From positions 558,001 through 622,000 of the forward strand of contig CANLUT010000002.1 in the NCBI GenBank assembly GCA_947494335.1: a stretch of DNA of 64,000 nt, in the 5' to 3' direction. Made by a program: the position numbers and the translations under genes. Under the pieces are notes generated by a model. That model saw only the letters and a program-made list of their open reading frames with translations, was not told the DNA's origin and did no database searches. Source of the stretch: Oligoflexales bacterium. GTDB lineage: Bacteria > Bdellovibrionota_B > Oligoflexia > Oligoflexales > RGVZ01. Position 1 is the first letter of the stretch; every line of letters starts with the position of its first letter. Of the stretch, positions 1 through 64,000 are shown one piece after another.

Positions 1-1382
1 GTAGCCGGCAAATAGAAATACAAGATGGTCGGGTTGTTTCTGACTCTCGCAAAGATGCTGAAAGACTTCGTTTACATGATGTCTCAGAAAATTTGCCTAG
101 ATCAGCGGACGAAGAGTCTGGATTTTTCTCTTGGCGGCAGTCTGCCCGTCCTGGCTTTGATAACATTCGCCGTAATAAGTTTAAAAGTTTACTCACCATG
201 GTTGGTGTTGCCATTGGAACAGCCGCGCTAGTCGCGGTTATGACTTTAGGAGAATTTGCCAAGACAAGGATATTGGAAGGTTACGAATCCTTAGGCGTTA
301 ACCGCATCGACGGCGGTGTTTATCGGAGGTTCGGTTCGAGCTCGGAGGCAGCTGCAAACTTATTTCGTGGGTTGACTTGGGAGGGTGATTTAAAGCCTCT
401 GACGAGCGTATTTCCTCAGATCCGTTATTTAACACCAATTTCCAATTTTTATTTAGATAAAATTAGCTTTGGCGGACAATCTAAAAGTTTGGATAACAGC
501 CGAGTCGTAGGGGTAAATGAACAATATCTGCCGATGTCTGGATTTGCTGTCGCTGATGGCAGGAGCCTTTCTGCCATTGATGTGAAAGAACAGCGCCGAA
601 GCTGTGTTGTTGGCGCCCGTGTCGCGAAGATACTTCTGCCAAAACCGGATATGACTTTAGTTGGTCAGACCATAGGGATCATGAATTCGGACAAATCGGT
701 GCTGTGTAATGTGGTTGGTGTCTTAGCGCCCATTCGAAGTAATCAAGAGTGGAACAACCCTGACACAACAATCTATGCGCCGGTTGATTTTGTACAAAGT
801 ATAAGTTGGAATTCTTATGTGCATGGTTTTGCGGTGGCCGCAAAAAAAGTTGAAGATGTCGAACCTCTCACAATCGCTCTCAAAAATTACTTTTTGCATA
901 AATATGGTCAAGGGGTTGAAGTCTGGATTAATAATGACTCAAAACTATTAGCTCAGATGAACCGATTTCTTGGTCTTTTTTCGGTTTTGCTGATATCGGT
1001 AGCTGGGATTTCATTGCTGGTTGGCGGAGTTGGTATCTACAATATGATGGCTGTATCAGTTTCAGAACGCCTACGGGAAATAGGCTTGAGAAAGGCGATC
1101 GGGGCCGGCGATAAAGCAATCCGCTCAATGGTTTTATTTGAGTCAGGATTACTGTGTAGTCTCGCTGGAGTCGCTGGTGTTTTAATTGGAGTTGGAGGAT
1201 GTGGACTTGTTATGTACTTGGTGAGCCAGGTCATGCCGAAGGTCCAATTTGAATGGCTGTTTAATCCGTTCAGTATTTTGATTTCGATGTCGCTTTGTGT
1301 TCTGACCGGCGTGTTAAGTGGACTTCTTCCTGCTCGTAAAGCAGAGAAGATGCAGATCATCCAGGCGATGCGCGTGGAGTGA
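1..1382 (+). CDS. MacB-type ABC exporter, ATPase-permease fusion (5' truncated by window edge)
   Basis: The reading frame is open from the first bases of the window (frame 3), so the gene starts upstream. The first residues visible (EIQDGRVVSDS) match the end of a MacB-type ABC ATPase domain. They are followed by one transmembrane helix (about KFKSLLTMVGVAIGTAALVAVM), a large periplasmic domain, and an FtsX-like permease domain with three further helices containing a GGVGIYNMMAVSVSERLREIG-like cytoplasmic loop. This order is the known MacB architecture (exporter working with MacA and TolC, for macrolides, lipopeptides or toxins). The substrate cannot be told from sequence. A possible internal TTG at 93 would give only a permease, but the continuity with ATPase sequence argues for one long protein. 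Confidence 0.85.
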   Translation, partial: SRQIEIQDGRVVSDSRKDAERLRLHDVSENLPRSADEESGFFSWRQSARPGFDNIRRNKFKSLLTMVGVAIGTAALVAVMTLGEFAKTRILEGYESLGVNRIDGGVYRRFGSSSEAAANLFRGLTWEGDLKPLTSVFPQIRYLTPISNFYLDKISFGGQSKSLDNSRVVGVNEQYLPMSGFAVADGRSLSAIDVKEQRRSCVVGARVAKILLPKPDMTLVGQTIGIMNSDKSVLCNVVGVLAPIRSNQEWNNPDTTIYAPVDFVQSISWNSYVHGFAVAAKKVEDVEPLTIALKNYFLHKYGQGVEVWINNDSKLLAQMNRFLGLFSVLLISVAGISLLVGGVGIYNMMAVSVSERLREIGLRKAIGAGDKAIRSMVLFESGLLCSLAGVAGVLIGVGGCGLVMYLVSQVMPKVQFEWLFNPFSILISMSLCVLTGVLSGLLPARKAEKMQIIQAMRVE

Positions 1383-1420
1383 GAAAATAGTTCTGAATAA
1401 AAAATTGGATTCGCTCTCAA

Positions 1421-1506
1421 TGGTGGGGACGGAGAGACTTGAACTCTCACACCTTACGGCACTGGCTTCTAAGACCAGCGTGTCTACCAATTTCACCACG
1501 TCCCCA
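1421..1506 (-). tRNA. tRNA-Leu (UAG)
   Basis: Read on the minus strand, the segment folds as an 86-nt class II tRNA including an encoded CCA (1421-1423). The acceptor stem is TGGGGAC/GTCCCCA, the anticodon stem is CTGGT/GCCAG, and the 7-nt loop CTTAGAA gives anticodon TAG (reads CUA/CUN Leu). There is a variable arm and the T-loop TTCAAGT. It lies between the MacB-type gene and the FHA gene. Confidence 0.95.
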
Positions 1507-1551
1507 AAAGAATCCGAGGGACGCAGGTATCACATTTTAGGGCGCTAGCCG

Positions 1552-2292
1552 TCAACCGGTTTTTACGGCTACCCGAACTTCAATGGCGCCTAATCGTACG
1601 GTATCGTTTGGTTTTAAGGGGTGCATGCCCCGGATTTTCGAGCCATTGAGGAAGGTTCCATTGGTCGACCCCTGGTCTTCGATAAAGACCTCGCCGTGGT
1701 CGTTTAACTTGATCAAAACGTGCTTACGGCTGATTTCGACGTCACTTTCAAAGCGCCCGAAATTTGTGGCGCGGCCGAGGTATACTTGCCGCTGCGGTAA
1801 TTCTATCGTTTCTCCAGAGCCATCAGAGTACTTAATGGACAGCTTCATGGAATAGCTCTGTTTCTTGCGGACCTCGTCTTCAATGAGGGTATCGACCAAG
1901 CTACTCTTTCCAGGCTCAGCATTTTGATTGGTTTTAAAAATGGTATTTATGTGACGAACCTTCGCATCCTCTTCGAGGGCAAACTTGAAGGTCGTCTTGC
2001 CAATGGAAATTTCATCACCATGATTGAGCTTGGCTTTAACCACGCGGTTTTTGTTTACGAATGTCCCATTCGTACTGTTCATGTCAAAGATGTGATAGAC
2101 GCCGTTAATATTTTGAATCTGACAGTGTGTTGAAGAAACCTCATGATCAGCAACAAGGACGTCACCTTTTTCCCGGCCAAGAATGGTGGCGTCGCGACGT
2201 AGTTTAATCGCGTCGCCCCCCTGGCTGGAGACCGCGTAGAGGACGGCTCGAGTTTCGCCTTTTCGATGTGGAACGTCAGCAGACATAGTCAT
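1552..2292 (-). CDS. Protein with two FHA domains
   Basis: The product is about 246 residues. It carries two forkhead-associated domains: one near residues 25-105 (GRE...SSTHC...NSTNGTF) and one near 155-240 (GRA...ISRKH...GSTNGTF). Both keep the Gly-Arg, Ser-x-x-His and Asn-Gly residues that bind phosphothreonine peptides. There is no signal peptide, so it is probably cytoplasmic. The start is taken at ATG 2292 (or 2286, MSADVP). The upstream in-frame extension to 2448 would overlap the divergent DUF1844 gene and its ribosome-binding site. Such proteins usually read out Ser/Thr kinase signalling, but no kinase lies nearby, so the partner is unknown. Confidence 0.85.
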   Translation of the reverse strand: MTMSADVPHRKGETRAVLYAVSSQGGDAIKLRRDATILGREKGDVLVADHEVSSTHCQIQNINGVYHIFDMNSTNGTFVNKNRVVKAKLNHGDEISIGKTTFKFALEEDAKVRHINTIFKTNQNAEPGKSSLVDTLIEDEVRKKQSYSMKLSIKYSDGSGETIELPQRQVYLGRATNFGRFESDVEISRKHVLIKLNDHGEVFIEDQGSTNGTFLNGSKIRGMHPLKPNDTVRLGAIEVRVAVKTG

Positions 2293-2387
2293 CAGTTTCG
2301 ATAGTAAAGCACTGAATGTTAACCACAATTTATCGTATGGTTGGTATCGGCTGGTGCTCAAATAAGTTAAAACGATATGGTATTTAC

Positions 2388-2417
2388 TTGCAGAAAACCT
2401 GTGATCTAACTCATATT
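2388..2417 (+). promoter_or_regulatory. Candidate sigma70-type promoter for the DUF1844 gene
   Basis: TTGCAG (2388-2393) and CATATT (2412-2417) are spaced by 18 bases and end 29 bases before the start codon, in the divergent gap between the FHA gene and the DUF1844 gene. Assignment is by eye only. Confidence 0.35.
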
Positions 2418-2446
2418 GAAGACAGCTGAAATTGAGGAGTTTTGTC

Positions 2447-2716
2447 ATGCCAACAGGAGAACATTCAGGAGCTGTAGATTTTAGGGGGCTGGTTTTGGGA
2501 TTTTCCGGAGCTGCGCTTCACTACATGGGGGAGTCTCCCGCTCAAGGGGAAAAACCAGTTTTAAACTTATCCTTGGCCCATCAAAACATTGAGATCCTGG
2601 CCCTTCTTGCAGACAAGACAAAGGGCAACCTGTCAGACGAAGAAGAGCGACTTCTCCAGCAGCTTCTGCTTGATTTGCGCATGCGTTTTATTGAGAAAAG
2701 CCGAGGGACAAAATAA
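2447..2716 (+). CDS. DUF1844 domain protein
   Basis: An 89-residue protein whose core (LNLSLAHQNIEILALLADKT followed by an acidic DEEERLL helix) matches the DUF1844 family, a small soluble helical domain common in deltaproteobacteria, Acidobacteria and related groups. Its function is unknown. The start is ATG 2447, preceded by GAGGAG at 2434-2439 with 7-base spacing. A terminator-like hairpin follows directly, so it seems to be a single-gene unit. Confidence 0.75.
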   Translation: MPTGEHSGAVDFRGLVLGFSGAALHYMGESPAQGEKPVLNLSLAHQNIEILALLADKTKGNLSDEEERLLQQLLLDLRMRFIEKSRGTK

Positions 2717-2731
2717 TTTCCCTTTGATTAT

Positions 2732-2761
2732 GGGCACCTAGGGGTGCCCCTGATGTTTTTT
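2732..2761 (+). terminator. Rho-independent terminator after the DUF1844 gene
   Basis: Stem GGGCACC (2732-2738) / GGTGCCC (2743-2749) with a 4-base loop, followed after a short gap by a run of six T. Confidence 0.65.
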
Positions 2762-2778
2762 CTTCAATGCCCCGCGCC

Positions 2779-2806
2779 GTTACCGATAATCCATCGGTGG
2801 GGTAAC
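2779..2806 (+). repeat. Nested inverted repeat in the leader of the ClpB-like gene
   Basis: ACCGAT (2782-2787) pairs with ATCGGT (2793-2798). An alternative outer pairing is GTTACC (2779-2784) with GGTAAC (2801-2806). It lies 20-50 bases before the start of the ClpB-like gene and has no T run, so it may be an operator or a translational control hairpin. It does not match the CIRCE sequence. Confidence 0.35.
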
Positions 2807-2828
2807 GCCCCACGAGATGGGGCGGGTC

Positions 2829-5462
2829 ATGGATTTAAGTAAATACAATTTTGAATGTCAGAAAGCATTCCATCAAGGTTTGCAGTTGGCAAAAAGCTAC
2901 GGGCATCAGTCGCTCGAAGTTGAGCACGTTGCATTTGCGTTGATCCGCGAAAACCCTTCTTTAGTTAACAGTCAGGTCACAGAGCAATTTTTGTCTGCTT
3001 TGCAAACTCATCTTCGCCGACAATCCAAAGTATTTGGCACCGATCGCCTTGGTTTTGGCATTCGTCTCGATGGGGCACTCGATGAGGTAGAGGCCGCGTG
3101 TGAGGGCAGATTGGTCGATGAGGCCTCTTTGTGGTCAGCGTTGTGTAAACAGTCGACGACATTAAAAACCGCCCTTGAGCGCTACGCCAAGCCTGAGGCA
3201 AAAGCTCCTCACAAAGTCGCGTCAACAATCTCTGCAGATGCGGGGAAAAAATCAGAGCCTAAGCTCTCCAATGACGGGCGTGTTGCAGACAAAAAGCAAG
3301 ACGATGCTAAAGCCAAAGCAGTCGATGATATTCTCACAAAATATACAATTGATCTTTCCGCCAAAGCTGAGCGCGGCGAGCTTGATCCTGTAATTGGCCG
3401 TGATATCGAGGTACGCCGCGTTCTCGAGATACTCGGACGTAAAAAGAAAAATAATCCTATCCTTGTAGGTGAGCCTGGAGTCGGTAAATCTGCCTTGGCG
3501 GAGGCATTGGCGTTGCGAATTGCGGCCTCCCAAGTGCCAGAGACGATGAAAGGCAAAAGAATTTTGTCGCTTGATCTTGGCTTGTTGCTGGCGGGTGCAA
3601 AATTTCGCGGTGAATTTGAAGACCGTATGAAAAACCTTCTCAAGGCTCTTGATAAGCATAAGGGTCAGATTATTTTATTCATCGATGAAATTCACATGAT
3701 TGTTGGCGCGGGTAACGCGGAAGGTGGAGCTGATGCGGCCAATCTTCTAAAGCCTGCCCTGGCAAGGGGCGAGGTCCACTGTGTGGGTGCAACAACGCTC
3801 GATGAATATCGCAAGCATATTGAAAAAGATCCTGCACTTGAGCGCAGGTTTCAGCCAGTTTTAATTGAGCAGCCAAGTCGAGACGCGACCATCGCCATCC
3901 TGCGTGGGATCAAGTCCAAATATGAAGTTCATCACGGCGTTCAAGTTGACGACGATGCCGTCATTGCCGCAGTCGGTCTTTCCATCAGATATTTGACCTC
4001 AAGGACTCTTCCCGATAAAGCGATTGATCTACTTGATGAAGCCTGCAGCCGACTTAAACTTGAAATCGCTAGTATGCCAGTTGCGCTGGATGATCTTCGT
4101 GCGGCGATCGAGGCTCTAGAAATAGAGCGCAAGGCGATTAATCCAGGAGATCGCAGCAAGGCAGCTATTGCCACTATTGATGTCAAACTACAGAAAGCTC
4201 GAACAGAGTTTGATGCGATGAATGCGATATGGCGAAAGCATCACGATGTTCTTGATCGTCACACGGCCAGTGAGGCTAAGCGTCAGGAGCTTCTAAAGCT
4301 TTTTGAGCAGTCCAAAACCAATGGTGAATATGACTTTGCTGCCAAGATTCAATATTCCGAGATTCCTAAGATAGAGTCAGAGCTTAAAGCATCCCAGGCG
4401 GAGTTGGATGCGCTACAGAAGCAGCATCACTTCCTGAGGCAAATTGTTGGACGTCGCGAAGTGGCCGAGGTTGTCAGTGTGTGGACAGGTGTTCCCGCAA
4501 GTAAAATGCTTGAGTCGGATGCTGATCGTCTTATGTCCATGGAAACCCGCATGTCGCAGCGCGTCTTTGGTCAGTCGGAGGCTGTGCAAAGTGTTTGTCG
4601 TGCTGTGCGCCGATCAAGGGCAGGGGTCAGTGAGCCTGGCAGACCTCAGGGCGTGTTTTTATTTATGGGTCCAACAGGCGTTGGTAAAACTGAGACAGCC
4701 AAAGCTCTGGCCCAGGAGCTGTTTGATGATGAATCAAAAATTATTCGCGTTGATATGTCTGAGTATATGCAAGAGCACAACGTGTCGCGTCTCATCGGAG
4801 CGCCTCCTGGCTATGTAGGTCACGGAGAGGGTGGAGAGCTTACCGAGGCTGTCCGTCGAAAGCCTTACGCGGTTGTCTTGTTCGACGAAATTGAAAAAGC
4901 GCACCCGCGCGTACTCGATATCTTACTGCAAACATTTGATGATGGGCGCCTAACTGACGGTAATGGTCGATTGGTGGACTTCACTAATACGCTGATCATT
5001 TTGACCTCTAATATTCGAGTGGAAATCCCTGTCGCATTTGACCCAGAGGGGCGTGAGTATGCTGTTCGCCAAGCACTCGCTGACGTAATGCGGCCGGAGT
5101 TTGTGAATAGAATTGACGAGGTGGTAGAGTTCCGCTCTCTTGGAACAGGCCATTATGGAAAACTTGTGGATAAACAACTCTCTGGGCTCAACGGGCGCCT
5201 GGAAGAGCGATCGCTACGGATATTTGTTGGCCCTGAGCTCCGTCAGCGGCTCGTTGAGACTGCACGTGACGGGCGTTTTGGGGGACGAGCCCTCAAACGA
5301 GCATTTCAGTCCCTCGTTGTTGATGCCGTCAGTGAAAAAATCATTAATGATGCCCAAGAATTCACCGGCGCCTGGCAGATCAACTGCGACGAATTTGGGC
5401 GAATTTTCTGGACGCGCGGTAGCGGTGAAACCCTTCTCTTGCCTGCGGCTAAGGGCCTTTAA
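2829..5462 (+). CDS. ClpB/Clp-type AAA+ unfoldase
   Basis: About 877 residues with the full HSP100 layout: a Clp_N double repeat (1-130), first AAA+ domain (Walker A GEPGVGKS near 214, pore loop GAKFRGEFE), a middle domain, second AAA+ domain (Walker A GPTGVGKT near 613, pore GYVG), and C-terminal small domain FGGRALKR. Arginine-finger contexts ALERRF and [10 protein letters not shown] look ClpB-like. After the TSN sensor the loop is short and I see no IGL/VGF ClpP-docking motif, so a disaggregase role is more likely than ClpAP proteolysis. The middle domain is shorter than in typical ClpB (ends [16 protein letters not shown]). ATG 2817 is a possible earlier start (MGRVM). A ClpV-like identity is possible, but no type VI genes are seen. 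Confidence 0.8.
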
Positions 5463-5479
5463 AGCGTAAGGTATTTCGC

Positions 5480-5508
5480 TTGACACTGCTTGGGCGAATC
5501 GCTACTTT
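5480..5508 (+). promoter_or_regulatory. Candidate promoter of tRNA-Gln
   Basis: A perfect -35 TTGACA (5480-5485) is followed after 17 bases by TACTTT (5503-5508). The tRNA begins 37 bases downstream. Confidence 0.5.
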
Positions 5509-5545
5509 CAGACCCCTACCGGTATCCGGCATAGGCTTTCCCTGG

Positions 5546-5620
5546 TGGGGCGTCGTCAAGTGGTAAGACTCTGGATTTTGATTCCAGCATTCGTAGGTTC
5601 GAATCCTACCGCCCCAGCCA
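5546..5620 (+). tRNA. tRNA-Gln (UUG)
   Basis: A 75-nt tRNA including encoded CCA. The acceptor stem is TGGGGCG/CGCCCCA, with the U1-A72 pair typical of tRNA-Gln. The anticodon stem is CTGGA/TCCAG with loop TTTTGAT, anticodon TTG, and the T-arm contains GTTCGAATC. It sits between the ClpB-like gene and prs. Confidence 0.96.
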
Positions 5621-5700
5621 TCTCAAACTGACGTTCGTAAGCCGTCTCGGTGAAGCGTCTCTCGTTCGATCATTAACCTCTCGTTTTTGGGGGTCGCGTC

Positions 5701-6636
5701 ATGGACACGGAAATGATCATTTTCTCCGGTAACTCTAACCGGCCTCTTGCTGAAAAAATTGCGTCTTATTTGGATTCGGCACTCGGTACTTCGGTTGTCG
5801 GTCAATTCGCAGATGGTGAAACACGTGTGGAACTTGGCTGTAATGTCCGCGGGCGTGATGTTTACATCATTCAGTCTTCTTGTATGCCGGCCAATCATCA
5901 CATCATGGAAGCTGTCATCATGGCAGACGCGGCTAGACGTGCTTCAGCGAAGACAGTCAATCTAGTCATGCCCTATTTTGGTTATGCTCGACAGGAGCGT
6001 AAGAGCGCTCCGAGGACACCGATTACTGCAAAGTTGGTGGCTGACTTGATCACGACGGCAGGAGTTTCGCGTCTAATCACGATGGAACTACACACGAGCG
6101 CCATTCAGGGATTTTTCAACATTCCTGTAGATCACCTTTTTGCGAAGCCAGTCTTTACAAGTCACTTCCGAAAATCCGATAAAATGCTCATGGTGTCTCC
6201 TGATGCTGGAGGGGTGGAGCGCGCTCGAGCGCTTGCCAAGATGTACGACTGCGGTCTTGCCATTATCGACAAACGTCGTGATCGTCCGAACGAAAGTAAT
6301 GTCATGAACCTGATCGGTGACGTGAAGGGCAAAGACTGTATCCTTGTGGACGACATTTGCGATACAGCCGGCTCATTGACCAAAGCAGCTGAGGCTTTGA
6401 TGAATGAGGGAGCTGCCTCGGTGAGAGCTTGCGTCAGCCATGCAGTCCTCTCTGGGCCTGCAGTCGAGAGAATTTCCTCCTCGGTTTTGACGGAGTTTGT
6501 GTGTACGGACTCAATTCCCCTCAGCTCTGAAGCTAGAAAGTGCAGCAAAATCGTGCAGTTAAGCATTGCTGAACTCATCGGAAAGGCGCTGCGGCGTATT
6601 CATAACGCTGACTCCATCAGCTCTCTTTTCGTTTAA
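5701..6636 (+). CDS. prs: Ribose-phosphate pyrophosphokinase
   Basis: A 311-residue PRPP synthetase that makes phosphoribosyl pyrophosphate from ribose 5-phosphate and ATP for nucleotide, His and Trp synthesis. Visible family signatures are IIFSGNSNRPLAEKIA at the N-terminus, the ELHTSAIQGFFNIPVDHL segment, and the PRPP-binding loop VDDICDTAGS near residue 216. Length is normal. ATG 5701 has a GGGGGT upstream; ATG 5713 is an alternative. It heads the prs, rplY, pth, rpsF, rplI, dnaB gene run. Confidence 0.97.
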   Translation: MDTEMIIFSGNSNRPLAEKIASYLDSALGTSVVGQFADGETRVELGCNVRGRDVYIIQSSCMPANHHIMEAVIMADAARRASAKTVNLVMPYFGYARQERKSAPRTPITAKLVADLITTAGVSRLITMELHTSAIQGFFNIPVDHLFAKPVFTSHFRKSDKMLMVSPDAGGVERARALAKMYDCGLAIIDKRRDRPNESNVMNLIGDVKGKDCILVDDICDTAGSLTKAAEALMNEGAASVRACVSHAVLSGPAVERISSSVLTEFVCTDSIPLSSEARKCSKIVQLSIAELIGKALRRIHNADSISSLFV

Positions 6637-6668
6637 ACCGCGTCCGGGTCCCTGAACATGATGGCTTT

Positions 6669-6690
6669 TAGGCTTGAAAGAGCCTATTTG
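6669..6690 (+). terminator. Weak hairpin after prs
   Basis: TAGGCT (6669-6674) pairs with AGCCTA (6681-6686) around a 6-base loop, followed by only three T. It may be a weak terminator or attenuator between prs and rplY. Confidence 0.3.
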
Positions 6691-6846
6691 ACGGCATTTA
6701 TGGCCAGATTTTCATTGCCAATTCTTGAGGGCGATTGTATAAGTTGGTCCCTTTTTAAGCTCAAGTTCGGTATCTCCGTGCTTGGCTGGGTATTTAATGC
6801 ATGCTAAACCCATGCTCTCAGTATTTTTGATCACTGGAGACTAATC

Positions 6847-7134
6847 ATGTCGGAATCAGTCAACGTAACAATCGAAGCAGCTCTGCGCACAGGCACAGGC
6901 AAGAGCTACACTCACAAGCTGCGCCGCGCTGGAAAAATCCCAGCTGTGCTTTTGGACAACGGCAAGGCAACCAACCTCGAGTTGGATCCAAAACTTCTTT
7001 CCAAAGCTTGGAAAAACGGCGGTCGTAAGTTTGACATGGTATTGGACGGCAAAACTGTCCCAGTGAAGATTCAAGAGCTTCAGGTTGATCCGGTTAAGCG
7101 ATTGGCTCTGCACGTGGATCTGATGAAGGCGTAA
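6847..7134 (+). CDS. rplY: 50S ribosomal protein L25
   Basis: A 95-residue, single-domain L25 of the short E. coli type, lacking the C-terminal extension of Ctc proteins. Family signatures include RTGTGKSYTHKLRRAGKIPAV and the terminal DPVKRLALHVDL. It binds 5S rRNA. GGAG lies 8 bases before ATG 6847. It is followed by pth after only 3 bases, as in many genomes. Confidence 0.93.
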   Translation: MSESVNVTIEAALRTGTGKSYTHKLRRAGKIPAVLLDNGKATNLELDPKLLSKAWKNGGRKFDMVLDGKTVPVKIQELQVDPVKRLALHVDLMKA

Positions 7135-7137
7135 GTT

Positions 7138-7701
7138 TTGAAGCTGCTGATCGGCCTTGGAAACCCCGGGCAACGTTACGAGATGTCGCGACACAACGCG
7201 GGTTTTTGGGTGATTGATGAGCTGGCCCAAGATGCCAAGATTGATTGGGATCAAGGTGCGGTAGAGAAGTTTCAAGGCGTCATGGCAAAGGGCCAGGTTC
7301 TCGGTGAGACTTGTGCACTGTTAAAGCCGATGACGTTTATGAATCTGAGTGGCCGGTCGGTGTTGAAGGTTGCTCAGTTTTTTAAGATCCCGTCTGATGA
7401 TTGGATCGTCTTACATGATGACATTGATGTGCCATCGGGTAAGGTTCGGGCGCGAGCCGGAGGAGGCCATGGTGGCCACAACGGAATTCGCTCCATCATG
7501 GAAGAGTCTGGTAAGGACGACTTCCAGCGTGTGAAGCTTGGCGTGGGTCGCCCTCCAAAACTGGAAGATGGACGACCCATGATGGATGTGGCAGATTACG
7601 TGCTTCGTCCAATGCCGGCGAACGAAGTCGCAGACTACGTCAAAGCTGTGAAGGCTGATGTGGAGCTGCGCATGAAGGAAATGTTTAGACAGCGGAAATA
7701 A
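7138..7701 (+). CDS. pth: Peptidyl-tRNA hydrolase
   Basis: A 187-residue Pth that releases peptides from peptidyl-tRNA. The start IGLGNPGQRYEMSRHNAG holds the catalytic His (about residue 19). FMNLSG, LHDDIDVPSG and GGHGGHNGIRS supply the conserved Asn and Asp residues. It begins with TTG at 7138, three bases after the rplY stop, so translation is probably coupled to rplY. Confidence 0.96.
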   Translation: MKLLIGLGNPGQRYEMSRHNAGFWVIDELAQDAKIDWDQGAVEKFQGVMAKGQVLGETCALLKPMTFMNLSGRSVLKVAQFFKIPSDDWIVLHDDIDVPSGKVRARAGGGHGGHNGIRSIMEESGKDDFQRVKLGVGRPPKLEDGRPMMDVADYVLRPMPANEVADYVKAVKADVELRMKEMFRQRK

Positions 7702-7720
7702 TTTCGCTGCAAGACATAAT

Positions 7721-7772
7721 CCCTCGAATGACGAGGGAGGCTCCTTTGCCAGATGCGTTAGTGTCATCTGGC
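7721..7772 (+). promoter_or_regulatory. Two hairpins in the rpsF leader
   Basis: CCCTCG/CGAGGG (7721-7726 and 7732-7737, 5-base loop) is followed by GCCAGATG/CATCTGGC (7748-7755 and 7765-7772, 9-base loop). Neither has a T run. They sit just before the ribosome-binding site of rpsF, so a ribosomal-protein leader is possible, by analogy to known S6:S18 leaders. The specific conserved bases of that family were not recognised. Confidence 0.45.
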
Positions 7773-7800
7773 TGCTTAAACCATAAGGGAGGATTTTAAG

Positions 7801-8178
7801 GTGTTAAGAGAATACGAAATGACAATTATTGCGCGTGCAGACCTTCCAGAGTCTGAAGGCGCGAAGCTTCTTGGCAAGTACGAGAAGTTGATGACAGCAG
7901 ACGGCGGAGAAATTTTGCAAAAAAGTTCTTGGGGCGTGAAGAAACTTGCGTTCCCTATGAAGAAGGCCTTCCGCGGTAACTACGTAAACTATGATTTCGT
8001 TGGTACATCATCGAACTTGGCTGAGATGGAACGTCTGATGCGTATTGATGACGATGTTCTTCGTTATATGTCGGTATATGTCGGCCAAAACGTCAACGTT
8101 GCAAAACGTAAAGAGCAACTGGCGAAAGCTGCTTCTGCAGCCCGTGAAGCCGCCAACGAATTCCGCGAACGCGATTGA
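7801..8178 (+). CDS. rpsF: 30S ribosomal protein S6
   Basis: A 125-residue S6 starting LREYEMTIIARADL, with the WGVKKLAFPMKKAFRGNYVNYDF core. The start is GTG 7801, with AAGGGAGGA about 8 bases upstream. S6 normally pairs with S18, and rpsR normally follows it, but here rplI follows after 32 bases and no S18 gene is found anywhere in the window. Confidence 0.95.
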   Translation: MLREYEMTIIARADLPESEGAKLLGKYEKLMTADGGEILQKSSWGVKKLAFPMKKAFRGNYVNYDFVGTSSNLAEMERLMRIDDDVLRYMSVYVGQNVNVAKRKEQLAKAASAAREAANEFRERD

Positions 8179-8210
8179 TCGCCATTGGCTAAGAGCAGGA
8201 GAACGAAACC

Positions 8211-8657
8211 ATGAAAGTTATTTTGAACCAAGACGTCACATCGCTTGGCCGCATTGGCGAAATCGTGAACGTTCGTAACGGTTATGCCCGTAACTACCTT
8301 CTTCCACGTGGCGTTGCTGCAGTGGCTAACGAAGCAAACGAGGCAGCTTTAAAACATCACCGCCGCATTCTCGACAAAAAGAAAGCCAAATTGCTCGCAG
8401 ACGCAAAAGCGTTGGCATCTCAGATCGAGAAGGTGTCCGTCACCGTTTACAAGCAAACTGGTGAAGACGAGCGTATTTTCGGCTCCGTCACCATGGCGGA
8501 ACTCGAGGATTTGTTGACTCAAGAAGGTCACAAGGTGTCTCGCCGTGACATTTCTTTGGTGGAAGAAATCAAGAAAGTTGGTGTCTACCAAGGACAAGTT
8601 AAGCTTCACCCTGAAGTATCGGCTAAATTCAAAGTTTGGGTTGTTGCCAAGCAGTGA
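8211..8657 (+). CDS. rplI: 50S ribosomal protein L9
   Basis: A 148-residue L9 with the N-terminal 23S rRNA-binding signature (MKVILNQDV...GRIGEIVNVRNGYARNYLLPRG), a long connecting helix and a C-terminal domain. The ribosome-binding site AGGAG lies about 9 bases before ATG 8211. It forms an operon with rpsF and is followed by a strong terminator. Confidence 0.96.
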   Translation: MKVILNQDVTSLGRIGEIVNVRNGYARNYLLPRGVAAVANEANEAALKHHRRILDKKKAKLLADAKALASQIEKVSVTVYKQTGEDERIFGSVTMAELEDLLTQEGHKVSRRDISLVEEIKKVGVYQGQVKLHPEVSAKFKVWVVAKQ

Positions 8658-8712
8658 TCCCGGATGGGGTCAGGGCTTTGTCATAAGTCCTCGAACTGGA
8701 AAGCTAAAACAG

Positions 8713-8753
8713 CCCGCGGTTGCAAAAGGATTGCGCCGCGGGTTAGTTTTTAA
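8713..8753 (+). terminator. Rho-independent terminator between rplI and dnaB
   Basis: A 7-bp GC stem CCCGCGG (8713-8719) / CCGCGGG (8736-8742) is followed by TTAGTTTTT. It separates the ribosomal genes from dnaB, whose promoter is then presumably inside or just after this segment. Confidence 0.65.
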
Positions 8754-8791
8754 CTGGAATTAATTGGACTAATTTTACGGGGTCTCGGGCG

Positions 8792-10117
8792 ATGCAGGGA
8801 TTTGTCCCTCCACATTCTCAGGAATCTGAAAAGGCCGTATTGGGAGCGATTCTCAAGGAGCCTGTGCACCTGACTAGTGTGACTGCTGGCGGACTTCTCG
8901 CTGAACACTTTTTTGCGGACGCGCATCGTCGAATTTTTGAAGCGATGATGGAGTTGGATGCGGCTAACCATCCGACAGATATTGTGTCTGTTGCTGAGAA
9001 AATAAAGCGTGGAGCTAATGCTCAGGGACAAGAAATTGGTGCAGGCTACCTGATCGAACTCATGGAGTCGGCTCCTGTCGCTCAAAATGCCTTGTATTAC
9101 GCGACTCAAATAAGGAAGCATGCATATCTACGTAGAATCGTGGCCATGGGGCAAAGCGTTACCGCTAGGGCAGCCACGGCTGACGGGGACGTCACGGAAT
9201 TTCTTGGTGATTTTGAAAAAGAGATCTTGGCAATTTTTAATGAGCAGGATCGCCAAGGCGGTATCACAGCTGCTCCGATCGTATTGGATAGTACGATTGA
9301 GGAAATTGAACGTCGTATTCAGTCCAATGGCCAGCCTACGGGAGTCCCCTCAGGGTTTAGAGACCTGGATAACCTGACAGGTGGTTTCCAAAAAAGTGAT
9401 TTGATTATTCTCGCTGCTCGACCTGCTATGGGAAAGACAGCGTTAGCTCTTAACTTTGCCGCTCATGCAGCCCAAAAAGGTATTCCGGCGGTTGTCTTTA
9501 GCCTGGAAATGCCCAAAAACCAGTTGATGATGCGTCTTCTGTCTTCCATTGGAAGGATAGATTCTAGCCGTATCCGGAAGGGTGATCTCACGGATGACGA
9601 CCTGAATCGCCTCGGGGTCGCGGCAAATACATTGACGAATATGCCTCTTAGCATCGATGACACAGGAGGCATCTCCCTTGTTGAATTAAGATCTCGCCTA
9701 AGACGTCATAAAAAGGAATTTGGTCTTGGTCTGGTCATTATCGACTACTTACAGCTTATGGGTACGACCAGTAAGCGTAGCGACAGCCGCGAGCGTGAGG
9801 TTGCTGAGTTGTCCGGGGGGCTTAAGGCTTTAGCAAAGGAGCTTGATGTTCCGGTTATAGTCTTGTCTCAGCTTAACCGTAGTGCAGATACAAGAACAGA
9901 TCATCGACCCAAAACTAGTGACTTACGTGAATCCGGAGCTATCGAGCAGGATGCTGACTTAATTTTATTTGTTTACCGGGATGAGTATTACAACCCAAAT
10001 AGTGAAGACGCCGGTAAAGCCGAGATAATTGTGGCTAAAAATCGTCATGGATCTCTCGATGAGATTAAATTGGCGTGCCAACTTAATTTCGTATCCTTTT
10101 ATAACTTACTTCAATAA
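8792..10117 (+). CDS. dnaB: Replicative DNA helicase DnaB
   Basis: A 441-residue hexameric helicase. The N-terminal DnaB domain opens with PPHSQESEKAVLGAIL. The RecA-like domain carries RPAMGKTALALN (Walker A, near 211), LVIIDYLQLM (Walker B), SQLNRSADTR, and an EIKLACQLNFVSFYNL C-terminus. The start ATG 8792 lies in a weak ribosome-binding context (GGGGTCTCGGGCG). No intein or insertion is seen. Confidence 0.97.
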   Translation: MQGFVPPHSQESEKAVLGAILKEPVHLTSVTAGGLLAEHFFADAHRRIFEAMMELDAANHPTDIVSVAEKIKRGANAQGQEIGAGYLIELMESAPVAQNALYYATQIRKHAYLRRIVAMGQSVTARAATADGDVTEFLGDFEKEILAIFNEQDRQGGITAAPIVLDSTIEEIERRIQSNGQPTGVPSGFRDLDNLTGGFQKSDLIILAARPAMGKTALALNFAAHAAQKGIPAVVFSLEMPKNQLMMRLLSSIGRIDSSRIRKGDLTDDDLNRLGVAANTLTNMPLSIDDTGGISLVELRSRLRRHKKEFGLGLVIIDYLQLMGTTSKRSDSREREVAELSGGLKALAKELDVPVIVLSQLNRSADTRTDHRPKTSDLRESGAIEQDADLILFVYRDEYYNPNSEDAGKAEIIVAKNRHGSLDEIKLACQLNFVSFYNLLQ

Positions 10118-10163
10118 CAACCGACCCGAAGAGTTTTTTAGCCACGCGGCCAATCAACAAAAA

Positions 10164-10205
10164 AAAGAAGAGGCCCGCCATCAGTTTTTGGCGGGCCTCT
10201 TCTTT
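10164..10205. terminator. Bidirectional terminator between dnaB and the Fis-like gene
   Basis: A 16-bp perfect inverted repeat (10164-10179 and 10190-10205; core GAGGCCCGCC) starts with A and ends with T tracts on both strands. It serves the convergent dnaB (+) and Fis-like (-) genes. Confidence 0.9.
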
Positions 10206-10232
10206 ATTCAGAAGGTCAAACTGTATGGGCTA

Positions 10233-10643
10233 TTAGGCCTTAACAGAGTGCATCTTCATCTTCTTACGAAGGGTGTTCCTGTTGATTCCCAAGATACGGC
10301 TAGCGTGAACTTGGTTTCCACCAGTACGACGAAGAATTTGGGCCAAAAGTGGCTTTTCAACTTTGCCGAGGATTAGGCTGTGGAGGTCTTCAGGGTACAT
10401 GCCGCCGACCTGGTCAAGGAACTTAGAAATCTTGTGTTCGACGACTGCTTCCAGGGAGAAACTGTCTAGCTTGCCGGTAAATTCGCCATCAGTAGCGAAA
10501 GGCAGGCTTGAGGCGTGACGGGTTGCGTCAGCTTCGATGCGGGAGGTTGTTGGGACGACTTTGACAGGGTTCGAGCTACTTACGGTCTGCATTTCCACGC
10601 GAATTTCTCCACTAGAATTCAGTAGGTTAAAGGAAACTGCCAT
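10233..10643 (-). CDS. Fis-family DNA-binding protein
   Basis: About 136 residues. The last 45 (EKPLLAQILRRTGGNQVHAS, then a RILGINRNTLRKK helix-turn-helix) match the Fis/HTH_8 domain of nucleoid protein Fis and the C-terminal domain of NtrC activators. The N-terminal half, with low-complexity Ser/Thr/Glu, is not a sigma54 AAA+ domain, and the protein is longer than the 98-residue E. coli Fis. ATG 10643 is preferred over GTG 10676, although neither has a strong ribosome-binding site. It may be a global regulator or nucleoid protein. Its targets cannot be read from sequence. Confidence 0.85.
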   Translation of the reverse strand: MAVSFNLLNSSGEIRVEMQTVSSSNPVKVVPTTSRIEADATRHASSLPFATDGEFTGKLDSFSLEAVVEHKISKFLDQVGGMYPEDLHSLILGKVEKPLLAQILRRTGGNQVHASRILGINRNTLRKKMKMHSVKA

Positions 10644-10996
10644 TTCTGACAGAGACAATAAAAACGTTGAGCACACAGTTTTCGTAGCCGACTAAAATTT
10701 GGTCTCCGAAAACGGGACTCATGAAATAGCAACAGTCGAACCAGCTGTCAATTGCGCTTATGCAAAAAAATTAACTCAATCGCTTTTATTTTGCTTGCTT
10801 TCACTGAAAGACGTTTACGAAATTGCCCTGGGTAATTCCTGCCCGCTCTAAATTCATTCGGGCTTCGGTATTCTAAGAATATAGGCAGCGGTTTTTTTCA
10901 ACTTGGTCAGAAAAGGATTTTCAGACCTTGCCTCTGGCAGAAACGTGATTATAGTGCCTCCTTGATCGATAAAAACCTCGATTTCGGAGACAAGCT
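10644..10996. other. 353-base intergenic region between the Fis-like gene and grpE
   Basis: An AT-rich region holding the divergent control signals of the Fis-like gene and grpE. I see no conserved ORF, tRNA or repeat. One candidate promoter toward grpE is listed separately. No clear sigma32 site (CTTGAA with CCCAT) is found. Confidence 0.6.
10928..10955 (+). promoter_or_regulatory. Candidate grpE promoter
   Basis: TTGCCT (10928-10933), a 16-base spacer and TATAGT (10950-10955) lie 41 bases before the grpE start codon. The sequence looks like a vegetative promoter rather than a heat-shock one. Confidence 0.45.
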
Positions 10997-11614
10997 ATGG
11001 GCCACGAAACTGATTCGGCAAATGAAAAAAATGCCAGCGCTAACCAACCACCAGTCGCGGGAGCTAACGGCCACGCGAATGATGAAGCCTCAACGAATCA
11101 AGAGGCAGTCGCTTCCCCCAACCAGGCGACCGATACTGAGAGCGGCAAAGATGTCGAGCAAATCAGCCAAGAACTGGCTGAGATGAAGGAGCGACTTCTT
11201 CGCAATGTTGCTGAAATGGACAACATGCGTAAGAGACTCGAAAGAGAGAAAGCAGACTTCATTAAGTTCAGTATGGAATCAGTGTTGAAAGATATGATTC
11301 CGGTACTCGATAGCTTCGACAAAGCGCTGTCTGCATCATCTCATTCTGAATCTGGCGACTCAAAAAGTTTCCACGATGGCATGAGCATGGTTCACAGGCA
11401 GTTTCTAACGGCGCTCTCTAAGCACGGGCTGGAGCCGGTTGAATCTGTCGGAAAACCATTTGATCCGAACTTCCATCAGGCGATCCAGCGCATTGAATCC
11501 AGTGATGTCACAGATGAGATTGTGGCGACTGAATTCATGAAGGGATACGCATTACACGGACGGCTTGTAAGGCCTGCCATGGTAAGCGTTAAGGTGCCTG
11601 GAGGAAGTAATTGA
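10997..11614 (+). CDS. grpE: Nucleotide exchange factor GrpE
   Basis: A 205-residue DnaK nucleotide exchange factor. It has an acidic, Asn/Ala-rich disordered N-terminus (1-50), a long coiled coil (KERLLRNVAEMDNMRKRLER), and a beta domain ending FHQAIQRIES...GYALHGRLVRPAMVSV. GGAGA precedes ATG 10997. dnaK and dnaJ are not next to it. Instead lon follows after about 200 bases, which may form a heat-shock neighbourhood. Confidence 0.95.
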   Translation: MGHETDSANEKNASANQPPVAGANGHANDEASTNQEAVASPNQATDTESGKDVEQISQELAEMKERLLRNVAEMDNMRKRLEREKADFIKFSMESVLKDMIPVLDSFDKALSASSHSESGDSKSFHDGMSMVHRQFLTALSKHGLEPVESVGKPFDPNFHQAIQRIESSDVTDEIVATEFMKGYALHGRLVRPAMVSVKVPGGSN

Positions 11615-11811
11615 CAAATGACCAAGAACGCTAAGTTCCTGTCATAGGTAAGTAAAGCTCCCCGTTTGGCCCTTTCGCCACGACCCTCCAAAATGCGGCT
11701 CTTCAGCAGCGACTAAGATTTCCTCCGTCTCGTCCGATCATTAGGGCGTTAAAGAAGGAAGTCTAAAACAACCGGCGTTCTAAGGAACGTCACAGGCACG
11801 AGGAGTCCAAA

Positions 11812-14274
11812 ATGAGTGGAATTGGCGAACAAACGGCCCTTGATCTCGCCCACGAATTACCTCTACTTCCCCTTAAAGACATTGTTGTCTTTCCGCACAT
11901 GATCGTGCCGGTCTTCATCAATGAAGATCTTTGCATTAATGCGGTTGAAAATGCTCTTGCTGGTAACCGCAAGATATTTTTATCGGCCTTTAAAGTTGCA
12001 GGCGAAGACGGTGAAGGTCTCGACTGTAAACTAGACGCGCCATTCGATGTTTATAATACGGGTACTGTCTGCTCAGTCATGCGTACGCGCAAACTGCCTG
12101 ACGGCCGGATGAAAGTACTCGTTCAGGGTTTGCACAAAGCGAAGGTTCAGGAGCTGGTCAGCTCTGACGGATTTCCTTCCGTTCGTGTTGTCTCAGTTAA
12201 CGACGCTGTCGTAGCAAGTTCTTCGCCCGAATTAGAAGCTCTTGTTCGTGCCGTGCGCGAGAGTCTTGAGAAGGTCGTTTCATTGGGTAAAGTCCTCTCT
12301 CCAGATATTCTGATGATTCTTGAAGATATTTCTGACCCGTCTCGTTTGTCAGATCTCGTAGCGTCAAACTTGGGCCTGAAAGTTACCGACGCTCAGAAAA
12401 TTCTTTCTGTTCAAAATCCTCTTGATCGCTTACGTCGCGTTCACCAGTATCTATCGCGCGAAATCGAAGTGTATCAAATGCAAGTTCGCATCCAAAGTCA
12501 GGCCAAAGAAGAAATTGGTCGTATGCAGCGCGAGCACTATTTGCGCGAGCAAATCAAGGTCATCAAAAATGAGCTCGGTGATAACGACGGCAAAGACGAT
12601 GTGGAAAGTCTCTGGAAAAAAGTTGAAGGAGTCGCTTTGACTGATGAGGCGCGAGAAGAAGTGTCGCGACAAATCAAGCGTCTTGAAAGAATGCATCAGG
12701 ATACAAGTGAAGCATCGCTGACTCGTACGCATATAGAAACGCTGTTGTCACTTCCTTGGGGCAAAAAGTCTGCAGATGATATTGACATTACCAAGACCAA
12801 GGAGATTCTGAATGAAGACCACTATGGTCTTGATCAGGTTAAGGACAGAATCATGGAGTTTCTGGCTGTTAAGAAACTTAATCCAAGTGCAAAAAGTCCG
12901 ATCATCTGTTTTGTGGGTCCTCCAGGCGTTGGAAAAACCAGCCTTGGAAAATCCATCGCACGCTCAATGGGCCGCCAGTTTTCTCGTATAGCTTTGGGCG
13001 GGGTCCGTGATGAGGCTGAAATTCGGGGTCACCGCAAGACTTACGTCGGCGCGTATCCAGGCCGCGTCGTGAATAGTTTGAAGCAAGCTCAGTCCATGAA
13101 CCCAGTGATCATGCTTGATGAAATTGACAAGCTTGGTTCAGATCACCGTGGCGATCCTTCGAGTGCTCTTTTGGAAGTTTTAGATCCAGAGCAAAATAAA
13201 AACTTTATCGATCACTACCTTGGGGTCGCAGTTGACCTGTCTGATGTGACATTTATTGCGAACGCCAACACGCTTGATACGATCCCGGGCCCACTTCGTG
13301 ACCGTCTTGAAATCATTGAAGTGTCTGGTTACAGCGAAGAAGAGAAGCTCATTATTGCGAATCAGTACTTGATTCCAAAAACCATCAAGGAAGCTGGCCT
13401 TGAGAGGGCGAAGATTTCCTTCAGTAAACCGTCCGTGTCCGCCATCATCAATGGCTATACTCGTGAGAGTGGTTTGCGTGGACTTGAAAAGCAGATTGCG
13501 AGCGTTTGTCGCAAGCTGGCTCGTGAGTTTGCTGAAAAAGGCTCCTTTGAATCAGCTGAAGGCGTAAATAGCGGTGTAAAGATGACACCTGCCATGATTC
13601 AAAAGCATCTTGGTGCAAACAAGTATGGTGATAGCTTCTACCACCATGACCCGATGCGCGGAGTATCCCTTGGCTTGGCCTACACTCAGTATGGTGGAGA
13701 GGTTCTTGCCATTGAAACGAATCTTTTGCCGGCTAGCGCTCCTCGATTGGTTCTAACAGGGCAGCTGGGTGATGTAATGAAGGAAAGTGCTCAAACAGCT
13801 CTGAGCTTCATTCGATCCCGTGCAGATGAACTCGGATTTGATCCTGAGATTTTGAACAAAAATGAGATTCACGTGCACATTCCAGCCGGCGCGGTTCCAA
13901 AGGACGGTCCAAGTGCGGGTATTACGTTGGCGTGTTCCATGCTGTCTGCCATCTTGGGGCGGGCTCCAAACGGCAAGATTGCCATGACAGGTGAAATCAC
14001 ACTTCACGGAATGGTTCTTCCGATTGGAGGCTTGCGGGAAAAAGTGCTGGCAGCTTTACGAGAGGGTGTTGAGCACATTCTTGTTCCCCACAAGAACAAG
14101 GCAAACTTCGATGCTCTCCCGGCTAACGTAAAAAAGAAGATCAAAGTTACATTTGTTAAGTACTACCAAGAGGTTTACGAGATCATGTTCGGACATGTGG
14201 CAACATCGAAGGATGTTATTCCATTGCGTTCTGGCCGTCGCCGCGACGCATCAGGGACCGATCTGGCGAGCTAA
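11812..14274 (+). CDS. lon: ATP-dependent protease Lon
   Basis: An 820-residue LonA protease. It has an N-terminal LON substrate domain (LPLLPLKDIVVFPHMIVPVF), a coiled coil, an AAA+ module with GPPGVGKTSLGKSIA near residue 368, and a C-terminal serine protease domain with the catalytic Ser in DGPSAGIT (about 700) and Lys in REKVLAAL (about 743). GAGGAG precedes ATG 11812. Length and motifs are complete, and a strong terminator follows. Confidence 0.97.
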   Translation: MSGIGEQTALDLAHELPLLPLKDIVVFPHMIVPVFINEDLCINAVENALAGNRKIFLSAFKVAGEDGEGLDCKLDAPFDVYNTGTVCSVMRTRKLPDGRMKVLVQGLHKAKVQELVSSDGFPSVRVVSVNDAVVASSSPELEALVRAVRESLEKVVSLGKVLSPDILMILEDISDPSRLSDLVASNLGLKVTDAQKILSVQNPLDRLRRVHQYLSREIEVYQMQVRIQSQAKEEIGRMQREHYLREQIKVIKNELGDNDGKDDVESLWKKVEGVALTDEAREEVSRQIKRLERMHQDTSEASLTRTHIETLLSLPWGKKSADDIDITKTKEILNEDHYGLDQVKDRIMEFLAVKKLNPSAKSPIICFVGPPGVGKTSLGKSIARSMGRQFSRIALGGVRDEAEIRGHRKTYVGAYPGRVVNSLKQAQSMNPVIMLDEIDKLGSDHRGDPSSALLEVLDPEQNKNFIDHYLGVAVDLSDVTFIANANTLDTIPGPLRDRLEIIEVSGYSEEEKLIIANQYLIPKTIKEAGLERAKISFSKPSVSAIINGYTRESGLRGLEKQIASVCRKLAREFAEKGSFESAEGVNSGVKMTPAMIQKHLGANKYGDSFYHHDPMRGVSLGLAYTQYGGEVLAIETNLLPASAPRLVLTGQLGDVMKESAQTALSFIRSRADELGFDPEILNKNEIHVHIPAGAVPKDGPSAGITLACSMLSAILGRAPNGKIAMTGEITLHGMVLPIGGLREKVLAALREGVEHILVPHKNKANFDALPANVKKKIKVTFVKYYQEVYEIMFGHVATSKDVIPLRSGRRRDASGTDLAS

Positions 14275-14300
14275 ACGAGTTTGAATTCAGTTGATGAGCA

Positions 14301-14338
14301 GGGGCTGGGTCTAAGAAGACCTGGCCCTTTTGCTTTTA
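14301..14338 (+). terminator. Rho-independent terminator after lon
   Basis: Stem GGGCTGGGTCT / AGACCTGGCCC (14302-14312 and 14317-14327, two wobble pairs, 4-base loop) followed by TTTTGCTTTT. Confidence 0.85.
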
Positions 14339-14452
14339 ACGCCCGCGCCTTGTCCAGTTTTGCGGTTTGTAACGGGTTAGTTTAAAATTTAAAGAGACGC
14401 TCGAAATTAAATGCTCATTAAAATTATTTAATATTCATGCAGGAGGTCGGCA

Positions 14453-14686
14453 GTGGGAGACAGGACTAAGCGGGTTGTGAAGTTTATAGGCCTCGGTGTA
14501 GTTTGGGTTTATATCCTGTCGATTCGTATAGGTAATCAGACGATCTTCTTTCATGCAAATGATATTCTTGTTCAAAATCAGATAGTTGAAGCAATCGACC
14601 GCCAGTTAGCAGAGTCTTGGGACTCGCTTTCAACGAAGGCTAGCGACACCTTTGCTCGCCTGTCGGGACGTTCCAAGTCCCTGTAA
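14453..14686 (+). CDS. Small single-pass membrane protein, unknown
   Basis: A 77-residue protein starting at GTG 14453, with a consensus AGGAGG (14441-14446) 6 bases upstream. A hydrophobic helix at about residues 9-25 (VKFIGLGVVWVYILSI) would place the basic N-terminus inside. The remaining 50 residues form a soluble, helix-prone tail ending FARLSGRSKSL. I do not recognise a family. It lies between the lon terminator and a second hairpin with a T run, so it may be a separate transcription unit. Confidence 0.6.
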   Translation: MGDRTKRVVKFIGLGVVWVYILSIRIGNQTIFFHANDILVQNQIVEAIDRQLAESWDSLSTKASDTFARLSGRSKSL

Positions 14687-14760
14687 ACGTTTTAATGAGG
14701 TTTTCTGGCTAAAGTTTCTCGCCACTTGCAGGCTGTTATGCTATCCAAATGGGCATACAG

Positions 14761-14790
14761 AGGCCACGTCTGCAGGTGGCTTGTTTTTTT
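14761..14790 (+). terminator. Terminator-like hairpin before def
   Basis: GCCAC (14763-14767) pairs with GTGGC (14776-14780), followed by TTGTTTTTTT. It ends only 21 bases before the def start codon, so it could end the small membrane-protein transcript or act as an attenuator of def. Confidence 0.5.
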
Positions 14791-14811
14791 AGAGTCTTGG
14801 AGGATCGGCTG

Positions 14812-15360
14812 ATGGCCGTCTTGAAAGTTGTTGAGTGGCCTGCAAAGGTTCTTGAAACACCAGCCAGCGAAGTTAAAGAATTTGATGATCGTCTTCGGAC
14901 CTTTGTCAGCGATATGCATGAAACTATGCGTGCATCTAATGGCATCGGCTTGGCGGCTAACCAGGTTGGCGATCTTCGCCGCGTGATCACCATCGAAATC
15001 CCGCACATGGGGAAAGAAGGTGGGGATGATGAAGAACCAAAGTGGTGGCACAACAAACGATTTACGTTTGTAAATCCGGTGATTGTGAAGAAGTCGGGAA
15101 CGATTAAATGGCAGGAAGGCTGTCTGAGCTTTCCAGAAGTTTACGATTTCGTAGAGAGGGCCAGTGACGTGTGGGTTAAGGCTCAAGATGAAAATGGAAA
15201 AGACTTTGAAGTGCATGCAGATGGACTATTTGCAGTCTGCTTACAGCATGAAATAGACCATATCGATGGCATTGTGTTCTTTAAACGGATGAGTCGATTG
15301 AAGGCTGACCGCGTCAAATCAAAGATGCTCAAGCGGGGTAACGTCAATGTCGAAGCATAA
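14812..15360 (+). CDS. def: Peptide deformylase
   Basis: A 182-residue metalloenzyme that removes the formyl group from new polypeptides. All three motifs are present: GIGLAANQ (44-51), EGCLSFP (102-108, Cys metal ligand) and HEIDH (146-150). An acidic/Trp-containing insertion at about 67-80 (KEGGDDEEPKWW) is longer than in E. coli Def. The start ATG 14812 has GGAGG upstream; the earlier ATG 14749 lies before the hairpin and is not supported. It overlaps rpe by 14 bases. Confidence 0.96.
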   Translation: MAVLKVVEWPAKVLETPASEVKEFDDRLRTFVSDMHETMRASNGIGLAANQVGDLRRVITIEIPHMGKEGGDDEEPKWWHNKRFTFVNPVIVKKSGTIKWQEGCLSFPEVYDFVERASDVWVKAQDENGKDFEVHADGLFAVCLQHEIDHIDGIVFFKRMSRLKADRVKSKMLKRGNVNVEA

Positions 15361-16015
15361 GGTGTTGGTTGCTCCCAGTATCCTTTCTGCTGACCCACTT
15401 CGTTACGGCGAAGAAACAAAGTCAGTAGAGATAGCTGGGGCTGACTGGCATCATATTGATGTTATGGACGGTCATTTCGTCCCCAATCTGACCTTTGGAC
15501 TGCCACTCATCAAAGCATTAAAAAAAACCGCAAAACTACCTCTTGATGTTCACATCATGGTGAGTAATCCAGATGATGTTGCACTCTCCTATGTCGAGGC
15601 CGGAGCTGATATCTTGGTGTTTCATGCTGAAGCTGCTAAGCACGGTCACCGGTTGGCACAAGCAATCAGGGAAAAAGGTGCGCGTCCCGGGGTGGCTCTG
15701 AACCCCGCAACGCCGCTCGAGTTTGCTTTTTCTATGGCACCACATGTGGATGTCATTATGTTGATGTCCGTTAACCCAGGTTTCGGTGGCCAGTCGTTTA
15801 TTGAAGATACTGTGGACCGCGTTGCTGCCTTGTCCAAATGGCTTGCCGCAAATAAGTTGCAGGATAAGGTTTTGATTGAAGTTGACGGCGGTATTAACGA
15901 GCAAACTGGGACTAAAATAGTCAAAGCTGGAGCAACTGTTTTGGTTGCGGGGACATACGTTTACGGTTCGAAAGATCGAGCACAGCCGATTTCTGCTCTA
16001 AAAAGTTTAAAATAA
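15347..16015 (+). CDS. rpe: Ribulose-phosphate 3-epimerase
   Basis: A 222-residue TIM-barrel enzyme interconverting ribulose 5-phosphate and xylulose 5-phosphate. Signatures are VAPSILSAD, HIDVMDGHFVPNLTFG, DVHIMVSNP, VNPGFGGQSFI and EVDGGIN. The start lies inside the end of def (14-base overlap), indicating translational coupling. Its pairing with prs-type sugar phosphate supply is ordinary. Confidence 0.96.
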   Translation: MSKHKVLVAPSILSADPLRYGEETKSVEIAGADWHHIDVMDGHFVPNLTFGLPLIKALKKTAKLPLDVHIMVSNPDDVALSYVEAGADILVFHAEAAKHGHRLAQAIREKGARPGVALNPATPLEFAFSMAPHVDVIMLMSVNPGFGGQSFIEDTVDRVAALSKWLAANKLQDKVLIEVDGGINEQTGTKIVKAGATVLVAGTYVYGSKDRAQPISALKSLK

Positions 16016-16055
16016 TCCGCTAAACCAAAGATTTCCCTGAAAAGGATGTTTCAAG

Positions 16056-17567
16056 ATGAAACCGTTCTCTCTCGGTCAAGACCGTCTGACCTGGTCAACT
16101 CTGGTGCAATTAGCTTCTAAGCCGTCTCCTTCGGTTCTTGTTTCTGACGAAGCATGGAGTCGCCTTGATCAATATCGCCTTGTTGTCGAAAAAGCGATTT
16201 CGTCGGGCAAAGTCATATACGGAATCAATACTGGTTTTGGTTTCTTATCAGATGTGCGCATAGAGACGGATAAGCTGCAGCAGCTTCAGCTTAATCTTAT
16301 CCGTAGCCACGCTTGTGGGGTTGGGGAGCCGGTATCAGCTGAGATTGTGCGTGCACTTTTAATTTTGCGTGCTCATACCTTTTTACTCGGCCACAGCGCA
16401 GTGACCCGTAACGCGGTAGCAACCGTTCTCGAGTTTTTAAAGCATGATATTTTGCCAGTGATCCCATGTCAGGGAAGTGTTGGAGCGTCGGGAGACTTGG
16501 CGCCATTGGCGCACTTGGCACTGGGATTGATTGGTGAGGGAGATGTCCTTTACAAGGGAGAGGTAGTTTCTGCAAAGATTGCGCTTGAGCAATCTGGCGT
16601 TAAGCCTCTTGCGCCTCAAGCAAAAGAGGGACTTTCGCTGATCAACGGCACACAGTTCATGTCAGTGCTAGGATCTTTTGCAGTGTCAGATGCTAAAAAT
16701 CTTGCTGCCACTGCGGATGTCGTCGCGGCATTGAGCCTTGAGGCAATTAAAGGAACCAAGGCGGCATTTGATGCAAGAATTCATTCCGTTCGTGACCAAG
16801 CCGGGCAGAAGAAAGTAGCAGCGCACATGCTAAGTCTCCTTGCTGGTAAAGATGAAATTATGGAAAGCCACGCTAATTGTGGTCGCGTGCAAGATCCCTA
16901 TAGCTTTAGATGTATTCCTCAAGTGCACGGAGCAACGCGTGATGTCATAGACTTCGTTGCGGCTCGAATCGACGGCGATCTCAATTCCGTCACGGATAAT
17001 CCGCTCGTATTTGAAGACGGTGCTGTTATCAGTGGCGGAAACTTTCATGGCCAGCCACTAGCCATGGCGCTCGACTTTCTTGCAATTGCAGTCGCTGAGC
17101 TTGGCAGTATATCTGAACGTCGTATTGAAAAACTCACGAACCCAGCGATGAGTGGGTTACCAGCTTTTGTCGTTCAGGAAAGCGGACTCAACAGCGGTTT
17201 TATGATTCCGCATGTCGTTGCGGCGGCCTTAGTGTCAGAAAACAAAGTTTTGTGTCATCCGGCCTCAGTAGATTCAATTCCTACATCGGCTGATAAGGAG
17301 GACCATGTCAGTATGGGTCCAATTTCTGGCCGAAAAGCACTTAAGATTTGTGCCCATGTGGCTGATATTCTTGCGATTGAGGCATTAACGGCAGCTCAGG
17401 GCATCGATTTACACAACCCACTAAAACCGTCGGAGCCATTACGAATGGTTCATGGTAAACTGAGGGAGTTGTCCCCCGTAATGCCGGTGGATCGCTCGCT
17501 GCAGAAGGACATTCAAAAAGTCTCTCATTGGATCAAGTCCGGTGGTATTGCTCAGGCAGCTTGCTAA
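16056..17567 (+). CDS. hutH: Histidine ammonia-lyase
   Basis: A 503-residue MIO-type lyase that converts histidine to urocanate. The Ala144-Ser145-Gly146 triad that forms the MIO prosthetic group lies in GSVGASGDLAPLAHLALG. The Ser-His pair in LIRSHACGVGEP and the VDSIPTSADKEDHVSMG segment point to histidine rather than tyrosine or phenylalanine. No hutU, hutI or hutG is near, so the next pathway steps must be encoded elsewhere or be absent. The ribosome-binding site AAAAGGATG precedes ATG 16056. Confidence 0.88.
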   Translation: MKPFSLGQDRLTWSTLVQLASKPSPSVLVSDEAWSRLDQYRLVVEKAISSGKVIYGINTGFGFLSDVRIETDKLQQLQLNLIRSHACGVGEPVSAEIVRALLILRAHTFLLGHSAVTRNAVATVLEFLKHDILPVIPCQGSVGASGDLAPLAHLALGLIGEGDVLYKGEVVSAKIALEQSGVKPLAPQAKEGLSLINGTQFMSVLGSFAVSDAKNLAATADVVAALSLEAIKGTKAAFDARIHSVRDQAGQKKVAAHMLSLLAGKDEIMESHANCGRVQDPYSFRCIPQVHGATRDVIDFVAARIDGDLNSVTDNPLVFEDGAVISGGNFHGQPLAMALDFLAIAVAELGSISERRIEKLTNPAMSGLPAFVVQESGLNSGFMIPHVVAAALVSENKVLCHPASVDSIPTSADKEDHVSMGPISGRKALKICAHVADILAIEALTAAQGIDLHNPLKPSEPLRMVHGKLRELSPVMPVDRSLQKDIQKVSHWIKSGGIAQAAC

Positions 17568-17583
17568 AGAAAGGTATCGAGGC

Positions 17584-18015
17584 ATGAATAAATTTTTTTC
17601 TTTAAAAAAAGTCGTCCTGATTTTCTGCTGTATGACCGTGTCTGCGTTTGCTGCGGAGAAAACCAACGTTGAACGTATAGGCGGTAATTTTACCGTGACA
17701 AAAATCAGCAAGCTTTCACGCGGTGGATTTAGTGTGGATTTCAAGGCTGCTGAAGGAACGCCGAAGATTTCCCGCCTTCATTTGGAGAGTGATCATATAA
17801 ACGCCGGATTGCAGGAGGGTGATACGCTTCGCCTGTCTGCGGATGTTGTTTCCATTAAAGATAACACTGCTGAAATTGGACAAGTAGTAGTGTTCCTGCC
17901 AGGTCGATCCGGCCCAACGCCCGTGTGGATGATGTCTAAGCGCGCGTCAAAGATGGATCCCCCCGCTAAACTTATCGAAATGCATGCCCCGTCAACGGAC
18001 TACGCGGTCTTTTGA
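17584..18015 (+). CDS. Exported protein of unknown function
   Basis: A 143-residue product with a classic signal peptide (MNKFFSLKKVVLIFCCMTVS, cleavage after AFA). The mature part is basic and beta-rich, with two possible strand repeats. I do not recognise a family. ATG 17584 is chosen because it gives a proper signal peptide; the upstream extension overlaps hutH. It is followed 12 bases later by the rhomboid gene, so the two may be co-transcribed. Confidence 0.6.
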   Translation: MNKFFSLKKVVLIFCCMTVSAFAAEKTNVERIGGNFTVTKISKLSRGGFSVDFKAAEGTPKISRLHLESDHINAGLQEGDTLRLSADVVSIKDNTAEIGQVVVFLPGRSGPTPVWMMSKRASKMDPPAKLIEMHAPSTDYAVF

Positions 18016-18027
18016 TCGGCGGTAGCT

Positions 18028-19083
18028 ATGGACGAAAATAATATTGAGCAAACGCCGATTCTCCCGGTGGTAAGACAGCCCCGGGGGTTAAAGTATTTCC
18101 TGGGTACTTGGTCAGGTCGTATTCTACTTTTGAATACAATTATTTTTGCCTATATGGTCCTGCGAAATCCGTCATCACTGTTCATGCCAAGTCTTGACTA
18201 CGTGAGAACATTCGGAAGCAAGTCGGTTGCTGATATTGCGGCCGGAGAATACTGGAGATTCATTACGCCGATGTTTGTTCACATTGGTATTTTGCATTTT
18301 TTCTTCAATGCGATGGGTCTTTACTATATCGGTTACCAGATCGAGCACATTCTGGGTGCACGTTGGTTTGTCGGTCTTTATTTAGCAGCAGGTATTCTCG
18401 GAAACTTGGCAAGTTGTGTATTTTCTATTTCTTTGAGCGCTGGAGCCTCTGGTGCCCTGTTTGGGCTTCTTGGTGCTGGTTACCGTCTAGAAGGGCTAGT
18501 CAGTGATTCATTTGATCAAGCTGGAGTTAAGGTTAGACCACGACGGGGAATCTACAGTGGCATGGTGATCACCAACATTTTGCTTGGACTGGTCATCCCT
18601 GTGATTGACAACGCAGCTCACATTGGCGGCTTGATTGCGGGCTGGCTGATTGTCGAGGCCATGCTGCGGACGAGGCCAAACCGCCTCAGAGGGCGTCGTC
18701 CAGCGATTGCAGCCATAATTTATGTGGCGTTAACGGGATTTGCCATATTCGCAGTCGCTAGAACCGTGGACCCGGTAGTGGTCGTCGCTCGATATTTTGA
18801 AGCTGCAGCCAAGGCGTCTGATGCGAGAGAGGCTTACTATAATTATAGCGAGATTTTGCGTGTTAAACCGCTGAATCCAAAAGCGAGGCTTTTACGAGGA
18901 AAGCTCCTTTTACAGAATCGTGAAATTGAGGATGGATTGAGCGACATCGAGAAAGCTATTTCGGCAGGTGTTAGCCAGGGTGATGTTGAGTCGGTTATTG
19001 ACGAGCTGAAAATGACAGGGCATTTGCCTGAGGCTGAGTTGCTAAAGCGTAAATACGACGAGATGAGCGGTGGCGAGCTTTAA
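18028..19083 (+). CDS. Rhomboid-family intramembrane serine protease
   Basis: A 351-residue membrane protein. The rhomboid core has the conserved HFFFNAMG segment (Asn94 as oxyanion residue), the nucleophile Ser141 in AGASGALFG and His198 in NAAHIGG, so the Ser-His dyad is intact. After the six to seven helices there is a C-terminal TPR-like segment (about 250-345) with alternating helices, perhaps for partner binding. Substrate is unknown. Its stop codon overlaps the convergent gene at 19080 by 4 bases. Confidence 0.85.
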   Translation: MDENNIEQTPILPVVRQPRGLKYFLGTWSGRILLLNTIIFAYMVLRNPSSLFMPSLDYVRTFGSKSVADIAAGEYWRFITPMFVHIGILHFFFNAMGLYYIGYQIEHILGARWFVGLYLAAGILGNLASCVFSISLSAGASGALFGLLGAGYRLEGLVSDSFDQAGVKVRPRRGIYSGMVITNILLGLVIPVIDNAAHIGGLIAGWLIVEAMLRTRPNRLRGRRPAIAAIIYVALTGFAIFAVARTVDPVVVVARYFEAAAKASDAREAYYNYSEILRVKPLNPKARLLRGKLLLQNREIEDGLSDIEKAISAGVSQGDVESVIDELKMTGHLPEAELLKRKYDEMSGGEL

Positions 19084-19775
19084 GCTGCAATGAACTGATC
19101 GTGGTCACTCAGTAGCCTCATTTTTTGAGGTCCCGTTGTGTGACTTATATCGCGGACTAATCGTCTAAACTGATCATTAAAGACCAGGTCTTCCCCTAGA
19201 GATTGTAAATGCTTCTTCCAAAACAATTCGACCATTTTAGACGCAAGGCGGTAGTCGGTTAGAGTACCCGTAAATTCAGACTTATCAAAAATTTTCTGTG
19301 TAAGAGATTTCACATGAGAGAATCCAAAAAGATTATTTAGAATTAATGACGCTACGATAACTTTTTCAAGTTCGGCTTGAATTTCCATCTCAAGTTTTGT
19401 CAGAGGGGTTCTCGACTCCGCGTGTCGAGCGAAATAGTGAAAGTGACTAATCTCTTCAATTAGTATTAAAAGGTTGCCCACGTCGTGATCTGTTTTCAAA
19501 GTGTCTTTATTAAGGGGTGTTTGATCCAAGTCCATATAAAGTTTCGAAGACAAATGAATCGATACGAGACATGTGTCTTCTGTTTCCTTGATAATCAATG
19601 CAGCCGGCAGGTTCAAAACAGATGGACATATTTCTCTGAGAGCATCTTCTGAAAAAGACGTGACGAAGTCTTTGGAGGATTGCTCTGGAGAGTATCCTAA
19701 ATACGGACAAAGCTCGTGTTCAATCATTAAAATATTTGAAGCAAGATGATTTGTCTGTTCGATGGTGCACATCAT
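19080..19775 (-). CDS. Conserved-looking protein of unknown function, pair member 2
   Basis: A 231-residue, mainly helical, acidic protein without signal peptide or membrane helix. Near residues 106-119 the sequence LIEEISHFHYFARH resembles a metal-binding helix with Glu and His residues, but it is not an exact HExxH, so this is only a hint. It begins 2 bases after the stop of the upstream gene at 19778, so the two are almost surely translated together. No family recognised. Confidence 0.55.
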   Translation of the reverse strand: MMCTIEQTNHLASNILMIEHELCPYLGYSPEQSSKDFVTSFSEDALREICPSVLNLPAALIIKETEDTCLVSIHLSSKLYMDLDQTPLNKDTLKTDHDVGNLLILIEEISHFHYFARHAESRTPLTKLEMEIQAELEKVIVASLILNNLFGFSHVKSLTQKIFDKSEFTGTLTDYRLASKMVELFWKKHLQSLGEDLVFNDQFRRLVRDISHTTGPQKMRLLSDHDQFIAA

Positions 19776-19777
19776 AC

Positions 19778-20398
19778 TTATTGCGCCTGCTTATAAGGAA
19801 CCTTGATTGGCTGAATTCCTTGCTCTTCTAAAAGTAGTCGTAGTCTCTCTGATCCAGACCTGTTCCATCGATCGTATAAGACCAAAAGATCTTCATTTTT
19901 TTCCATGGCCGTGGAATCTGAGGCTTGAGCTACTATTTCTACAGCCTGATTAAAGTTTTCCGATAGTGATTGAAATGTTTCTTGTAAGCTGTCGTCTCGG
20001 GCTTGGCCTTTAGCAAGCGTGCCTGCTTGCCTGTAGGCAGATGCGCCCATCGAAATAAAATAGTTGATATCGATGGCCTTATTGTTGAAGTAGTCTTGAA
20101 AGAATCCAGAGACGTATAAACTTGTATCTCCTAACTGACGATAAAGAGCAGGTTGTTTTTCGACAGGGGCTTCGACAGCACGTTTTAGTAAAAAAACGAG
20201 TGGCGTTGAAAAATTGGCTTCAGCCTGATTGCCATCAATCGAAGCAGTGGTGGAAGTGACAAAACTTGTCAGCAAATTGACAAGATAGAATTCAACGTGA
20301 TCTCCGAGTTTGACGTTAAGCTGACGCGAGGCAGTTGTGATTTTGTCGTGGAAAAACTCCCGCGGACTTACGACAAGTTCTATGGAGGCGTTTGTCAT
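19778..20398 (-). CDS. Protein of unknown function, pair member 1
   Basis: About 206 residues, soluble and helical (for example VEFYLVNLLTSFVTSTT and LYRQLGDTSLYVSGFF). There is no signal peptide. ATG 20398 is preferred because a GGGGG element lies just before it; the 20428 start would add ten residues. It forms a two-gene operon with the 19080 gene and ends GIQPIKVPYKQAQ. I do not recognise the family. Confidence 0.6.
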   Translation of the reverse strand: MTNASIELVVSPREFFHDKITTASRQLNVKLGDHVEFYLVNLLTSFVTSTTASIDGNQAEANFSTPLVFLLKRAVEAPVEKQPALYRQLGDTSLYVSGFFQDYFNNKAIDINYFISMGASAYRQAGTLAKGQARDDSLQETFQSLSENFNQAVEIVAQASDSTAMEKNEDLLVLYDRWNRSGSERLRLLLEEQGIQPIKVPYKQAQ

Positions 20399-20677
20399 GG
20401 CTTCCCCCTTTGCCCAGTTGGCGAGCAAAAGTAAATGCAGTCATCATCACTAAGGCTGCATTATTATTATACACTTGGTTGGCCAGCCAGCCTATGTCAT
20501 GCATTCAAGGAGGTCGGCAAAAAACCATGTTTTTTTAGGCCTTTGTATAAATAACTGATATTATTGTGATATTTGTGTATCAAAATTTGCCGGCTATTGA
20601 AGAGAATTGGATGCCTTCATCTGCAACTAAGCCTATGATAGGAACAAGTATTCCCGCTTTTAAGACCCCTGAGGGCT

Positions 20678-21082
20678 ATGGAAAAGACGTCTTCTAAAAC
20701 AACTGAAGGAAACGACGCAGGGCTGCATCAGCAGTCAGCAGCGTCAGGGTCAGACCGACTTGGCCTCGAAGATATAGTCCATTTGGCGAATAAAATTGGC
20801 TTGGAATATGTCGCGGCACGCAAGGAGGCAGAGCGTCTTGAGCTGCTTAAAAACACAGTCCGCGCGAAGATTGCCATCAGACTAGATGACGGTACCCATA
20901 CGGAAGCTAAACTAAGACGCCTCATGGAAACTGATGCTGAATACGAAGATTTTTTGAATAGATTGGTAGCCGCGCGCGCAGAAGCAGAAAAGTTGCGTGT
21001 ACGTTATGAAAGTTACAAAAATCTATTCGATGCCCGTCGTAGTCTGCTCAGCTACCAAAAGGCGGAAATGAAGCTTCTATAG
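20678..21082 (+). CDS. Coiled-coil protein of unknown function
   Basis: A 134-residue soluble protein with a Ser/Gly-rich N-terminus (1-30) and then nearly continuous charged helix rich in Ala, Glu, Lys and Arg (ARAEAEKLRVRYESYKNLF, ending LLSYQKAEMKLL). It has the look of a coiled coil or DNA-associated helper, but no family is recognised. GGGCT precedes ATG 20678. It converges with the TPR gene one base downstream. Confidence 0.5.
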   Translation: MEKTSSKTTEGNDAGLHQQSAASGSDRLGLEDIVHLANKIGLEYVAARKEAERLELLKNTVRAKIAIRLDDGTHTEAKLRRLMETDAEYEDFLNRLVAARAEAEKLRVRYESYKNLFDARRSLLSYQKAEMKLL

Positions 21083-21083
21083 G

Positions 21084-22091
21084 TTAGTTAGCCAAGTCTT
21101 CGGGGTTGATCTTTGGTCTTAGGGATGCGCTGCGTTTTTTTGCGTCCTGAATCATTTCCACAAACTCAGGATCATTCGACCCATTTTTTCGGAAGTGATT
21201 GAAAATTTTCAGAGCTCTTGCTGGGTTGGTTGATTCGACACTACGGGCAAGCCAGTAGTAGCCTTCATATAATTTCGGTTTTACGCGTACTGCACGTTCC
21301 AGATACTCAGCAGCTTCTTTGGTCTTGCCCATCTCCAATAACGCCTGTCCTGTTCCTAGAAGTGCTCCAGCCATAAGTGGCTGTGCTTTTAAAGCCAGTT
21401 TCCACGTTTCGAGTGCGGCTTCCGTCTTACCTTGAGAATATAAAACCTCGGCGGTTACGCTTTGATAATAGGCTTGAGATGCCACCCCTGCAAGCTTGGA
21501 CCCCTTGCGCAAAATAGCGAGAGCCTCATTTCCGCGCTTTAACTTGAGTAATGTTCGCGCCATGATAATGGGCGCCTGCTCGTCACGGGGATATTTCTTT
21601 TGCAATCTCTGACAGAGGTTTAGAGATTCACTGTAGAAGCGAATTTTGTAATAGCTCCATGCTAGGCTTTTAAGTGACCGTGGCTCGTCTTCTTGCAGTT
21701 TGAGAGCTTTTTTGTACCTATAAATGGCCTCAGCATATTTATCTGTTGCTCGGTAAGATTCACCAAGAAAAAAATTGGCGTCAAAATTATTTTCAAATTC
21801 GGGCATGGACTTTTCTAGGTTGTTGATCGCACCCTGATAGTCACCTGCTTTTGCCAGGACGATACCAAGATTGCGCGTTGCCGTAACATTTTTAGGGTCT
21901 CGATGAAGGGCTTTCTTGTAAGACTCGACTGCCTCCCGTAGAAGGCCGTCTTTTGCAAACTGGTTACCTTGTTGAACAAAATTCTCTTGAGCAGTATCCG
22001 TCTTTTGAGCCGACACTTGCTGAATGGTTTGACAACTAATCGCAACAATTGCGGACGCAAATAAACTGACCCAAAGTCGTTTGGACTGCAT
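21084..22091 (-). CDS. TPR-repeat lipoprotein
   Basis: A 335-residue protein with a signal peptide and probable lipobox (FASAIVAISC), so likely an outer-membrane or periplasmic lipoprotein. The rest consists of about eight TPR repeats, including GNQFAKDGLLREAVESYKKA and ATRNLGIVLAKAGDYQGAIN, suited for protein-protein contacts. A terminator on the minus strand lies just upstream, so it appears to have its own promoter. Confidence 0.8.
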   Translation of the reverse strand: MQSKRLWVSLFASAIVAISCQTIQQVSAQKTDTAQENFVQQGNQFAKDGLLREAVESYKKALHRDPKNVTATRNLGIVLAKAGDYQGAINNLEKSMPEFENNFDANFFLGESYRATDKYAEAIYRYKKALKLQEDEPRSLKSLAWSYYKIRFYSESLNLCQRLQKKYPRDEQAPIIMARTLLKLKRGNEALAILRKGSKLAGVASQAYYQSVTAEVLYSQGKTEAALETWKLALKAQPLMAGALLGTGQALLEMGKTKEAAEYLERAVRVKPKLYEGYYWLARSVESTNPARALKIFNHFRKNGSNDPEFVEMIQDAKKRSASLRPKINPEDLAN

Positions 22092-22129
22092 GCGACAAAT
22101 CTCCTTAATATGTCCTAATTATAACAAAA

Positions 22130-22155
22130 AAAGCCTGAGTCAGTTACTCAGGCTA
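22130..22155. terminator. Terminator after the 22182 lipoprotein gene
   Basis: A 9-bp stem AGCCTGAGT / ACTCAGGCT (22132-22140 and 22146-22154). On the minus strand it is followed by a run of T (AAAAAAA at 22126-22132 on the plus strand), matching the end of the minus-strand gene at 22182. A weaker CTTTTTG follows on the plus strand. Confidence 0.8.
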
Positions 22156-22181
22156 CTTTTTGCTTAATACTTTTGGCCGCT

Positions 22182-22514
22182 TCAATCGGTGGTGTAGAAC
22201 TCTTCAAAGAGAGACCAGCAGCGACTATCATTAGAGTAAAACGATAGATTAATTTTGGCCTTGGTCCATTCCTTGTAATTGGCCATTTTATATGAGTAAT
22301 AACGGAGGGATAGGTTGCCGTTGCGTCCTGTAGTCATAGAGTCTGGCGTCGGCATAAAGTCATCTAAAAAATAGCACTCATTACCGGCATTCTTCATGTA
22401 GGGAACGTGCACGGCCGTCGCTGTCAGGTCCGAGGCAAAGAATGCTGCTCGACACGATGAGATCGCAGCAAGAAGCGCAAGCCCAAGCAGTCTTTTAGCT
22501 AATTTATCGCTCAT
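22182..22514 (-). CDS. Small exported lipoprotein, unknown
   Basis: A 110-residue product with signal peptide and lipobox (LGLALLAAISSC), then a short mature domain with three more Cys residues, possibly disulfide bonded (CYF and CWS contexts). The family is unknown. It has its own terminator downstream. Confidence 0.6.
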   Translation of the reverse strand: MSDKLAKRLLGLALLAAISSCRAAFFASDLTATAVHVPYMKNAGNECYFLDDFMPTPDSMTTGRNGNLSLRYYSYKMANYKEWTKAKINLSFYSNDSRCWSLFEEFYTTD

Positions 22515-22621
22515 AACGATCCCTGTTTTATGCTAAAAATATCTTCATGAGATCTTGTCGGAGTATTCCAAAAAACCTTTAGATCCAAAGCTACACGAGG
22601 GTTTGAAACAAAGGAGTCTTG

Positions 22622-23794
22622 ATGTTGAGGAAAATTAAAATTTTGAGCTCTTTGCTAGTCATTTCCTGTACTACCCCAGAGACCAAGCAGATCGAATCAA
22701 ATTGGGGTGAGCTCGGCAAGGCGGGAAAGATTACCTGTAATCAGTGGCCGGTCAGGGAAACGGAGCTGGACGTTTCCCAGATGTTGGCATCGTCTACTGT
22801 CGGTGGTGGATTTATTGCAACCATGAGAATGCGAAACGGCAGTCAAATTCCTGTATTTGCAGATGGAAAATCGTCTTCAGATTTGGATGGCGAAGAGTTT
22901 GTCACGCTGCCGATTGGCCGTTTTGCGCACGTAGTCGGTCTCGCTGAATGGGCTGGAGAACCCATAGCCTTTATCATTCAGAATCGAAATGATCGTGCGT
23001 GGCTAGAGATTCGTGCTGTGAGAAATAATCGTTTGGTCTCCAGGATGCCAACCCCGATTGAGGGCGACGTTTACTCTGGAAGGATTTCGCTGACTGCAAA
23101 AGGTTGGTGGCTTCAGTTAAACCACGGTGAAGCAGAGGCTTCATTTGTTAAGGTCACTCCCGAGGCTGATTCAGAGTGGCGTTTTTCTTTAGCTCCTTTA
23201 AAGACGTCAACTCGATTTGCTTCCATTGTCTCAAATGGTTCGGATTTGGCCGGGCATGTGGTCGAGTTTGTGCGAGGTAAAAATGACAATGTCAGCCAAT
23301 TTAAAGTCACCAAGCTAGATAATAGCGGAAAACCTAAAAATCTGGGTACCGTCAACGTGCCAACTAAAGGCGGTCTGGAAAGCTGGTCAGCCGCGGCGAT
23401 CGGTAGCCGGTTGATGTTGGCCGTGGTTCGCGGAGACTCCATGATTGGTCAGGCTTCGCTGATTGTGGCAGCCATTGCTGGTACAGGGGGGGAGCTAAAA
23501 CTGGAGTGGAGTAAGGAGTTTCCCTTTGATGACGTGCACTTAGCAGAGCCAGCGTGGGTCGGTGATGGTTCCAAAGCCATGATCGGCATCATGAAATGGA
23601 TGGACGGGGAGGGCGCTCTCAGTCGTTTCCGGGTTGACGCCTATAAGGTGGACGCGTTAGGGGATGTTGGAGTGTTTGAAAAAGGCACGGTACTGGTGGC
23701 TGGTTATCTGAATGAACGTTCGGATGGTGTTGGGGCCTTCAGATATCGTGAAAATGAACTTTGGAAGTACAAAATTTGCAAGCTGACACTTTAA
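22622..23794 (+). CDS. Exported lipoprotein of unknown function
   Basis: About 390 residues beginning with a short signal peptide and lipobox (LSSLLVISC). The mature part has repeated beta-rich segments with frequent Trp and Gly (WLEIRAVRNN, GWWLQLNHG), suggesting a beta-propeller-like fold, but no named family is recognised. AGGAG precedes ATG 22622. Its 3' end overlaps the possible start of mqnP, so the two genes are probably co-transcribed. Confidence 0.6.
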   Translation: MLRKIKILSSLLVISCTTPETKQIESNWGELGKAGKITCNQWPVRETELDVSQMLASSTVGGGFIATMRMRNGSQIPVFADGKSSSDLDGEEFVTLPIGRFAHVVGLAEWAGEPIAFIIQNRNDRAWLEIRAVRNNRLVSRMPTPIEGDVYSGRISLTAKGWWLQLNHGEAEASFVKVTPEADSEWRFSLAPLKTSTRFASIVSNGSDLAGHVVEFVRGKNDNVSQFKVTKLDNSGKPKNLGTVNVPTKGGLESWSAAAIGSRLMLAVVRGDSMIGQASLIVAAIAGTGGELKLEWSKEFPFDDVHLAEPAWVGDGSKAMIGIMKWMDGEGALSRFRVDAYKVDALGDVGVFEKGTVLVAGYLNERSDGVGAFRYRENELWKYKICKLTL

Positions 23795-24678
23795 ATCAGA
23801 ACGGCGGTATCCTGAAGACTCTCGAAGTCTTCGCTGCTGATATCAAGCTGTCGCACAGTATTTTTGCTTTGCCGTTTGTTGGCGTCGCGTTAACCATGAC
23901 AGGATTATCCGGACTAACCGCCACGAGATGTTTGCAGATTGTGACGTGTATGATTTTGGCGCGAAGCTTTGCAATGGGTGCCAATCGTTATCTTGATCGA
24001 CACATTGATAAGGAAAATGAGCGAACTAAATCTCGCGCACTACCTGCGGGGCGCGTCAATGAATCTGCTTACCTGCTTGTTACTTTGTGTTGTGCGGTAG
24101 CTTTTGTACTCATGGCCTTTACTCTGTCAAATCTGGCAGGATTTTTGTCACCGCTATTACTGTTGGTGTTGGGCTTTTATAGTTTGATGAAGAAGATTTC
24201 ATGGGGCACACACTGGTATCTTGGTTTTTGCTTGGGTTTGGCGCCCATTGCCACGCAGTTGGCTCTGTACGACGAGGTTACTCGGCCCATCATTTTACTG
24301 GGTATGGCAGTGACATTTTGGACTGCCGGTTTCGACATTTTATACAGTCTCCAGGACCGAGAGTTTGATCGTAGTAACGGTCTTCACAGTGCTCCGGCTA
24401 TGCTTGGCCACAAGAAAGCAATTTGGCTAAGCAGACTATCTTTTGTCGCTATGATTTTATGCTTAAATTTTGCTGGCCGTGATTTTGGCGCAGGATTTTT
24501 GTGGGGTCTTGGCGTTGTCTTTGTTGCCTTGATACTTGGTTTTGAGCATTGGCTAATCAGGGATGCAATGACGCAGGGAACGTCTAAAAAAATTAATGTC
24601 GCTTTTTTTAATCTGAATGCGCTGGTGAGTGTCGTGTTTTTATTTTTTGCGCTGCTAGATTTTTACGGGAAGTCCTAA
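23761..24678 (+). CDS. mqnP: UbiA-family prenyltransferase, probably MqnP (menaquinone synthesis)
   Basis: About 305 residues with eight to nine membrane helices. The first Asp-rich motif NRYLDRHIDKENERTKSRA and the second YSLQDREFDR fit prenyl diphosphate binding by UbiA enzymes. The variant N-R-Y-x-D-R and YSLQDREFDRSNGLHSAP are typical of the MqnP branch of the futalosine pathway, which also fits mqnC at 53.8 kb. It overlaps the upstream lipoprotein gene; TTG 23761 or TTG 23776 may be the start. The ubiX homologue follows after one base. Confidence 0.82.
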   Translation: MEVQNLQADTLNQNGGILKTLEVFAADIKLSHSIFALPFVGVALTMTGLSGLTATRCLQIVTCMILARSFAMGANRYLDRHIDKENERTKSRALPAGRVNESAYLLVTLCCAVAFVLMAFTLSNLAGFLSPLLLLVLGFYSLMKKISWGTHWYLGFCLGLAPIATQLALYDEVTRPIILLGMAVTFWTAGFDILYSLQDREFDRSNGLHSAPAMLGHKKAIWLSRLSFVAMILCLNFAGRDFGAGFLWGLGVVFVALILGFEHWLIRDAMTQGTSKKINVAFFNLNALVSVVFLFFALLDFYGKS

Positions 24679-24679
24679 C

Positions 24680-25285
24680 ATGCGCCCCGTTCAAAAAATA
24701 ATGATTGGCGTAACTGGGGCTTCGGGCTCCATTTATGCAGAGCGTCTGATTCAGCTTTTGTTAGGATCTGTGGATCGAATTTATTTGGTTGTTACTGAGA
24801 CGGGAGAAAAAGTCGCAGCCCATGAGCTATCGTCCGATTCAATCCTGAGACGAAGTTTCTCTGGAGCTCTCTCTAAAAAAGAGCTCACCATTATTCGAAT
24901 ATTCAAAATCAATGATCTATTTGCTCCCTGTGCAAGCGGTACCGCAGCTCCTGATGCGATGGTAGTGACTCCCTGTAGCATGGGAACATTAGCGCGAATA
25001 TCAACCGGTGTTTCGAGCAACTTACTGGAGCGAAGTGCAGATGTGGTGCTCAAGCAAAAACGCCGATTGATTGTTTGTCCAAGGGAGATGCCATTCAATT
25101 TAATTCATTTACGAAACATGACTGCGTTGGCGGAGGCAGGAGCGGAGATTTTGCCGCTGATGCCAGGCTTTTACCAAAAGCCAAAATCACTTGAGGACCT
25201 GGTCAATTTCTGTGTTGGAAAGATTCTTGAGCAGCTAGATATTCCACACGATTTATATAAACCATGGAACAGTCGGATGATGTAG
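24680..25285 (+). CDS. ubiX: UbiX-type flavin prenyltransferase
   Basis: A 201-residue flavoprotein of the UbiX/Pad1 family. It starts IGVTGASGSIYAERLIQLLL, has ASGTAAPDAMVVTPCSMGTLA and CPREMPFNLIHLRNM. These enzymes prenylate FMN to make the cofactor of UbiD decarboxylases. Next to mqnP it probably serves the decarboxylation step of menaquinone synthesis (inference). The start overlaps the end of mqnP by coupling (one-base gap). Confidence 0.92.
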   Translation: MRPVQKIMIGVTGASGSIYAERLIQLLLGSVDRIYLVVTETGEKVAAHELSSDSILRRSFSGALSKKELTIIRIFKINDLFAPCASGTAAPDAMVVTPCSMGTLARISTGVSSNLLERSADVVLKQKRRLIVCPREMPFNLIHLRNMTALAEAGAEILPLMPGFYQKPKSLEDLVNFCVGKILEQLDIPHDLYKPWNSRMM

Positions 25286-25293
25286 CTTGCTCA

Positions 25294-26562
25294 TCAAGAG
25301 CTAAGAGAATACTTCATCTTTAAGGAATCAAGAGTTGATTTGATCAGCTGCTGATGAGCAAAATCAGTCGTTTCTAAGTCAATTTCAACGTCTACATCGC
25401 TATAGTACATCGCGCCAAAATGTCTGTTGTGCCTGAGATCAATCAAGTTAGCACCTGTGCTGCCAAGGGCTTTTAAAAGCTCAGCCAACTGCCCAGGTCG
25501 GTCAGCCATTCTTACAGTGAATCGCATCATTCTGCCTGTTGTGATGAGTCCGCGGTTAGCGATACGTCCAAGCAGCGTTACATCTATGTTGCCCCCTGAA
25601 ATAACACAACAAACGGGCCTGCCGCCGGCTAGCTTCTTTATATGCTCACCGTGAACCTGAAGTGCAGCAACACCGGCTGCACCACAACCTTCGGCCAGCA
25701 CATGGTCTTTCTCCATTAAGCTCATGATTGCTGCAGCGATCTCATCATCTGAAACAAGTAAAACTTCATCCAAATAATGCATTGCTAGTGAAAGGGTTCT
25801 GGAGCTCGGTCTTTTAACGGCAATCCCGTCAGCGATCGTCATGCCAGACGTACTTCCGGTTACTTTTTGAGCGGCAATGGATTGTTTCATTGCAGGAAAT
25901 GCCTCTGTTTGAACACCGATTATTTTGATATCTGGTCGTATAGTCTTTGCCACGCAACTGATACCGCCTGCAAGGCCTCCCCCGCCGATCGGTATAACAA
26001 TGGCCCCAATATTAGGTAGTTGATCAAGAATCTCAAGTCCAGCCGTACCTTGCCCGTTAATCACAGCAGCATCAGCGAATGCGTGAACTAATAGTCCCCC
26101 GTTATCCTTTTGATATTGGGACGCAGCAGCATACGCGTCGTCGTACACGGTTCCGGTCAAAACAACCTGCGCACCGTGGGATTTCGTCGCCGAAACTTTA
26201 ACGATAGGGGTTCTCTCTGGCATGAATATCTTTGCTTTTCTTCCAAGTAACTTAGAAATGTAAGCAACGCCCTGAGCGTGGTTGCCAGCACTTGCCGCGA
26301 TCACCTCTTCCCCGGGATGACCTTGGTGAGAAAGCAGTGAGTTTGCTGCACCTCGAATCTTAAATGATCCGCTGATATTAAAATTTTCGAGTTTATAGTA
26401 GATCTCGAAGCCGAGAAGAGCCGTATTAGACAGGCTTTTAGATACGGGTGTTGGAGGAACATAGGGAGCAATACGCAATCTAGCCTGCTGAATCTCATTG
26501 AGATTCACCTCCTGTTTGGTGATGTTCCAATCCAGTGGTGGTGCAGCTTCATGGAGCGACAT
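25294..26562 (-). CDS. ilvA: Threonine ammonia-lyase (serine/threonine dehydratase) with ACT domain
   Basis: About 422 residues. The PLP Lys68 lies in NISGSFKIRGA, and the phosphate loop is IPIGGGGLAGG. A C-terminal ACT domain (about 340-415, MMRFTVRMADRPGQLAELL) gives the size of the single-ACT IlvA/TdcB type. It deaminates threonine to 2-oxobutyrate, feeding isoleucine synthesis or catabolism. ATG 26562 has GAGAGG upstream; the longer in-frame extension to 26841 overlaps the divergent regulator and is not used. Confidence 0.9.
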   Translation of the reverse strand: MSLHEAAPPLDWNITKQEVNLNEIQQARLRIAPYVPPTPVSKSLSNTALLGFEIYYKLENFNISGSFKIRGAANSLLSHQGHPGEEVIAASAGNHAQGVAYISKLLGRKAKIFMPERTPIVKVSATKSHGAQVVLTGTVYDDAYAAASQYQKDNGGLLVHAFADAAVINGQGTAGLEILDQLPNIGAIVIPIGGGGLAGGISCVAKTIRPDIKIIGVQTEAFPAMKQSIAAQKVTGSTSGMTIADGIAVKRPSSRTLSLAMHYLDEVLLVSDDEIAAAIMSLMEKDHVLAEGCGAAGVAALQVHGEHIKKLAGGRPVCCVISGGNIDVTLLGRIANRGLITTGRMMRFTVRMADRPGQLAELLKALGSTGANLIDLRHNRHFGAMYYSDVDVEIDLETTDFAHQQLIKSTLDSLKMKYSLSS

Positions 26563-26640
26563 AAAACCTCTCAATAGTATAAAATAGTAGATGTATCCGA
26601 ATTTCAGACACCCTCCCATCATAATTGTAAAGGGTCGCCC

Positions 26641-27357
26641 ATGTCTACCGTATGGCTCGTTGGTCAACCTGATGATTGGCAAGATGAATTTGCCGAGACT
26701 CTGTCTGGTTTTTTTGGTATCCGGCGGATTGCCGGCCTTAGAAACTTTGGTCGATTGATAACAATTGCTGACGAGCCAGTAGATCAATGTGCATATTGCA
26801 TCATAAGGCTGACCCCATCTGATCCTGTCATGAGTATTCATGCCTCTCTATCCAGATTTTTACGTGAACATCACCCATCACAAGTCTGTGTTGTGGGTGA
26901 TTTGACTAACGAACAGCGTAGCTTGCTGGAAGGACTGGGCGTTGCGAATATTGGATGGCCTAGTGATATGATTCAAACAGCAAAACTTATAAAGTCGCTC
27001 ATTAGACCATCTGGGCGTAACTCCGGGGCATCATCTCGATCCGATTTCATAACATTTGGCGATGTAGAAATAAATATACCCAAAGGCCGTCTTAGAATCC
27101 TAGCTACTGGTGTTGATGAACCCCTGACGCCAAAAGAAATCAGAATTGTACAGGTGCTTTCGTCTGCTATGAATACGGCCATAGGGAGAGACGAGCTTAT
27201 CGACCAGGTGTGGGCTGGCTTGAAAGTATCCTCTAGCACTGTTGACAGTCATATGTCGAGATTAAGGAAAAAATTTGAGCAAAGCTTCGAATGCCAGCTT
27301 GAAACCAAATACGGCTGTGGATGGATTCTTTCAGTCAGCGGCGCTGCAAATCGATAA
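26641..27357 (+). CDS. OmpR-type DNA-binding protein with degenerate receiver
   Basis: A 238-residue protein. The C-terminal half (about 140-235) is a winged helix of the OmpR/PhoB type (GRDELIDQVWAG, then SSTVDSHMSRLRKKF). The N-terminal half has receiver-like size and layout, but the expected phosphoacceptor position reads CIIRLTPSDP rather than a D-x-M/L-P strand, so phosphorylation is doubtful. No histidine kinase lies next to it. It is divergent from ilvA and faces the SpoIIE phosphatase gene, which might be its functional neighbour. Confidence 0.75.
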   Translation: MSTVWLVGQPDDWQDEFAETLSGFFGIRRIAGLRNFGRLITIADEPVDQCAYCIIRLTPSDPVMSIHASLSRFLREHHPSQVCVVGDLTNEQRSLLEGLGVANIGWPSDMIQTAKLIKSLIRPSGRNSGASSRSDFITFGDVEINIPKGRLRILATGVDEPLTPKEIRIVQVLSSAMNTAIGRDELIDQVWAGLKVSSSTVDSHMSRLRKKFEQSFECQLETKYGCGWILSVSGAANR

Positions 27358-27364
27358 TATTTTG

Positions 27365-29545
27365 CTATACAGCTGAAAGTGGTTTTTTAGGCGTAGAGCT
27401 CTCGTTATTTTCTACAAGCTTATTGTCATCAATTCCCAGATCAAATACTGCCAAAGTTTGAGGTTTCGCATCGTCCAAGTCTAGAGCCAATTCCTGTATT
27501 ACAGGAATTGGTGCGATGGCTTGTGGAGGCGGCGGCGGAACGTTCTGAGATTCGGACATATTATTAATCGTAACATTGGACGGCCTAACCCATGCCTTGC
27601 TGACTTCTGCAACGACGATGGTGACATCGTCTTGAAGATTTTCGCTACCGAAAAATTGCTGGCCAAGTGTTAACGTTCGACTCTTTATCTCTAGAATATT
27701 TTGATCGCCCCAGGTCGATACCGCGTCAACAAGCGCCTTTCGTCCAATTGGATCGCGATCAACTAGTTGATTTTCAATAAGACCGTCAGTAAATAGGAAT
27801 ATCTTATCGCCTGGGTAAAAATCCATCGACTTCTCGTTATAAGTGATCTCTTTGTCGACACCTAATGGTGTTCCCTGCAAAGTTACGGTAATTGGGACCG
27901 TTGGCATCTTTTGACTCATTCTTCTTGCAGATTTTCCCAGCCGAGGGTCATCTTTGTTTCCTGTTAAAATGAATGGAAAGTTATGACCAGCATTCGCATA
28001 GGTCACTTTGCCCGTATTAAAATCGAACACTGCCACAAAAAATGTCATGCTGATTTTGCCGTCGACGGCATCCATAATAATAGAGTTTAGACGTCTAAGA
28101 AGTGTTGCAGGAGATGGGTCCAATCCGGTGTTCTCGCTCAAGAAGATAGATACTGATTGACAGACGGCGTAAGCAATTGCTGTGACAAGAGCGGCTGGGG
28201 CCCCGTGTCCCATCGCGTCTGCGATGTACATTAGCTCCACGCCTTCTTTGATGGTGTAATGTCCCCACAGGTCTCCGCCACATTCAGTTGCCGGTTGATA
28301 ACTTCCGGTCACAGCAAGGTGGGTTTTCACGATGTCCTTTTTGGGGAAAAAGGTTGATTGAACCATTCTGGCGGTTTCGAGCTCCTTCTCAAATCTCGCC
28401 TTTTCAACTTCTTGACTCATAAGCATCTGAATTCGAGTGGCCATGTTGTTCACGCTATGGCTTAATTCAGAAACCTCGTCACTACTTCGGGGCTGAACGC
28501 GAACAGAGAAATTTCCACTTGCGATTTTTGCAGTAGCAGAGACCAAGTCTCGTAGATTTTTTGTGATGCCATTGGCAGATATAAAGCTTGTCATCGCAGC
28601 AAGAAGAAATATTAAAACGCCCCAGAGAGCCGACCTAATGTATGTCTTTTGAACGACCTGAAATGCTGCAGCTCTGTCCCGCTCAACAATAGTCAGGAGG
28701 CGAAATCCCCTAGGCGTCTGCGCAAAGGATCCTATTTTTGCCTTGCCGTCAGCGCTAGAGAATTCCGGTGAAAAGCCTGATGGTGCGCGACGCATCAAAG
28801 CCATTTTCACGAGCTCGTGTCTTTCGACCGGCTTTTTGCTAAATAACCGCTGCTCATTAGTTGACGCAAATATTGAGCCATCAGTTGTGATCACGTAACC
28901 GTTTGTTGTTCGGCTTTGAGGTAGCGACAACTGGATTTTTGTCATTGTAGCGGCTGCCATCATCATTGCAAATTTCGATGTCTGACCTGGAATTCTAAAA
29001 CGGACAGCAATCAGGGCTGTTGGAGTCTCTGTCTGTGGCGAAACATTTTTAATAAAGCGATCACCCTCGAATCGTCCTGGATTTACTGCCAAAAAATTAG
29101 CAAGCTCGTTCATCGATCCATCCAGAGACTTTATCTGATCAGGTTTCAGCGGCATGTCCTTGTTTTTTTCAACCATCTGTTGTGCTTGCCGTAGTACCTT
29201 GTAGTTTTTCCCATCGATGAGATAAAGCTTTAGAATGATGAAGTCTCTCTCTGCTCGCATGGCACCTTGAAGCTCTAAATCATTGCCTTGCGTATCTGTT
29301 TTAGATGCCGTCATCTTTGAGGTTGTCACCGAAAGCTGCCCGATCCAGCCCTCTAGAATTCCGGAAATGTCGGCGGAAGATCTCTCGGCAATCACATTCG
29401 TCGATTCTTCGATGGTCTGCAGAATGTAGGCGCTAAATTTATTTGTAAACTGAAGCGTTAAAGGGATCACGCTTAGCAATACGACGATTGTCATCAAGTA
29501 TGCGAGTTTTGCTGTCAGTGAATGTCGGGCTGGGCGCTGCGACAT
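27365..29545 (-). CDS. Membrane sensor with HAMP and SpoIIE-type PP2C phosphatase
   Basis: A 726-residue protein. It has a first membrane helix near 13-33, a large periplasmic sensor (about 35-305), a second helix (LIFLLAAMTSFISANGI), HAMP (about 331-385), a coiled coil, and an RsbU/SpoIIE phosphatase domain (about 410-640) with metal-binding CGGDLW, IADAMGHG and LFTDGLIEN. The catalytic acidic residues are intact. It ends with a Pro-rich, acidic tail of about 80 residues (VPPPPPQAIAP). Such proteins dephosphorylate anti-sigma antagonists. GGAG precedes ATG 29545, and it is divergent from the FecR-domain gene. Confidence 0.88.
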   Translation of the reverse strand: MSQRPARHSLTAKLAYLMTIVVLLSVIPLTLQFTNKFSAYILQTIEESTNVIAERSSADISGILEGWIGQLSVTTSKMTASKTDTQGNDLELQGAMRAERDFIILKLYLIDGKNYKVLRQAQQMVEKNKDMPLKPDQIKSLDGSMNELANFLAVNPGRFEGDRFIKNVSPQTETPTALIAVRFRIPGQTSKFAMMMAAATMTKIQLSLPQSRTTNGYVITTDGSIFASTNEQRLFSKKPVERHELVKMALMRRAPSGFSPEFSSADGKAKIGSFAQTPRGFRLLTIVERDRAAAFQVVQKTYIRSALWGVLIFLLAAMTSFISANGITKNLRDLVSATAKIASGNFSVRVQPRSSDEVSELSHSVNNMATRIQMLMSQEVEKARFEKELETARMVQSTFFPKKDIVKTHLAVTGSYQPATECGGDLWGHYTIKEGVELMYIADAMGHGAPAALVTAIAYAVCQSVSIFLSENTGLDPSPATLLRRLNSIIMDAVDGKISMTFFVAVFDFNTGKVTYANAGHNFPFILTGNKDDPRLGKSARRMSQKMPTVPITVTLQGTPLGVDKEITYNEKSMDFYPGDKIFLFTDGLIENQLVDRDPIGRKALVDAVSTWGDQNILEIKSRTLTLGQQFFGSENLQDDVTIVVAEVSKAWVRPSNVTINNMSESQNVPPPPPQAIAPIPVIQELALDLDDAKPQTLAVFDLGIDDNKLVENNESSTPKKPLSAV

Positions 29546-29654
29546 AATGCTCCGTTCCTTGGATGTTCAACGGTGTCATCGGTCGTCTATCCAGGAAGTT
29601 GAGAGTGAAAACTAAACTTTCGGCGAAATTTACCGATAGAGAAATGGTTGGGAG

Positions 29655-31703
29655 ATGGATGATAATTTTTGTCAAAAGGGTAAATTCGGGAATAAATACT
29701 TGAATTCTTCAACGTTTAAAAACTTCGTGATAGTGCTTTGGCTGGCTGCCGTCTTCGGTGTCGGGAGCCTCCTTATGTTTGAAGATAAGTTTTTTGCCTT
29801 GTCGGGGACTCCCATTGCAAAGGTCGGCAAGATGCAAAATCACGTGACATATCGCAGTGAGGAGGACACAAGATGGAAATTCATCGGCGATACAAACCAG
29901 TTTTTATTTGACGGAGATCGCTTGGCAACAGGCAGAAAATCTCAAGCCATGATTGATTTTGGTGATGGAAGAGTTGCTAACATTGGAGAAGATACAACGG
30001 TTAGCTTAAGTGCCATCAGACAACAAAATGGATTGACTTACATTCTTAGCATGCCATCGGGATCTGTTGGAATTGAGAAGAGCAAAACTGCAGGCGCAAG
30101 TGCAGCCCAGTTCCCAATTATAATCCGCTCGGGTGGACGAGATTTTTATATTGAACCTGAGGAAGAAAAAGGTGTTCTAAGAAGTGAAAAAGGCATTCAG
30201 GAGTTTAAAGGAAAGCGAACAAATTTTGTCAAAACCTCGGCATTGGCTCGGTCAAAAAGCCGAGTCAATGTGTCAGCTCCGACTAATGGCGCTGCACAGA
30301 CTTCCACAAATTTGACTTCATCAGGCGCTGGGCCCGGTTTAGTAGGAAATCCTGTTGAAGATGGATTGAACGGGGATAATGGGGTCGTTGAGGCTCAAGC
30401 AGATGATTTGGCTCAATTAGATGCGCCACCGATTGCGAGTTTGTCTCCCGTCCTATTGGAGAAAATTGCGACTGACCTTGCCATCACTATCCCAGATCCC
30501 GTGCCTGCGCCATCTGCGCTCGGATTAGCCGGGGCTGCGACTCCGGCTGTGCAAACCCCAATCTCTGAGAGTTCGTTGCTAGCAAATTCATCTAAAAAGA
30601 TAAGTGACTTGACTTCAAAATCGACAAAAGAGTCGCAAAAGTCTGCTAATAGCAAGTCGGGTACTGCGCCAACGAAGGTTGCCTCAAGAATACCTGATGG
30701 TACGTTTAACTTGGCTTCCAAATCCGGAGTCGGTCTTTCTGCCGTAAAGAAGGCTGCTCCGGTATCACCCCCACCGCCAGCTGTTGGTGGGACAGAAATT
30801 AAACTTGACACGTCTGCTGCGACAGCAATTTATTACTCCTTTAAACCTCTATCACAGATTAAAGGACCACTTGGTGATCTTGGCTGGAAGCCACCTGCTT
30901 CAACTCCTCCCGGATGGCAGCCTCTTTTAGAACTCAGCAATGGCTCCTCGAAAAGACAGATAACGGATGTGAAGGGTGGTCAAAGAAATCTCAGCGTTGA
31001 AGAATTCGGAGCCTTGAGCGCAAACAGTGTGGTGGATGGCCTTGCGTGCGCAGACTTAGGCGTCCGCGGTGGATCTAGGATATCGGATGCTAGTGGCCAG
31101 AGGGTATCCATTGGAAAAGAGGAATTTAAAATTAAGGTTTGCTCTTATCGCGATGCTTTGAATAACGTCCCTCTAGCGGTTGGTGTATCTACGCTTGAGG
31201 GAGGATCCCCGATGCGTCCGATCGCCTTTCCGCGCCCAGCAGCAACTGACTTGAGATTTCAGATGATTACTAATTCTCCGACATCATATCTAACGCTATT
31301 GCCTTTGATGGAGAGGAGTCCGAACTTTCGTGTAGGTAAAGTCTCCGGATTCTCTCAGTCTGGAATCTTTATAGCTAAGGATGGCAAGATAATCATGCAA
31401 CTTGCAGGATCTGGATTTACTGCCAAAGCCGCTGATGCAATGCTGAAGTTAACAGGAGGGGATTTTGTATATAAAGGACCCCGCTCAGCTCTTTATGACG
31501 CGACATCCTACACGGCTGATCAACTAAAAGACTGGGTTTCTAAAAGTGTTGATGGCGGACGCAAAGTTTATGTCCATCGTTTGGGAAATCTTCTTCCGAT
31601 TAGCAAAGATTTTCTTGAGGAGCGACGCGAAGTGGCGGTTTTTGTGAAAAATGTTGCTTCCCAGTTGTTCACCGAAAAAGTAGAGATCATTGCGTTTCGC
31701 TAG
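29655..31703 (+). CDS. FecR-domain membrane protein
   Basis: A 682-residue protein. One membrane helix (about 23-41, NFVIVLWLAAVFGVGSLLMF) anchors a FecR-like domain (about 55-150, DGDRLATGRKSQAMIDF then GEDTTVSLS). A long Ser/Ala/Pro-rich linker (about 215-390) and a C-terminal domain of unknown type follow. FecR proteins usually relay surface signals. The SpoIIE phosphatase gene is divergent and close, so the two may belong to one signalling unit (inference). The start is ATG 29655, but the GGGAG lies too close to it, and TTG 29700 is possible. Its 3' end overlaps the convergent iscA-like gene by 17 bases. Confidence 0.75.
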   Translation: MDDNFCQKGKFGNKYLNSSTFKNFVIVLWLAAVFGVGSLLMFEDKFFALSGTPIAKVGKMQNHVTYRSEEDTRWKFIGDTNQFLFDGDRLATGRKSQAMIDFGDGRVANIGEDTTVSLSAIRQQNGLTYILSMPSGSVGIEKSKTAGASAAQFPIIIRSGGRDFYIEPEEEKGVLRSEKGIQEFKGKRTNFVKTSALARSKSRVNVSAPTNGAAQTSTNLTSSGAGPGLVGNPVEDGLNGDNGVVEAQADDLAQLDAPPIASLSPVLLEKIATDLAITIPDPVPAPSALGLAGAATPAVQTPISESSLLANSSKKISDLTSKSTKESQKSANSKSGTAPTKVASRIPDGTFNLASKSGVGLSAVKKAAPVSPPPPAVGGTEIKLDTSAATAIYYSFKPLSQIKGPLGDLGWKPPASTPPGWQPLLELSNGSSKRQITDVKGGQRNLSVEEFGALSANSVVDGLACADLGVRGGSRISDASGQRVSIGKEEFKIKVCSYRDALNNVPLAVGVSTLEGGSPMRPIAFPRPAATDLRFQMITNSPTSYLTLLPLMERSPNFRVGKVSGFSQSGIFIAKDGKIIMQLAGSGFTAKAADAMLKLTGGDFVYKGPRSALYDATSYTADQLKDWVSKSVDGGRKVYVHRLGNLLPISKDFLEERREVAVFVKNVASQLFTEKVEIIAFR

Positions 31704-32061
31704 CAGATTCGCTTAGCTTTTTTCGCCAGACTTCTTTTTTGTAAAACTTGCCTCTAAATTTTCTGTGATTCGGATTATTTACGAGAAATCCGCGTCCTCG
31801 TTCATCGTCCACCCAGTCGATGGAACTTCCGGCGACGAATTCCATGCTGCGCTGATCACAAATCAAGCGAATATCACTTTCAATTTGATATACAACGTCT
31901 GTTGGGTCTTCGTGATCAAATGTAACCCCATAGTCGAAACCGTCACAACCTTTGCCGGCTAAATAGACACGGAGATGTTTGCCAAAATACTCTGGCTCAT
32001 CAGCTACCAATTTGCGAGTTGCTTCGATAGCACTAGCTGTCAGAGTTAAAGAATTTGACAT
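31687..32061 (-). CDS. IscA/ErpA-like protein lacking the C-terminal Cys pair
   Basis: A 124-residue HesB/IscA-family protein (LTLTASAIEATRKL and GKGCDGFDYGV, with Cys39). Active A-type carriers of iron-sulfur clusters also need a C-terminal Cys-x-Cys. Here the matching place reads NPNHRKFRGKFYKKE, with no Cys. It may be a structural or regulatory paralogue rather than a cluster carrier. ATG 32061 is chosen for its AGGGAG ribosome-binding site. It is divergent from the tetraheme cytochrome gene at 32137, which could be functionally linked. Confidence 0.8.
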   Translation of the reverse strand: MSNSLTLTASAIEATRKLVADEPEYFGKHLRVYLAGKGCDGFDYGVTFDHEDPTDVVYQIESDIRLICDQRSMEFVAGSSIDWVDDERGRGFLVNNPNHRKFRGKFYKKEVWRKKLSESASETQ

Positions 32062-32136
32062 GGCTAAAAATCTCCCTAACGCATCTTTGTGGAACACCGT
32101 ATACTAGATGGATAATCAGTTTGGATATTGTTTTCA

Positions 32137-33501
32137 ATGACCAGTATATTTTCTTATATATTTCAGCTTGTTGTGGTCAGCTTGGCGCTGGGTGGTAAAG
32201 CCTCTGCGGCCCCCGTCCTGGCTTTTGGGGACCTTCGGGGACACATGGAGCCATGTGGCTGTGATCCGCGAACCGATGTTGGCGGGTTGAAACGCATATC
32301 GGCGTCTTTGATTCGATACAGGTCTGAGCACCCTAACCTCATTGTGGTTCATTCAGGTAATTTATTCCCAAAAGTTATCAAAGATAAAACGGAAGCGGAC
32401 GGGATATCTCGCTCTTTGGAGCGTCTTAGTCCAGACGCATCATTAATCAACGAAATTGAGTGGGGTCTTCTCTCATCCGGCGAAAAATTGCCAAATGTGA
32501 AGTGGGTGCTCTCGAATATCAGCGATAATGCTAAGGTTGGTGATCTGAGCCAACTTATACGGCTGAATGGTGTAGAGATTTTTGGATACCTCGGGCGCGT
32601 TGATAAGAATTTACGGCAGTTTGATACTGATCTTCTTAAGAAATGGAAAGCTCAATCAAAAATCACAAATATTGAAAGTCGAGTTCTGATTTTCTCGGGA
32701 AGTGGCGCAGAACTTGAAAAAATTGTGAAATCTAAATTTTTCGGAGTCATCATCAGCTCGAATCCCACTAAGCTCGGTATTGAAATGGGTGACCAAGAGC
32801 AACGCGATGAAGAATCCCTTACGAGACGTTTCAAAAATAGGTTCCTCGCGTGGTCTGTTCCATATGGCGGCGGTGGATTTTTGCGACAAGGCGGTCTTGA
32901 ATTGACGGCGCCACCAAAGACTCTGGCTTCTTCACTTGCTGCAACGGGTGAGAATAAAAGTGCTGCTAAGGCTAGTATAACGGCATTAACCAGCATCCAG
33001 CCACTTCACTGGCTTAAATTGGGCGAAGAAAATGGCGCTCCGGAGGGTGTCACGAAGATTTTTGATGATGTTCGTGAGGCAAACAGAAGAAAATTTAGAC
33101 TCTTAGCCGAGCAAAGGGTTAGGGATCTTCCGATGTCTGGTTTTATTGGTGCTGAGGCATGCGCTAATTGTCATGCCTCGTCCTATGATTCCTGGAAGAA
33201 ATCCAAGCACTCCTCTGCTATGGCATCGCTACTGAAAAGAGAACGTCACGAAGATTCAGGGTGTGTTGAGTGTCACGTTGTCGGATTCACAGCCAAAGGT
33301 GGTTATGTGAATGAACAAAAGAGTCCAAACTTCTCTAATGTACAGTGTGAGAACTGTCATGGCCCCCGCAGGGAACATGCGTCAAATCCATCTGTATCCC
33401 CAAAGGTAGATGCACGCGCCAGCTGTGCAGAGTGTCATACTCCTCCACATTCGCCAGGATTTGAGATGAAAAGTTATTGGAAAATGATTGAGCACAAATA
33501 G
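32137..33501 (+). CDS. Phosphatase-like tetraheme cytochrome c
   Basis: About 454 residues with a signal peptide. The N-terminal part (DLRGHMEPCGCDPRTDVGG, then IVVHSGNLF) resembles the UshA/metallophosphatase-like family in which a Cys-Gly-Cys (Cys40, Cys42) or Cys-Gly-Sec motif occurs. The C-terminal 120 residues look like cytochrome c554, with four CxxCH heme motifs: CANCH near 341, CVECH 375, CENCH 404, CAECH 429. It is probably periplasmic and electron-transferring. The phosphatase fold may have lost catalytic residues. ATG 32137 is chosen over TTG 32128. Confidence 0.82.
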   Translation: MTSIFSYIFQLVVVSLALGGKASAAPVLAFGDLRGHMEPCGCDPRTDVGGLKRISASLIRYRSEHPNLIVVHSGNLFPKVIKDKTEADGISRSLERLSPDASLINEIEWGLLSSGEKLPNVKWVLSNISDNAKVGDLSQLIRLNGVEIFGYLGRVDKNLRQFDTDLLKKWKAQSKITNIESRVLIFSGSGAELEKIVKSKFFGVIISSNPTKLGIEMGDQEQRDEESLTRRFKNRFLAWSVPYGGGGFLRQGGLELTAPPKTLASSLAATGENKSAAKASITALTSIQPLHWLKLGEENGAPEGVTKIFDDVREANRRKFRLLAEQRVRDLPMSGFIGAEACANCHASSYDSWKKSKHSSAMASLLKRERHEDSGCVECHVVGFTAKGGYVNEQKSPNFSNVQCENCHGPRREHASNPSVSPKVDARASCAECHTPPHSPGFEMKSYWKMIEHK

Positions 33502-33503
33502 GT

Positions 33504-34484
33504 CTAAGTTGTTTTAAGAAGTGACCTGATCAAAGTTCTAGCTGCTCGGCCGCAATGTTCACCAGAGCGGTCGACCTCGTCTCGTGTTCTCTGTAAAGTT
33601 GAATTGAATTTTGGGTGTGAATTAAGTAGGGACTCCAATTCGTTGCTAATTTCCTGTGACAGCCATTCACGTGTCTGCTGCTTTCGCTTGGTTTCGAAAA
33701 ATCCAAGCTTCTTTCTTTGTTCAGCTAGATGATCCATGTGCTTCCAAGCCTCCTGAATTCCTTGGCATTTATGAGAGCTCACAAGTATCACGTCTGGGCG
33801 TGTTGAATCGTCAGTTCTAGTTAGAGAGACTGCACGCAAAAGATCATTGCGTGCAATTTCTGCAGCTGGCTTGGTTTCCCCATCGGCCTTGGTTACAACG
33901 ATTAAATCAGCAAGTTCCATGACTCCCTTTTTTAGTCCTTGCAGCTCATCACCACTGAGGGGCTGATGAAGTTGGACAAACAGATCAGTCATGCTGGCTG
34001 CGAGAACCTCAGATTGACCGATGCCCACGGTTTCGATCAAGATAACCTCATAACCAGCAGCTTCACAAAGGAGGATGGTCTCCCGCGTGTGGCGTGCAAC
34101 ACCACCTAATGCACCAGAAGATGGCGATGGTCGGATGAAGCAGAAATCAGATTTCGCAAGTTCCTCCATCCGTGTTTTATCACCAAGTATGCTCCCTCCC
34201 GTAATGGGAGAAGATGGATCAATTGCCAAGACGGCAATTTTCTTTCCTGATTTGACGAGAAAAAGTCCTAGAGACTCAATAAAGCTACTTTTTCCTACTC
34301 CGGGTGGTCCGCTGATGGCTATGCGCAGGGAATTGCCGCAAGTAGGCAGTAACTTCGCCAATATTTCTTCGGCCTCCGCTCGGTGTTCAGGACGGGTGCT
34401 TTCGGTTAATGTTATTGCCCGTGCAAGCCAAAGTCGCGATCCAGACTGGATTTCCTGAATGTACTTCTCGGACGTGATCCTCAC
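33504..34484 (-). CDS. meaB: Methylmalonyl-CoA mutase-associated GTPase MeaB
   Basis: A 326-residue G3E GTPase of the MeaB/ArgK family that protects and loads methylmalonyl-CoA mutase with adenosylcobalamin. The P-loop GPPGVGKSS lies near residue 58, followed by [18 protein letters not shown] and [10 protein letters not shown]. It overlaps the upstream mutase gene by 4 bases (ATGA type), so the two are coupled. Confidence 0.93.
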
Positions 34485-36631
34485 TTCAAGCCTTTCTCCA
34501 GAAAATCCAAAATGCTCTCAGCACACTGAGGTATGGGAGTCCCGGGGCCGAATATGGCAGCACATCCGGCTGTTTTGAGAAATTCATAGTCCTGAGTTGG
34601 AATAATACCCCCGACAACAACCTTGATTCGCTCACCGCCGTTTTTTCGCAGCGCTCCGATTAATTCTGGAACTAGTGTCTTATGACCAGCCGCTTGGCTT
34701 GAGATGCCCACTACGTGCACGTCATTTTCAATCGCTTCTTTTGCGGCCTCTTCCGGAGTTTGAAACATCGGCCCAATGTCGACGTCAAACCCAAGATCAG
34801 CAAGTCCGGTGGCGATGACTTTTGCCCCGCGGTCATGCCCGTCCTGTCCAAGCTTGCAGACGAGAATTCTGGGTCGACGGCCGGATTTTTGAGCGAATAA
34901 TGCAGTGCGTTTGCGGATTTTTTCAATCACGTCTTGTCCCCCAAAAGCTGACGAGTAGACGGCGCTAATTGTTTGGATGGTTGCCTTATGGCGACCAAAG
35001 ACTTCAGCAAGTGTTTCACTGATTTCACCGAGTGTTGCTCTAGCTTTAGCTGCGATCACTGATTGCTCAAGAAGGTTGCCGGTGCCTGATTGTGCCAAAT
35101 CCCTCAACTGATCGAGAGCTCTGCGCACGGATTTTTCATCACGTGATTTGCGCACCTCTTCAAGGCGTTTGATCTGTGATTCCCTGACAGATGTATTATC
35201 AACGTCTCGGACTTGCAGGTCGCCTTGACTTTGATGAGCCTGGTATTTATTGACGCCGATGATGACATCAGTTCCACTGTCGATTCGAGCCTGCTTTTTC
35301 GCAGCACTCTCTTCAATGCGAAGTTTTGGAATGCCTTTATTGATCGCTTGTACCATGCCCCCGCTGTCTTGCACTTCTTTCATCAATTCTTTTGCGCGGA
35401 CTACGAGATCGTGAGTGAGTCGCTCCATGAAAAAACTACCGCCAAACGGGTCAACTGTATGACAGATGTCAGTTTCTTCTTGAATGATCAATTGCGTGTT
35501 ACGAGCGATTCGAGCTGAAAATTCTGACGGGAGTGCAATGGCTTCATCCAAAGCGTTGGTGTGCAGTGACTGTGTTCCTCCGAAGACGGCAGCCATAGCC
35601 TCAATCGTTGTGCGGATGACGTTATTGTAAGGATCTTGCTCGGTCAGTGAATATCCGGATGTCTGACAGTGAGTTCGCAGCATCATGGACTGAGGGTTTT
35701 TTGGTTTGAATTGTTTCATGACATCGTGCCACAGAAATCTTGCCGCACGAAGTTTGGCGATTTCCATATAGAAATTCATTCCAATCGCAAAAAAGAACGA
35801 TAGTCGTGGTGCGAAATCGTCGATATCAAGGCCTCTTGCCAAGGCAGTTTTTACGTATTCCATTCCGTCAGCGATTGTATAGGCAAGCTCAAGGGCGCTG
35901 TCTGCGCCTGCTTCTTGCATGTGATAACCACTGATACTAATGCTGTTAAACTTTGGCATGTGCCTTGATGTGTACTCGATAACATCCCCAACTATGCGCA
36001 TACTTGGTTCTGGTGGGTAGATGTACGTGTTTCGTACCATGTATTCTTTCAAGATATCGTTTTGAATGGTGCCAGACAGTTTTGAGGCCGAAACCCCTTG
36101 TTCCTCTGCTGCTACAATGTAGAAAGCCATGATCGGTAAAACAGCGCCGTTCATGGTCATGCTCACACTCATTTCATCAAGTGGGATTCCGTTAAAAAGA
36201 ATTTTCATATCTTCAACGGAGTCAATGGCAACTCCCGCCTTTCCGACGTCGCCGCGAACACGGGGATGGTCGGAGTCGTAACCGCGATGCGTTGCTAGAT
36301 CAAACGCAACGCTAAGGCCCTTTTGACCAGCAGCGAGATTGCGTCGATAGAATGCGTTACTCTCCTCAGCAGTACTGAAACCAGCATATTGTCTGATAGT
36401 CCAGGGTCGATGTGTGTACATCGTGGCTCGCGGTCCGCGCGTAAACGGAGCAAGGCCCGGAAGAGTGTTTGTGAAATCTGACAGCTCTGTCAGATGCTCT
36501 TTGGAGTAGAGGGGGCTAATGGGAACGCCTTCAGGCGTTTCTTTGTTTAAGGAATCAACACTATCCACCCGAAGCTCTTTAGCGGCTAGTTTGGCCCAGG
36601 CATCGAGGGGTTGTTTCTGTTCTTGGGTCAT
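34481..36631 (-). CDS. scpA: Methylmalonyl-CoA mutase, single-subunit type
   Basis: A 716-residue mutase isomerising methylmalonyl-CoA and succinyl-CoA. The TIM-barrel domain contains [20 protein letters not shown]. The cobalamin-binding C-terminus has [21 protein letters not shown], with the His that binds B12 through DxHxxG. No separate small subunit gene is seen, so this is the homodimeric type. It is co-transcribed with meaB and would serve propionate or odd-chain and branched-chain acid use. Confidence 0.95.
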
Positions 36632-36764
36632 AAAATTAGAGTCTCCGCGGTTTGTGGTACAGCGCGTTACCGCTTATAATTTAACACATATAGAATTTCT
36701 TTAGTATTGCCAATGATTTAGGCGTCACCGACGCAAAAATGACGAGACCTCGCTGGGGCGCTTA

Positions 36765-38252
36765 ATGGATCTATTTGATCTGAAATTTCAAAGTAATTTA
36801 GCTGAGTTTAGTGACCTTGCAATACTAGGCCTAAGTTTTATCTTGGCCGCTCATATTCTGCTCAAAAAGCAGGAGCCAGTGGTTTGTTTGAGCTGGCTTC
36901 TAGGTGTTTCTACTTTTCCCCTTTTGACGGCTATTTGCTATGTCGGTTTTGGAATTAATCCTTTTGAGCAATATGCAGCCCGAAAGCGTGCGTCAAAACA
37001 CCTGGCGGGACTTCGCCGGGTTAGATTGCCGCGCGAACAGATTATCCACAGCAATGATATGGCGCTAAGATCTCATGATTTTTCAGGATTTGATCGGACC
37101 GCCTTGTGGGTATCCATGCTGCATGGCTCAGCGATTCAAACAGGTAACGAGGCGGAGATTCTTGTCAACAGTACGAGTGCCTTTGGAGCTGCGAAGGCTG
37201 CGATCGAGAGTGCAAAAGAATTTATTCTGATTCAGTTTTATCAGATTCAAGTCGACACAGTCGGTGTTCAGTTTTTGGATTTGCTTGCTGAAAAGTCGAA
37301 GGCGGGAGTCAAAGTTTATGTTTTGTTTGATGCCTTGGGGTCCCACCGCCTAAAGACCAGTTTGATTAGAAAGTATCGGGATAAAGGAATTGAAATCAAT
37401 CGGTTCCTGGAGGTGCATCCCATTAAAAGACGGTTTCAGATTAACTGGCGTAACCACCGTAAGCTCATCGTTGTCGATGGGCGAATAGCCTTTACTGGCG
37501 GCTTCAACGTCGGCCAAATGTATCTGGAGGGCCCCGACCCGGAACGTCCAAAATGGTTTGACCTGATCTTTCGAGTTAGGGGGAGCGTGATTGGAGATTT
37601 GATCGCAATTTTTGCGGAAGACTGGCATTTTACAACTGGAAAGACGATTCCCGCTGATTATCTTGAACGCCACCTTGAGAAGTCTCCTCCAAAGACTGAC
37701 TCAAAGAATCTTTTGCAGATTATTCCAAGTGGACCGTCGGAAAATAATGCTCCCTTCTATTCGACCTTTATCGGAGTGCTTCATGAGGCTAGGCGACGCG
37801 TTTGGATTATGACGCCTTATTTTGTTCCCGATAAGGAGCTTCTTCATGCTATGCGGATGGCGGTCGCTAGGGGTGTCCACGTACGCGTTATTGTTCCAAA
37901 ACACTCAAATCATCCAATTACGGACTTATGTGCACATTCTTACTTTGGGGAGCTTCATCGGTATGGTGTTGACCTCCAGCGATATGTGCCAGGTGTTTGT
38001 CATGGGAAGCTTTTGTTGGCTGACGATGATCTGATACTGGCAGGGTCGAGTAACTTGGATTATCGGAGTTTTTTCCTGAATTTCGAAACAGATCTGCTGA
38101 TGAGAGATCGCGCTCTTGCGGCTCAGATAAGCGAGATTTTGGAGGGGGTCTCTAAACATTGCGTTCCCCTTAGTCCGGATGATGTCTCGCCTAAGCGTGT
38201 TGCACGTTTGCTTTTTAGGCGAATTATGAGACTCTTTGCTCCGCTGATGTAA
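36765..38252 (+). CDS. cls: Cardiolipin synthase (phospholipase D family)
   Basis: A 495-residue membrane enzyme with two N-terminal helices and two HKD motifs: HRKLIVVDGRIAFTGG near residue 231 and HGKLLLADDDLILAGSSN near 412. This is the layout of bacterial ClsA, which joins phosphatidylglycerols into cardiolipin. No partner genes are next to it. It starts at ATG 36765, divergent from the mutase gene. Confidence 0.93.
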   Translation: MDLFDLKFQSNLAEFSDLAILGLSFILAAHILLKKQEPVVCLSWLLGVSTFPLLTAICYVGFGINPFEQYAARKRASKHLAGLRRVRLPREQIIHSNDMALRSHDFSGFDRTALWVSMLHGSAIQTGNEAEILVNSTSAFGAAKAAIESAKEFILIQFYQIQVDTVGVQFLDLLAEKSKAGVKVYVLFDALGSHRLKTSLIRKYRDKGIEINRFLEVHPIKRRFQINWRNHRKLIVVDGRIAFTGGFNVGQMYLEGPDPERPKWFDLIFRVRGSVIGDLIAIFAEDWHFTTGKTIPADYLERHLEKSPPKTDSKNLLQIIPSGPSENNAPFYSTFIGVLHEARRRVWIMTPYFVPDKELLHAMRMAVARGVHVRVIVPKHSNHPITDLCAHSYFGELHRYGVDLQRYVPGVCHGKLLLADDDLILAGSSNLDYRSFFLNFETDLLMRDRALAAQISEILEGVSKHCVPLSPDDVSPKRVARLLFRRIMRLFAPLM

Positions 38253-38284
38253 TTGCCAAGAATAGCGGAGGGCTAAGCTACTTC

Positions 38285-39283
38285 ATGTTTTGCTACTGGC
38301 AAAAACAGATTGTTCTGTGGTTTGTCGTCACTTTTTTCCTTCCGATAGAGGGCGTCGCTCGTCCTAGCAAGGAAGAGAAAGCCCGTCGACGGTCGGCTTT
38401 TTGGGGCGTCTTTTCTGACACATATCGCGCATCAGGGTGCCTTGGATTTAAACCGGTGGACCTCGCTTGTGCAAAAGCAGCGCTGAATGATGCTTTGGTT
38501 CATGCAGATGTTATTGAAATCTCAGTAACAGATAAGGATCTTGGTTTTTCAAAAAGACTGAAGTTAATTCAGGGAAAAGTTGATGCTGCAGATGTTCTGC
38601 AAGCTCAATCAGAGATCAAGGGGTTTTTGAGATCACTTTTTGTTGAGTTTGCCGAGGCATCAGCTCCCGTGGTGCAACCTGATAAAAATCTCGGACAGAA
38701 AGTGTACAAAGATTACTGTGCGAGCTGTCACGGTGACGAAATGAGTGGTCAAGGGAAACTAGCTGGGAAATTGAAGCGTATTCCGCCCTCACTTAACCGT
38801 AGCGATCGATCTGGCACTCAGTTTCCTTTTGGGATCTACGCAGTCATGATTCATGGTACAGATGATGGAGAAATGACATCCTTGTTGGATGTGTTGACAG
38901 TCGATGAGCTTTGGTCTGTTGCATTCTATGTTGCTAGCTTTCGTTTTAATGATCTGAAGTCTTTCGGAGACTCAGCTGAGCGCGAGAAGCTATTAGCCCA
39001 AGGCGATACATTTGCTTTGTCAGCTTTAGCGATGGCTACAGATGAAGACCTTGAAGCAATTTTACAAGGTCGCGGGATTTGTACCGAGTGTCAAAGCGCG
39101 CTTTATTCATTGCGCTCTGAATTTCCTTGGCAAGTGTCTACCAGCCGGCTGGATCCAGACGTTAAAGCACCTCGGGATCAGAGCGAGTACCGGGCTTTAG
39201 TGATTCTTTTAATTATGGTCATTTTAGTTTCTGCGGGGTTTATTTACATTCTCAAACGAACTGGTCGTGTCGACGATCGTTAG
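38285..39283 (+). CDS. Membrane-anchored cytochrome c
   Basis: A 332-residue protein with an N-terminal signal sequence, one complete heme motif CASCH near residue 145 (GQKVYKDYCASCHGDEMSGQG), and a C-terminal membrane helix (VILLIMVILVSAGFIYIL). A second Cys pair CTECQ near 266 lacks the His and is probably not a heme site. It may feed electrons to a terminal oxidase (inference). It lies 32 bases after cls. Confidence 0.8.
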   Translation: MFCYWQKQIVLWFVVTFFLPIEGVARPSKEEKARRRSAFWGVFSDTYRASGCLGFKPVDLACAKAALNDALVHADVIEISVTDKDLGFSKRLKLIQGKVDAADVLQAQSEIKGFLRSLFVEFAEASAPVVQPDKNLGQKVYKDYCASCHGDEMSGQGKLAGKLKRIPPSLNRSDRSGTQFPFGIYAVMIHGTDDGEMTSLLDVLTVDELWSVAFYVASFRFNDLKSFGDSAEREKLLAQGDTFALSALAMATDEDLEAILQGRGICTECQSALYSLRSEFPWQVSTSRLDPDVKAPRDQSEYRALVILLIMVILVSAGFIYILKRTGRVDDR

Positions 39284-39366
39284 CTTCACAAGAGAATGCT
39301 GAAATTACAGCAATTTAACGTGTTCTGATTAATTCTCAATGACGCCGCTTGTGCGTTGTCTGGTTT

Positions 39367-39392
39367 GTTGCTAAATCTGTCGATCTAGCAAC
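39367..39392 (+). repeat. Inverted repeat directly before tRNA-Arg
   Basis: GTTGCTA (39367-39373) and TAGCAAC (39386-39392) form a 7-bp repeat with a 12-base loop, ending 3 bases before the tRNA. It may be a processing or regulatory hairpin. Confidence 0.4.
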
Positions 39393-39395
39393 GAT

Positions 39396-39470
39396 GGTCC
39401 CGTGGTGAAATGGATCTCATGGCACCCTCCGAAGGTGTAGTTGCAGGTTCGATTCCTGCCGGGACCGCCA
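39396..39470 (+). tRNA. tRNA-Arg (CCG)
   Basis: A 75-nt tRNA with encoded CCA. The acceptor stem is GGTCCCG/CGGGACC, the anticodon stem is GCACC/GGTGT, and the loop CTCCGAA gives anticodon CCG. The T-arm contains GGTTCGATTCC. Confidence 0.95.
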
Positions 39471-39479
39471 TCCATGTGA

Positions 39480-39519
39480 AAAACGCCTCCGTCTCATGTT
39501 CCTGAGACGGAGGCGTTTT
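39480..39519. terminator. Bidirectional terminator between tRNA-Arg and YceI gene
   Basis: A 17-bp perfect stem (39480-39496 and 39503-39519, core GCCTCCGTCTCA) with a 6-base loop and A/T tracts on both sides serves the convergent tRNA-Arg and yceI-like gene. Confidence 0.92.
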
Positions 39520-39532
39520 ATTGAGATTGCAA

Positions 39533-40141
39533 TTATTTGGCAGCAAAAATGGCGGATGCAAATTGGAGTTTGACCGTTAGGTTAACTTTATCTGAGATCA
39601 TTTTGTCGCCTAGGTTTTTAAAAAACTTACCGGAGCCGTAGCGCACGTTCCATTTTGTACGATCGAACTCTAAGTCCGCGGTAGCTGTTTTGCCATCAAT
39701 GCTTGGCTTTGCGATAAAGTTGATTGGATGGGTTTCACTTTTGAGAGTTAGATCTGCGGTCACTTTGTAAGAGCCGTCCTTTTGAAGGCTGGCTTTTTTA
39801 AAAGTAAGAGTTGATGTTGGAAATTTTGCAACATCAAAGAAGTCGTCTGATTTCAAATGTCCGACCAATTTTGCGTTATATTCTTTATCAGTCAAATCAA
39901 GATTAATAATGGAAGCCATATCGACGACGACTTTGCCACCCGCGAGATTCTTACCATCCATCTGGACTTCGCCTTCTTTAATAGCGATGGTTCCATTGTG
40001 AGAACTACCTGTGACTTTACTTCCCTTCCACTCGACCACACTAGCGGCACTATCGATCATAAAAGACTTTGCGGCAAATGATGGTGTACCCGAAAACGAT
40101 ATAATGGCTGTTAAAGCTAAAAGCTTGATTGAACGGAACAT
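39533..40141 (-). CDS. YceI-family periplasmic protein
   Basis: A 202-residue protein with a signal peptide (LLALTAIISFSGTPSFA). The mature protein has the YceI beta-barrel signature: SVVEWKGSKVTGSSHNGTI, DLTDKEYNAKLVGHLKSDDFFDV and FDRTKWNVRYGSG. YceI proteins bind isoprenoid-type lipids such as ubiquinone-like chains in known cases. The ligand here is unknown, although menaquinone genes are present in the window. Confidence 0.9.
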   Translation of the reverse strand: MFRSIKLLALTAIISFSGTPSFAAKSFMIDSAASVVEWKGSKVTGSSHNGTIAIKEGEVQMDGKNLAGGKVVVDMASIINLDLTDKEYNAKLVGHLKSDDFFDVAKFPTSTLTFKKASLQKDGSYKVTADLTLKSETHPINFIAKPSIDGKTATADLEFDRTKWNVRYGSGKFFKNLGDKMISDKVNLTVKLQFASAIFAAK

Positions 40142-40220
40142 GAGAATCTCCTGGCTAAAAATTTTGACGATACGTTATCCAAACGTGGCTCCAAGGATAG
40201 CATTCTTTTTCTGATAATGT

Positions 40221-41597
40221 CTAGGCGCGCGGTCCAGTCATCATTGTTGAAATGTAGCGCTCTAAAACTGGTCTAGGAGCAAACGTGGCGTCCAGTTTCT
40301 GAAGGATGGTGAACAGTCCACCAATCTTTCTGTCCAAAAAAATCAGTTCCTGTGGAGGACGGCGAATGCCTTGTTCATACAGAAGACTCTTAACCTTATC
40401 GGCAGCTCGTTGTGCTAATTGGGTGCGTCCCCACATGTATGCGCTATCGTCCAAGAATGGTTCTGCAATCAGTTTTGAAATTGCATAAAAAGATTGAATA
40501 TCGGACTCTGTGTCATCGTCTCTCATAATTTTGAGTGATCTTAGAGCGTCAAATAGCCGTTGAGCGTCCTTCTTAAAAACAACTGCATCAATAATGGAAT
40601 GATAGTCTTTGACGAAGGATTGCGGAAATGTCCGGACTGCACCAAAATCAAGCAATACCCATTGATCCTGTCCGTCCTCACTGATCTTGATACGGTAATT
40701 TCCAAAGTGAGGATCTGTTTGCACAGTGCGAAACTTAAAAAATTCCATAAAGAAAAGTTCGAGTATCGCCTCTCCTAGCCGATCTCGACGAGATTGCGGG
40801 AGGTTCATGACGTCAGAGCTATCAACATCATATCCCTCCTGAAACGATGTAAAAATCACGCGCTTTGTTGAGAATTCTCTATTTACCTCCGGGACGACAA
40901 ACCGATTGTCGCTAGCAAGCCACTGTGCAAATTGCTCTGTTGCATCGGCTTCCTTTGAATAGTCGACTTCCCGGTGCAGCATGGCGCGTATCTCGGCAAA
41001 CAGTCCGTCAAGATTCATATCTTTAGGAATGAATCGAAGTATCGAAAAAATTCGCTTCAATATTGCCAAGTCGCTATCAATAGATTTATCGACACCGGGA
41101 TATTGAACTTTCATGCACCATGTATGCTTATCGCCTGGGACTTTAACCTTGTACACTTGGCCAATTGATGCGGCTCCTAACGGAGTTGGGTCTATGGAGA
41201 GCTGCGTAAATTTTTCCATCCCTAGTGATCTCTTCGTCGACGCCATCATGACTTCAAAACTCACAGGAGGTGAGTCTTTTTGCAGGGATTTCAGGATATC
41301 CCGGACCTCAGGTGGTAAAAAATGTTCGCCATAGATGCTGAATAGCTGACCCGCTTTTTGAAGAGATCCTTTCAATTTACCGAGTTCTGCTGTCAAGCGT
41401 GTTGCTTGATCAATTAGAAAACGCCGAGATAGCTCAGATTTTTCATCTGATTTGATAAAGCTTTTAATAGACAGTAGCGCAGCGTCAGCGCCGGCTTTAA
41501 GCGATAATGAGAGGAGCCGCGACGAGCGAGAGAAAGAGGATGTGATCAATTCATTTAGGATCCCATCGTCAGTATTTTTATTTTTCTTTCGCGCCAT
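40221..41597 (-). CDS. ABC1/UbiB-family atypical kinase
   Basis: About 458 residues. Family motifs are present: KxGQ (LKGSLQKAGQLFSIYG), the Ala-rich loop PLGAASIGQVYKVKV, MKVQYPG (invariant Lys), DPHFGNYRI and LLDFGAVR (DFG Asp). UbiB proteins aid ubiquinone or other isoprenoid-lipid metabolism. There is no clear C-terminal membrane helix, so it may be soluble. ATG 41597 is chosen for GAGGAG, 12 bases upstream; the ORF extension to 41711 would overlap the divergent gene. Confidence 0.85.
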   Translation of the reverse strand: MARKKNKNTDDGILNELITSSFSRSSRLLSLSLKAGADAALLSIKSFIKSDEKSELSRRFLIDQATRLTAELGKLKGSLQKAGQLFSIYGEHFLPPEVRDILKSLQKDSPPVSFEVMMASTKRSLGMEKFTQLSIDPTPLGAASIGQVYKVKVPGDKHTWCMKVQYPGVDKSIDSDLAILKRIFSILRFIPKDMNLDGLFAEIRAMLHREVDYSKEADATEQFAQWLASDNRFVVPEVNREFSTKRVIFTSFQEGYDVDSSDVMNLPQSRRDRLGEAILELFFMEFFKFRTVQTDPHFGNYRIKISEDGQDQWVLLDFGAVRTFPQSFVKDYHSIIDAVVFKKDAQRLFDALRSLKIMRDDDTESDIQSFYAISKLIAEPFLDDSAYMWGRTQLAQRAADKVKSLLYEQGIRRPPQELIFLDRKIGGLFTILQKLDATFAPRPVLERYISTMMTGPRA

Positions 41598-41687
41598 CTT
41601 GGAAATATCTCCTCTGTCTGGGAGAATTATAGGGAATATTTTTGAAAAAGTCGCTTTTACAGAGTTTACGATATTTGGGGGCAATAA

Positions 41688-42488
41688 ATGAAAATACTGA
41701 CTACGAAACAATTATTCCTCTCGTTGCACTTTTTCGTAGCCTTTTATTGCAGCAGTACACTCGCTAATCCTGTTTCTGTAGATATGGAGCTTCCCTACAA
41801 ATATATTAGCTTTATCGTGAAAGATGCTAAAACGGGCAAGCCGATCAGCGAAGGCCGCGAAGATCTCAGGCAAGAAAATGGTTATATGACAAAGACTACC
41901 AAGTACTGGCTATTTGGCGACCGAAATAAGTCCGTGATTCAGGAAGAGACATGTTCATTTGAGTTGAAATCGCTTCGGCCAAAATATTACAAATTCCAGA
42001 ACGCGAAGACTGGCGAATTTGTCTCGTTAACTGGGCCTAATGAGTCGGCCTTCGCCGAAAGTCTCCGTTACAAAGACGCTGCTGATAAACCAGAAGTTTC
42101 GGGCACATTCGCATGGAAAAGTGGCATGATTTTTGGCAAGACACTACATCATTTGATTGTCCGCTCCTGGCCAAAGCTGGTGAAAAATGATCATGAATCA
42201 TTCCCTCTCTATGTACCCATGAAGAGAGATCAGTATGTTTTCAGAGTTTCGAAAAAGTCCGATAAGACTGCAGGTGATGTCGTCACGAGAGTGATATCTC
42301 TTGAGCCAGATAACTGGGCTTTTAGACAGCTGGCTCCCTCCATGCTCTTCTTTTACGCCGAGAAAAACGGTGTACCGACAGTGGTTCGATATGAGGGTCC
42401 AACAACCGTCACAGTGGACAAGGACTCAGATCGCAAAGTGGTCATTGAATTCGCCTACGATTCCGAAATCTCAGGAGCTGCGCTTTAG
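41688..42488 (+). CDS. Exported protein of unknown function
   Basis: A 266-residue product with a signal peptide (LFLSLHFFVAFYCSSTLAN). The mature part is basic, with beta-rich stretches such as YKYISFIVKDAKTGKPISEG, which resembles an extracellular beta-sandwich, but I cannot name a family. It ends by overlapping the convergent giant lipoprotein gene by 4 bases. Confidence 0.6.
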   Translation: MKILTTKQLFLSLHFFVAFYCSSTLANPVSVDMELPYKYISFIVKDAKTGKPISEGREDLRQENGYMTKTTKYWLFGDRNKSVIQEETCSFELKSLRPKYYKFQNAKTGEFVSLTGPNESAFAESLRYKDAADKPEVSGTFAWKSGMIFGKTLHHLIVRSWPKLVKNDHESFPLYVPMKRDQYVFRVSKKSDKTAGDVVTRVISLEPDNWAFRQLAPSMLFFYAEKNGVPTVVRYEGPTTVTVDKDSDRKVVIEFAYDSEISGAAL

Positions 42489-45400
42489 GGCTTAGGCGAA
42501 GATTCCTCTGTTGGTGTCTCGCCAGGGTTGCGTCCGCATGCAGAGTATATTTTCATGTAGGACCATGATGTAGATTCGGGCATGAACTTAATCGTCTGGA
42601 TTTGGGCCTGTCGCAGTGCGAGGCAGGGGTCGCCCTTTTGCTGAAGGAAGCGATAGAAGTTTTTTGTGACAAAAAGTGTATCACTTTGGTTTTTAGGCGC
42701 ATCACTTCCGATGAAGTCTCTAATGCCTCGTTCAAATAGCGCTTCAGCAACAGTATCGCTATCGGTCGGTTGTGAAAAATACGCAAGCTTAATGCTGTCA
42801 TTACCAATCAATAATTCATCTACACGGATTGCCCCGGTCTTCGTCTGCTTCGAATTGAGCTGAATTTCAGATAGTTTTGGTTCAACGGCATTGGTGTCGT
42901 ATTTTGCCGAGATATGAAGAAGATTTTTGCCGCCCAAAGCAGCCTGTACTTTATTTTTCGACATGCCGTCATCATAGAGAATTTGGGAGTCTGGGAAGAA
43001 TCTTGGTAAAAGTGTACGCTCCTTAGAGAGAAATGATTTTTTATCTTGGGGAGTCAATACACCCAACACCTTGAGCAGACGGTTATCAGCAAAGTCAATA
43101 TTTTTTTGCTGCGGGGTTATATACCCAATGGGCAAATATGAGATTTCAACCGACTCAACCAGATATTTTCCTGATAGTTGTAATCCAGCAAATGGAATGG
43201 CAGATGTCGTTCGGGTGCTAATTACTCTGAGCCGATCAGAGCGGACAATATCTGCTTGTATCGGACGTAAAAGTGACTCCGAAAGTTGATTTAAAGATCT
43301 TTCTTGAATCTGTTTGTCGCCCAAAGAAAGATCTGTGAGAGTTCTCTCGAGCTCACTTCTCCGTAAATTTAGCTTTCTGTACTCAAGCTTTCGATTCACC
43401 AGGCGGAAAATATGGCTAGATCTTTCTCCGAAGAAATACGCAACAACCAGGCCATCCTTAGAGAGCTGGTTGGCCACATTAATAAACTTTTCTGCCCCTT
43501 TGGAAGAGCTTTTCCCTATATTGTACTCCTTGAGCTTTAACTCGAAATCCAAGGATGTCTCAAATGCCTGGTTCTTGAGATCACTTGATAAGAGCGCCTC
43601 AATATAGCGCTCATGAACATCTAGGTAAGATACTTGAGCAATCGAATTGGAGCTGAATTCGGCCTTTAATACGCCGACGGGCATCTTTGAAATATAGTCG
43701 TAGGACTGCTTTAGAAACTCGAGCGAGGTATTATACTTGTTCTGTTTTAGGGCCAGGAGTCCCAGTCCGTATTGAGCGCGCCACTTGAGATTCAAAATCT
43801 GAAATCGACCTGCTACGTCAAGAGCCACTGAGAGTTTCTTTTCCGCCTCTTCTGTTTGCCCCAGCATGACTAGAATGTCTGCCTCGACCAAAAGAGTAAA
43901 TATGTAGGCGTATCGAATACCTTTGATCACAGGTTTTGAAAGTGATTTATCTAACAGGACTCTGGCGCTTTTAGGGTCGCCGCTCATTCCAATGACAAGT
44001 GCAAGATTAGCGGTTTCTGTGATTGAGAAGGGAACATTTTGGGGATCAATTTTGGCTAGTTCTTCATTGATCGTTATCGCTGATTCGAACAGGGCGGCTG
44101 CCTTTGAGAACTCGCCCCATTGTCTATGCCAGTGGGCAAGGTTGTGCCGAAGGTCTCGTTCAACGATTTTCTGTTTTGTCTCGATCGCCTGTAAAATACT
44201 TGAGTTGAATAGCGCCAGGGATTCCGTTCGTTTTCCTTCTGCCGCCAAAATCATGGCCCTAAGATTGTTTGTTCTTAACTTAAGCGATGCGGAAGTCTGA
44301 TCGCTCTTAACTCGAGATATTTGCTTTGCGGCCTCGTTCAGATGAAACTTTGCCTCCGAGAGCCGACTTTGCCAATATAAAGACTCCGCAAGAGCATTAT
44401 GTAGTTCCGCAAGTTCGGTCGCGGCTAGGCGTGCGCTATCCTCTTTAAGTAATGCAATCAAAAGATTCTGAGCATTAGTTTCTTCATGAGACTGAATTAA
44501 AATTCGCGCTGTAACCAATCTAATTTCTAAGCGGACACTTTGACTATTTTGTACCAGTCCGATTTTGTCAGCCTCCGAAAGCAGTTTTTTTGCCTCGGCG
44601 AAGTCGAAAAGCTCATAGGCGTTAATCTTTGCTAATCTCAGATTGCATATGGCTAATTTTCCCCAGTCCTTAGCTTTTTGGTAATATCCCTTGGCAGTGA
44701 GAAGACTTTTAATTGCCTCATCAAATCTGCGCCTTTGCTGATGAATGATTCCCTGTAAATCATGGACTCTTGCCAAATCATCTGGCTTGAGTGTACTGGC
44801 CTGTTTTGATGAAAGAACCCGTGCCAAGATCCGCTCTGCATCGTCAAATCTTCCGCCTTTTTGTTGAATCTCAGCGGCTTCAATGTCCTTTAAAGTCGAT
44901 TGATCCTTTTTTAGTTCCTCAGAAAAGTGGCGTTGCGCATTCAAAAAGTAGACCAAGTCAGTTTTGTTATTTTGTTCAAGTGCAGTGTGATAGGCCAAGT
45001 TTGAGGCTTTATAAAGCTCCTCTTTGTTTCCTGAAAGCCATGCATAATAGAATGACTCGCGGGCTCGAAGGTATGCCAATTCCGGCTCCCCCGATCTTTT
45101 TGACGTCTCAGATTCAGCCATCGCCCGCTGAAAATATTTCGACGACTGCTCATTGGCTACCTTGGCATTAACCCCCGGGTATCCGATAATTAAGGCTTGA
45201 TCGAATAGATCCTGACTTACATCTTCCAATGGTGATTCATAAAATTGTGCCCTCAGAGACGTATTTGCAGTGTTCTCAATTTTTCTAGTGATGACGAGGG
45301 GTCTTGTTTTCCCTGTAGCCACGCCCTGCAAAAATCCCCGGAAAAACTGTGATCCAGAATCATTTTCTGAGATTAGCTCTGCATCAAAATGAAGAGGGCG

Positions 45401-48400
45401 ATTGGCGATGATGTTTGGTAGAAAATCTGGGCTTGGAATAAACGAGATGGTTAATTTAGGACGCGACTTCGACCACCTGAGGATTTGTTCAAAGATCAAA
45501 GTGTTATCGGTTACAACATAGAGGCGGTCGATGGTTTTATTGCCCACCCGCTCGTTTAGAATTTTACTGATTGAATTTTGGTTGACGGATTTTGTCTCTG
45601 AATCAGGTGCAATGGTTCGGATTCCTTCTTCTCCCATTGGAGAAATGAAAGACAGGGTGACGACTCCGTCATCACCTTTGTAGAACGTGACCATAACTTC
45701 TGAGGCATTGAGAGCTGCGCCAATTCGCTCCGCTTTTCCAATTCGGAACAGCTCAGAAACCTGAGACGTTATTTGATTTTGGCTTTCGCCCTGGCCTCCT
45801 TGAATGATGAGGCGAGACATGATCGAAAAGTATTGGCGTAGAAGTCGTAACTTAGCGTCGGCGTCAGCATCGTTTTTGGCCAGTTGTGTCTCCACACATG
45901 TGCGCATTAATGTGGCATCGTTTTCAAGGATCTTTCCTCCTGAGCTTACATGAGAGGATAAAGCCTCGATGGCTTGGGTGCACAGACCTCGTGTGGCCAG
46001 GTATTTCCAGGCAAGACCAGGCCTTGAGACGGCGGATCTTCGAAACTCAATGTGTGAGCTGAGAATTTCCTGGCGATTTGGATTCTTAGCAGCCTCGTCA
46101 CGATCCAGATTTAGGTTCGCGCTATTGACGAATGGTAGCTCTAGCCCGAGTTTCTGCGCCAAGAGGATCGACTCCTGAAACTTTGACTGCGCGATCGATC
46201 GTCTTTCATCTGTGGTGAGAATGTCTGAGGATATAATCTGTGCTAGTACCGAGTTCAGCGCAGCAGCGGCTAGCGATGCGTCACGATTACCAGAGGCCAC
46301 TGGTTTTGAAAGTTCGTTGAGGGCCTGCGTTAACTGCTTTTCAATTTGGGCTTGCTCTTCTTTTGGTAGGGTCTTTAAGTCAGCGCGTCGAAGCTGAGTT
46401 CGCGCAAGGTCAAGAAGATTTATCCATTCAGACCTCGATGGGAACTCCTGGCCTTTTGAACGTAGGGTCTGCGCATATCCTAAACCTTCACTAAAATGCT
46501 TCATTGCTTCTGGAAGCTGCCCCATGTTGGCGAGAAGGTATCCGAGATTATTATGAGACACTGCAAGATCTTCTGATAAATAGCCTTCTCCAAATCCGAA
46601 TTTTTTTCCTCTTTTACGTTTCTCGTTTAGAAGCGCTATTTTCTGAATCAACTCGTCCTGCGCCTTTTTCAGGTCCCCTTGTCCTTCCCGTATTTGAGCT
46701 CTGAATGAGGCGATCTGAATTTTTTGATCTAAAGAGGTGAAACCCCGCGCCGCAGAATTCTCGCCAGCTATATCAATAAGAATTCCGTCGGATGTCTTAA
46801 GGTTATCTTCAGTTTTGATTTCGGCTAACAGGATTTCTGCTTTTGCGTATTGCTCGAGCGCCTGTTCACGTTTGCTGGCCATCATGAAGCAGTAGGCAAT
46901 ATTGATTCTTGTTGTGACCAAGTTGGCCTTGTTTCCCAGTTTTGATTGAACCTCAAGAAGTTTAGAGTAGGCTACCCTTGCTTCTTCGACTTTCCCTTGC
47001 TCCCGTAAGGTCAATGCGAGTGCGTCAATAGCGTAAGCCTTATCGATGTCGCTACCGTATGATATTGCAAGCTGCAGTGAGCGTTTTTGCATCGTTTCGG
47101 CTACTTTCAATTCGTCAGCAAAAAACGCAGAACGACCAGCATGGCGGAATAAACGCATTTCAGATCTCTGGTCAGCAAATGGTCTAAGCTGCAGCATAGA
47201 TATGCGCCTCAGGTAGTGCCTCAGGCTCAGAGTAAAGGTTTGGTTTTCAAAATACGAGTTAGCTAATTGGAGTGAGAGCTCGGCCTTATCGGCTGATTCC
47301 TCGTCTGCTAAGTAGTATGCCGTCAAGCTTGAATCGATGGAGAGTTCGAACCAATTGGGGTCTGAAAATCCAAAAAATGACTTTGTATTGGTCCAGGAGG
47401 ATGCGAGCCTTCCTGTAAATGATTTGTCCATGCTTTCAGCTTGAGCGCTGTGCGCCTTTTCAAGATAGAGTTTTCCAAGAAGTTTGTGGAACTGCGGTAT
47501 TTGTCCGTTTATCTGCCTAGCGTTTTCCAGAATTTCAATAGCCTCCGAGATAGCTTTTGTCCTTATACTGGATGTTGTTCGTTTCTGTTTTTGCAATGCA
47601 TAGGCGAGTAAGTAAAGTCGAACGGGATCTCGCGGCGCTTCTTCCGACAAGGTCCGTCGAGATTTTATCGTGGTTGAAAGCTCATCCAGAACTTCAGCAA
47701 CATCAATCATGCCTTCTTGAGCCGATATGTTGCCTGGATTGATCTCCGTAGATTTTTCAAATGCTCTTCGAGCAAGTGCGCTTTCACCTTCGTTTAGAAG
47801 AATTCGACCACGCCTGACATAAAATTCCGATTCCATTTGAGCCGCTTCGCTGCGATCTGAATAGGTAGATTTTTTTATTGCTTCGCGCAAATCGTCAAAA
47901 ACAGCGAGAACGATTGAAATTCGACCATTCGATTCTTCTCTTTTTATCAGAAACCGGGCGGCTTCAAGATATATGTGAGGCGGGGCCTCTGCTTCCTTTA
48001 AAAGTAATCTGTATTCGCTACTCGCAGCGTCCGCCTTATCGGTTAGTGCCATGACTTCGCCAAGGCGTTTTCGAATGTACCCACGAAGCGTTCCCGACCC
48101 TCGACATCTTTCTAAAATGTCATTCAATTTCGAAATGGCCTCTGGATCATTTGGTTTTATTGCGTCCATGAGGTCGATGGCAGCATAGTGTAGCGTCGTC
48201 TTTTCTCCCGGAAATTTGCGCTCTAATTGGATTAGAACGGCTGTTGCCTCTTGGAGTCGTCGTCTTGCGGCTTCAATGCGAACCAGGTAGCCTAATGCCT
48301 TGGCTGCGTCATATTGATGGTGAGACGACTCCCCCGCAATAGATCTCAAAGTGATTTCAGCCAAGCGAAAGTCGCCCTTCGTTGCTGCGATTTCACTCAA

Positions 48401-49843
48401 GACAATGTCGGCTTTTATCCGAATTTGTTCCGAAACAGCTGATGTCTGCGTTTTTCTACCCTTAATGCTTTTTGCAACACTTTCCCATTCATTCAAACGT
48501 GTCGAGAAGTCGTCTGGCTGTGGAAGTTCTGGGTCAGGGAAGCGATAAGGCGAGATCTTTAACGATAACATTTGAAGGTCGGCGATGGACTGAAGATCTT
48601 GGTTGTCTCGAAACTCGTCCGCAATTTTTTTACGCAGGTTACTCGCCTCAATTCTTCGACCTAGTTCAGTCAACCATGCGAGTTCCTTGAGTGCTAATTC
48701 ACCAGCTAGTTTTTGATCATTATTTTGTGCAGCCAGTGCGGCGCCTCGACGTAGAACGAATAATTTATCGTCGTCATCATTCACCTTTTCGAAAGTCTCA
48801 CTGACATCCACGAGTGAGGTTTGACTTTTGACGTGGCCAAAATCCGGTAGCCGATAAATGTCTAAGCTGTCTGAATCTTCGCTAGCAAAGTAAATATACG
48901 GTGAGAAGCTACGCGGATAAAATGCTGATCTTGAGCTGCTCGATAATGGAGCGATCTTGAAAGACTCAAGAGACGTCTTCCGCTCGACTTGTGCCGATGT
49001 TCTCAGGCTCCAAATGGTCGGTCGGTCCTCTGGAGTCAACTGGCCGTCACTATTTGTATCATCTGCGTAGCGAATAAAGGTGACCGTATCGTTGTCTGAG
49101 GAGAAATTCGGGTGGCCATCTTGTCCCATTATACCGTCTGTAAGGGGGTGCTCCTGACTATTTGTCAGGCTATAAAGATACAGTCGCCCGCCTCTTGAAT
49201 AGACGATCTTTGTTCCATCGGGGCTCACGCTTGGGTAATCGCCGCGGATTTCTGCAAGACTTGAAATTTTAGCTTCCTTATCCACATTAGCCAAATATAG
49301 CCTAGGCTCCTTGTTGCCCATTTCCCGTGCTGAAAAAACAATTTTCTTGCTATTCGGAAACCATGCAGGGCTGCGGTTTTCCAGTTCGCGCAGGTTGATG
49401 TCAATAAGTGTTGGTTCAATGATTCCGCCCAAATTCGAGATATTTGCACCCATTTCCATAATGTGAATGGCACCGGCAGCATTTGTTCTTCTTGAAACGA
49501 ATGCTATATATTTGCCATTTGGTGACATGACGGGGGAAAAGTCATCGGCAGGATGACTGGTTATCGGCGTCCCATAGCCCCCTCGGGTCTTCTTAACAAA
49601 GATGTCCTTATTTCCGTTACGGTCTGATGTATAAAACATATAAGACCCGTTTGGTGACAGAGTCGGGCTGAAGTTTGATTCGTTTCCGATTGTGATTCTT
49701 GTTGGGCTTTCGAAGGTTTCGTTTAGTTGCGGTAAACCAAACTCGGTTTTGGACGTGTACCTTCTGCTCGCGCAGTTATATGCTGAAAACGCGAAAAGAC
49801 TCGCTAAAATAGTAATTTTAAGATTTCTAGAAATGAATCTCAT
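42485..49843 (-). CDS. Giant lipoprotein: TolB-like propeller, TPR arrays and two degenerate CHAT-like domains
   Basis: About 2452 residues. A lipoprotein signal (ILASLFAFSAYNC) precedes a PD40/TolB-like beta-propeller (about 50-340: FSPTLSPNGSYMFYTSDRNG and similar repeats). Many TPR-like helices (about 370-1350) follow, then a CHAT-like core (about 1375-1560: RLYVVTDNTLIFEQIL...SFIPSPDFL), more TPRs (about 1580-2110) and a C-terminal CHAT-like domain (about 2125-2440). In the latter, the place of the His-Gly motif reads LLHISAKYD and the place of the Ser-Ala-Cys motif reads YFSQPTDSD, so the catalytic His and Cys seem lost. ATG 49843 is chosen as it gives a clean lipobox. It begins 2 bases after the upstream lipoprotein gene. 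Confidence 0.75.
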   Translation of the reverse strand: MRFISRNLKITILASLFAFSAYNCASRRYTSKTEFGLPQLNETFESPTRITIGNESNFSPTLSPNGSYMFYTSDRNGNKDIFVKKTRGGYGTPITSHPADDFSPVMSPNGKYIAFVSRRTNAAGAIHIMEMGANISNLGGIIEPTLIDINLRELENRSPAWFPNSKKIVFSAREMGNKEPRLYLANVDKEAKISSLAEIRGDYPSVSPDGTKIVYSRGGRLYLYSLTNSQEHPLTDGIMGQDGHPNFSSDNDTVTFIRYADDTNSDGQLTPEDRPTIWSLRTSAQVERKTSLESFKIAPLSSSSRSAFYPRSFSPYIYFASEDSDSLDIYRLPDFGHVKSQTSLVDVSETFEKVNDDDDKLFVLRRGAALAAQNNDQKLAGELALKELAWLTELGRRIEASNLRKKIADEFRDNQDLQSIADLQMLSLKISPYRFPDPELPQPDDFSTRLNEWESVAKSIKGRKTQTSAVSEQIRIKADIVLSEIAATKGDFRLAEITLRSIAGESSHHQYDAAKALGYLVRIEAARRRLQEATAVLIQLERKFPGEKTTLHYAAIDLMDAIKPNDPEAISKLNDILERCRGSGTLRGYIRKRLGEVMALTDKADAASSEYRLLLKEAEAPPHIYLEAARFLIKREESNGRISIVLAVFDDLREAIKKSTYSDRSEAAQMESEFYVRRGRILLNEGESALARRAFEKSTEINPGNISAQEGMIDVAEVLDELSTTIKSRRTLSEEAPRDPVRLYLLAYALQKQKRTTSSIRTKAISEAIEILENARQINGQIPQFHKLLGKLYLEKAHSAQAESMDKSFTGRLASSWTNTKSFFGFSDPNWFELSIDSSLTAYYLADEESADKAELSLQLANSYFENQTFTLSLRHYLRRISMLQLRPFADQRSEMRLFRHAGRSAFFADELKVAETMQKRSLQLAISYGSDIDKAYAIDALALTLREQGKVEEARVAYSKLLEVQSKLGNKANLVTTRINIAYCFMMASKREQALEQYAKAEILLAEIKTEDNLKTSDGILIDIAGENSAARGFTSLDQKIQIASFRAQIREGQGDLKKAQDELIQKIALLNEKRKRGKKFGFGEGYLSEDLAVSHNNLGYLLANMGQLPEAMKHFSEGLGYAQTLRSKGQEFPSRSEWINLLDLARTQLRRADLKTLPKEEQAQIEKQLTQALNELSKPVASGNRDASLAAAALNSVLAQIISSDILTTDERRSIAQSKFQESILLAQKLGLELPFVNSANLNLDRDEAAKNPNRQEILSSHIEFRRSAVSRPGLAWKYLATRGLCTQAIEALSSHVSSGGKILENDATLMRTCVETQLAKNDADADAKLRLLRQYFSIMSRLIIQGGQGESQNQITSQVSELFRIGKAERIGAALNASEVMVTFYKGDDGVVTLSFISPMGEEGIRTIAPDSETKSVNQNSISKILNERVGNKTIDRLYVVTDNTLIFEQILRWSKSRPKLTISFIPSPDFLPNIIANRPLHFDAELISENDSGSQFFRGFLQGVATGKTRPLVITRKIENTANTSLRAQFYESPLEDVSQDLFDQALIIGYPGVNAKVANEQSSKYFQRAMAESETSKRSGEPELAYLRARESFYYAWLSGNKEELYKASNLAYHTALEQNNKTDLVYFLNAQRHFSEELKKDQSTLKDIEAAEIQQKGGRFDDAERILARVLSSKQASTLKPDDLARVHDLQGIIHQQRRRFDEAIKSLLTAKGYYQKAKDWGKLAICNLRLAKINAYELFDFAEAKKLLSEADKIGLVQNSQSVRLEIRLVTARILIQSHEETNAQNLLIALLKEDSARLAATELAELHNALAESLYWQSRLSEAKFHLNEAAKQISRVKSDQTSASLKLRTNNLRAMILAAEGKRTESLALFNSSILQAIETKQKIVERDLRHNLAHWHRQWGEFSKAAALFESAITINEELAKIDPQNVPFSITETANLALVIGMSGDPKSARVLLDKSLSKPVIKGIRYAYIFTLLVEADILVMLGQTEEAEKKLSVALDVAGRFQILNLKWRAQYGLGLLALKQNKYNTSLEFLKQSYDYISKMPVGVLKAEFSSNSIAQVSYLDVHERYIEALLSSDLKNQAFETSLDFELKLKEYNIGKSSSKGAEKFINVANQLSKDGLVVAYFFGERSSHIFRLVNRKLEYRKLNLRRSELERTLTDLSLGDKQIQERSLNQLSESLLRPIQADIVRSDRLRVISTRTTSAIPFAGLQLSGKYLVESVEISYLPIGYITPQQKNIDFADNRLLKVLGVLTPQDKKSFLSKERTLLPRFFPDSQILYDDGMSKNKVQAALGGKNLLHISAKYDTNAVEPKLSEIQLNSKQTKTGAIRVDELLIGNDSIKLAYFSQPTDSDTVAEALFERGIRDFIGSDAPKNQSDTLFVTKNFYRFLQQKGDPCLALRQAQIQTIKFMPESTSWSYMKIYSACGRNPGETPTEESSPKP

Positions 49844-49845
49844 GA

Positions 49846-50424
49846 TTATTGCTTGACCGTCCACCGATTGCCCACATTGAACCAATGTCCTGTTGGAGAT
49901 TTCTCAAAGATATCTCGCGCAAAATTTGTACGAATTTGAGATTCCTCCGAATCTTTTGACTTGGCCTCGTCGGTGATTGAGCTCTTCCAAATAATGCCGC
50001 GATCACGATTTTCCTCGTCTATCAATGCCTCGGCCAGCTTGATTTGCTCGGGTGACGCCTGCGTAACTCCGCCGAGGGATTTTGGGAGCAAGCCGACAGA
50101 ACCGTCAGAAGTTTCTCCGATGATTCCGTTATCTTTGAGTTCTTTAATATCGTCAGCATTGAACTCTCGGTTTTTCTGTGCGCGCTCGAGCTCGACGGTT
50201 GCTAGAGACTTTCGTTGTGACTTTACCTCAATATCCTTTGAAGTTTTTTCAAAGTTAGTAACGATAAGGTCGTCTTCAAGCTCTCGATAGTTCCCCATGA
50301 TCTGATTCTCTAGTGCTGTTTTTTGAGATGTCAGCTCAAATTTGAAGGAGCAAGCGCTTAGAAGTAGTGCGCTCGTGATTGTTAGGATTCGAAGTTCCGG
50401 TAAGCGATTAGTGTGCAGAATCAT
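49846..50424 (-). CDS. DUF1318 (YdbL)-like lipoprotein
   Basis: A 192-residue lipoprotein (signal plus lipobox ITSALLLSAC). The middle and end (IKELKDNGIIGETSDGSVGLL, then LAEALIDEENRDRG and GHWFNVGNRWTVKQ) match the pattern of DUF1318/YdbL: a G-x-x-G-E turn, a helix with E-N-x-x-R, and a terminal G-x-W-x-x-x-G-x-W. In E. coli, ydbL follows ydbH and ynbE. Here it follows an AsmA/YdbH-like gene with a 17-base overlap, so the assignment is supported by context. The extra N-terminal part may cover the YnbE role. Confidence 0.72.
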   Translation of the reverse strand: MILHTNRLPELRILTITSALLLSACSFKFELTSQKTALENQIMGNYRELEDDLIVTNFEKTSKDIEVKSQRKSLATVELERAQKNREFNADDIKELKDNGIIGETSDGSVGLLPKSLGGVTQASPEQIKLAEALIDEENRDRGIIWKSSITDEAKSKDSEESQIRTNFARDIFEKSPTGHWFNVGNRWTVKQ

Positions 50425-53400
50425 TTGTGTCCTCGCCCTGTTCTCGGAAGTTGTTAATTAGCTTTGCAATAGGAAATCCCTGGAGTTTTGGCGTTGGAAT
50501 CGGCGCAGACAGAAGTCTTAAATTCACATCTAAGCCAATTTCCCCGTTTTTGATTGGAACGGAAACAAGTTTTACATCACCAAAATTCAAAGCAGTTTTG
50601 ATTGCGCTAATCGTCGCATCTCGGTCGCCTGGATCAATGTAATAAAGAATCATTCTCAGTTGGTCTTTTCCGATGGAGGTAATGCTCAGGCCTCCCTGCA
50701 TGTCCCCAGTTCTCAAATCATAGTTAAGGTGTGCGGCTGCATCAATTAGCGGATTATTGGATGAGAGTATGTTTTTAGATTTTTTTCTAAGCCCAGGCAC
50801 AGTCTTTACTAGCTTCTCGGTATTTATACGAGTTGCGTGAAAGGATGTTTTTAGGCTCGTGGGCCGCTCATCGAATGCGAGCTTGAAGTCAGCGTGAAGC
50901 TTTCCTCCTAAAAAGGATGCAACCGCATTGTTAATCGCAAGTTGGTTTTGTGTTAGCTCCAGATCAACTTCGATGTTTTCGATATTTAGATTCATGGCCC
51001 GAGCTGATCGTACTTTTATGGGTCTTCTTTGGGTATAAAACTCACGAAAGTTCGCGTAGTCTTGATTGAGTGTAATTCGCGTGTCGCCTGTTACGGCTGG
51101 TTTAATTCGTGTTAGATAATTATTGGCCTCATTAATTACGGCATCGTCGTCGATGGCGCCTAATTCTGTTTGGGTGCCATCGTCGGCTGTTGTGTTACGA
51201 TCTTGCTTGGTTGGGGTAGTGCTGAATTTTTTAAATGATGAGATCTGAATTGCTTGCTGGAGGGGGATTGTGCCTGAAATGTCTTGAATCTCGGCGCTTA
51301 TATTTGGACTGTCTTGGGACTGAAATGAAGCGCTGACGTTTTGCAGGTCAATTAGCGCGGTCAGGTTGGCTGTGTCCATATCCGAAGATGAGATGAGGAC
51401 ATCTGTCTTGACGGAGCCCTTTGCATCAAATCCTTTAACAAACCCTCTAGGGATATCATCAACCGATACTTTAGTTTTCACATTGAAACTTGTCGGCTGC
51501 TGCTCATCATCTAATGTCAGCTCAGCTGCTGATTCGACTGCGGTGGCCAAGTCTGGCAGCGCGATCTTTAGGCTTTGAATGTTGAGATTGCGCAGGGAGC
51601 TTGTGTTTCCTGATGAGGTAAGTTTTATGTTTGTGAGTGGTTTATTAAGCGCAGATGGGATATCCACTCTCCCAACTGAAAACTCTGCATTAAAGGACGT
51701 TTTGATGGAGTTTAAAATCTTAGCGAGGCTATAGGATAAGTTGGCGTTGCTTACTAAATTAGTTTTTAGATCAACCCCATGAACGCGAACTTCGTGAGTT
51801 TTCTTCGCCTTACCTTCAATTTGTGCGCCAGCCACGTCAATTGTTTGGCGGATGCTAGTTGAGAGTTTTCTTTCCGATCCGTCGATATTGAGACTGTAAC
51901 CTGCCTTTTTTACGAATGCTCGATTGGCTGGGATTGCGAGCGAAAGATCCGTTATAGTTAAGGCGGTTTCGTGCCTTAGCTTTAGTGCATTTGTTTTTGG
52001 ATTGAAATGACCTTTTCCGTCAATGAGGCCGGATCCTTTTATTTCCGACTTGAATGCAAGTTGGCCCTTTATGTCTTCTGGCACAAATTTAGGAATCAGC
52101 ATTCTCGACGCATTTGCTTTGATTTGGGACCAAATTTTCTCGAATGATGGTATCGCGGCTTCGTTGGTCACTTCAAAGGTTTGACAGCCGTCATTGCATT
52201 TGGCAATTAGTTGTTGGGATAGCAACTCACCTAATTTGAGTCTCTGATGCAGAAATAGGGATCTGAGGCTATCTGCACTGTCGGCGTCCACCTCGAAAGA
52301 AAATGGCACGCTTACAGGTTCAAAGGAGTCTCCCTCAACTCCAACGTTTCCAATATTGATAGCTAACTTTGAGGTGGCTGTTGTCGGCAGGGGGAAATGA
52401 AGGCCGTTGGTCATTGAGGCTGTGATATTACGAAGGTAAGCGGTATTGTTTTGGTTTTCTTTTTTGAAACGGAAGTTTAGTGATTCGAGGCTATGACTCA
52501 TCTTTGATGAGATTTGGATATTGTCAGTCTCTTTTCTGTTTTCTTCGAACTGGTAAGCAAAGTTGTAGTTAGCCATCGATAAGCCCATCGAAGGAAGTGA
52601 TGCTTGCAATTTTTTTCCTTCGATCACAGCGGATGTTATGTTTGGCATTAATAGGTAGAGTTTTGATTCAGATATATTTTGGGCGACCTGATCAGGTCTT
52701 ACATTGCCAGCGATTTTGCTGATAGCGATATTTATTTCTCCGTCTGATTTTAATTCAAAAGGTAGCAGTTTTGACAGATTGCTGGGTAGTTTCATGGTTA
52801 ATCTAGTTTGGTGGCTTGCCGAATAGCTGAGGATTTTGTCGTCTTCTGAGTTTGGATATATCGAGAGATTTGTTTCGGATCTGAGGAGCTCATCCAATAT
52901 TTTTAATCTTATTTTTCTTATATCAAATCCGCCTAGTTTCTCATTGGCCACCATTTGAAGACTTAAGTTTGAGCTAAGCTTATCGGTCAGAATATTATTC
53001 ATGGCTAGATTCTGTAGGCTTATGCCCAACTCTGCATCTAGATGGCGCCAGTATGCCGATAGGTTTACTAAAGCCGATAAGTCAGTCAAAGTGACTTTTT
53101 TTCCGTCTTGAAGAATGTTGACGTCTAGATGTTGGATCCCGATTTTTGTTGCTTTTATGCGGATTGGTATCCAAAACATTTTGGATAGACTTCTTATGAC
53201 TCCGCCAATCGGTACGGATTCACTCGAAGCTCCAGGCTGTTGTGGTTGTGATTTACCCGATTTAATTCTGTAAAGAGTGATTCCTTGGAATTCGGATTTG
53301 GCGTAGTCACCATTTACTGCGATTATTCCGCCATGTATCTGGGCTCGCGTAATTCGCAGGGTGCCATAGAGAAGTGCCCAAAGATTGTAATGTAGCCTAA

Positions 53401-53683
53401 ACTCTTTTATGTGTATGAACTCTTTAGCCGGGATCTGACGCACAGTTCCGTCGATTTGTGGTGGTTGAAATTTTATGTTCCTACCTGTAAATCCTCGGAA
53501 CGCATTGAAGTCCAATGCTTCAATAGCAAGTTTTCCACCGGTCTCTTCGGCAACACTTTTCTCCAGGAGACGGAGCACTTTTTGAGTGTCAGTCACCAGA
53601 TAAAGAGTCACGGCTAATGTTATGACGATGGTCGCTCCAGCTGCGAACAGCGCAAGCAACCAGCGAAGTATTGTTCGCCACAC
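50408..53683 (-). CDS. AsmA/YdbH-like intermembrane protein
   Basis: About 1091 residues: one N-terminal membrane helix (TILRWLLALFAAGATIVITL), then an almost wholly periplasmic, beta-rich chain with repeated strands such as FRLHYNLWALLYGTLRITRAQIHGG, as in AsmA-like proteins. E. coli YdbH, TamB and YhdP are known to help carry phospholipids to the outer membrane. Sequence alone shows only the fold class. GTG 53683 is preferred to TTG 53716 because AGGAG lies upstream of it. It is the first gene of a three-gene operon. Confidence 0.75.
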   Translation of the reverse strand: MWRTILRWLLALFAAGATIVITLAVTLYLVTDTQKVLRLLEKSVAEETGGKLAIEALDFNAFRGFTGRNIKFQPPQIDGTVRQIPAKEFIHIKEFRLHYNLWALLYGTLRITRAQIHGGIIAVNGDYAKSEFQGITLYRIKSGKSQPQQPGASSESVPIGGVIRSLSKMFWIPIRIKATKIGIQHLDVNILQDGKKVTLTDLSALVNLSAYWRHLDAELGISLQNLAMNNILTDKLSSNLSLQMVANEKLGGFDIRKIRLKILDELLRSETNLSIYPNSEDDKILSYSASHQTRLTMKLPSNLSKLLPFELKSDGEINIAISKIAGNVRPDQVAQNISESKLYLLMPNITSAVIEGKKLQASLPSMGLSMANYNFAYQFEENRKETDNIQISSKMSHSLESLNFRFKKENQNNTAYLRNITASMTNGLHFPLPTTATSKLAINIGNVGVEGDSFEPVSVPFSFEVDADSADSLRSLFLHQRLKLGELLSQQLIAKCNDGCQTFEVTNEAAIPSFEKIWSQIKANASRMLIPKFVPEDIKGQLAFKSEIKGSGLIDGKGHFNPKTNALKLRHETALTITDLSLAIPANRAFVKKAGYSLNIDGSERKLSTSIRQTIDVAGAQIEGKAKKTHEVRVHGVDLKTNLVSNANLSYSLAKILNSIKTSFNAEFSVGRVDIPSALNKPLTNIKLTSSGNTSSLRNLNIQSLKIALPDLATAVESAAELTLDDEQQPTSFNVKTKVSVDDIPRGFVKGFDAKGSVKTDVLISSSDMDTANLTALIDLQNVSASFQSQDSPNISAEIQDISGTIPLQQAIQISSFKKFSTTPTKQDRNTTADDGTQTELGAIDDDAVINEANNYLTRIKPAVTGDTRITLNQDYANFREFYTQRRPIKVRSARAMNLNIENIEVDLELTQNQLAINNAVASFLGGKLHADFKLAFDERPTSLKTSFHATRINTEKLVKTVPGLRKKSKNILSSNNPLIDAAAHLNYDLRTGDMQGGLSITSIGKDQLRMILYYIDPGDRDATISAIKTALNFGDVKLVSVPIKNGEIGLDVNLRLLSAPIPTPKLQGFPIAKLINNFREQGEDTNDSAH

Positions 53684-53817
53684 GTTTAACGCTCCTAAGA
53701 GAGCCGTAAATATCAAGGATAATTAAAGTATATCAGTTTTCGGCGGGGGCACGTAGAGGCGCTACTAGGCTGAAATGCTCACCTTACAACGGTTTGACTT
53801 GTCTACAGATAGGTCAA

Positions 53818-54906
53818 CTATTTCTGGTTATTCCAAAAGCGAACTGACCATGGAGAGCGCTCAACAGCCTTAATTCCCATGCTCGAAGCAGTTTTAAGGA
53901 TGGCCTCAAAGTCGTGACTGATGGTTGCTCCAGCTTTTTGAGTGACCTCGTCTTCTGTGGGCAAATCAAAATCATTGGCCCCAAAGTTGAGACCAAGTAA
54001 TGCATCAGCATTCTTGGTGAGAACAGATGTGCGGATATTTCGAATGTTGTGGAGGTAGATACGACTAACAGCCAACCAGCGAAGATATTCGTTCGTTGAA
54101 ATTTCATTTCCACCGAACTCATTGTTCCAAGGCTTGTAGGTCCAACATAGAAAGCTTGCGAGTGTACCACCGACGCGGTCTTGGAACGCTCGCAGAGACT
54201 CCAAATGATTTAGTCGTTCATCCAGTGTTTCGTCAAAGCCAATAACCATGGTCGCTGTTGAGCCCATTCCGGCCCGCAAGATGGCCTCTTGGCCATTAAA
54301 GTAATCCTCAACCGTGAATTTTCCTGGGCTGTGACGCTTGCGGAAACTATTATCCATTATTTCTGCGCCGCCTCCAGTAACCCAGCGCGTACCGCTTGCC
54401 GCAAGGATCTGAGCGCCTTCGTCGTAACTGAGTTTCGACACCTTGCAAGAGAACATAAACTCAGCAACGGTCATCTCGTAAAACTCAAGGTCAGTGTAGC
54501 GTCTTCTCACTTCTGAGAATAGTTGCGCGTAGTCGGTGATCTTTAGTTTTGGATGAAAACCACCGTTGAAGCCAACCAGTTTTCCGCCGAGCTGCACGAG
54601 TGCATTAATTTTCTCGCACACTTGATCAGTACTTAGAAGGTATGTGTCCTTAGCGTGAGGTAGTCTATAAAAAGAGCAGTAGTCACATTTGGCAACGCAT
54701 ACATTGGTGTAATTGACGATCGCCATGATCAGGTAGCTTGCTTCGTCTAGCGAATGAAATCGCGATTTGACGGATGTTGAGAGTTCGCTCAGTTGCTCGT
54801 CTGTGGCTTCAAGGAAGAGAAAGCCAGCGTCCTGGCGTGTTATCGGTAAGCCAGACAAAACCTTCTTTTCAATTTGATCCAGGACAGCCATGACGCTTGT
54901 TCTCAT
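53818..54906 (-). CDS. mqnC: Dehypoxanthine futalosine cyclase MqnC
   Basis: A 362-residue radical SAM enzyme. The cluster motif CVAKCDYC (Cys70, Cys74, Cys77) lies in IVNYTNVCVAKCDYCSFYRL, which is the typical MqnC/CofH start. LASFLCWTYKPWNNEF is also characteristic, with the E. coli-like BioB ordering absent. It performs the cyclisation step of the futalosine route to menaquinone, as does mqnP elsewhere in this window. MqnE or CofH could look similar, so function is by family. Confidence 0.88.
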   Translation of the reverse strand: MRTSVMAVLDQIEKKVLSGLPITRQDAGFLFLEATDEQLSELSTSVKSRFHSLDEASYLIMAIVNYTNVCVAKCDYCSFYRLPHAKDTYLLSTDQVCEKINALVQLGGKLVGFNGGFHPKLKITDYAQLFSEVRRRYTDLEFYEMTVAEFMFSCKVSKLSYDEGAQILAASGTRWVTGGGAEIMDNSFRKRHSPGKFTVEDYFNGQEAILRAGMGSTATMVIGFDETLDERLNHLESLRAFQDRVGGTLASFLCWTYKPWNNEFGGNEISTNEYLRWLAVSRIYLHNIRNIRTSVLTKNADALLGLNFGANDFDLPTEDEVTQKAGATISHDFEAILKTASSMGIKAVERSPWSVRFWNNQK

Positions 54907-55070
54907 AAAATAGTGGTCGCAACAGTCACAAAATAGCTGGATAGCAGGGGTTTGCCACTGAATTTTTCAAGAAATTTTTAAGAATTTATTTAATCATTTT
55001 CTATCGAGCTATTAATATCGATGCAGTATGTGTTTAAAAAACTAAGGAATTCATGCATTTAAAAGAAAAT

Positions 55071-55133
55071 GGGGGCTTGCATGTTGCCGACAAAGCCACT
55101 AGAAACTCGGCGTTCGATGGGCAGGGTGCCCCC
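55071..55133 (+). promoter_or_regulatory. Structured leader before the hemerythrin-like gene (speculative)
   Basis: GGGGGC (55071-55076) can pair with GCCCCC (55128-55133), enclosing GCCGA (55086-55090) with TCGGC (55107-55111). The loop contains CAAAGCC. It lies in a leader of about 150 bases before ATG 55170. It could be a riboswitch-like or protein-binding element, but it does not match a class I recognise. Confidence 0.3.
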
Positions 55134-55169
55134 AGTAGTATTACTTTTAATCGAAGGAGAACGCACACG

Positions 55170-55649
55170 ATGGATCTGCTTCACTTCATGAAAGAGGAGT
55201 ATTCGGCAATTAGGTCCGAATTTCCGGCGCTGGTTGCCAATGATATCCCGCAAGTTTTGTCGGGTAAGGCGCTTGATCAGTTTATGACGCGTGTTGAGCT
55301 TGTGACTAGAGTTGGCGGCGAGCTTGTGATTCCAGAGTTGGTCGATGCAGGCCGGGGAGCTTCTGCTGCGGCAATGCTGGCAGAAGAGCAAACCAAAGTG
55401 ATTCGTCGCTTGGTTGCATCTTACAGCAAGCACCGGGAGCTTCCAGAGCCGAAAATTATTGAGATATTTCGGAAGGTTGGCCGACACCTAGACCAGATGG
55501 AAAAGGTTGTTCTGCCATTGGTTCGAGAGCTTATTCCCACGGCAGTCCGCGAGGAAATCGGCGAGATCGCATTGGATTACCGCGAAGACTTGGCGGCAGT
55601 TAATGTGAAACCGGCTAGCAGCAAGCTCAAGACCACAATAAGCGCTTGA
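55170..55649 (+). CDS. Hemerythrin-like protein
   Basis: About 159 residues, all helical. The start MDLLHFMKEEYSAI, the middle (YSKHRELPEPKI) and the later RKVGRHLDQMEKVVLPLV hold His and Glu in places like the HHE cation-binding fold, but the full ligand set is not certain. ATG 55170 is chosen for AAGGAG 9 bases upstream. Possible roles are iron or oxygen sensing or storage. Confidence 0.5.
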   Translation: MDLLHFMKEEYSAIRSEFPALVANDIPQVLSGKALDQFMTRVELVTRVGGELVIPELVDAGRGASAAAMLAEEQTKVIRRLVASYSKHRELPEPKIIEIFRKVGRHLDQMEKVVLPLVRELIPTAVREEIGEIALDYREDLAAVNVKPASSKLKTTISA

Positions 55650-55778
55650 CCGTGCTGAAAGTTTTGGGGTATCAGAGGTGTCTTCAACTTGCGCGGAATG
55701 TCTTGGTTAGACCCAAGGCGGAGTAGTTTAAGTCGTTGATTTTGTGAGAAGAATGTATTCGATATTTTGGGTGAGTCC

Positions 55779-56183
55779 ATGAAAAATCTGATTATCAATA
55801 AGTTTGAAAAGCGCGTGTTCAAAGACGTTAAGCCTCTACCTGAGTTCCGCTCTGGTGACACAGTTCGCGTCCATTACAAAATTCAGGAAGGCGCTGATGC
55901 TTCCAAGTTTCGTATTCAGACCTACGAAGGTGTCGTCACTCGTTACCGCAAAGGTACTGCAGGCGGATCTTTCACTGTAAGGAAAATCTCCGCAGCAGGC
56001 GTTGGTGTCGAGCGCGTATTCCCAACGATGAGCCCCCTCGTCGATAAGGTTGAAATTGTGGCGCAAGGCCGCGTTCGTCGCAGCCGTCTTTATTATCTTC
56101 GTGATCTCTCTGGTAAGGCTGCTCGTATTCGTAGCCGTTACTTGGGTGGTGAGAGCGAAGTCCAAGCTAAGACTGAAGGATAA
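55779..56183 (+). CDS. rplS: 50S ribosomal protein L19
   Basis: A 134-residue L19 with the [25 protein letters not shown] and [13 protein letters not shown] signatures. In most bacteria rplS follows rpsP-rimM-trmD, which are not here. The usual rnhB and yraN neighbours are present but on the opposite strand. A strong terminator follows. Confidence 0.95.
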
Positions 56184-56208
56184 TTCGGCGTCGTTTATTT
56201 TACGTATG

Positions 56209-56241
56209 AAAGCCCCGCTGCATTGGTCAGCGGGGCTTTTC
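56209..56241. terminator. Bidirectional terminator between rplS and yraN
   Basis: A 12-bp stem AAAGCCCCGCTG / CAGCGGGGCTTT (56209-56220 and 56228-56239) with a 7-base loop and flanking T serves both converging transcripts. Confidence 0.9.
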
Positions 56242-56261
56242 TATTCCCAGTTAGCAATCTT

Positions 56262-56753
56262 TCAGTCGGCAAGAATGTTGGGCCAGCGATAAGCTGTCAG
56301 CTCTTGTTTCCAACTGTAAATATCGATGGCAATAAGATCGACGCTGATCGTTTGACAATGGCGTCCCTGACGCGGAGGTTGACTAGCCACGTAAGCCATT
56401 CCGCGATGAAGAGACTGCTGTTTGCTGCGATTCATCCAAGATGCCGTCGTGTTCATATCTGGAGGCTCTGATGGGTTTAGTCTGGTCTTGATCTCAAGGA
56501 TCTGAATCGATTTCATTCGCTGTAATACGATATCAAGTTCAAACCCTGTGTGACGAAGATTACGGAATAGCAAAGTAAACCCATCCTGTTCGGCCCATTT
56601 GGCCACAATGTTTTCCCCCAGTTGACCTAATGATTTCTGATCGAGTTTTTTTAATGTCAATTCAGACCAGCGATGACGCATGGAGACAGATTCAATGGCA
56701 GCATTTCCTAACCAAAACGCATGCCGAGTCTGCGACTGATAGTGATCTATCAT
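56262..56753 (-). CDS. YraN/UPF0102-family nuclease-like protein
   Basis: About 163 residues. The core LGQLGENIVAKWAEQDGF, then FRNLRHTGFELDIVL and ILEIKTR follows the YraN pattern (G-E, the E/D-x-D motif and E-x-K of PD-(D/E)XK nucleases). The extra N-terminal 40 residues are not typical. ATG 56753 is used; TTG 56768 is an alternative. It follows rnhB, as in many genomes. Confidence 0.8.
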   Translation of the reverse strand: MIDHYQSQTRHAFWLGNAAIESVSMRHRWSELTLKKLDQKSLGQLGENIVAKWAEQDGFTLLFRNLRHTGFELDIVLQRMKSIQILEIKTRLNPSEPPDMNTTASWMNRSKQQSLHRGMAYVASQPPRQGRHCQTISVDLIAIDIYSWKQELTAYRWPNILAD

Positions 56754-56781
56754 TGTAGAGAATTCCAACGTTTTGAAAACG

Positions 56782-57429
56782 TCACGGGTTTGTGACGATG
56801 TCTCTTATCGGAGCAAAATTTCGACGGTGTAAATCACAGATTCCGTGGGAGTGAATGGCCGCAATATGATCGGCTGTGCCGTAGCCAACGTGGCGATCAA
56901 AACCCCATTGGGGATGAAGGGCAGCCTGAGTTTGCATCAATTGATCGCGAAACTCTTTGGCAACAATTGAAGCTGCTGCGATGGAGTAACAGAGGCTATC
57001 ACCCTTTACGACAGTGACCTGACGGAGGGTTTGATTCGCAATCTTTTGATTGCCGTCAACCAATAGGACTCCAGGCTTTTCTGACTTCAAGCTATCTATT
57101 GCGCGGTTCATGGCGAGGAACGTCGCTGGTAGAATACCGTGTCCCTCAATTTCTCTTTCTGATGCTAGACCAATAGCCTTGCCGATACTGATCTCATCAA
57201 TCAGTTGGATAAGTTCTGCTCGTTGTTTTGCAGACAAAGTTTTGCTGTCGCGAATTCTTGCTTTTGTTTTGGTATCGAGGCTGTCAAGCCGAGTGTAATC
57301 AAGCATCACGCAGGCTGCGACGACTGGACCTGCGATACAGCCGCGCCCCACTTCGTCGACGCCAGCCGGGTCTAGGCCTTGATCTAGCCAAAAGCGTTCG
57401 ATCGCGCCTTTTTCTTTGGGCACTACCAC
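56782..57429 (-). CDS. rnhB: Ribonuclease HII
   Basis: A 215-residue RNase HII removing RNA from RNA-DNA hybrids. It carries GVDEVGRGCIAGPVVAACVM (catalytic Asp25, Glu26), RDSKTLSAKQR and SIAAASIVAKEFRD. It lies in an operon with yraN. Confidence 0.94.
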   Translation of the reverse strand: MVVPKEKGAIERFWLDQGLDPAGVDEVGRGCIAGPVVAACVMLDYTRLDSLDTKTKARIRDSKTLSAKQRAELIQLIDEISIGKAIGLASEREIEGHGILPATFLAMNRAIDSLKSEKPGVLLVDGNQKIANQTLRQVTVVKGDSLCYSIAAASIVAKEFRDQLMQTQAALHPQWGFDRHVGYGTADHIAAIHSHGICDLHRRNFAPIRDIVTNP

Positions 57430-57449
57430 GTCGACTTGAGTCCTGTTAA

Positions 57450-57776
57450 TTAGAGAGCCTTAGTCAGCATATCGACCAGTTTAGCCTTTGGCACTGCGCC
57501 AACAGCGCTATCGACAACTTTACCGTTTTTCATGATGACAAGATATGGAATCGAGCGGACGCCAAATTGTGACGGTGTATTGGCATTTTCATCGACATTC
57601 ATCTTCGCAATCGTAACTTTACCTTTAAACTCTTCTGCGAGTTGCTCGAGAGTTGGCGCGATGGCAACGCAAGGGCCGCACCATGGAGCCCAGAAGTCCA
57701 CCAGAACCGGAACTGAAGATTTTACTACAGCAGACTCGAAGTTTGAGTCTGTAACGTTAATGGTATTCTGACCCAT
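57450..57776 (-). CDS. trxA: Thioredoxin
   Basis: A 108-residue thioredoxin with the active site WCGPC (Cys33, Cys36) in VDFWAPWCGPC and the cis-Pro segment RSIPYLVIMKNGK. It is a general disulfide reductant of the cytoplasm. It is followed by rnhB after 20 bases. Confidence 0.96.
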   Translation of the reverse strand: MGQNTINVTDSNFESAVVKSSVPVLVDFWAPWCGPCVAIAPTLEQLAEEFKGKVTIAKMNVDENANTPSQFGVRSIPYLVIMKNGKVVDSAVGAVPKAKLVDMLTKAL

Positions 57777-57871
57777 GATGATGTCTCCAAATGAAGTACT
57801 TTGAACGCTTATTCAAACCAAGACGAAGCCTTTTGTAAAGCGACGATCGACATAAAAACAACAAACTGCTC

Positions 57872-57899
57872 AAAAAAAAGGCTGATTGTTATAATTAGC
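57872..57899 (-). terminator. Terminator of the GHMP kinase gene
   Basis: On the minus strand GCTAATT pairs with AATCAGC (one A-C mismatch) and is followed by eight T. The hairpin overlaps the stop codon of the kinase gene. Confidence 0.5.
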
Positions 57900-58920
57900 T
57901 GACTTTAACAGTTAATCCAGGGCCACCAACCACCACATCCATGACCTGGCCCCCGGCATTTGTCATAGCTTTTGAGACTTTTTCCGTGAGTTCGCGCGGA
58001 CAGAAGACACCCATGACACCACCGCCGCCCGCACCGCAAACTCTCGTAAACATCGCACCGGCATCCTTGGCTGCGATGTCAACCCGTTTTGTTTCCTCGG
58101 TTTCAATCTTAGGCCAAAGTGCGGTTCTTAGCAGCCACTCGCGTTTAGACGCAGCAATCGCCTCTTTCCACATTTTTTTGGAGACCGCTTCGGCGCAATC
58201 AGCAGCTTCGTGGCCAATGGCGGCAATTTTTTCGAGAAGTCCTTGGTCACCATCGAAGATGCGCTTGAAAATTTCCCAGTTGTTAATGGCGCTGGCTCTT
58301 GATTTGCCGCTGTAGCAGCAAATCAGGTTAAAGTCCTGCCCCTCCCAGATTGAACCTGGAAGCGTGGTAACAGTTGTGCGCCCAAACGGAAATTCGATGA
58401 TGTTTATGCCACCACGCATGCCGCCCCAGTAGTCTTGAACGCCGGTTGGCGCATGTATGACTCGCGACTCCACGTCTTGGGCCGTTCGGACCAGCTCAAA
58501 CTCATCGGGAATTTTATAGGATGGTTCAAACTGTTTGCGCGCTTGAGCAATTGCTCCAACGAATGCGACAGAGAGGCAGCTAGATCCCCCTAAACCTGCT
58601 CCAGCCGGTGATCTTGCGCTGGTTTTGATTTTTATCGCTGGGAGATTCTTGTTCCAAAATGCGCTTAGCAGAAGCGAGAAAAGGCGAAGCTTTGATGAAC
58701 TGATAATTTGTTCAAAAGTCCCGCTATCAGAAATTTTTTGGTCAGTACTTTCAAAATAAAACAATTTGTCAGGAGAGGGTGTCATTTCAACAGAGGCTTC
58801 GAGACTCACGGCAACGTTGACGGTCGCTTTGCGGTCCAAAAGGTTATGAATGGGCCAAAGGTCAATTGTTCCTCCCGCTAGGTCGACGCGAGTGGGTGCA
58901 ATGGAGTTGATTTTGAACAT
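57895..58920 (-). CDS. GHMP-family sugar kinase
   Basis: A 341-residue kinase. Signatures are APTRVDLAGGTID (N-terminus), the ATP loop SPAGAGLGGSSCLS, and GAGGGGVMG near the end. This is closest in pattern to D-glycero-D-manno-heptose 7-phosphate or galactokinase-like members of the GHMP family. The exact substrate is unclear. It is divergent from the gene at 58967, with GGGGAATTAAAA before ATG 58920. Confidence 0.82.
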   Translation of the reverse strand: MFKINSIAPTRVDLAGGTIDLWPIHNLLDRKATVNVAVSLEASVEMTPSPDKLFYFESTDQKISDSGTFEQIISSSKLRLFSLLLSAFWNKNLPAIKIKTSARSPAGAGLGGSSCLSVAFVGAIAQARKQFEPSYKIPDEFELVRTAQDVESRVIHAPTGVQDYWGGMRGGINIIEFPFGRTTVTTLPGSIWEGQDFNLICCYSGKSRASAINNWEIFKRIFDGDQGLLEKIAAIGHEAADCAEAVSKKMWKEAIAASKREWLLRTALWPKIETEETKRVDIAAKDAGAMFTRVCGAGGGGVMGVFCPRELTEKVSKAMTNAGGQVMDVVVGGPGLTVKVS

Positions 58921-58966
58921 TTTTAATTCCCCATGTTTTTATGTGGTAAAATTGTAACATGACAAA

Positions 58967-59533
58967 ATGGGTGACGCTCTTGTGTGGAGTGAGGTTCAGT
59001 TGACTATAAAGCATTTATTTGACCAAAAACGCATGCGCGTCTGTCATTGGAACGCAACTCCAGGATTTATTTCTGCAGCTTCTGCTGCCATCGAGCATCA
59101 CCTTAAACTTTTAATAAAATTAGATATGGTTGAGGTGCGTTCGCTAGACGACCCCAACCTAAGGCCGGCTGATGTGCTGTTTATTTCAGCAGATGGTATT
59201 GAGGACGAACAGTATCCCGTATGGCTAAAAGGTATAAGTACTCGAATTCCCAAGGCTCACGGCATTCCTGTACCTACGATTATTTTTGGTAATATTTCGT
59301 CGGCTGTCCAGTCAGAGATTCTGCGATGGGCAGTTGAAGGCAATTGGTATTTTGATATTGTCGACCCCGGCCATGTCTCAAGCTTAACTGTGCGTGTTGC
59401 CAACTTCCTAAGGGTTCATGATCACCTTCATGAGATCCGGCGCATGAGTATCGCCAGCAAGACTTTGGAGGACAAGGTTGCGGACATGGAAAAACAAATT
59501 GAGCAAATATTGAAAGGCCCCACCAAGCCGTGA
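58967..59533 (+). CDS. Protein of unknown function, receiver-like fold
   Basis: About 188 residues, no signal peptide. Sections such as ADVLFISADGIEDE, TIIFGNISS and FDIVDPGHVSSLTVRVANFLR follow the alternating layout of a response regulator domain, and the C-terminus (VADMEKQIEQIL) is a coiled coil. The usual phosphoacceptor and Lys residues are not clear. The start may be TTG 59000 (GGAGTGAGG upstream) rather than ATG 58967. It overlaps the next gene by 4 bases if GTG 59530 is used. Confidence 0.45.
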   Translation: MGDALVWSEVQLTIKHLFDQKRMRVCHWNATPGFISAASAAIEHHLKLLIKLDMVEVRSLDDPNLRPADVLFISADGIEDEQYPVWLKGISTRIPKAHGIPVPTIIFGNISSAVQSEILRWAVEGNWYFDIVDPGHVSSLTVRVANFLRVHDHLHEIRRMSIASKTLEDKVADMEKQIEQILKGPTKP

Positions 59534-59820
59534 CCATGATTGACGCCAAAAATATGTCCGACGAAGGTTTAATCGCACATTATGTGATTGAGCTTCTTGG
59601 AGCCGGACATTTCCTGTCCCATGATGACTACGCGCGGCTTGGAAAGTGGCGTGAACTGTCTTCGTCAACTGATGAGCTGCTTCTCGTCTTAGATGAAGTC
59701 CTGTCCGCAAAAATTATGAAATCTCGTCAAAAGGGCAAAAAAGTTTTTTCTCTCTCCTCGATCAGCAAAACTATGGAAAAAAGGCTGAGTGAGCGAAAAA
59801 TGCTCGTTCAAGGGGCTTAA
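59530..59820 (+). CDS. Small protein of unknown function
   Basis: A 96-residue, soluble protein with a positively charged C-terminal half (MKSRQKGKKVFSLSSISKTMEKRL). It starts at GTG 59530 (GTGA overlap) or ATG 59536. It lies in an operon between the receiver-like gene and the ferredoxin gene. No family recognised. Confidence 0.5.
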   Translation: MTMIDAKNMSDEGLIAHYVIELLGAGHFLSHDDYARLGKWRELSSSTDELLLVLDEVLSAKIMKSRQKGKKVFSLSSISKTMEKRLSERKMLVQGA

Positions 59821-59821
59821 C

Positions 59822-60217
59822 ATGTCAAAAACTACTGATGTCGATATGGACAAGATTGTCGAAAGATTGAAAATAGACCGCATCAAGCGGCATATTTTTT
59901 TATGTACTGGAGACAAATGTTGTTCGGCAGAGACTGGCATGAAAACCTGGGAGTTCCTTAAAAAACGAACTAAGGATGCTGATGCCGTTGAGGCTGGAGT
60001 TTACCGAACAAAGGTTGGTTGTCTTCGCATTTGCCGCGAAGGTCCTATAGCTCTCGTTTACCCCGAAGGGGTTTGGTACAAAAATGTCACGGTTGACGCA
60101 TGCGAGAAAATCATCGATCAGCATTTGATCTGTGGACAAATTGTGGAAGAACTAAAAATCGCCGAGCATTCATTACATCTGGATTTATCGTCAGGTGGCC
60201 AATGGGACACCCCCTAG
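59822..60217 (+). CDS. Thioredoxin-like [2Fe-2S] ferredoxin
   Basis: A 131-residue protein. The cluster Cys residues lie in FLCTGDKCC and VGCLRICREGPIALVYPEGVWY, the pattern of the thioredoxin-fold 2Fe-2S ferredoxins. It is probably an electron carrier. ATG 59822 (AAGGGG upstream) is used rather than the in-frame 59789. It closes a three-gene operon and precedes the rhodopsin gene by about 200 bases. Confidence 0.85.
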   Translation: MSKTTDVDMDKIVERLKIDRIKRHIFLCTGDKCCSAETGMKTWEFLKKRTKDADAVEAGVYRTKVGCLRICREGPIALVYPEGVWYKNVTVDACEKIIDQHLICGQIVEELKIAEHSLHLDLSSGGQWDTP

Positions 60218-60326
60218 AAACTCAGATTTGCTTACCATTGTCGGGTTTTGCTAAAAGCGCGTAATTTAAGCATCAGGTTGTGCAGCATAAAATTTATGAC
60301 AAAAATTGAAATCAAGGCTCGGTTTC

Positions 60327-60357
60327 ATTGACGTCGTCAATTTAAATATGAGACAAT
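60327..60357 (+). promoter_or_regulatory. Candidate rhodopsin promoter with overlapping palindrome
   Basis: -35 TTGACG (60328-60333), an 18-base spacer and GACAAT (60352-60357) lie 67 bases before ATG 60425. A perfect inverted repeat ATTGACG-T-CGTCAAT (60327-60341) covers the -35 element, which suggests an operator for a repressor or activator. Confidence 0.5.
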
Positions 60358-60424
60358 CTACTGAGGAATTCACATTAATGTTCAGTGTCTAGGTTGCTAA
60401 TTTAATTTGGAGTGGAGTCAAAGT

Positions 60425-61186
60425 ATGACGGAACTAACAGCAGCGCAGTTTTCGCTCGTTTACAACATGTTTTCTTTAACCATTGCTAGTATGGGGGCAG
60501 CATTCATCTTCTTCCTAGCATCTAGGTCGCAAGTCGCGCCGAAATACCGTGGTGCGCTTACAGTGTCATCGTTGGTGGTGGCGATTGCTTGCTATCACTA
60601 TTTCCGTATCTTCAATAGCTGGAACGAAGCGTTTACCTTAAGCGGCGCAGTCTACACGCCATCTGGGAAACCATTCAACGATGCTTACCGCTATGTTGAT
60701 TGGCTTTTGACAGTTCCTCTACTTCTTGTTGAACTCGTTGCAGTATTGGCTTTGCCAAAAAATCAGCGCGAAGGCCTCTTTGGTAAGCTAGCTATCGCGG
60801 CTTTCCTGATGATTGCACTTGGTTACCCTGGTGAAGTCGCTACAGATAACACAACTCGCGCCATTTGGGGCACACTGTCTTCGATCCCATTCGCATACAT
60901 CCTAATGATCCTTTGGGGCAAATTGGGTGCAGCAATCGAAAGCCAGCCAGGCGAGGCTAAAGTCTACTTGACTAATATCCGCCTACTACTTCTTTTGACT
61001 TGGGGCTTCTACCCAATCACCTACATGCTTCCGATGTTCGGCATTGACCCACAATCCTCGGTTGTTGGTATTCAGGTTGGATATGCTGTCGCTGACGTGC
61101 TTGCAAAAGCCTTCTACGGCGTTATGATCTACTGGATCGCAAGAGCTAAGTCAGAAAACGAAGGTTTCGCTGACGCTGCCCACTAA
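60425..61186 (+). CDS. Xanthorhodopsin-type proton-pumping rhodopsin
   Basis: A 253-residue, seven-helix protein. The proton-pump residues are Asp92, Thr96 and Glu103 (RYVDWLLTVPLLLVE), with His58 as likely partner of Asp92, and the retinal Lys228 lies in DVLAKAF. Leu100 (the position 105 equivalent) fits green-light tuning. YHYFRIFNSW and TTRAIWGTLSSIPFAYIL strongly resemble Gloeobacter rhodopsin. Gly149 lies at the fenestration position, which in xanthorhodopsin lets a carotenoid antenna bind. It was aligned from memory. ATG 60425 is used, with GGAG upstream. Carotenoid and retinal genes lie directly downstream on the opposite strand. Confidence 0.93.
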   Translation: MTELTAAQFSLVYNMFSLTIASMGAAFIFFLASRSQVAPKYRGALTVSSLVVAIACYHYFRIFNSWNEAFTLSGAVYTPSGKPFNDAYRYVDWLLTVPLLLVELVAVLALPKNQREGLFGKLAIAAFLMIALGYPGEVATDNTTRAIWGTLSSIPFAYILMILWGKLGAAIESQPGEAKVYLTNIRLLLLLTWGFYPITYMLPMFGIDPQSSVVGIQVGYAVADVLAKAFYGVMIYWIARAKSENEGFADAAH

Positions 61187-61226
61187 TTTGGCAGCTGGTC
61201 GCATGAGCGTCCTAAAGTGCATTTGA

Positions 61227-63254
61227 TTAAACCGCCTTCGCTGAAAAGCGAGGCGGTTTTTTCTTCAGAAATCTTTTCATGACCGGCGCATGAGACGCAG
61301 TTAAAGCTCCGATCCCTAAGAAAACGATCTTCCAAATTTGTTGACTACCGCCTGAGCGCGCATAGAGCCAGGCGAGCAGAAGAATCCCTACAAGGCTCAA
61401 GGTCGTGTAGGGGAGACTTTTTAACAGGTATTGCTTAGATGACCAGCCTTTTGCAGCTCGTTGGACCGCAATAGAATCCCAGCCGTGCCAGAATGCGAAG
61501 AAACAAAAAAACCCAGGCAGTAGAGGTAGCGCCAAGGTTGAAGCGGCGAGCGCCAATGTAGCGGGCATTCCGATCACAGACCTACCAAGAGTCTTACGCT
61601 CATATCGATCAAAAATCGCGGACACAAACAGTGCTGCAACGAAAACAAGTACGCCGCATGCGCGCGCGGCCTCCAAGGTGATTCCCTCGATTGAAAGCGA
61701 ATCACCAAGAATTAACTGAATAATCGAATTGGCCTCCTGCCAATGGACTAGAACACCAAAGGTTGCGGCAAAAAAACCCCATACCCAAGCTAACACGCGG
61801 CTCCAAGTGGCATTCTTCGAGCTTTTTATGGCACGAATCCAGTTTGCCTCGCCGAAATGATCTGCAGATTGGAACAGGAAAAATGCTAACGCCATCGGGG
61901 GAAATACAAACCAAGTGAGAATAAACAGTGCTATGGAGCCAAGATAAACACCATAAAACTGATAGGGTCTTTGAGCTGTGGGCTCAAGGAGATGATCTAC
62001 GCTGCCGTGCCCAATTCCAGTCGTTAACAGACCTATGATGGGAATCGTCCATCCGGCCAAACCACCAAGTGTCCAATGAAGAACGAGACTGGCCGACGCC
62101 GCAAATATAAACGGATACAAAACTAAAAGACTACGTAAAAATGGAGCCCAAGGCAGACCAAAAAATATTCTAATTTCTTCAGTAAATTTCGATTTTTCAT
62201 CAAGGAATAAGAGGATTTTTGAGGGACTATTCGCAGAGAAAAGAATGCAAAATACTTTCGAGATCATTTCTCCATTTGTTCTGATAATTCGCAGAAGAAG
62301 TGCGTCATAAACCTGAAAGCGAAAATGTCCGTAGGACGTGGTCGCTAAACCAGTCAAATGCCGAAGGTTTCTCTGGAAAGAGTAGCCTGTGCTTGCTTTG
62401 ACCATACCAGCAGCACTACCAATGACCTGGATAACTGAACTAGAGTCAGACCCTGGGAATTTCGGCTCCGCATTGAGAGTCATGGGAATAGCACCTGATT
62501 CTACCTTGAGGATTTGGAAGTCTGGTAAGCAAAGCTTGCTAGAAATATATTCTCGAAGTATTGACTCACACTTTTCCAATGAGATCCTGTTGGCTGCAAA
62601 CACCGTAAATTCGACCAAAGCGCGACGTCGATCAAACGGTAAAACATACACAAAGCGAACTTCGCCGCGTTGTTCAAGCCTAAAATCCATCAAGTCCACT
62701 ATTTGCGGATCAAAGTAATCCCGCTCTGTTTCAAGTTCAAAACCGAGGAAATACTGTAATAATTCGGACTTTTCGACAGTCACAGAATTATAGATACGCT
62801 TGGCTGAAAACGTCTGGCCAGACGCGGTCGTGACGACGGCTATCCTCTCTGCGTTGACCTCCTCGGGTCGCTCTAGAATCTCGGTGACAGAATCTTTGAG
62901 TTTTTGAAATCTTATATCGTTTTCGAGTCTTTGCTTGATTTTGATTAGGAGGCGGTCCCCGGGAATTCTCTCGTAGTAGTAATCACCAAAGTTACAGATA
63001 ATTGGCCGACCATCTGTCGAAGTTATCCGAAATTTCTCCCAGCGGTTTTCGATACAATCTGAATAACGATGGGGAGTGGTTGTTTTAAGGCGCCATGAGG
63101 CAAATGTCTTGGATGAAAGCGACTCAGGGTCTGGATCGATGATCGCAACTCGAAGATCTTTTGACGGGTCATCTGCAAGAATATCGGCTTGCATCAGACC
63201 CGCTAACCCACCACCAACGATTATGACGTCGAAATCTGTCAAATTGGAGACCAT
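61227..63254 (-). CDS. Fusion of lycopene beta-cyclase (CrtY) and beta-carotene 15,15'-dioxygenase (Blh)
   Basis: About 675 residues in two parts. Residues 1-380 are CrtY: FAD site VIIVGGGLAG (10-19), QYFLGFELE (167-175), FVYVLPF, LVEFTVF, IPMT (256-259) and GSAAGMVKASTGYSF (279-293), then the typical C-terminal LFLDEKSKFTEEIR. Residues 385-668 are a Brp/Blh membrane dioxygenase with His-containing GHGSVDH (415-421), SADHFGE (463-469), FWHGWDS (588-594) and SHAP. One protein thus would cyclise lycopene to beta-carotene and cleave it to retinal. I know crtY and blh as separate genes in flavobacteria, not fused. ATG 63254 (GGGAGG upstream) is used; it overlaps the glycosyltransferase gene by 16 bases. 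Confidence 0.9.
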   Translation of the reverse strand: MVSNLTDFDVIIVGGGLAGLMQADILADDPSKDLRVAIIDPDPESLSSKTFASWRLKTTTPHRYSDCIENRWEKFRITSTDGRPIICNFGDYYYERIPGDRLLIKIKQRLENDIRFQKLKDSVTEILERPEEVNAERIAVVTTASGQTFSAKRIYNSVTVEKSELLQYFLGFELETERDYFDPQIVDLMDFRLEQRGEVRFVYVLPFDRRRALVEFTVFAANRISLEKCESILREYISSKLCLPDFQILKVESGAIPMTLNAEPKFPGSDSSSVIQVIGSAAGMVKASTGYSFQRNLRHLTGLATTSYGHFRFQVYDALLLRIIRTNGEMISKVFCILFSANSPSKILLFLDEKSKFTEEIRIFFGLPWAPFLRSLLVLYPFIFAASASLVLHWTLGGLAGWTIPIIGLLTTGIGHGSVDHLLEPTAQRPYQFYGVYLGSIALFILTWFVFPPMALAFFLFQSADHFGEANWIRAIKSSKNATWSRVLAWVWGFFAATFGVLVHWQEANSIIQLILGDSLSIEGITLEAARACGVLVFVAALFVSAIFDRYERKTLGRSVIGMPATLALAASTLALPLLPGFFCFFAFWHGWDSIAVQRAAKGWSSKQYLLKSLPYTTLSLVGILLLAWLYARSGGSQQIWKIVFLGIGALTASHAPVMKRFLKKKPPRFSAKAV
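61229..61259. terminator. Terminator between rhodopsin and the CrtY-Blh gene, inside the latter's 3' end
   Basis: AAACCGCCTTCGCT (61229-61242) pairs with AGCGAGGCGGTTT (61247-61259) with one bulged T and a GAAA loop, followed by TTTTTTC. The stem overlaps the last codons and stop of the convergent CrtY-Blh gene. Confidence 0.8.
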
Positions 63255-64000
63255 TTTATCAGCCTCCCTTTCCACTCATAGCGACCACTCTGACTGGTCC
63301 TTAGGGCCTTGTAAGCAGCGATGTCCAATAGCAGTAAACTGAGCGGGTGCAGCAGTAGATCACGAAGTGGCATCATAAAACATTTAGCCACTAAAACCCT
63401 GCTCAAAGCCAACAAACAAAGTGAAATAAAGGCCAACTCGGGTCGAAAAAAATAACCCCAAATTGGAAATAGAAAAACAAAATTAATAAATCCGATAACG
63501 CATCTAAAAACCGACGGTGTACCACCACCGATCGCCACTAGATTTTTCGAAAATCCAGCCAAGGTAGCCCGCCAATCGGGGTACATCGATACCCGAATGT
63601 GACTCGCTGAGAGAACTGGCTGAAGACCACGACCTGTGACTCGGTGAATCTGACGCGCCAGTTCGACGTCCTCTAACGGGGTCGAACCAAGACCTCGGTG
63701 ACCGCCGCTTTTACAATAGTCCCTCTTGAAGATGGCGACCCATTGCCCATTTGCCATCTGCATCGATTGCAAGGGTAAGCGCCACGAGCAAAACAAGGGT
63801 AGCGACATCATTAATGGAAGATGCATAATCCATGGTATCAGTAAACGCTCACGCAAGCCTTGGCACGACTGTGCTGGTAAAGCCGATAACCCGGACATTA
63901 GCTCGCGCGCCCGTGGCTGCATCAAGAGATCTACGGTACAACGAACAGCGCTGGGCGAGGGTCGCACATCGGCGTCGCAGAAAATTAAAATATCTCCATT
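63239..64000 (-). CDS. GT2-family glycosyltransferase, carotenoid type (5' part outside window)
   Basis: At least 253 residues; the frame stays open to the window end. The first visible residues hold the DxD motif ILIFCDADVRP. GTG 63967 is therefore not the true start. Several hydrophobic helices lie at the C-terminus (FINFVFLFPIWGYFF), followed by YEWKGRLI, a motif seen in CrtQ/CruC/HpnB-like membrane GT2 enzymes. It is co-transcribed with crtY-blh. CruC glycosylates chlorobactene in green sulfur bacteria, so a glycosylated carotenoid is a fair guess here. Confidence 0.8.
   Translation of the reverse strand, partial: NGDILIFCDADVRPSPSAVRCTVDLLMQPRARELMSGLSALPAQSCQGLRERLLIPWIMHLPLMMSLPLFCSWRLPLQSMQMANGQWVAIFKRDYCKSGGHRGLGSTPLEDVELARQIHRVTGRGLQPVLSASHIRVSMYPDWRATLAGFSKNLVAIGGGTPSVFRCVIGFINFVFLFPIWGYFFRPELAFISLCLLALSRVLVAKCFMMPLRDLLLHPLSLLLLDIAAYKALRTSQSGRYEWKGRLIKWSPI

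Follow-up and report, generated by a model that had tools for sequence, protein, structure and literature searches.

The last two steps to retinal in rhodopsin gene clusters are usually encoded by separate crtY and blh genes, which specify a lycopene cyclase and a Brp/Blh dioxygenase (TIGR03753/PF15461) as two polypeptides. Replacing His21, His78, His188, or His192 with alanine in Blh of the uncultured marine bacterium 66A03 leaves less than 5% activity, according to data of Kim et al. 2009 as quoted in a review (PMC9227343). A Blh fusion is on record in the apusomonad Thecamonas trahens, where a quadruple CrtI-CrtB-CrtYc/d-Blh protein has been reported (PMC10016063). In the xanthorhodopsin system, represented by the Salinibacter protein (3ddl) and by Gloeobacter rhodopsin (6nwd), the rhodopsin is accompanied by a salinixanthin antenna, and a Trp at the antenna-site Gly of Gloeobacter rhodopsin stops carotenoid binding.

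We analyzed a 64,000-nucleotide stretch of Oligoflexales DNA (the window) in which a cyclase of the FAD-dependent CrtY type and Blh are encoded in one reading frame. Like the Thecamonas protein, the window protein has Blh as a C-terminal domain joined to a lycopene cyclase. The Thecamonas chain, however, comes from a eukaryote, has four domains including earlier carotenoid enzymes, and uses the unrelated membrane CrtYc/d cyclase, whereas no CrtI, CrtB, or CrtYc/d domain was found in the window protein, in which only PF05834 and PF15461 reach their cut-offs. The initial annotation had taken the known cases to be adjacent separate genes, which is correct for the usual state but does not account for the Thecamonas fusion. 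The separate genes provide the same two enzymes, but as two chains, and the standalone Blh proteins examined keep an HxxRH motif. Relative to Blh of 66A03, the fusion passes the profile cut-off and has equivalents of His21, His78, and His188, but it carries Ser at the position of His192, has Asp in place of the preceding Arg, and is joined to CrtY. The likeness to the xanthorhodopsin system lies in the antenna-site Gly of the neighboring rhodopsin and in the ketolase, hydratase, glycosyltransferase, and acyltransferase genes of the cluster; in contrast to that system, the window pigment is predicted from genes, and the cyclase is fused to Blh. A literature search that reached few subscription papers found no description of an FAD-type CrtY joined to Blh, and this new domain architecture with its unusual active-site change appears to be undescribed in the literature searched.

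Results

The fusion gene crtY-blh occupies positions 61227-63254 of the minus strand and encodes 675 amino acids from an ATG at 63254, with a frame that runs uninterrupted to the stop at 61227. An alternative GTG at 63275, 21 bases upstream, would yield a protein of 682 amino acids. The ATG is likely the true start, because in a related gene (L023) the corresponding ATG is immediately preceded by an in-frame TGA. Pfam assigns PF05834 (171 bits, cut-off 23.4) to residues 16-308 and PF15461 (112.4 bits, cut-off 28) to residues 415-667, both in the numbering of the 682-residue protein that starts at the GTG. The CrtY-type half (62123-63254, minus strand) comprises residues 1 to ~377 of the 675-residue chain, and the Brp/Blh half (61227-62120, minus strand; residues ~379-675) is a hydrophobic multihelix domain, as judged from PF15461, TIGR03753, and hydropathy. 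Standalone cyclases from other phyla align as far as fusion residue 376-391, and the cyclase half is thus whole. Since the Blh half has its first hydrophobic segment from residue ~370-375 onward, the two halves abut without a linker. One continuous CrtY and Blh frame with the bounds 61227-63254 and no linker of note had been claimed initially, and these three points stand: the frame is open, both domains are full-length, the start is supported by the L023 stop codon, and the arrangement recurs in relatives. A sequence search of solved structures returned no relative, and AlphaFold models were of low confidence (pLDDT 42 for the whole fusion and 52 for the Blh half). Within the last fusion codons, at 61230-61263, an inverted repeat with a T-run behind it (AACCGCCT...AGGCGGTTTTTT) can be read by eye. 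This element resembles a terminator for the convergent rhodopsin gene, and the C-terminal tail of the fusion would be encoded by the same bases.

The fusion is present in six genomes from two families of the same order of uncultured bacteria. Five copies are full-length, with 47-63% identity to the window copy: relatives in the same family (L021-L023, Oligoflexales/Pseudobacteriovorax metagenome-assembled genomes) show 62-63% identity, and a genome of the second family (G027, locus L030) shows 47%. The copy in G023 (L031) is truncated at a contig end. The six cyclase halves form one clade with 100/100 support, which indicates a single origin of the fusion in the sampled genomes. dN/dS values (NG86, three closest relatives) are ~0.13-0.17 for the CrtY half and 0.11-0.16 for the Blh half; both halves are therefore under purifying selection. 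In loci with separate genes (L051, L052, and L057), crtY comes first and shares 4-11 bases with the start of blh, and fusion would thus be a short step.

A Blh domain exceeded the cut-off in 7 of 58 genomes of the phylum, namely in the six fusions and in a 278-residue standalone protein (G036). A PF15461 search of 387 genomes from another large phylum gave 15 proteins over the cut-off, in open frames of at most 443 amino acids, and none was a fusion; 400 genomes from the phylum that has the nearest cyclases likewise contained no independent fusion. Viral contigs and phages contained no match to the fusion, a viral search with a standalone Blh query gave no match either, and plasmid records contained standalone cyclases only. 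A second fusion origin was absent from several hundred genomes of other phyla, a sample in which Bacteroidota and Rhodothermota were not deliberately included. One candidate from the phylum of the nearest cyclases, an 814-residue frame in G838, was rejected, as it appears to be a chance open frame running across an upstream glycosyltransferase in GC-rich DNA.

We next consider the cyclase half. The FAD motif GGGLAG (63198-63215, minus strand) begins at residue 14, and a VEFT motif with Glu215 is encoded at 62604-62615 (minus strand). We take the first Glu of the FLEET/VExT motif to be the catalytic Glu of lycopene cyclases. Gly14-Gly16, Leu17, Gly19, and Glu215 are invariant across the fusion clade. 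The fusion does not reach the NCBIfam cut-offs of TIGR01789 (equivalog; 54 versus 215.2 bits) or TIGR01790 (subfamily; 103.8 versus 209.5 bits). A standalone relative in the nearest CrtY group (L007) likewise falls short, which indicates that the curated models do not cover this cyclase branch. In our tree the closest neighbors of the fused branch are cyclases from G117's phylum and one Bacteroidota cyclase, and the CrtY of the order itself falls in a different branch. This is most simply explained if a foreign-type cyclase joined to blh came into the order together with or for the rhodopsins.

The Blh half passes both family profiles (TIGR03753 at 121.7 bits, cut-off 95.25). Assigning its histidines to 66A03 numbering by motif order and spacing, we find His416 in GHGSVDH (61992-62012), His466 in SADHFGE (61848-61868), and His590 in FWHGWDS (61473-61493), all on the minus strand, at the positions of His21, His78, and His188. 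The fourth catalytic histidine is replaced by Ser594, preceded by Asp593, where Arg-His is usual. FWHGWDS is thus not an intact motif, and the initial view that both parts keep their key motifs has to be corrected in this respect. The change is consistent: HxxDS occurs in all six fusion copies, versus HxxRH in 15 standalone Blh proteins from other phyla. The three other histidines, a fifth histidine, and many neighboring residues are invariant across the fusions. We infer that Asp593 serves as a metal ligand in place of the missing histidine: an Asp at i+3 would lie on the same helix face and could substitute for a His at i+4. The standalone Blh-like protein of G036 (C106:14673-15437, L034) has HAIPQ in place of HxxRH, is encoded in a genome without rhodopsin, and perhaps has a different carotenoid-cleaving function.

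The fusion gene is the last in a minus-strand run of crtE-crtI-crtB followed by cruF-acyltransferase-glycosyltransferase-crtY-blh, with a plus-strand crtW inserted between crtB and cruF; most of the cluster lies just past the window edge. The glycosyltransferase (family 2, HpnB/CruG-like; 63239-64000, minus strand) continues past the window, and its last 16 bases are shared with the start of the fusion gene. Judged from the gene set and with the Rhodothermus/Salinibacter pathway as comparison (PMC5822342), the ketolase, 1'-hydratase, glycosyltransferase, and acyltransferase would fit a salinixanthin-like keto-carotenoid glycoside ester. Since such a pigment would be made beside the retinal module, the operon appears to provide both chromophores of the pump. 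Outside the fusion we found neither a PF15461 protein nor a clear lycopene cyclase in the window genome, and a search for RPE65-type cleavage enzymes there was negative. The two genomes of the second family, G023 and G027, also have an ordinary CrtY (TIGR01789 at 367 bits versus a cut-off of 215 in G027), which in G023 belongs to a complete crtY-crtE-crtI-crtB cluster located on a different contig. As the fused cyclase is redundant there for carotenoids, it is best explained by retinal supply, and its coexistence with an ordinary crtY points to a dedicated retinal module.

A predicted xanthorhodopsin-type proton pump is encoded at 60425-61186 on the plus strand, convergent with the fusion gene and 40 bases from it, which confirms the rhodopsin noted earlier opposite the fusion. 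It aligns at 292 bits to Salinibacter xanthorhodopsin and has Asp91, Thr95, and Glu102 of a proton pump and Lys227 for retinal. The carotenoid-antenna Gly is found in WGTLSSIPF (WGTVSTIPF in the G178 region of Gloeobacter rhodopsin). All six fusion genomes contain a rhodopsin, which adjoins the fusion in every flank read. The rhodopsin of the second family is proteorhodopsin-like, shares 33-34% identity with that of the window, and is encoded immediately upstream of the fusion, on its strand. Rhodopsin genes occur without a detectable Blh in four genomes of the phylum (G038, G048, G050, and G052); an outside source of retinal is thus possible, and these bacteria may use it or a retinal-forming enzyme of another kind. 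Just upstream of the window rhodopsin (59789-60217, plus strand) lies a gene for a small protein with weak similarity, below the Pfam cut-off, to thioredoxin-like 2Fe-2S ferredoxin.

Discussion

Taken together, the sequence comparisons make it probable that the fusion is a bifunctional, membrane-associated enzyme with an altered metal site, which converts lycopene to retinal for the neighboring rhodopsin. Both enzyme activities are inferred. The N-terminal FAD-dependent cyclase would act at the membrane surface and form β-carotene from lycopene, and the adjoining multihelix Blh half would cleave β-carotene and so supply the product of the adjacent rhodopsin gene with retinal. The main effect of the fusion may be to tie retinal supply to the cyclase, with equal dose and the same membrane site. 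In the window organism, some β- or γ-carotene would also have to leave the enzyme for the keto-carotenoid branch. The case for retinal formation is indirect, from the adjacent rhodopsin and from the failure to find another cleavage enzyme. A more specific proposal, which we consider less likely than not, is that the fusion makes retinal from lycopene in one chain with the fourth iron-binding histidine of Blh swapped for a carboxylate (HxxxH to HxxD); Blh-type carotenoid cleavage would then have a new kind of metal site, linked to the fusion.

Several observations count against a bifunctional enzyme and would fit a protein in which only the cyclase is active. The His192 equivalent is absent from every fusion copy, and the corresponding alanine mutant is nearly inactive (<5%); the Blh-like protein of G036 lacks the same histidine in a genome without rhodopsin; and rhodopsin-bearing relatives without any Blh exist in the phylum. 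The Blh half could then be an anchor or substrate handler that has lost its dioxygenase activity, or could cleave another carotenoid or bond, with retinal coming from outside. We regard this as unlikely. The Blh half is conserved as strongly as the cyclase half, including its remaining histidines, and the fusion module tracks rhodopsin in every genome that has it. Moreover, G023 and G027 already have a normal CrtY and would gain little from anchoring a second cyclase.

An equally improbable reading takes bifunctionality further, with β-carotene handed on by the cyclase straight to the Blh site and scarcely released, so that the route from lycopene to retinal would be closed. The missing linker would suit such channeling, as would the separate normal CrtY of G023 and G027, which leaves the fused cyclase free to be dedicated. 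In the window genome, however, the only cyclase found is the fused one, and the clustered crtW, cruF, glycosyltransferase, and acyltransferase genes need a cyclized product. Strict channeling is thus unlikely in the window organism, as the same operon would also make the keto-carotenoid, and a tunnel finds no structural support in the low-confidence AlphaFold models. Strict channeling is possible in G023 and G027, where the second CrtY exists. Finally, an assembly or frame error merging two neighboring genes, to which the overlapping crtY stop and blh ATG common elsewhere (L051, L052, and L057) might lend credence, can be dismissed, because genomes assembled independently of one another share the junction, even where the protein is only 47% identical, all copies belong to a single clade, and dN/dS is well below 1.

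If both halves of the enzyme are active, the conversion of lycopene to retinal needs only one gene, which would be a compact part for providing cells with rhodopsins or producing vitamin A. It would also offer a natural system in which to ask whether a water-insoluble substrate is channeled when a cyclase is fused to a membrane cleavage enzyme. The consistent change from His to Ser, together with the new Asp, poses a sharp question about the poorly known metal site of Blh. The pairing of the module with two rhodopsin types, and its occurrence beside a normal crtY in two genomes, suggests a way of supplying retinal independently of pigment synthesis. As a separate observation, one fusion-bearing relative (G006, contig 2; L142, 8696-9331) encodes a second, shortened rhodopsin paralogue of 211 amino acids beside a second cruF-like gene; a middle stretch of the protein is missing and a pump acidic residue is altered, with the retinal-binding Lys kept.
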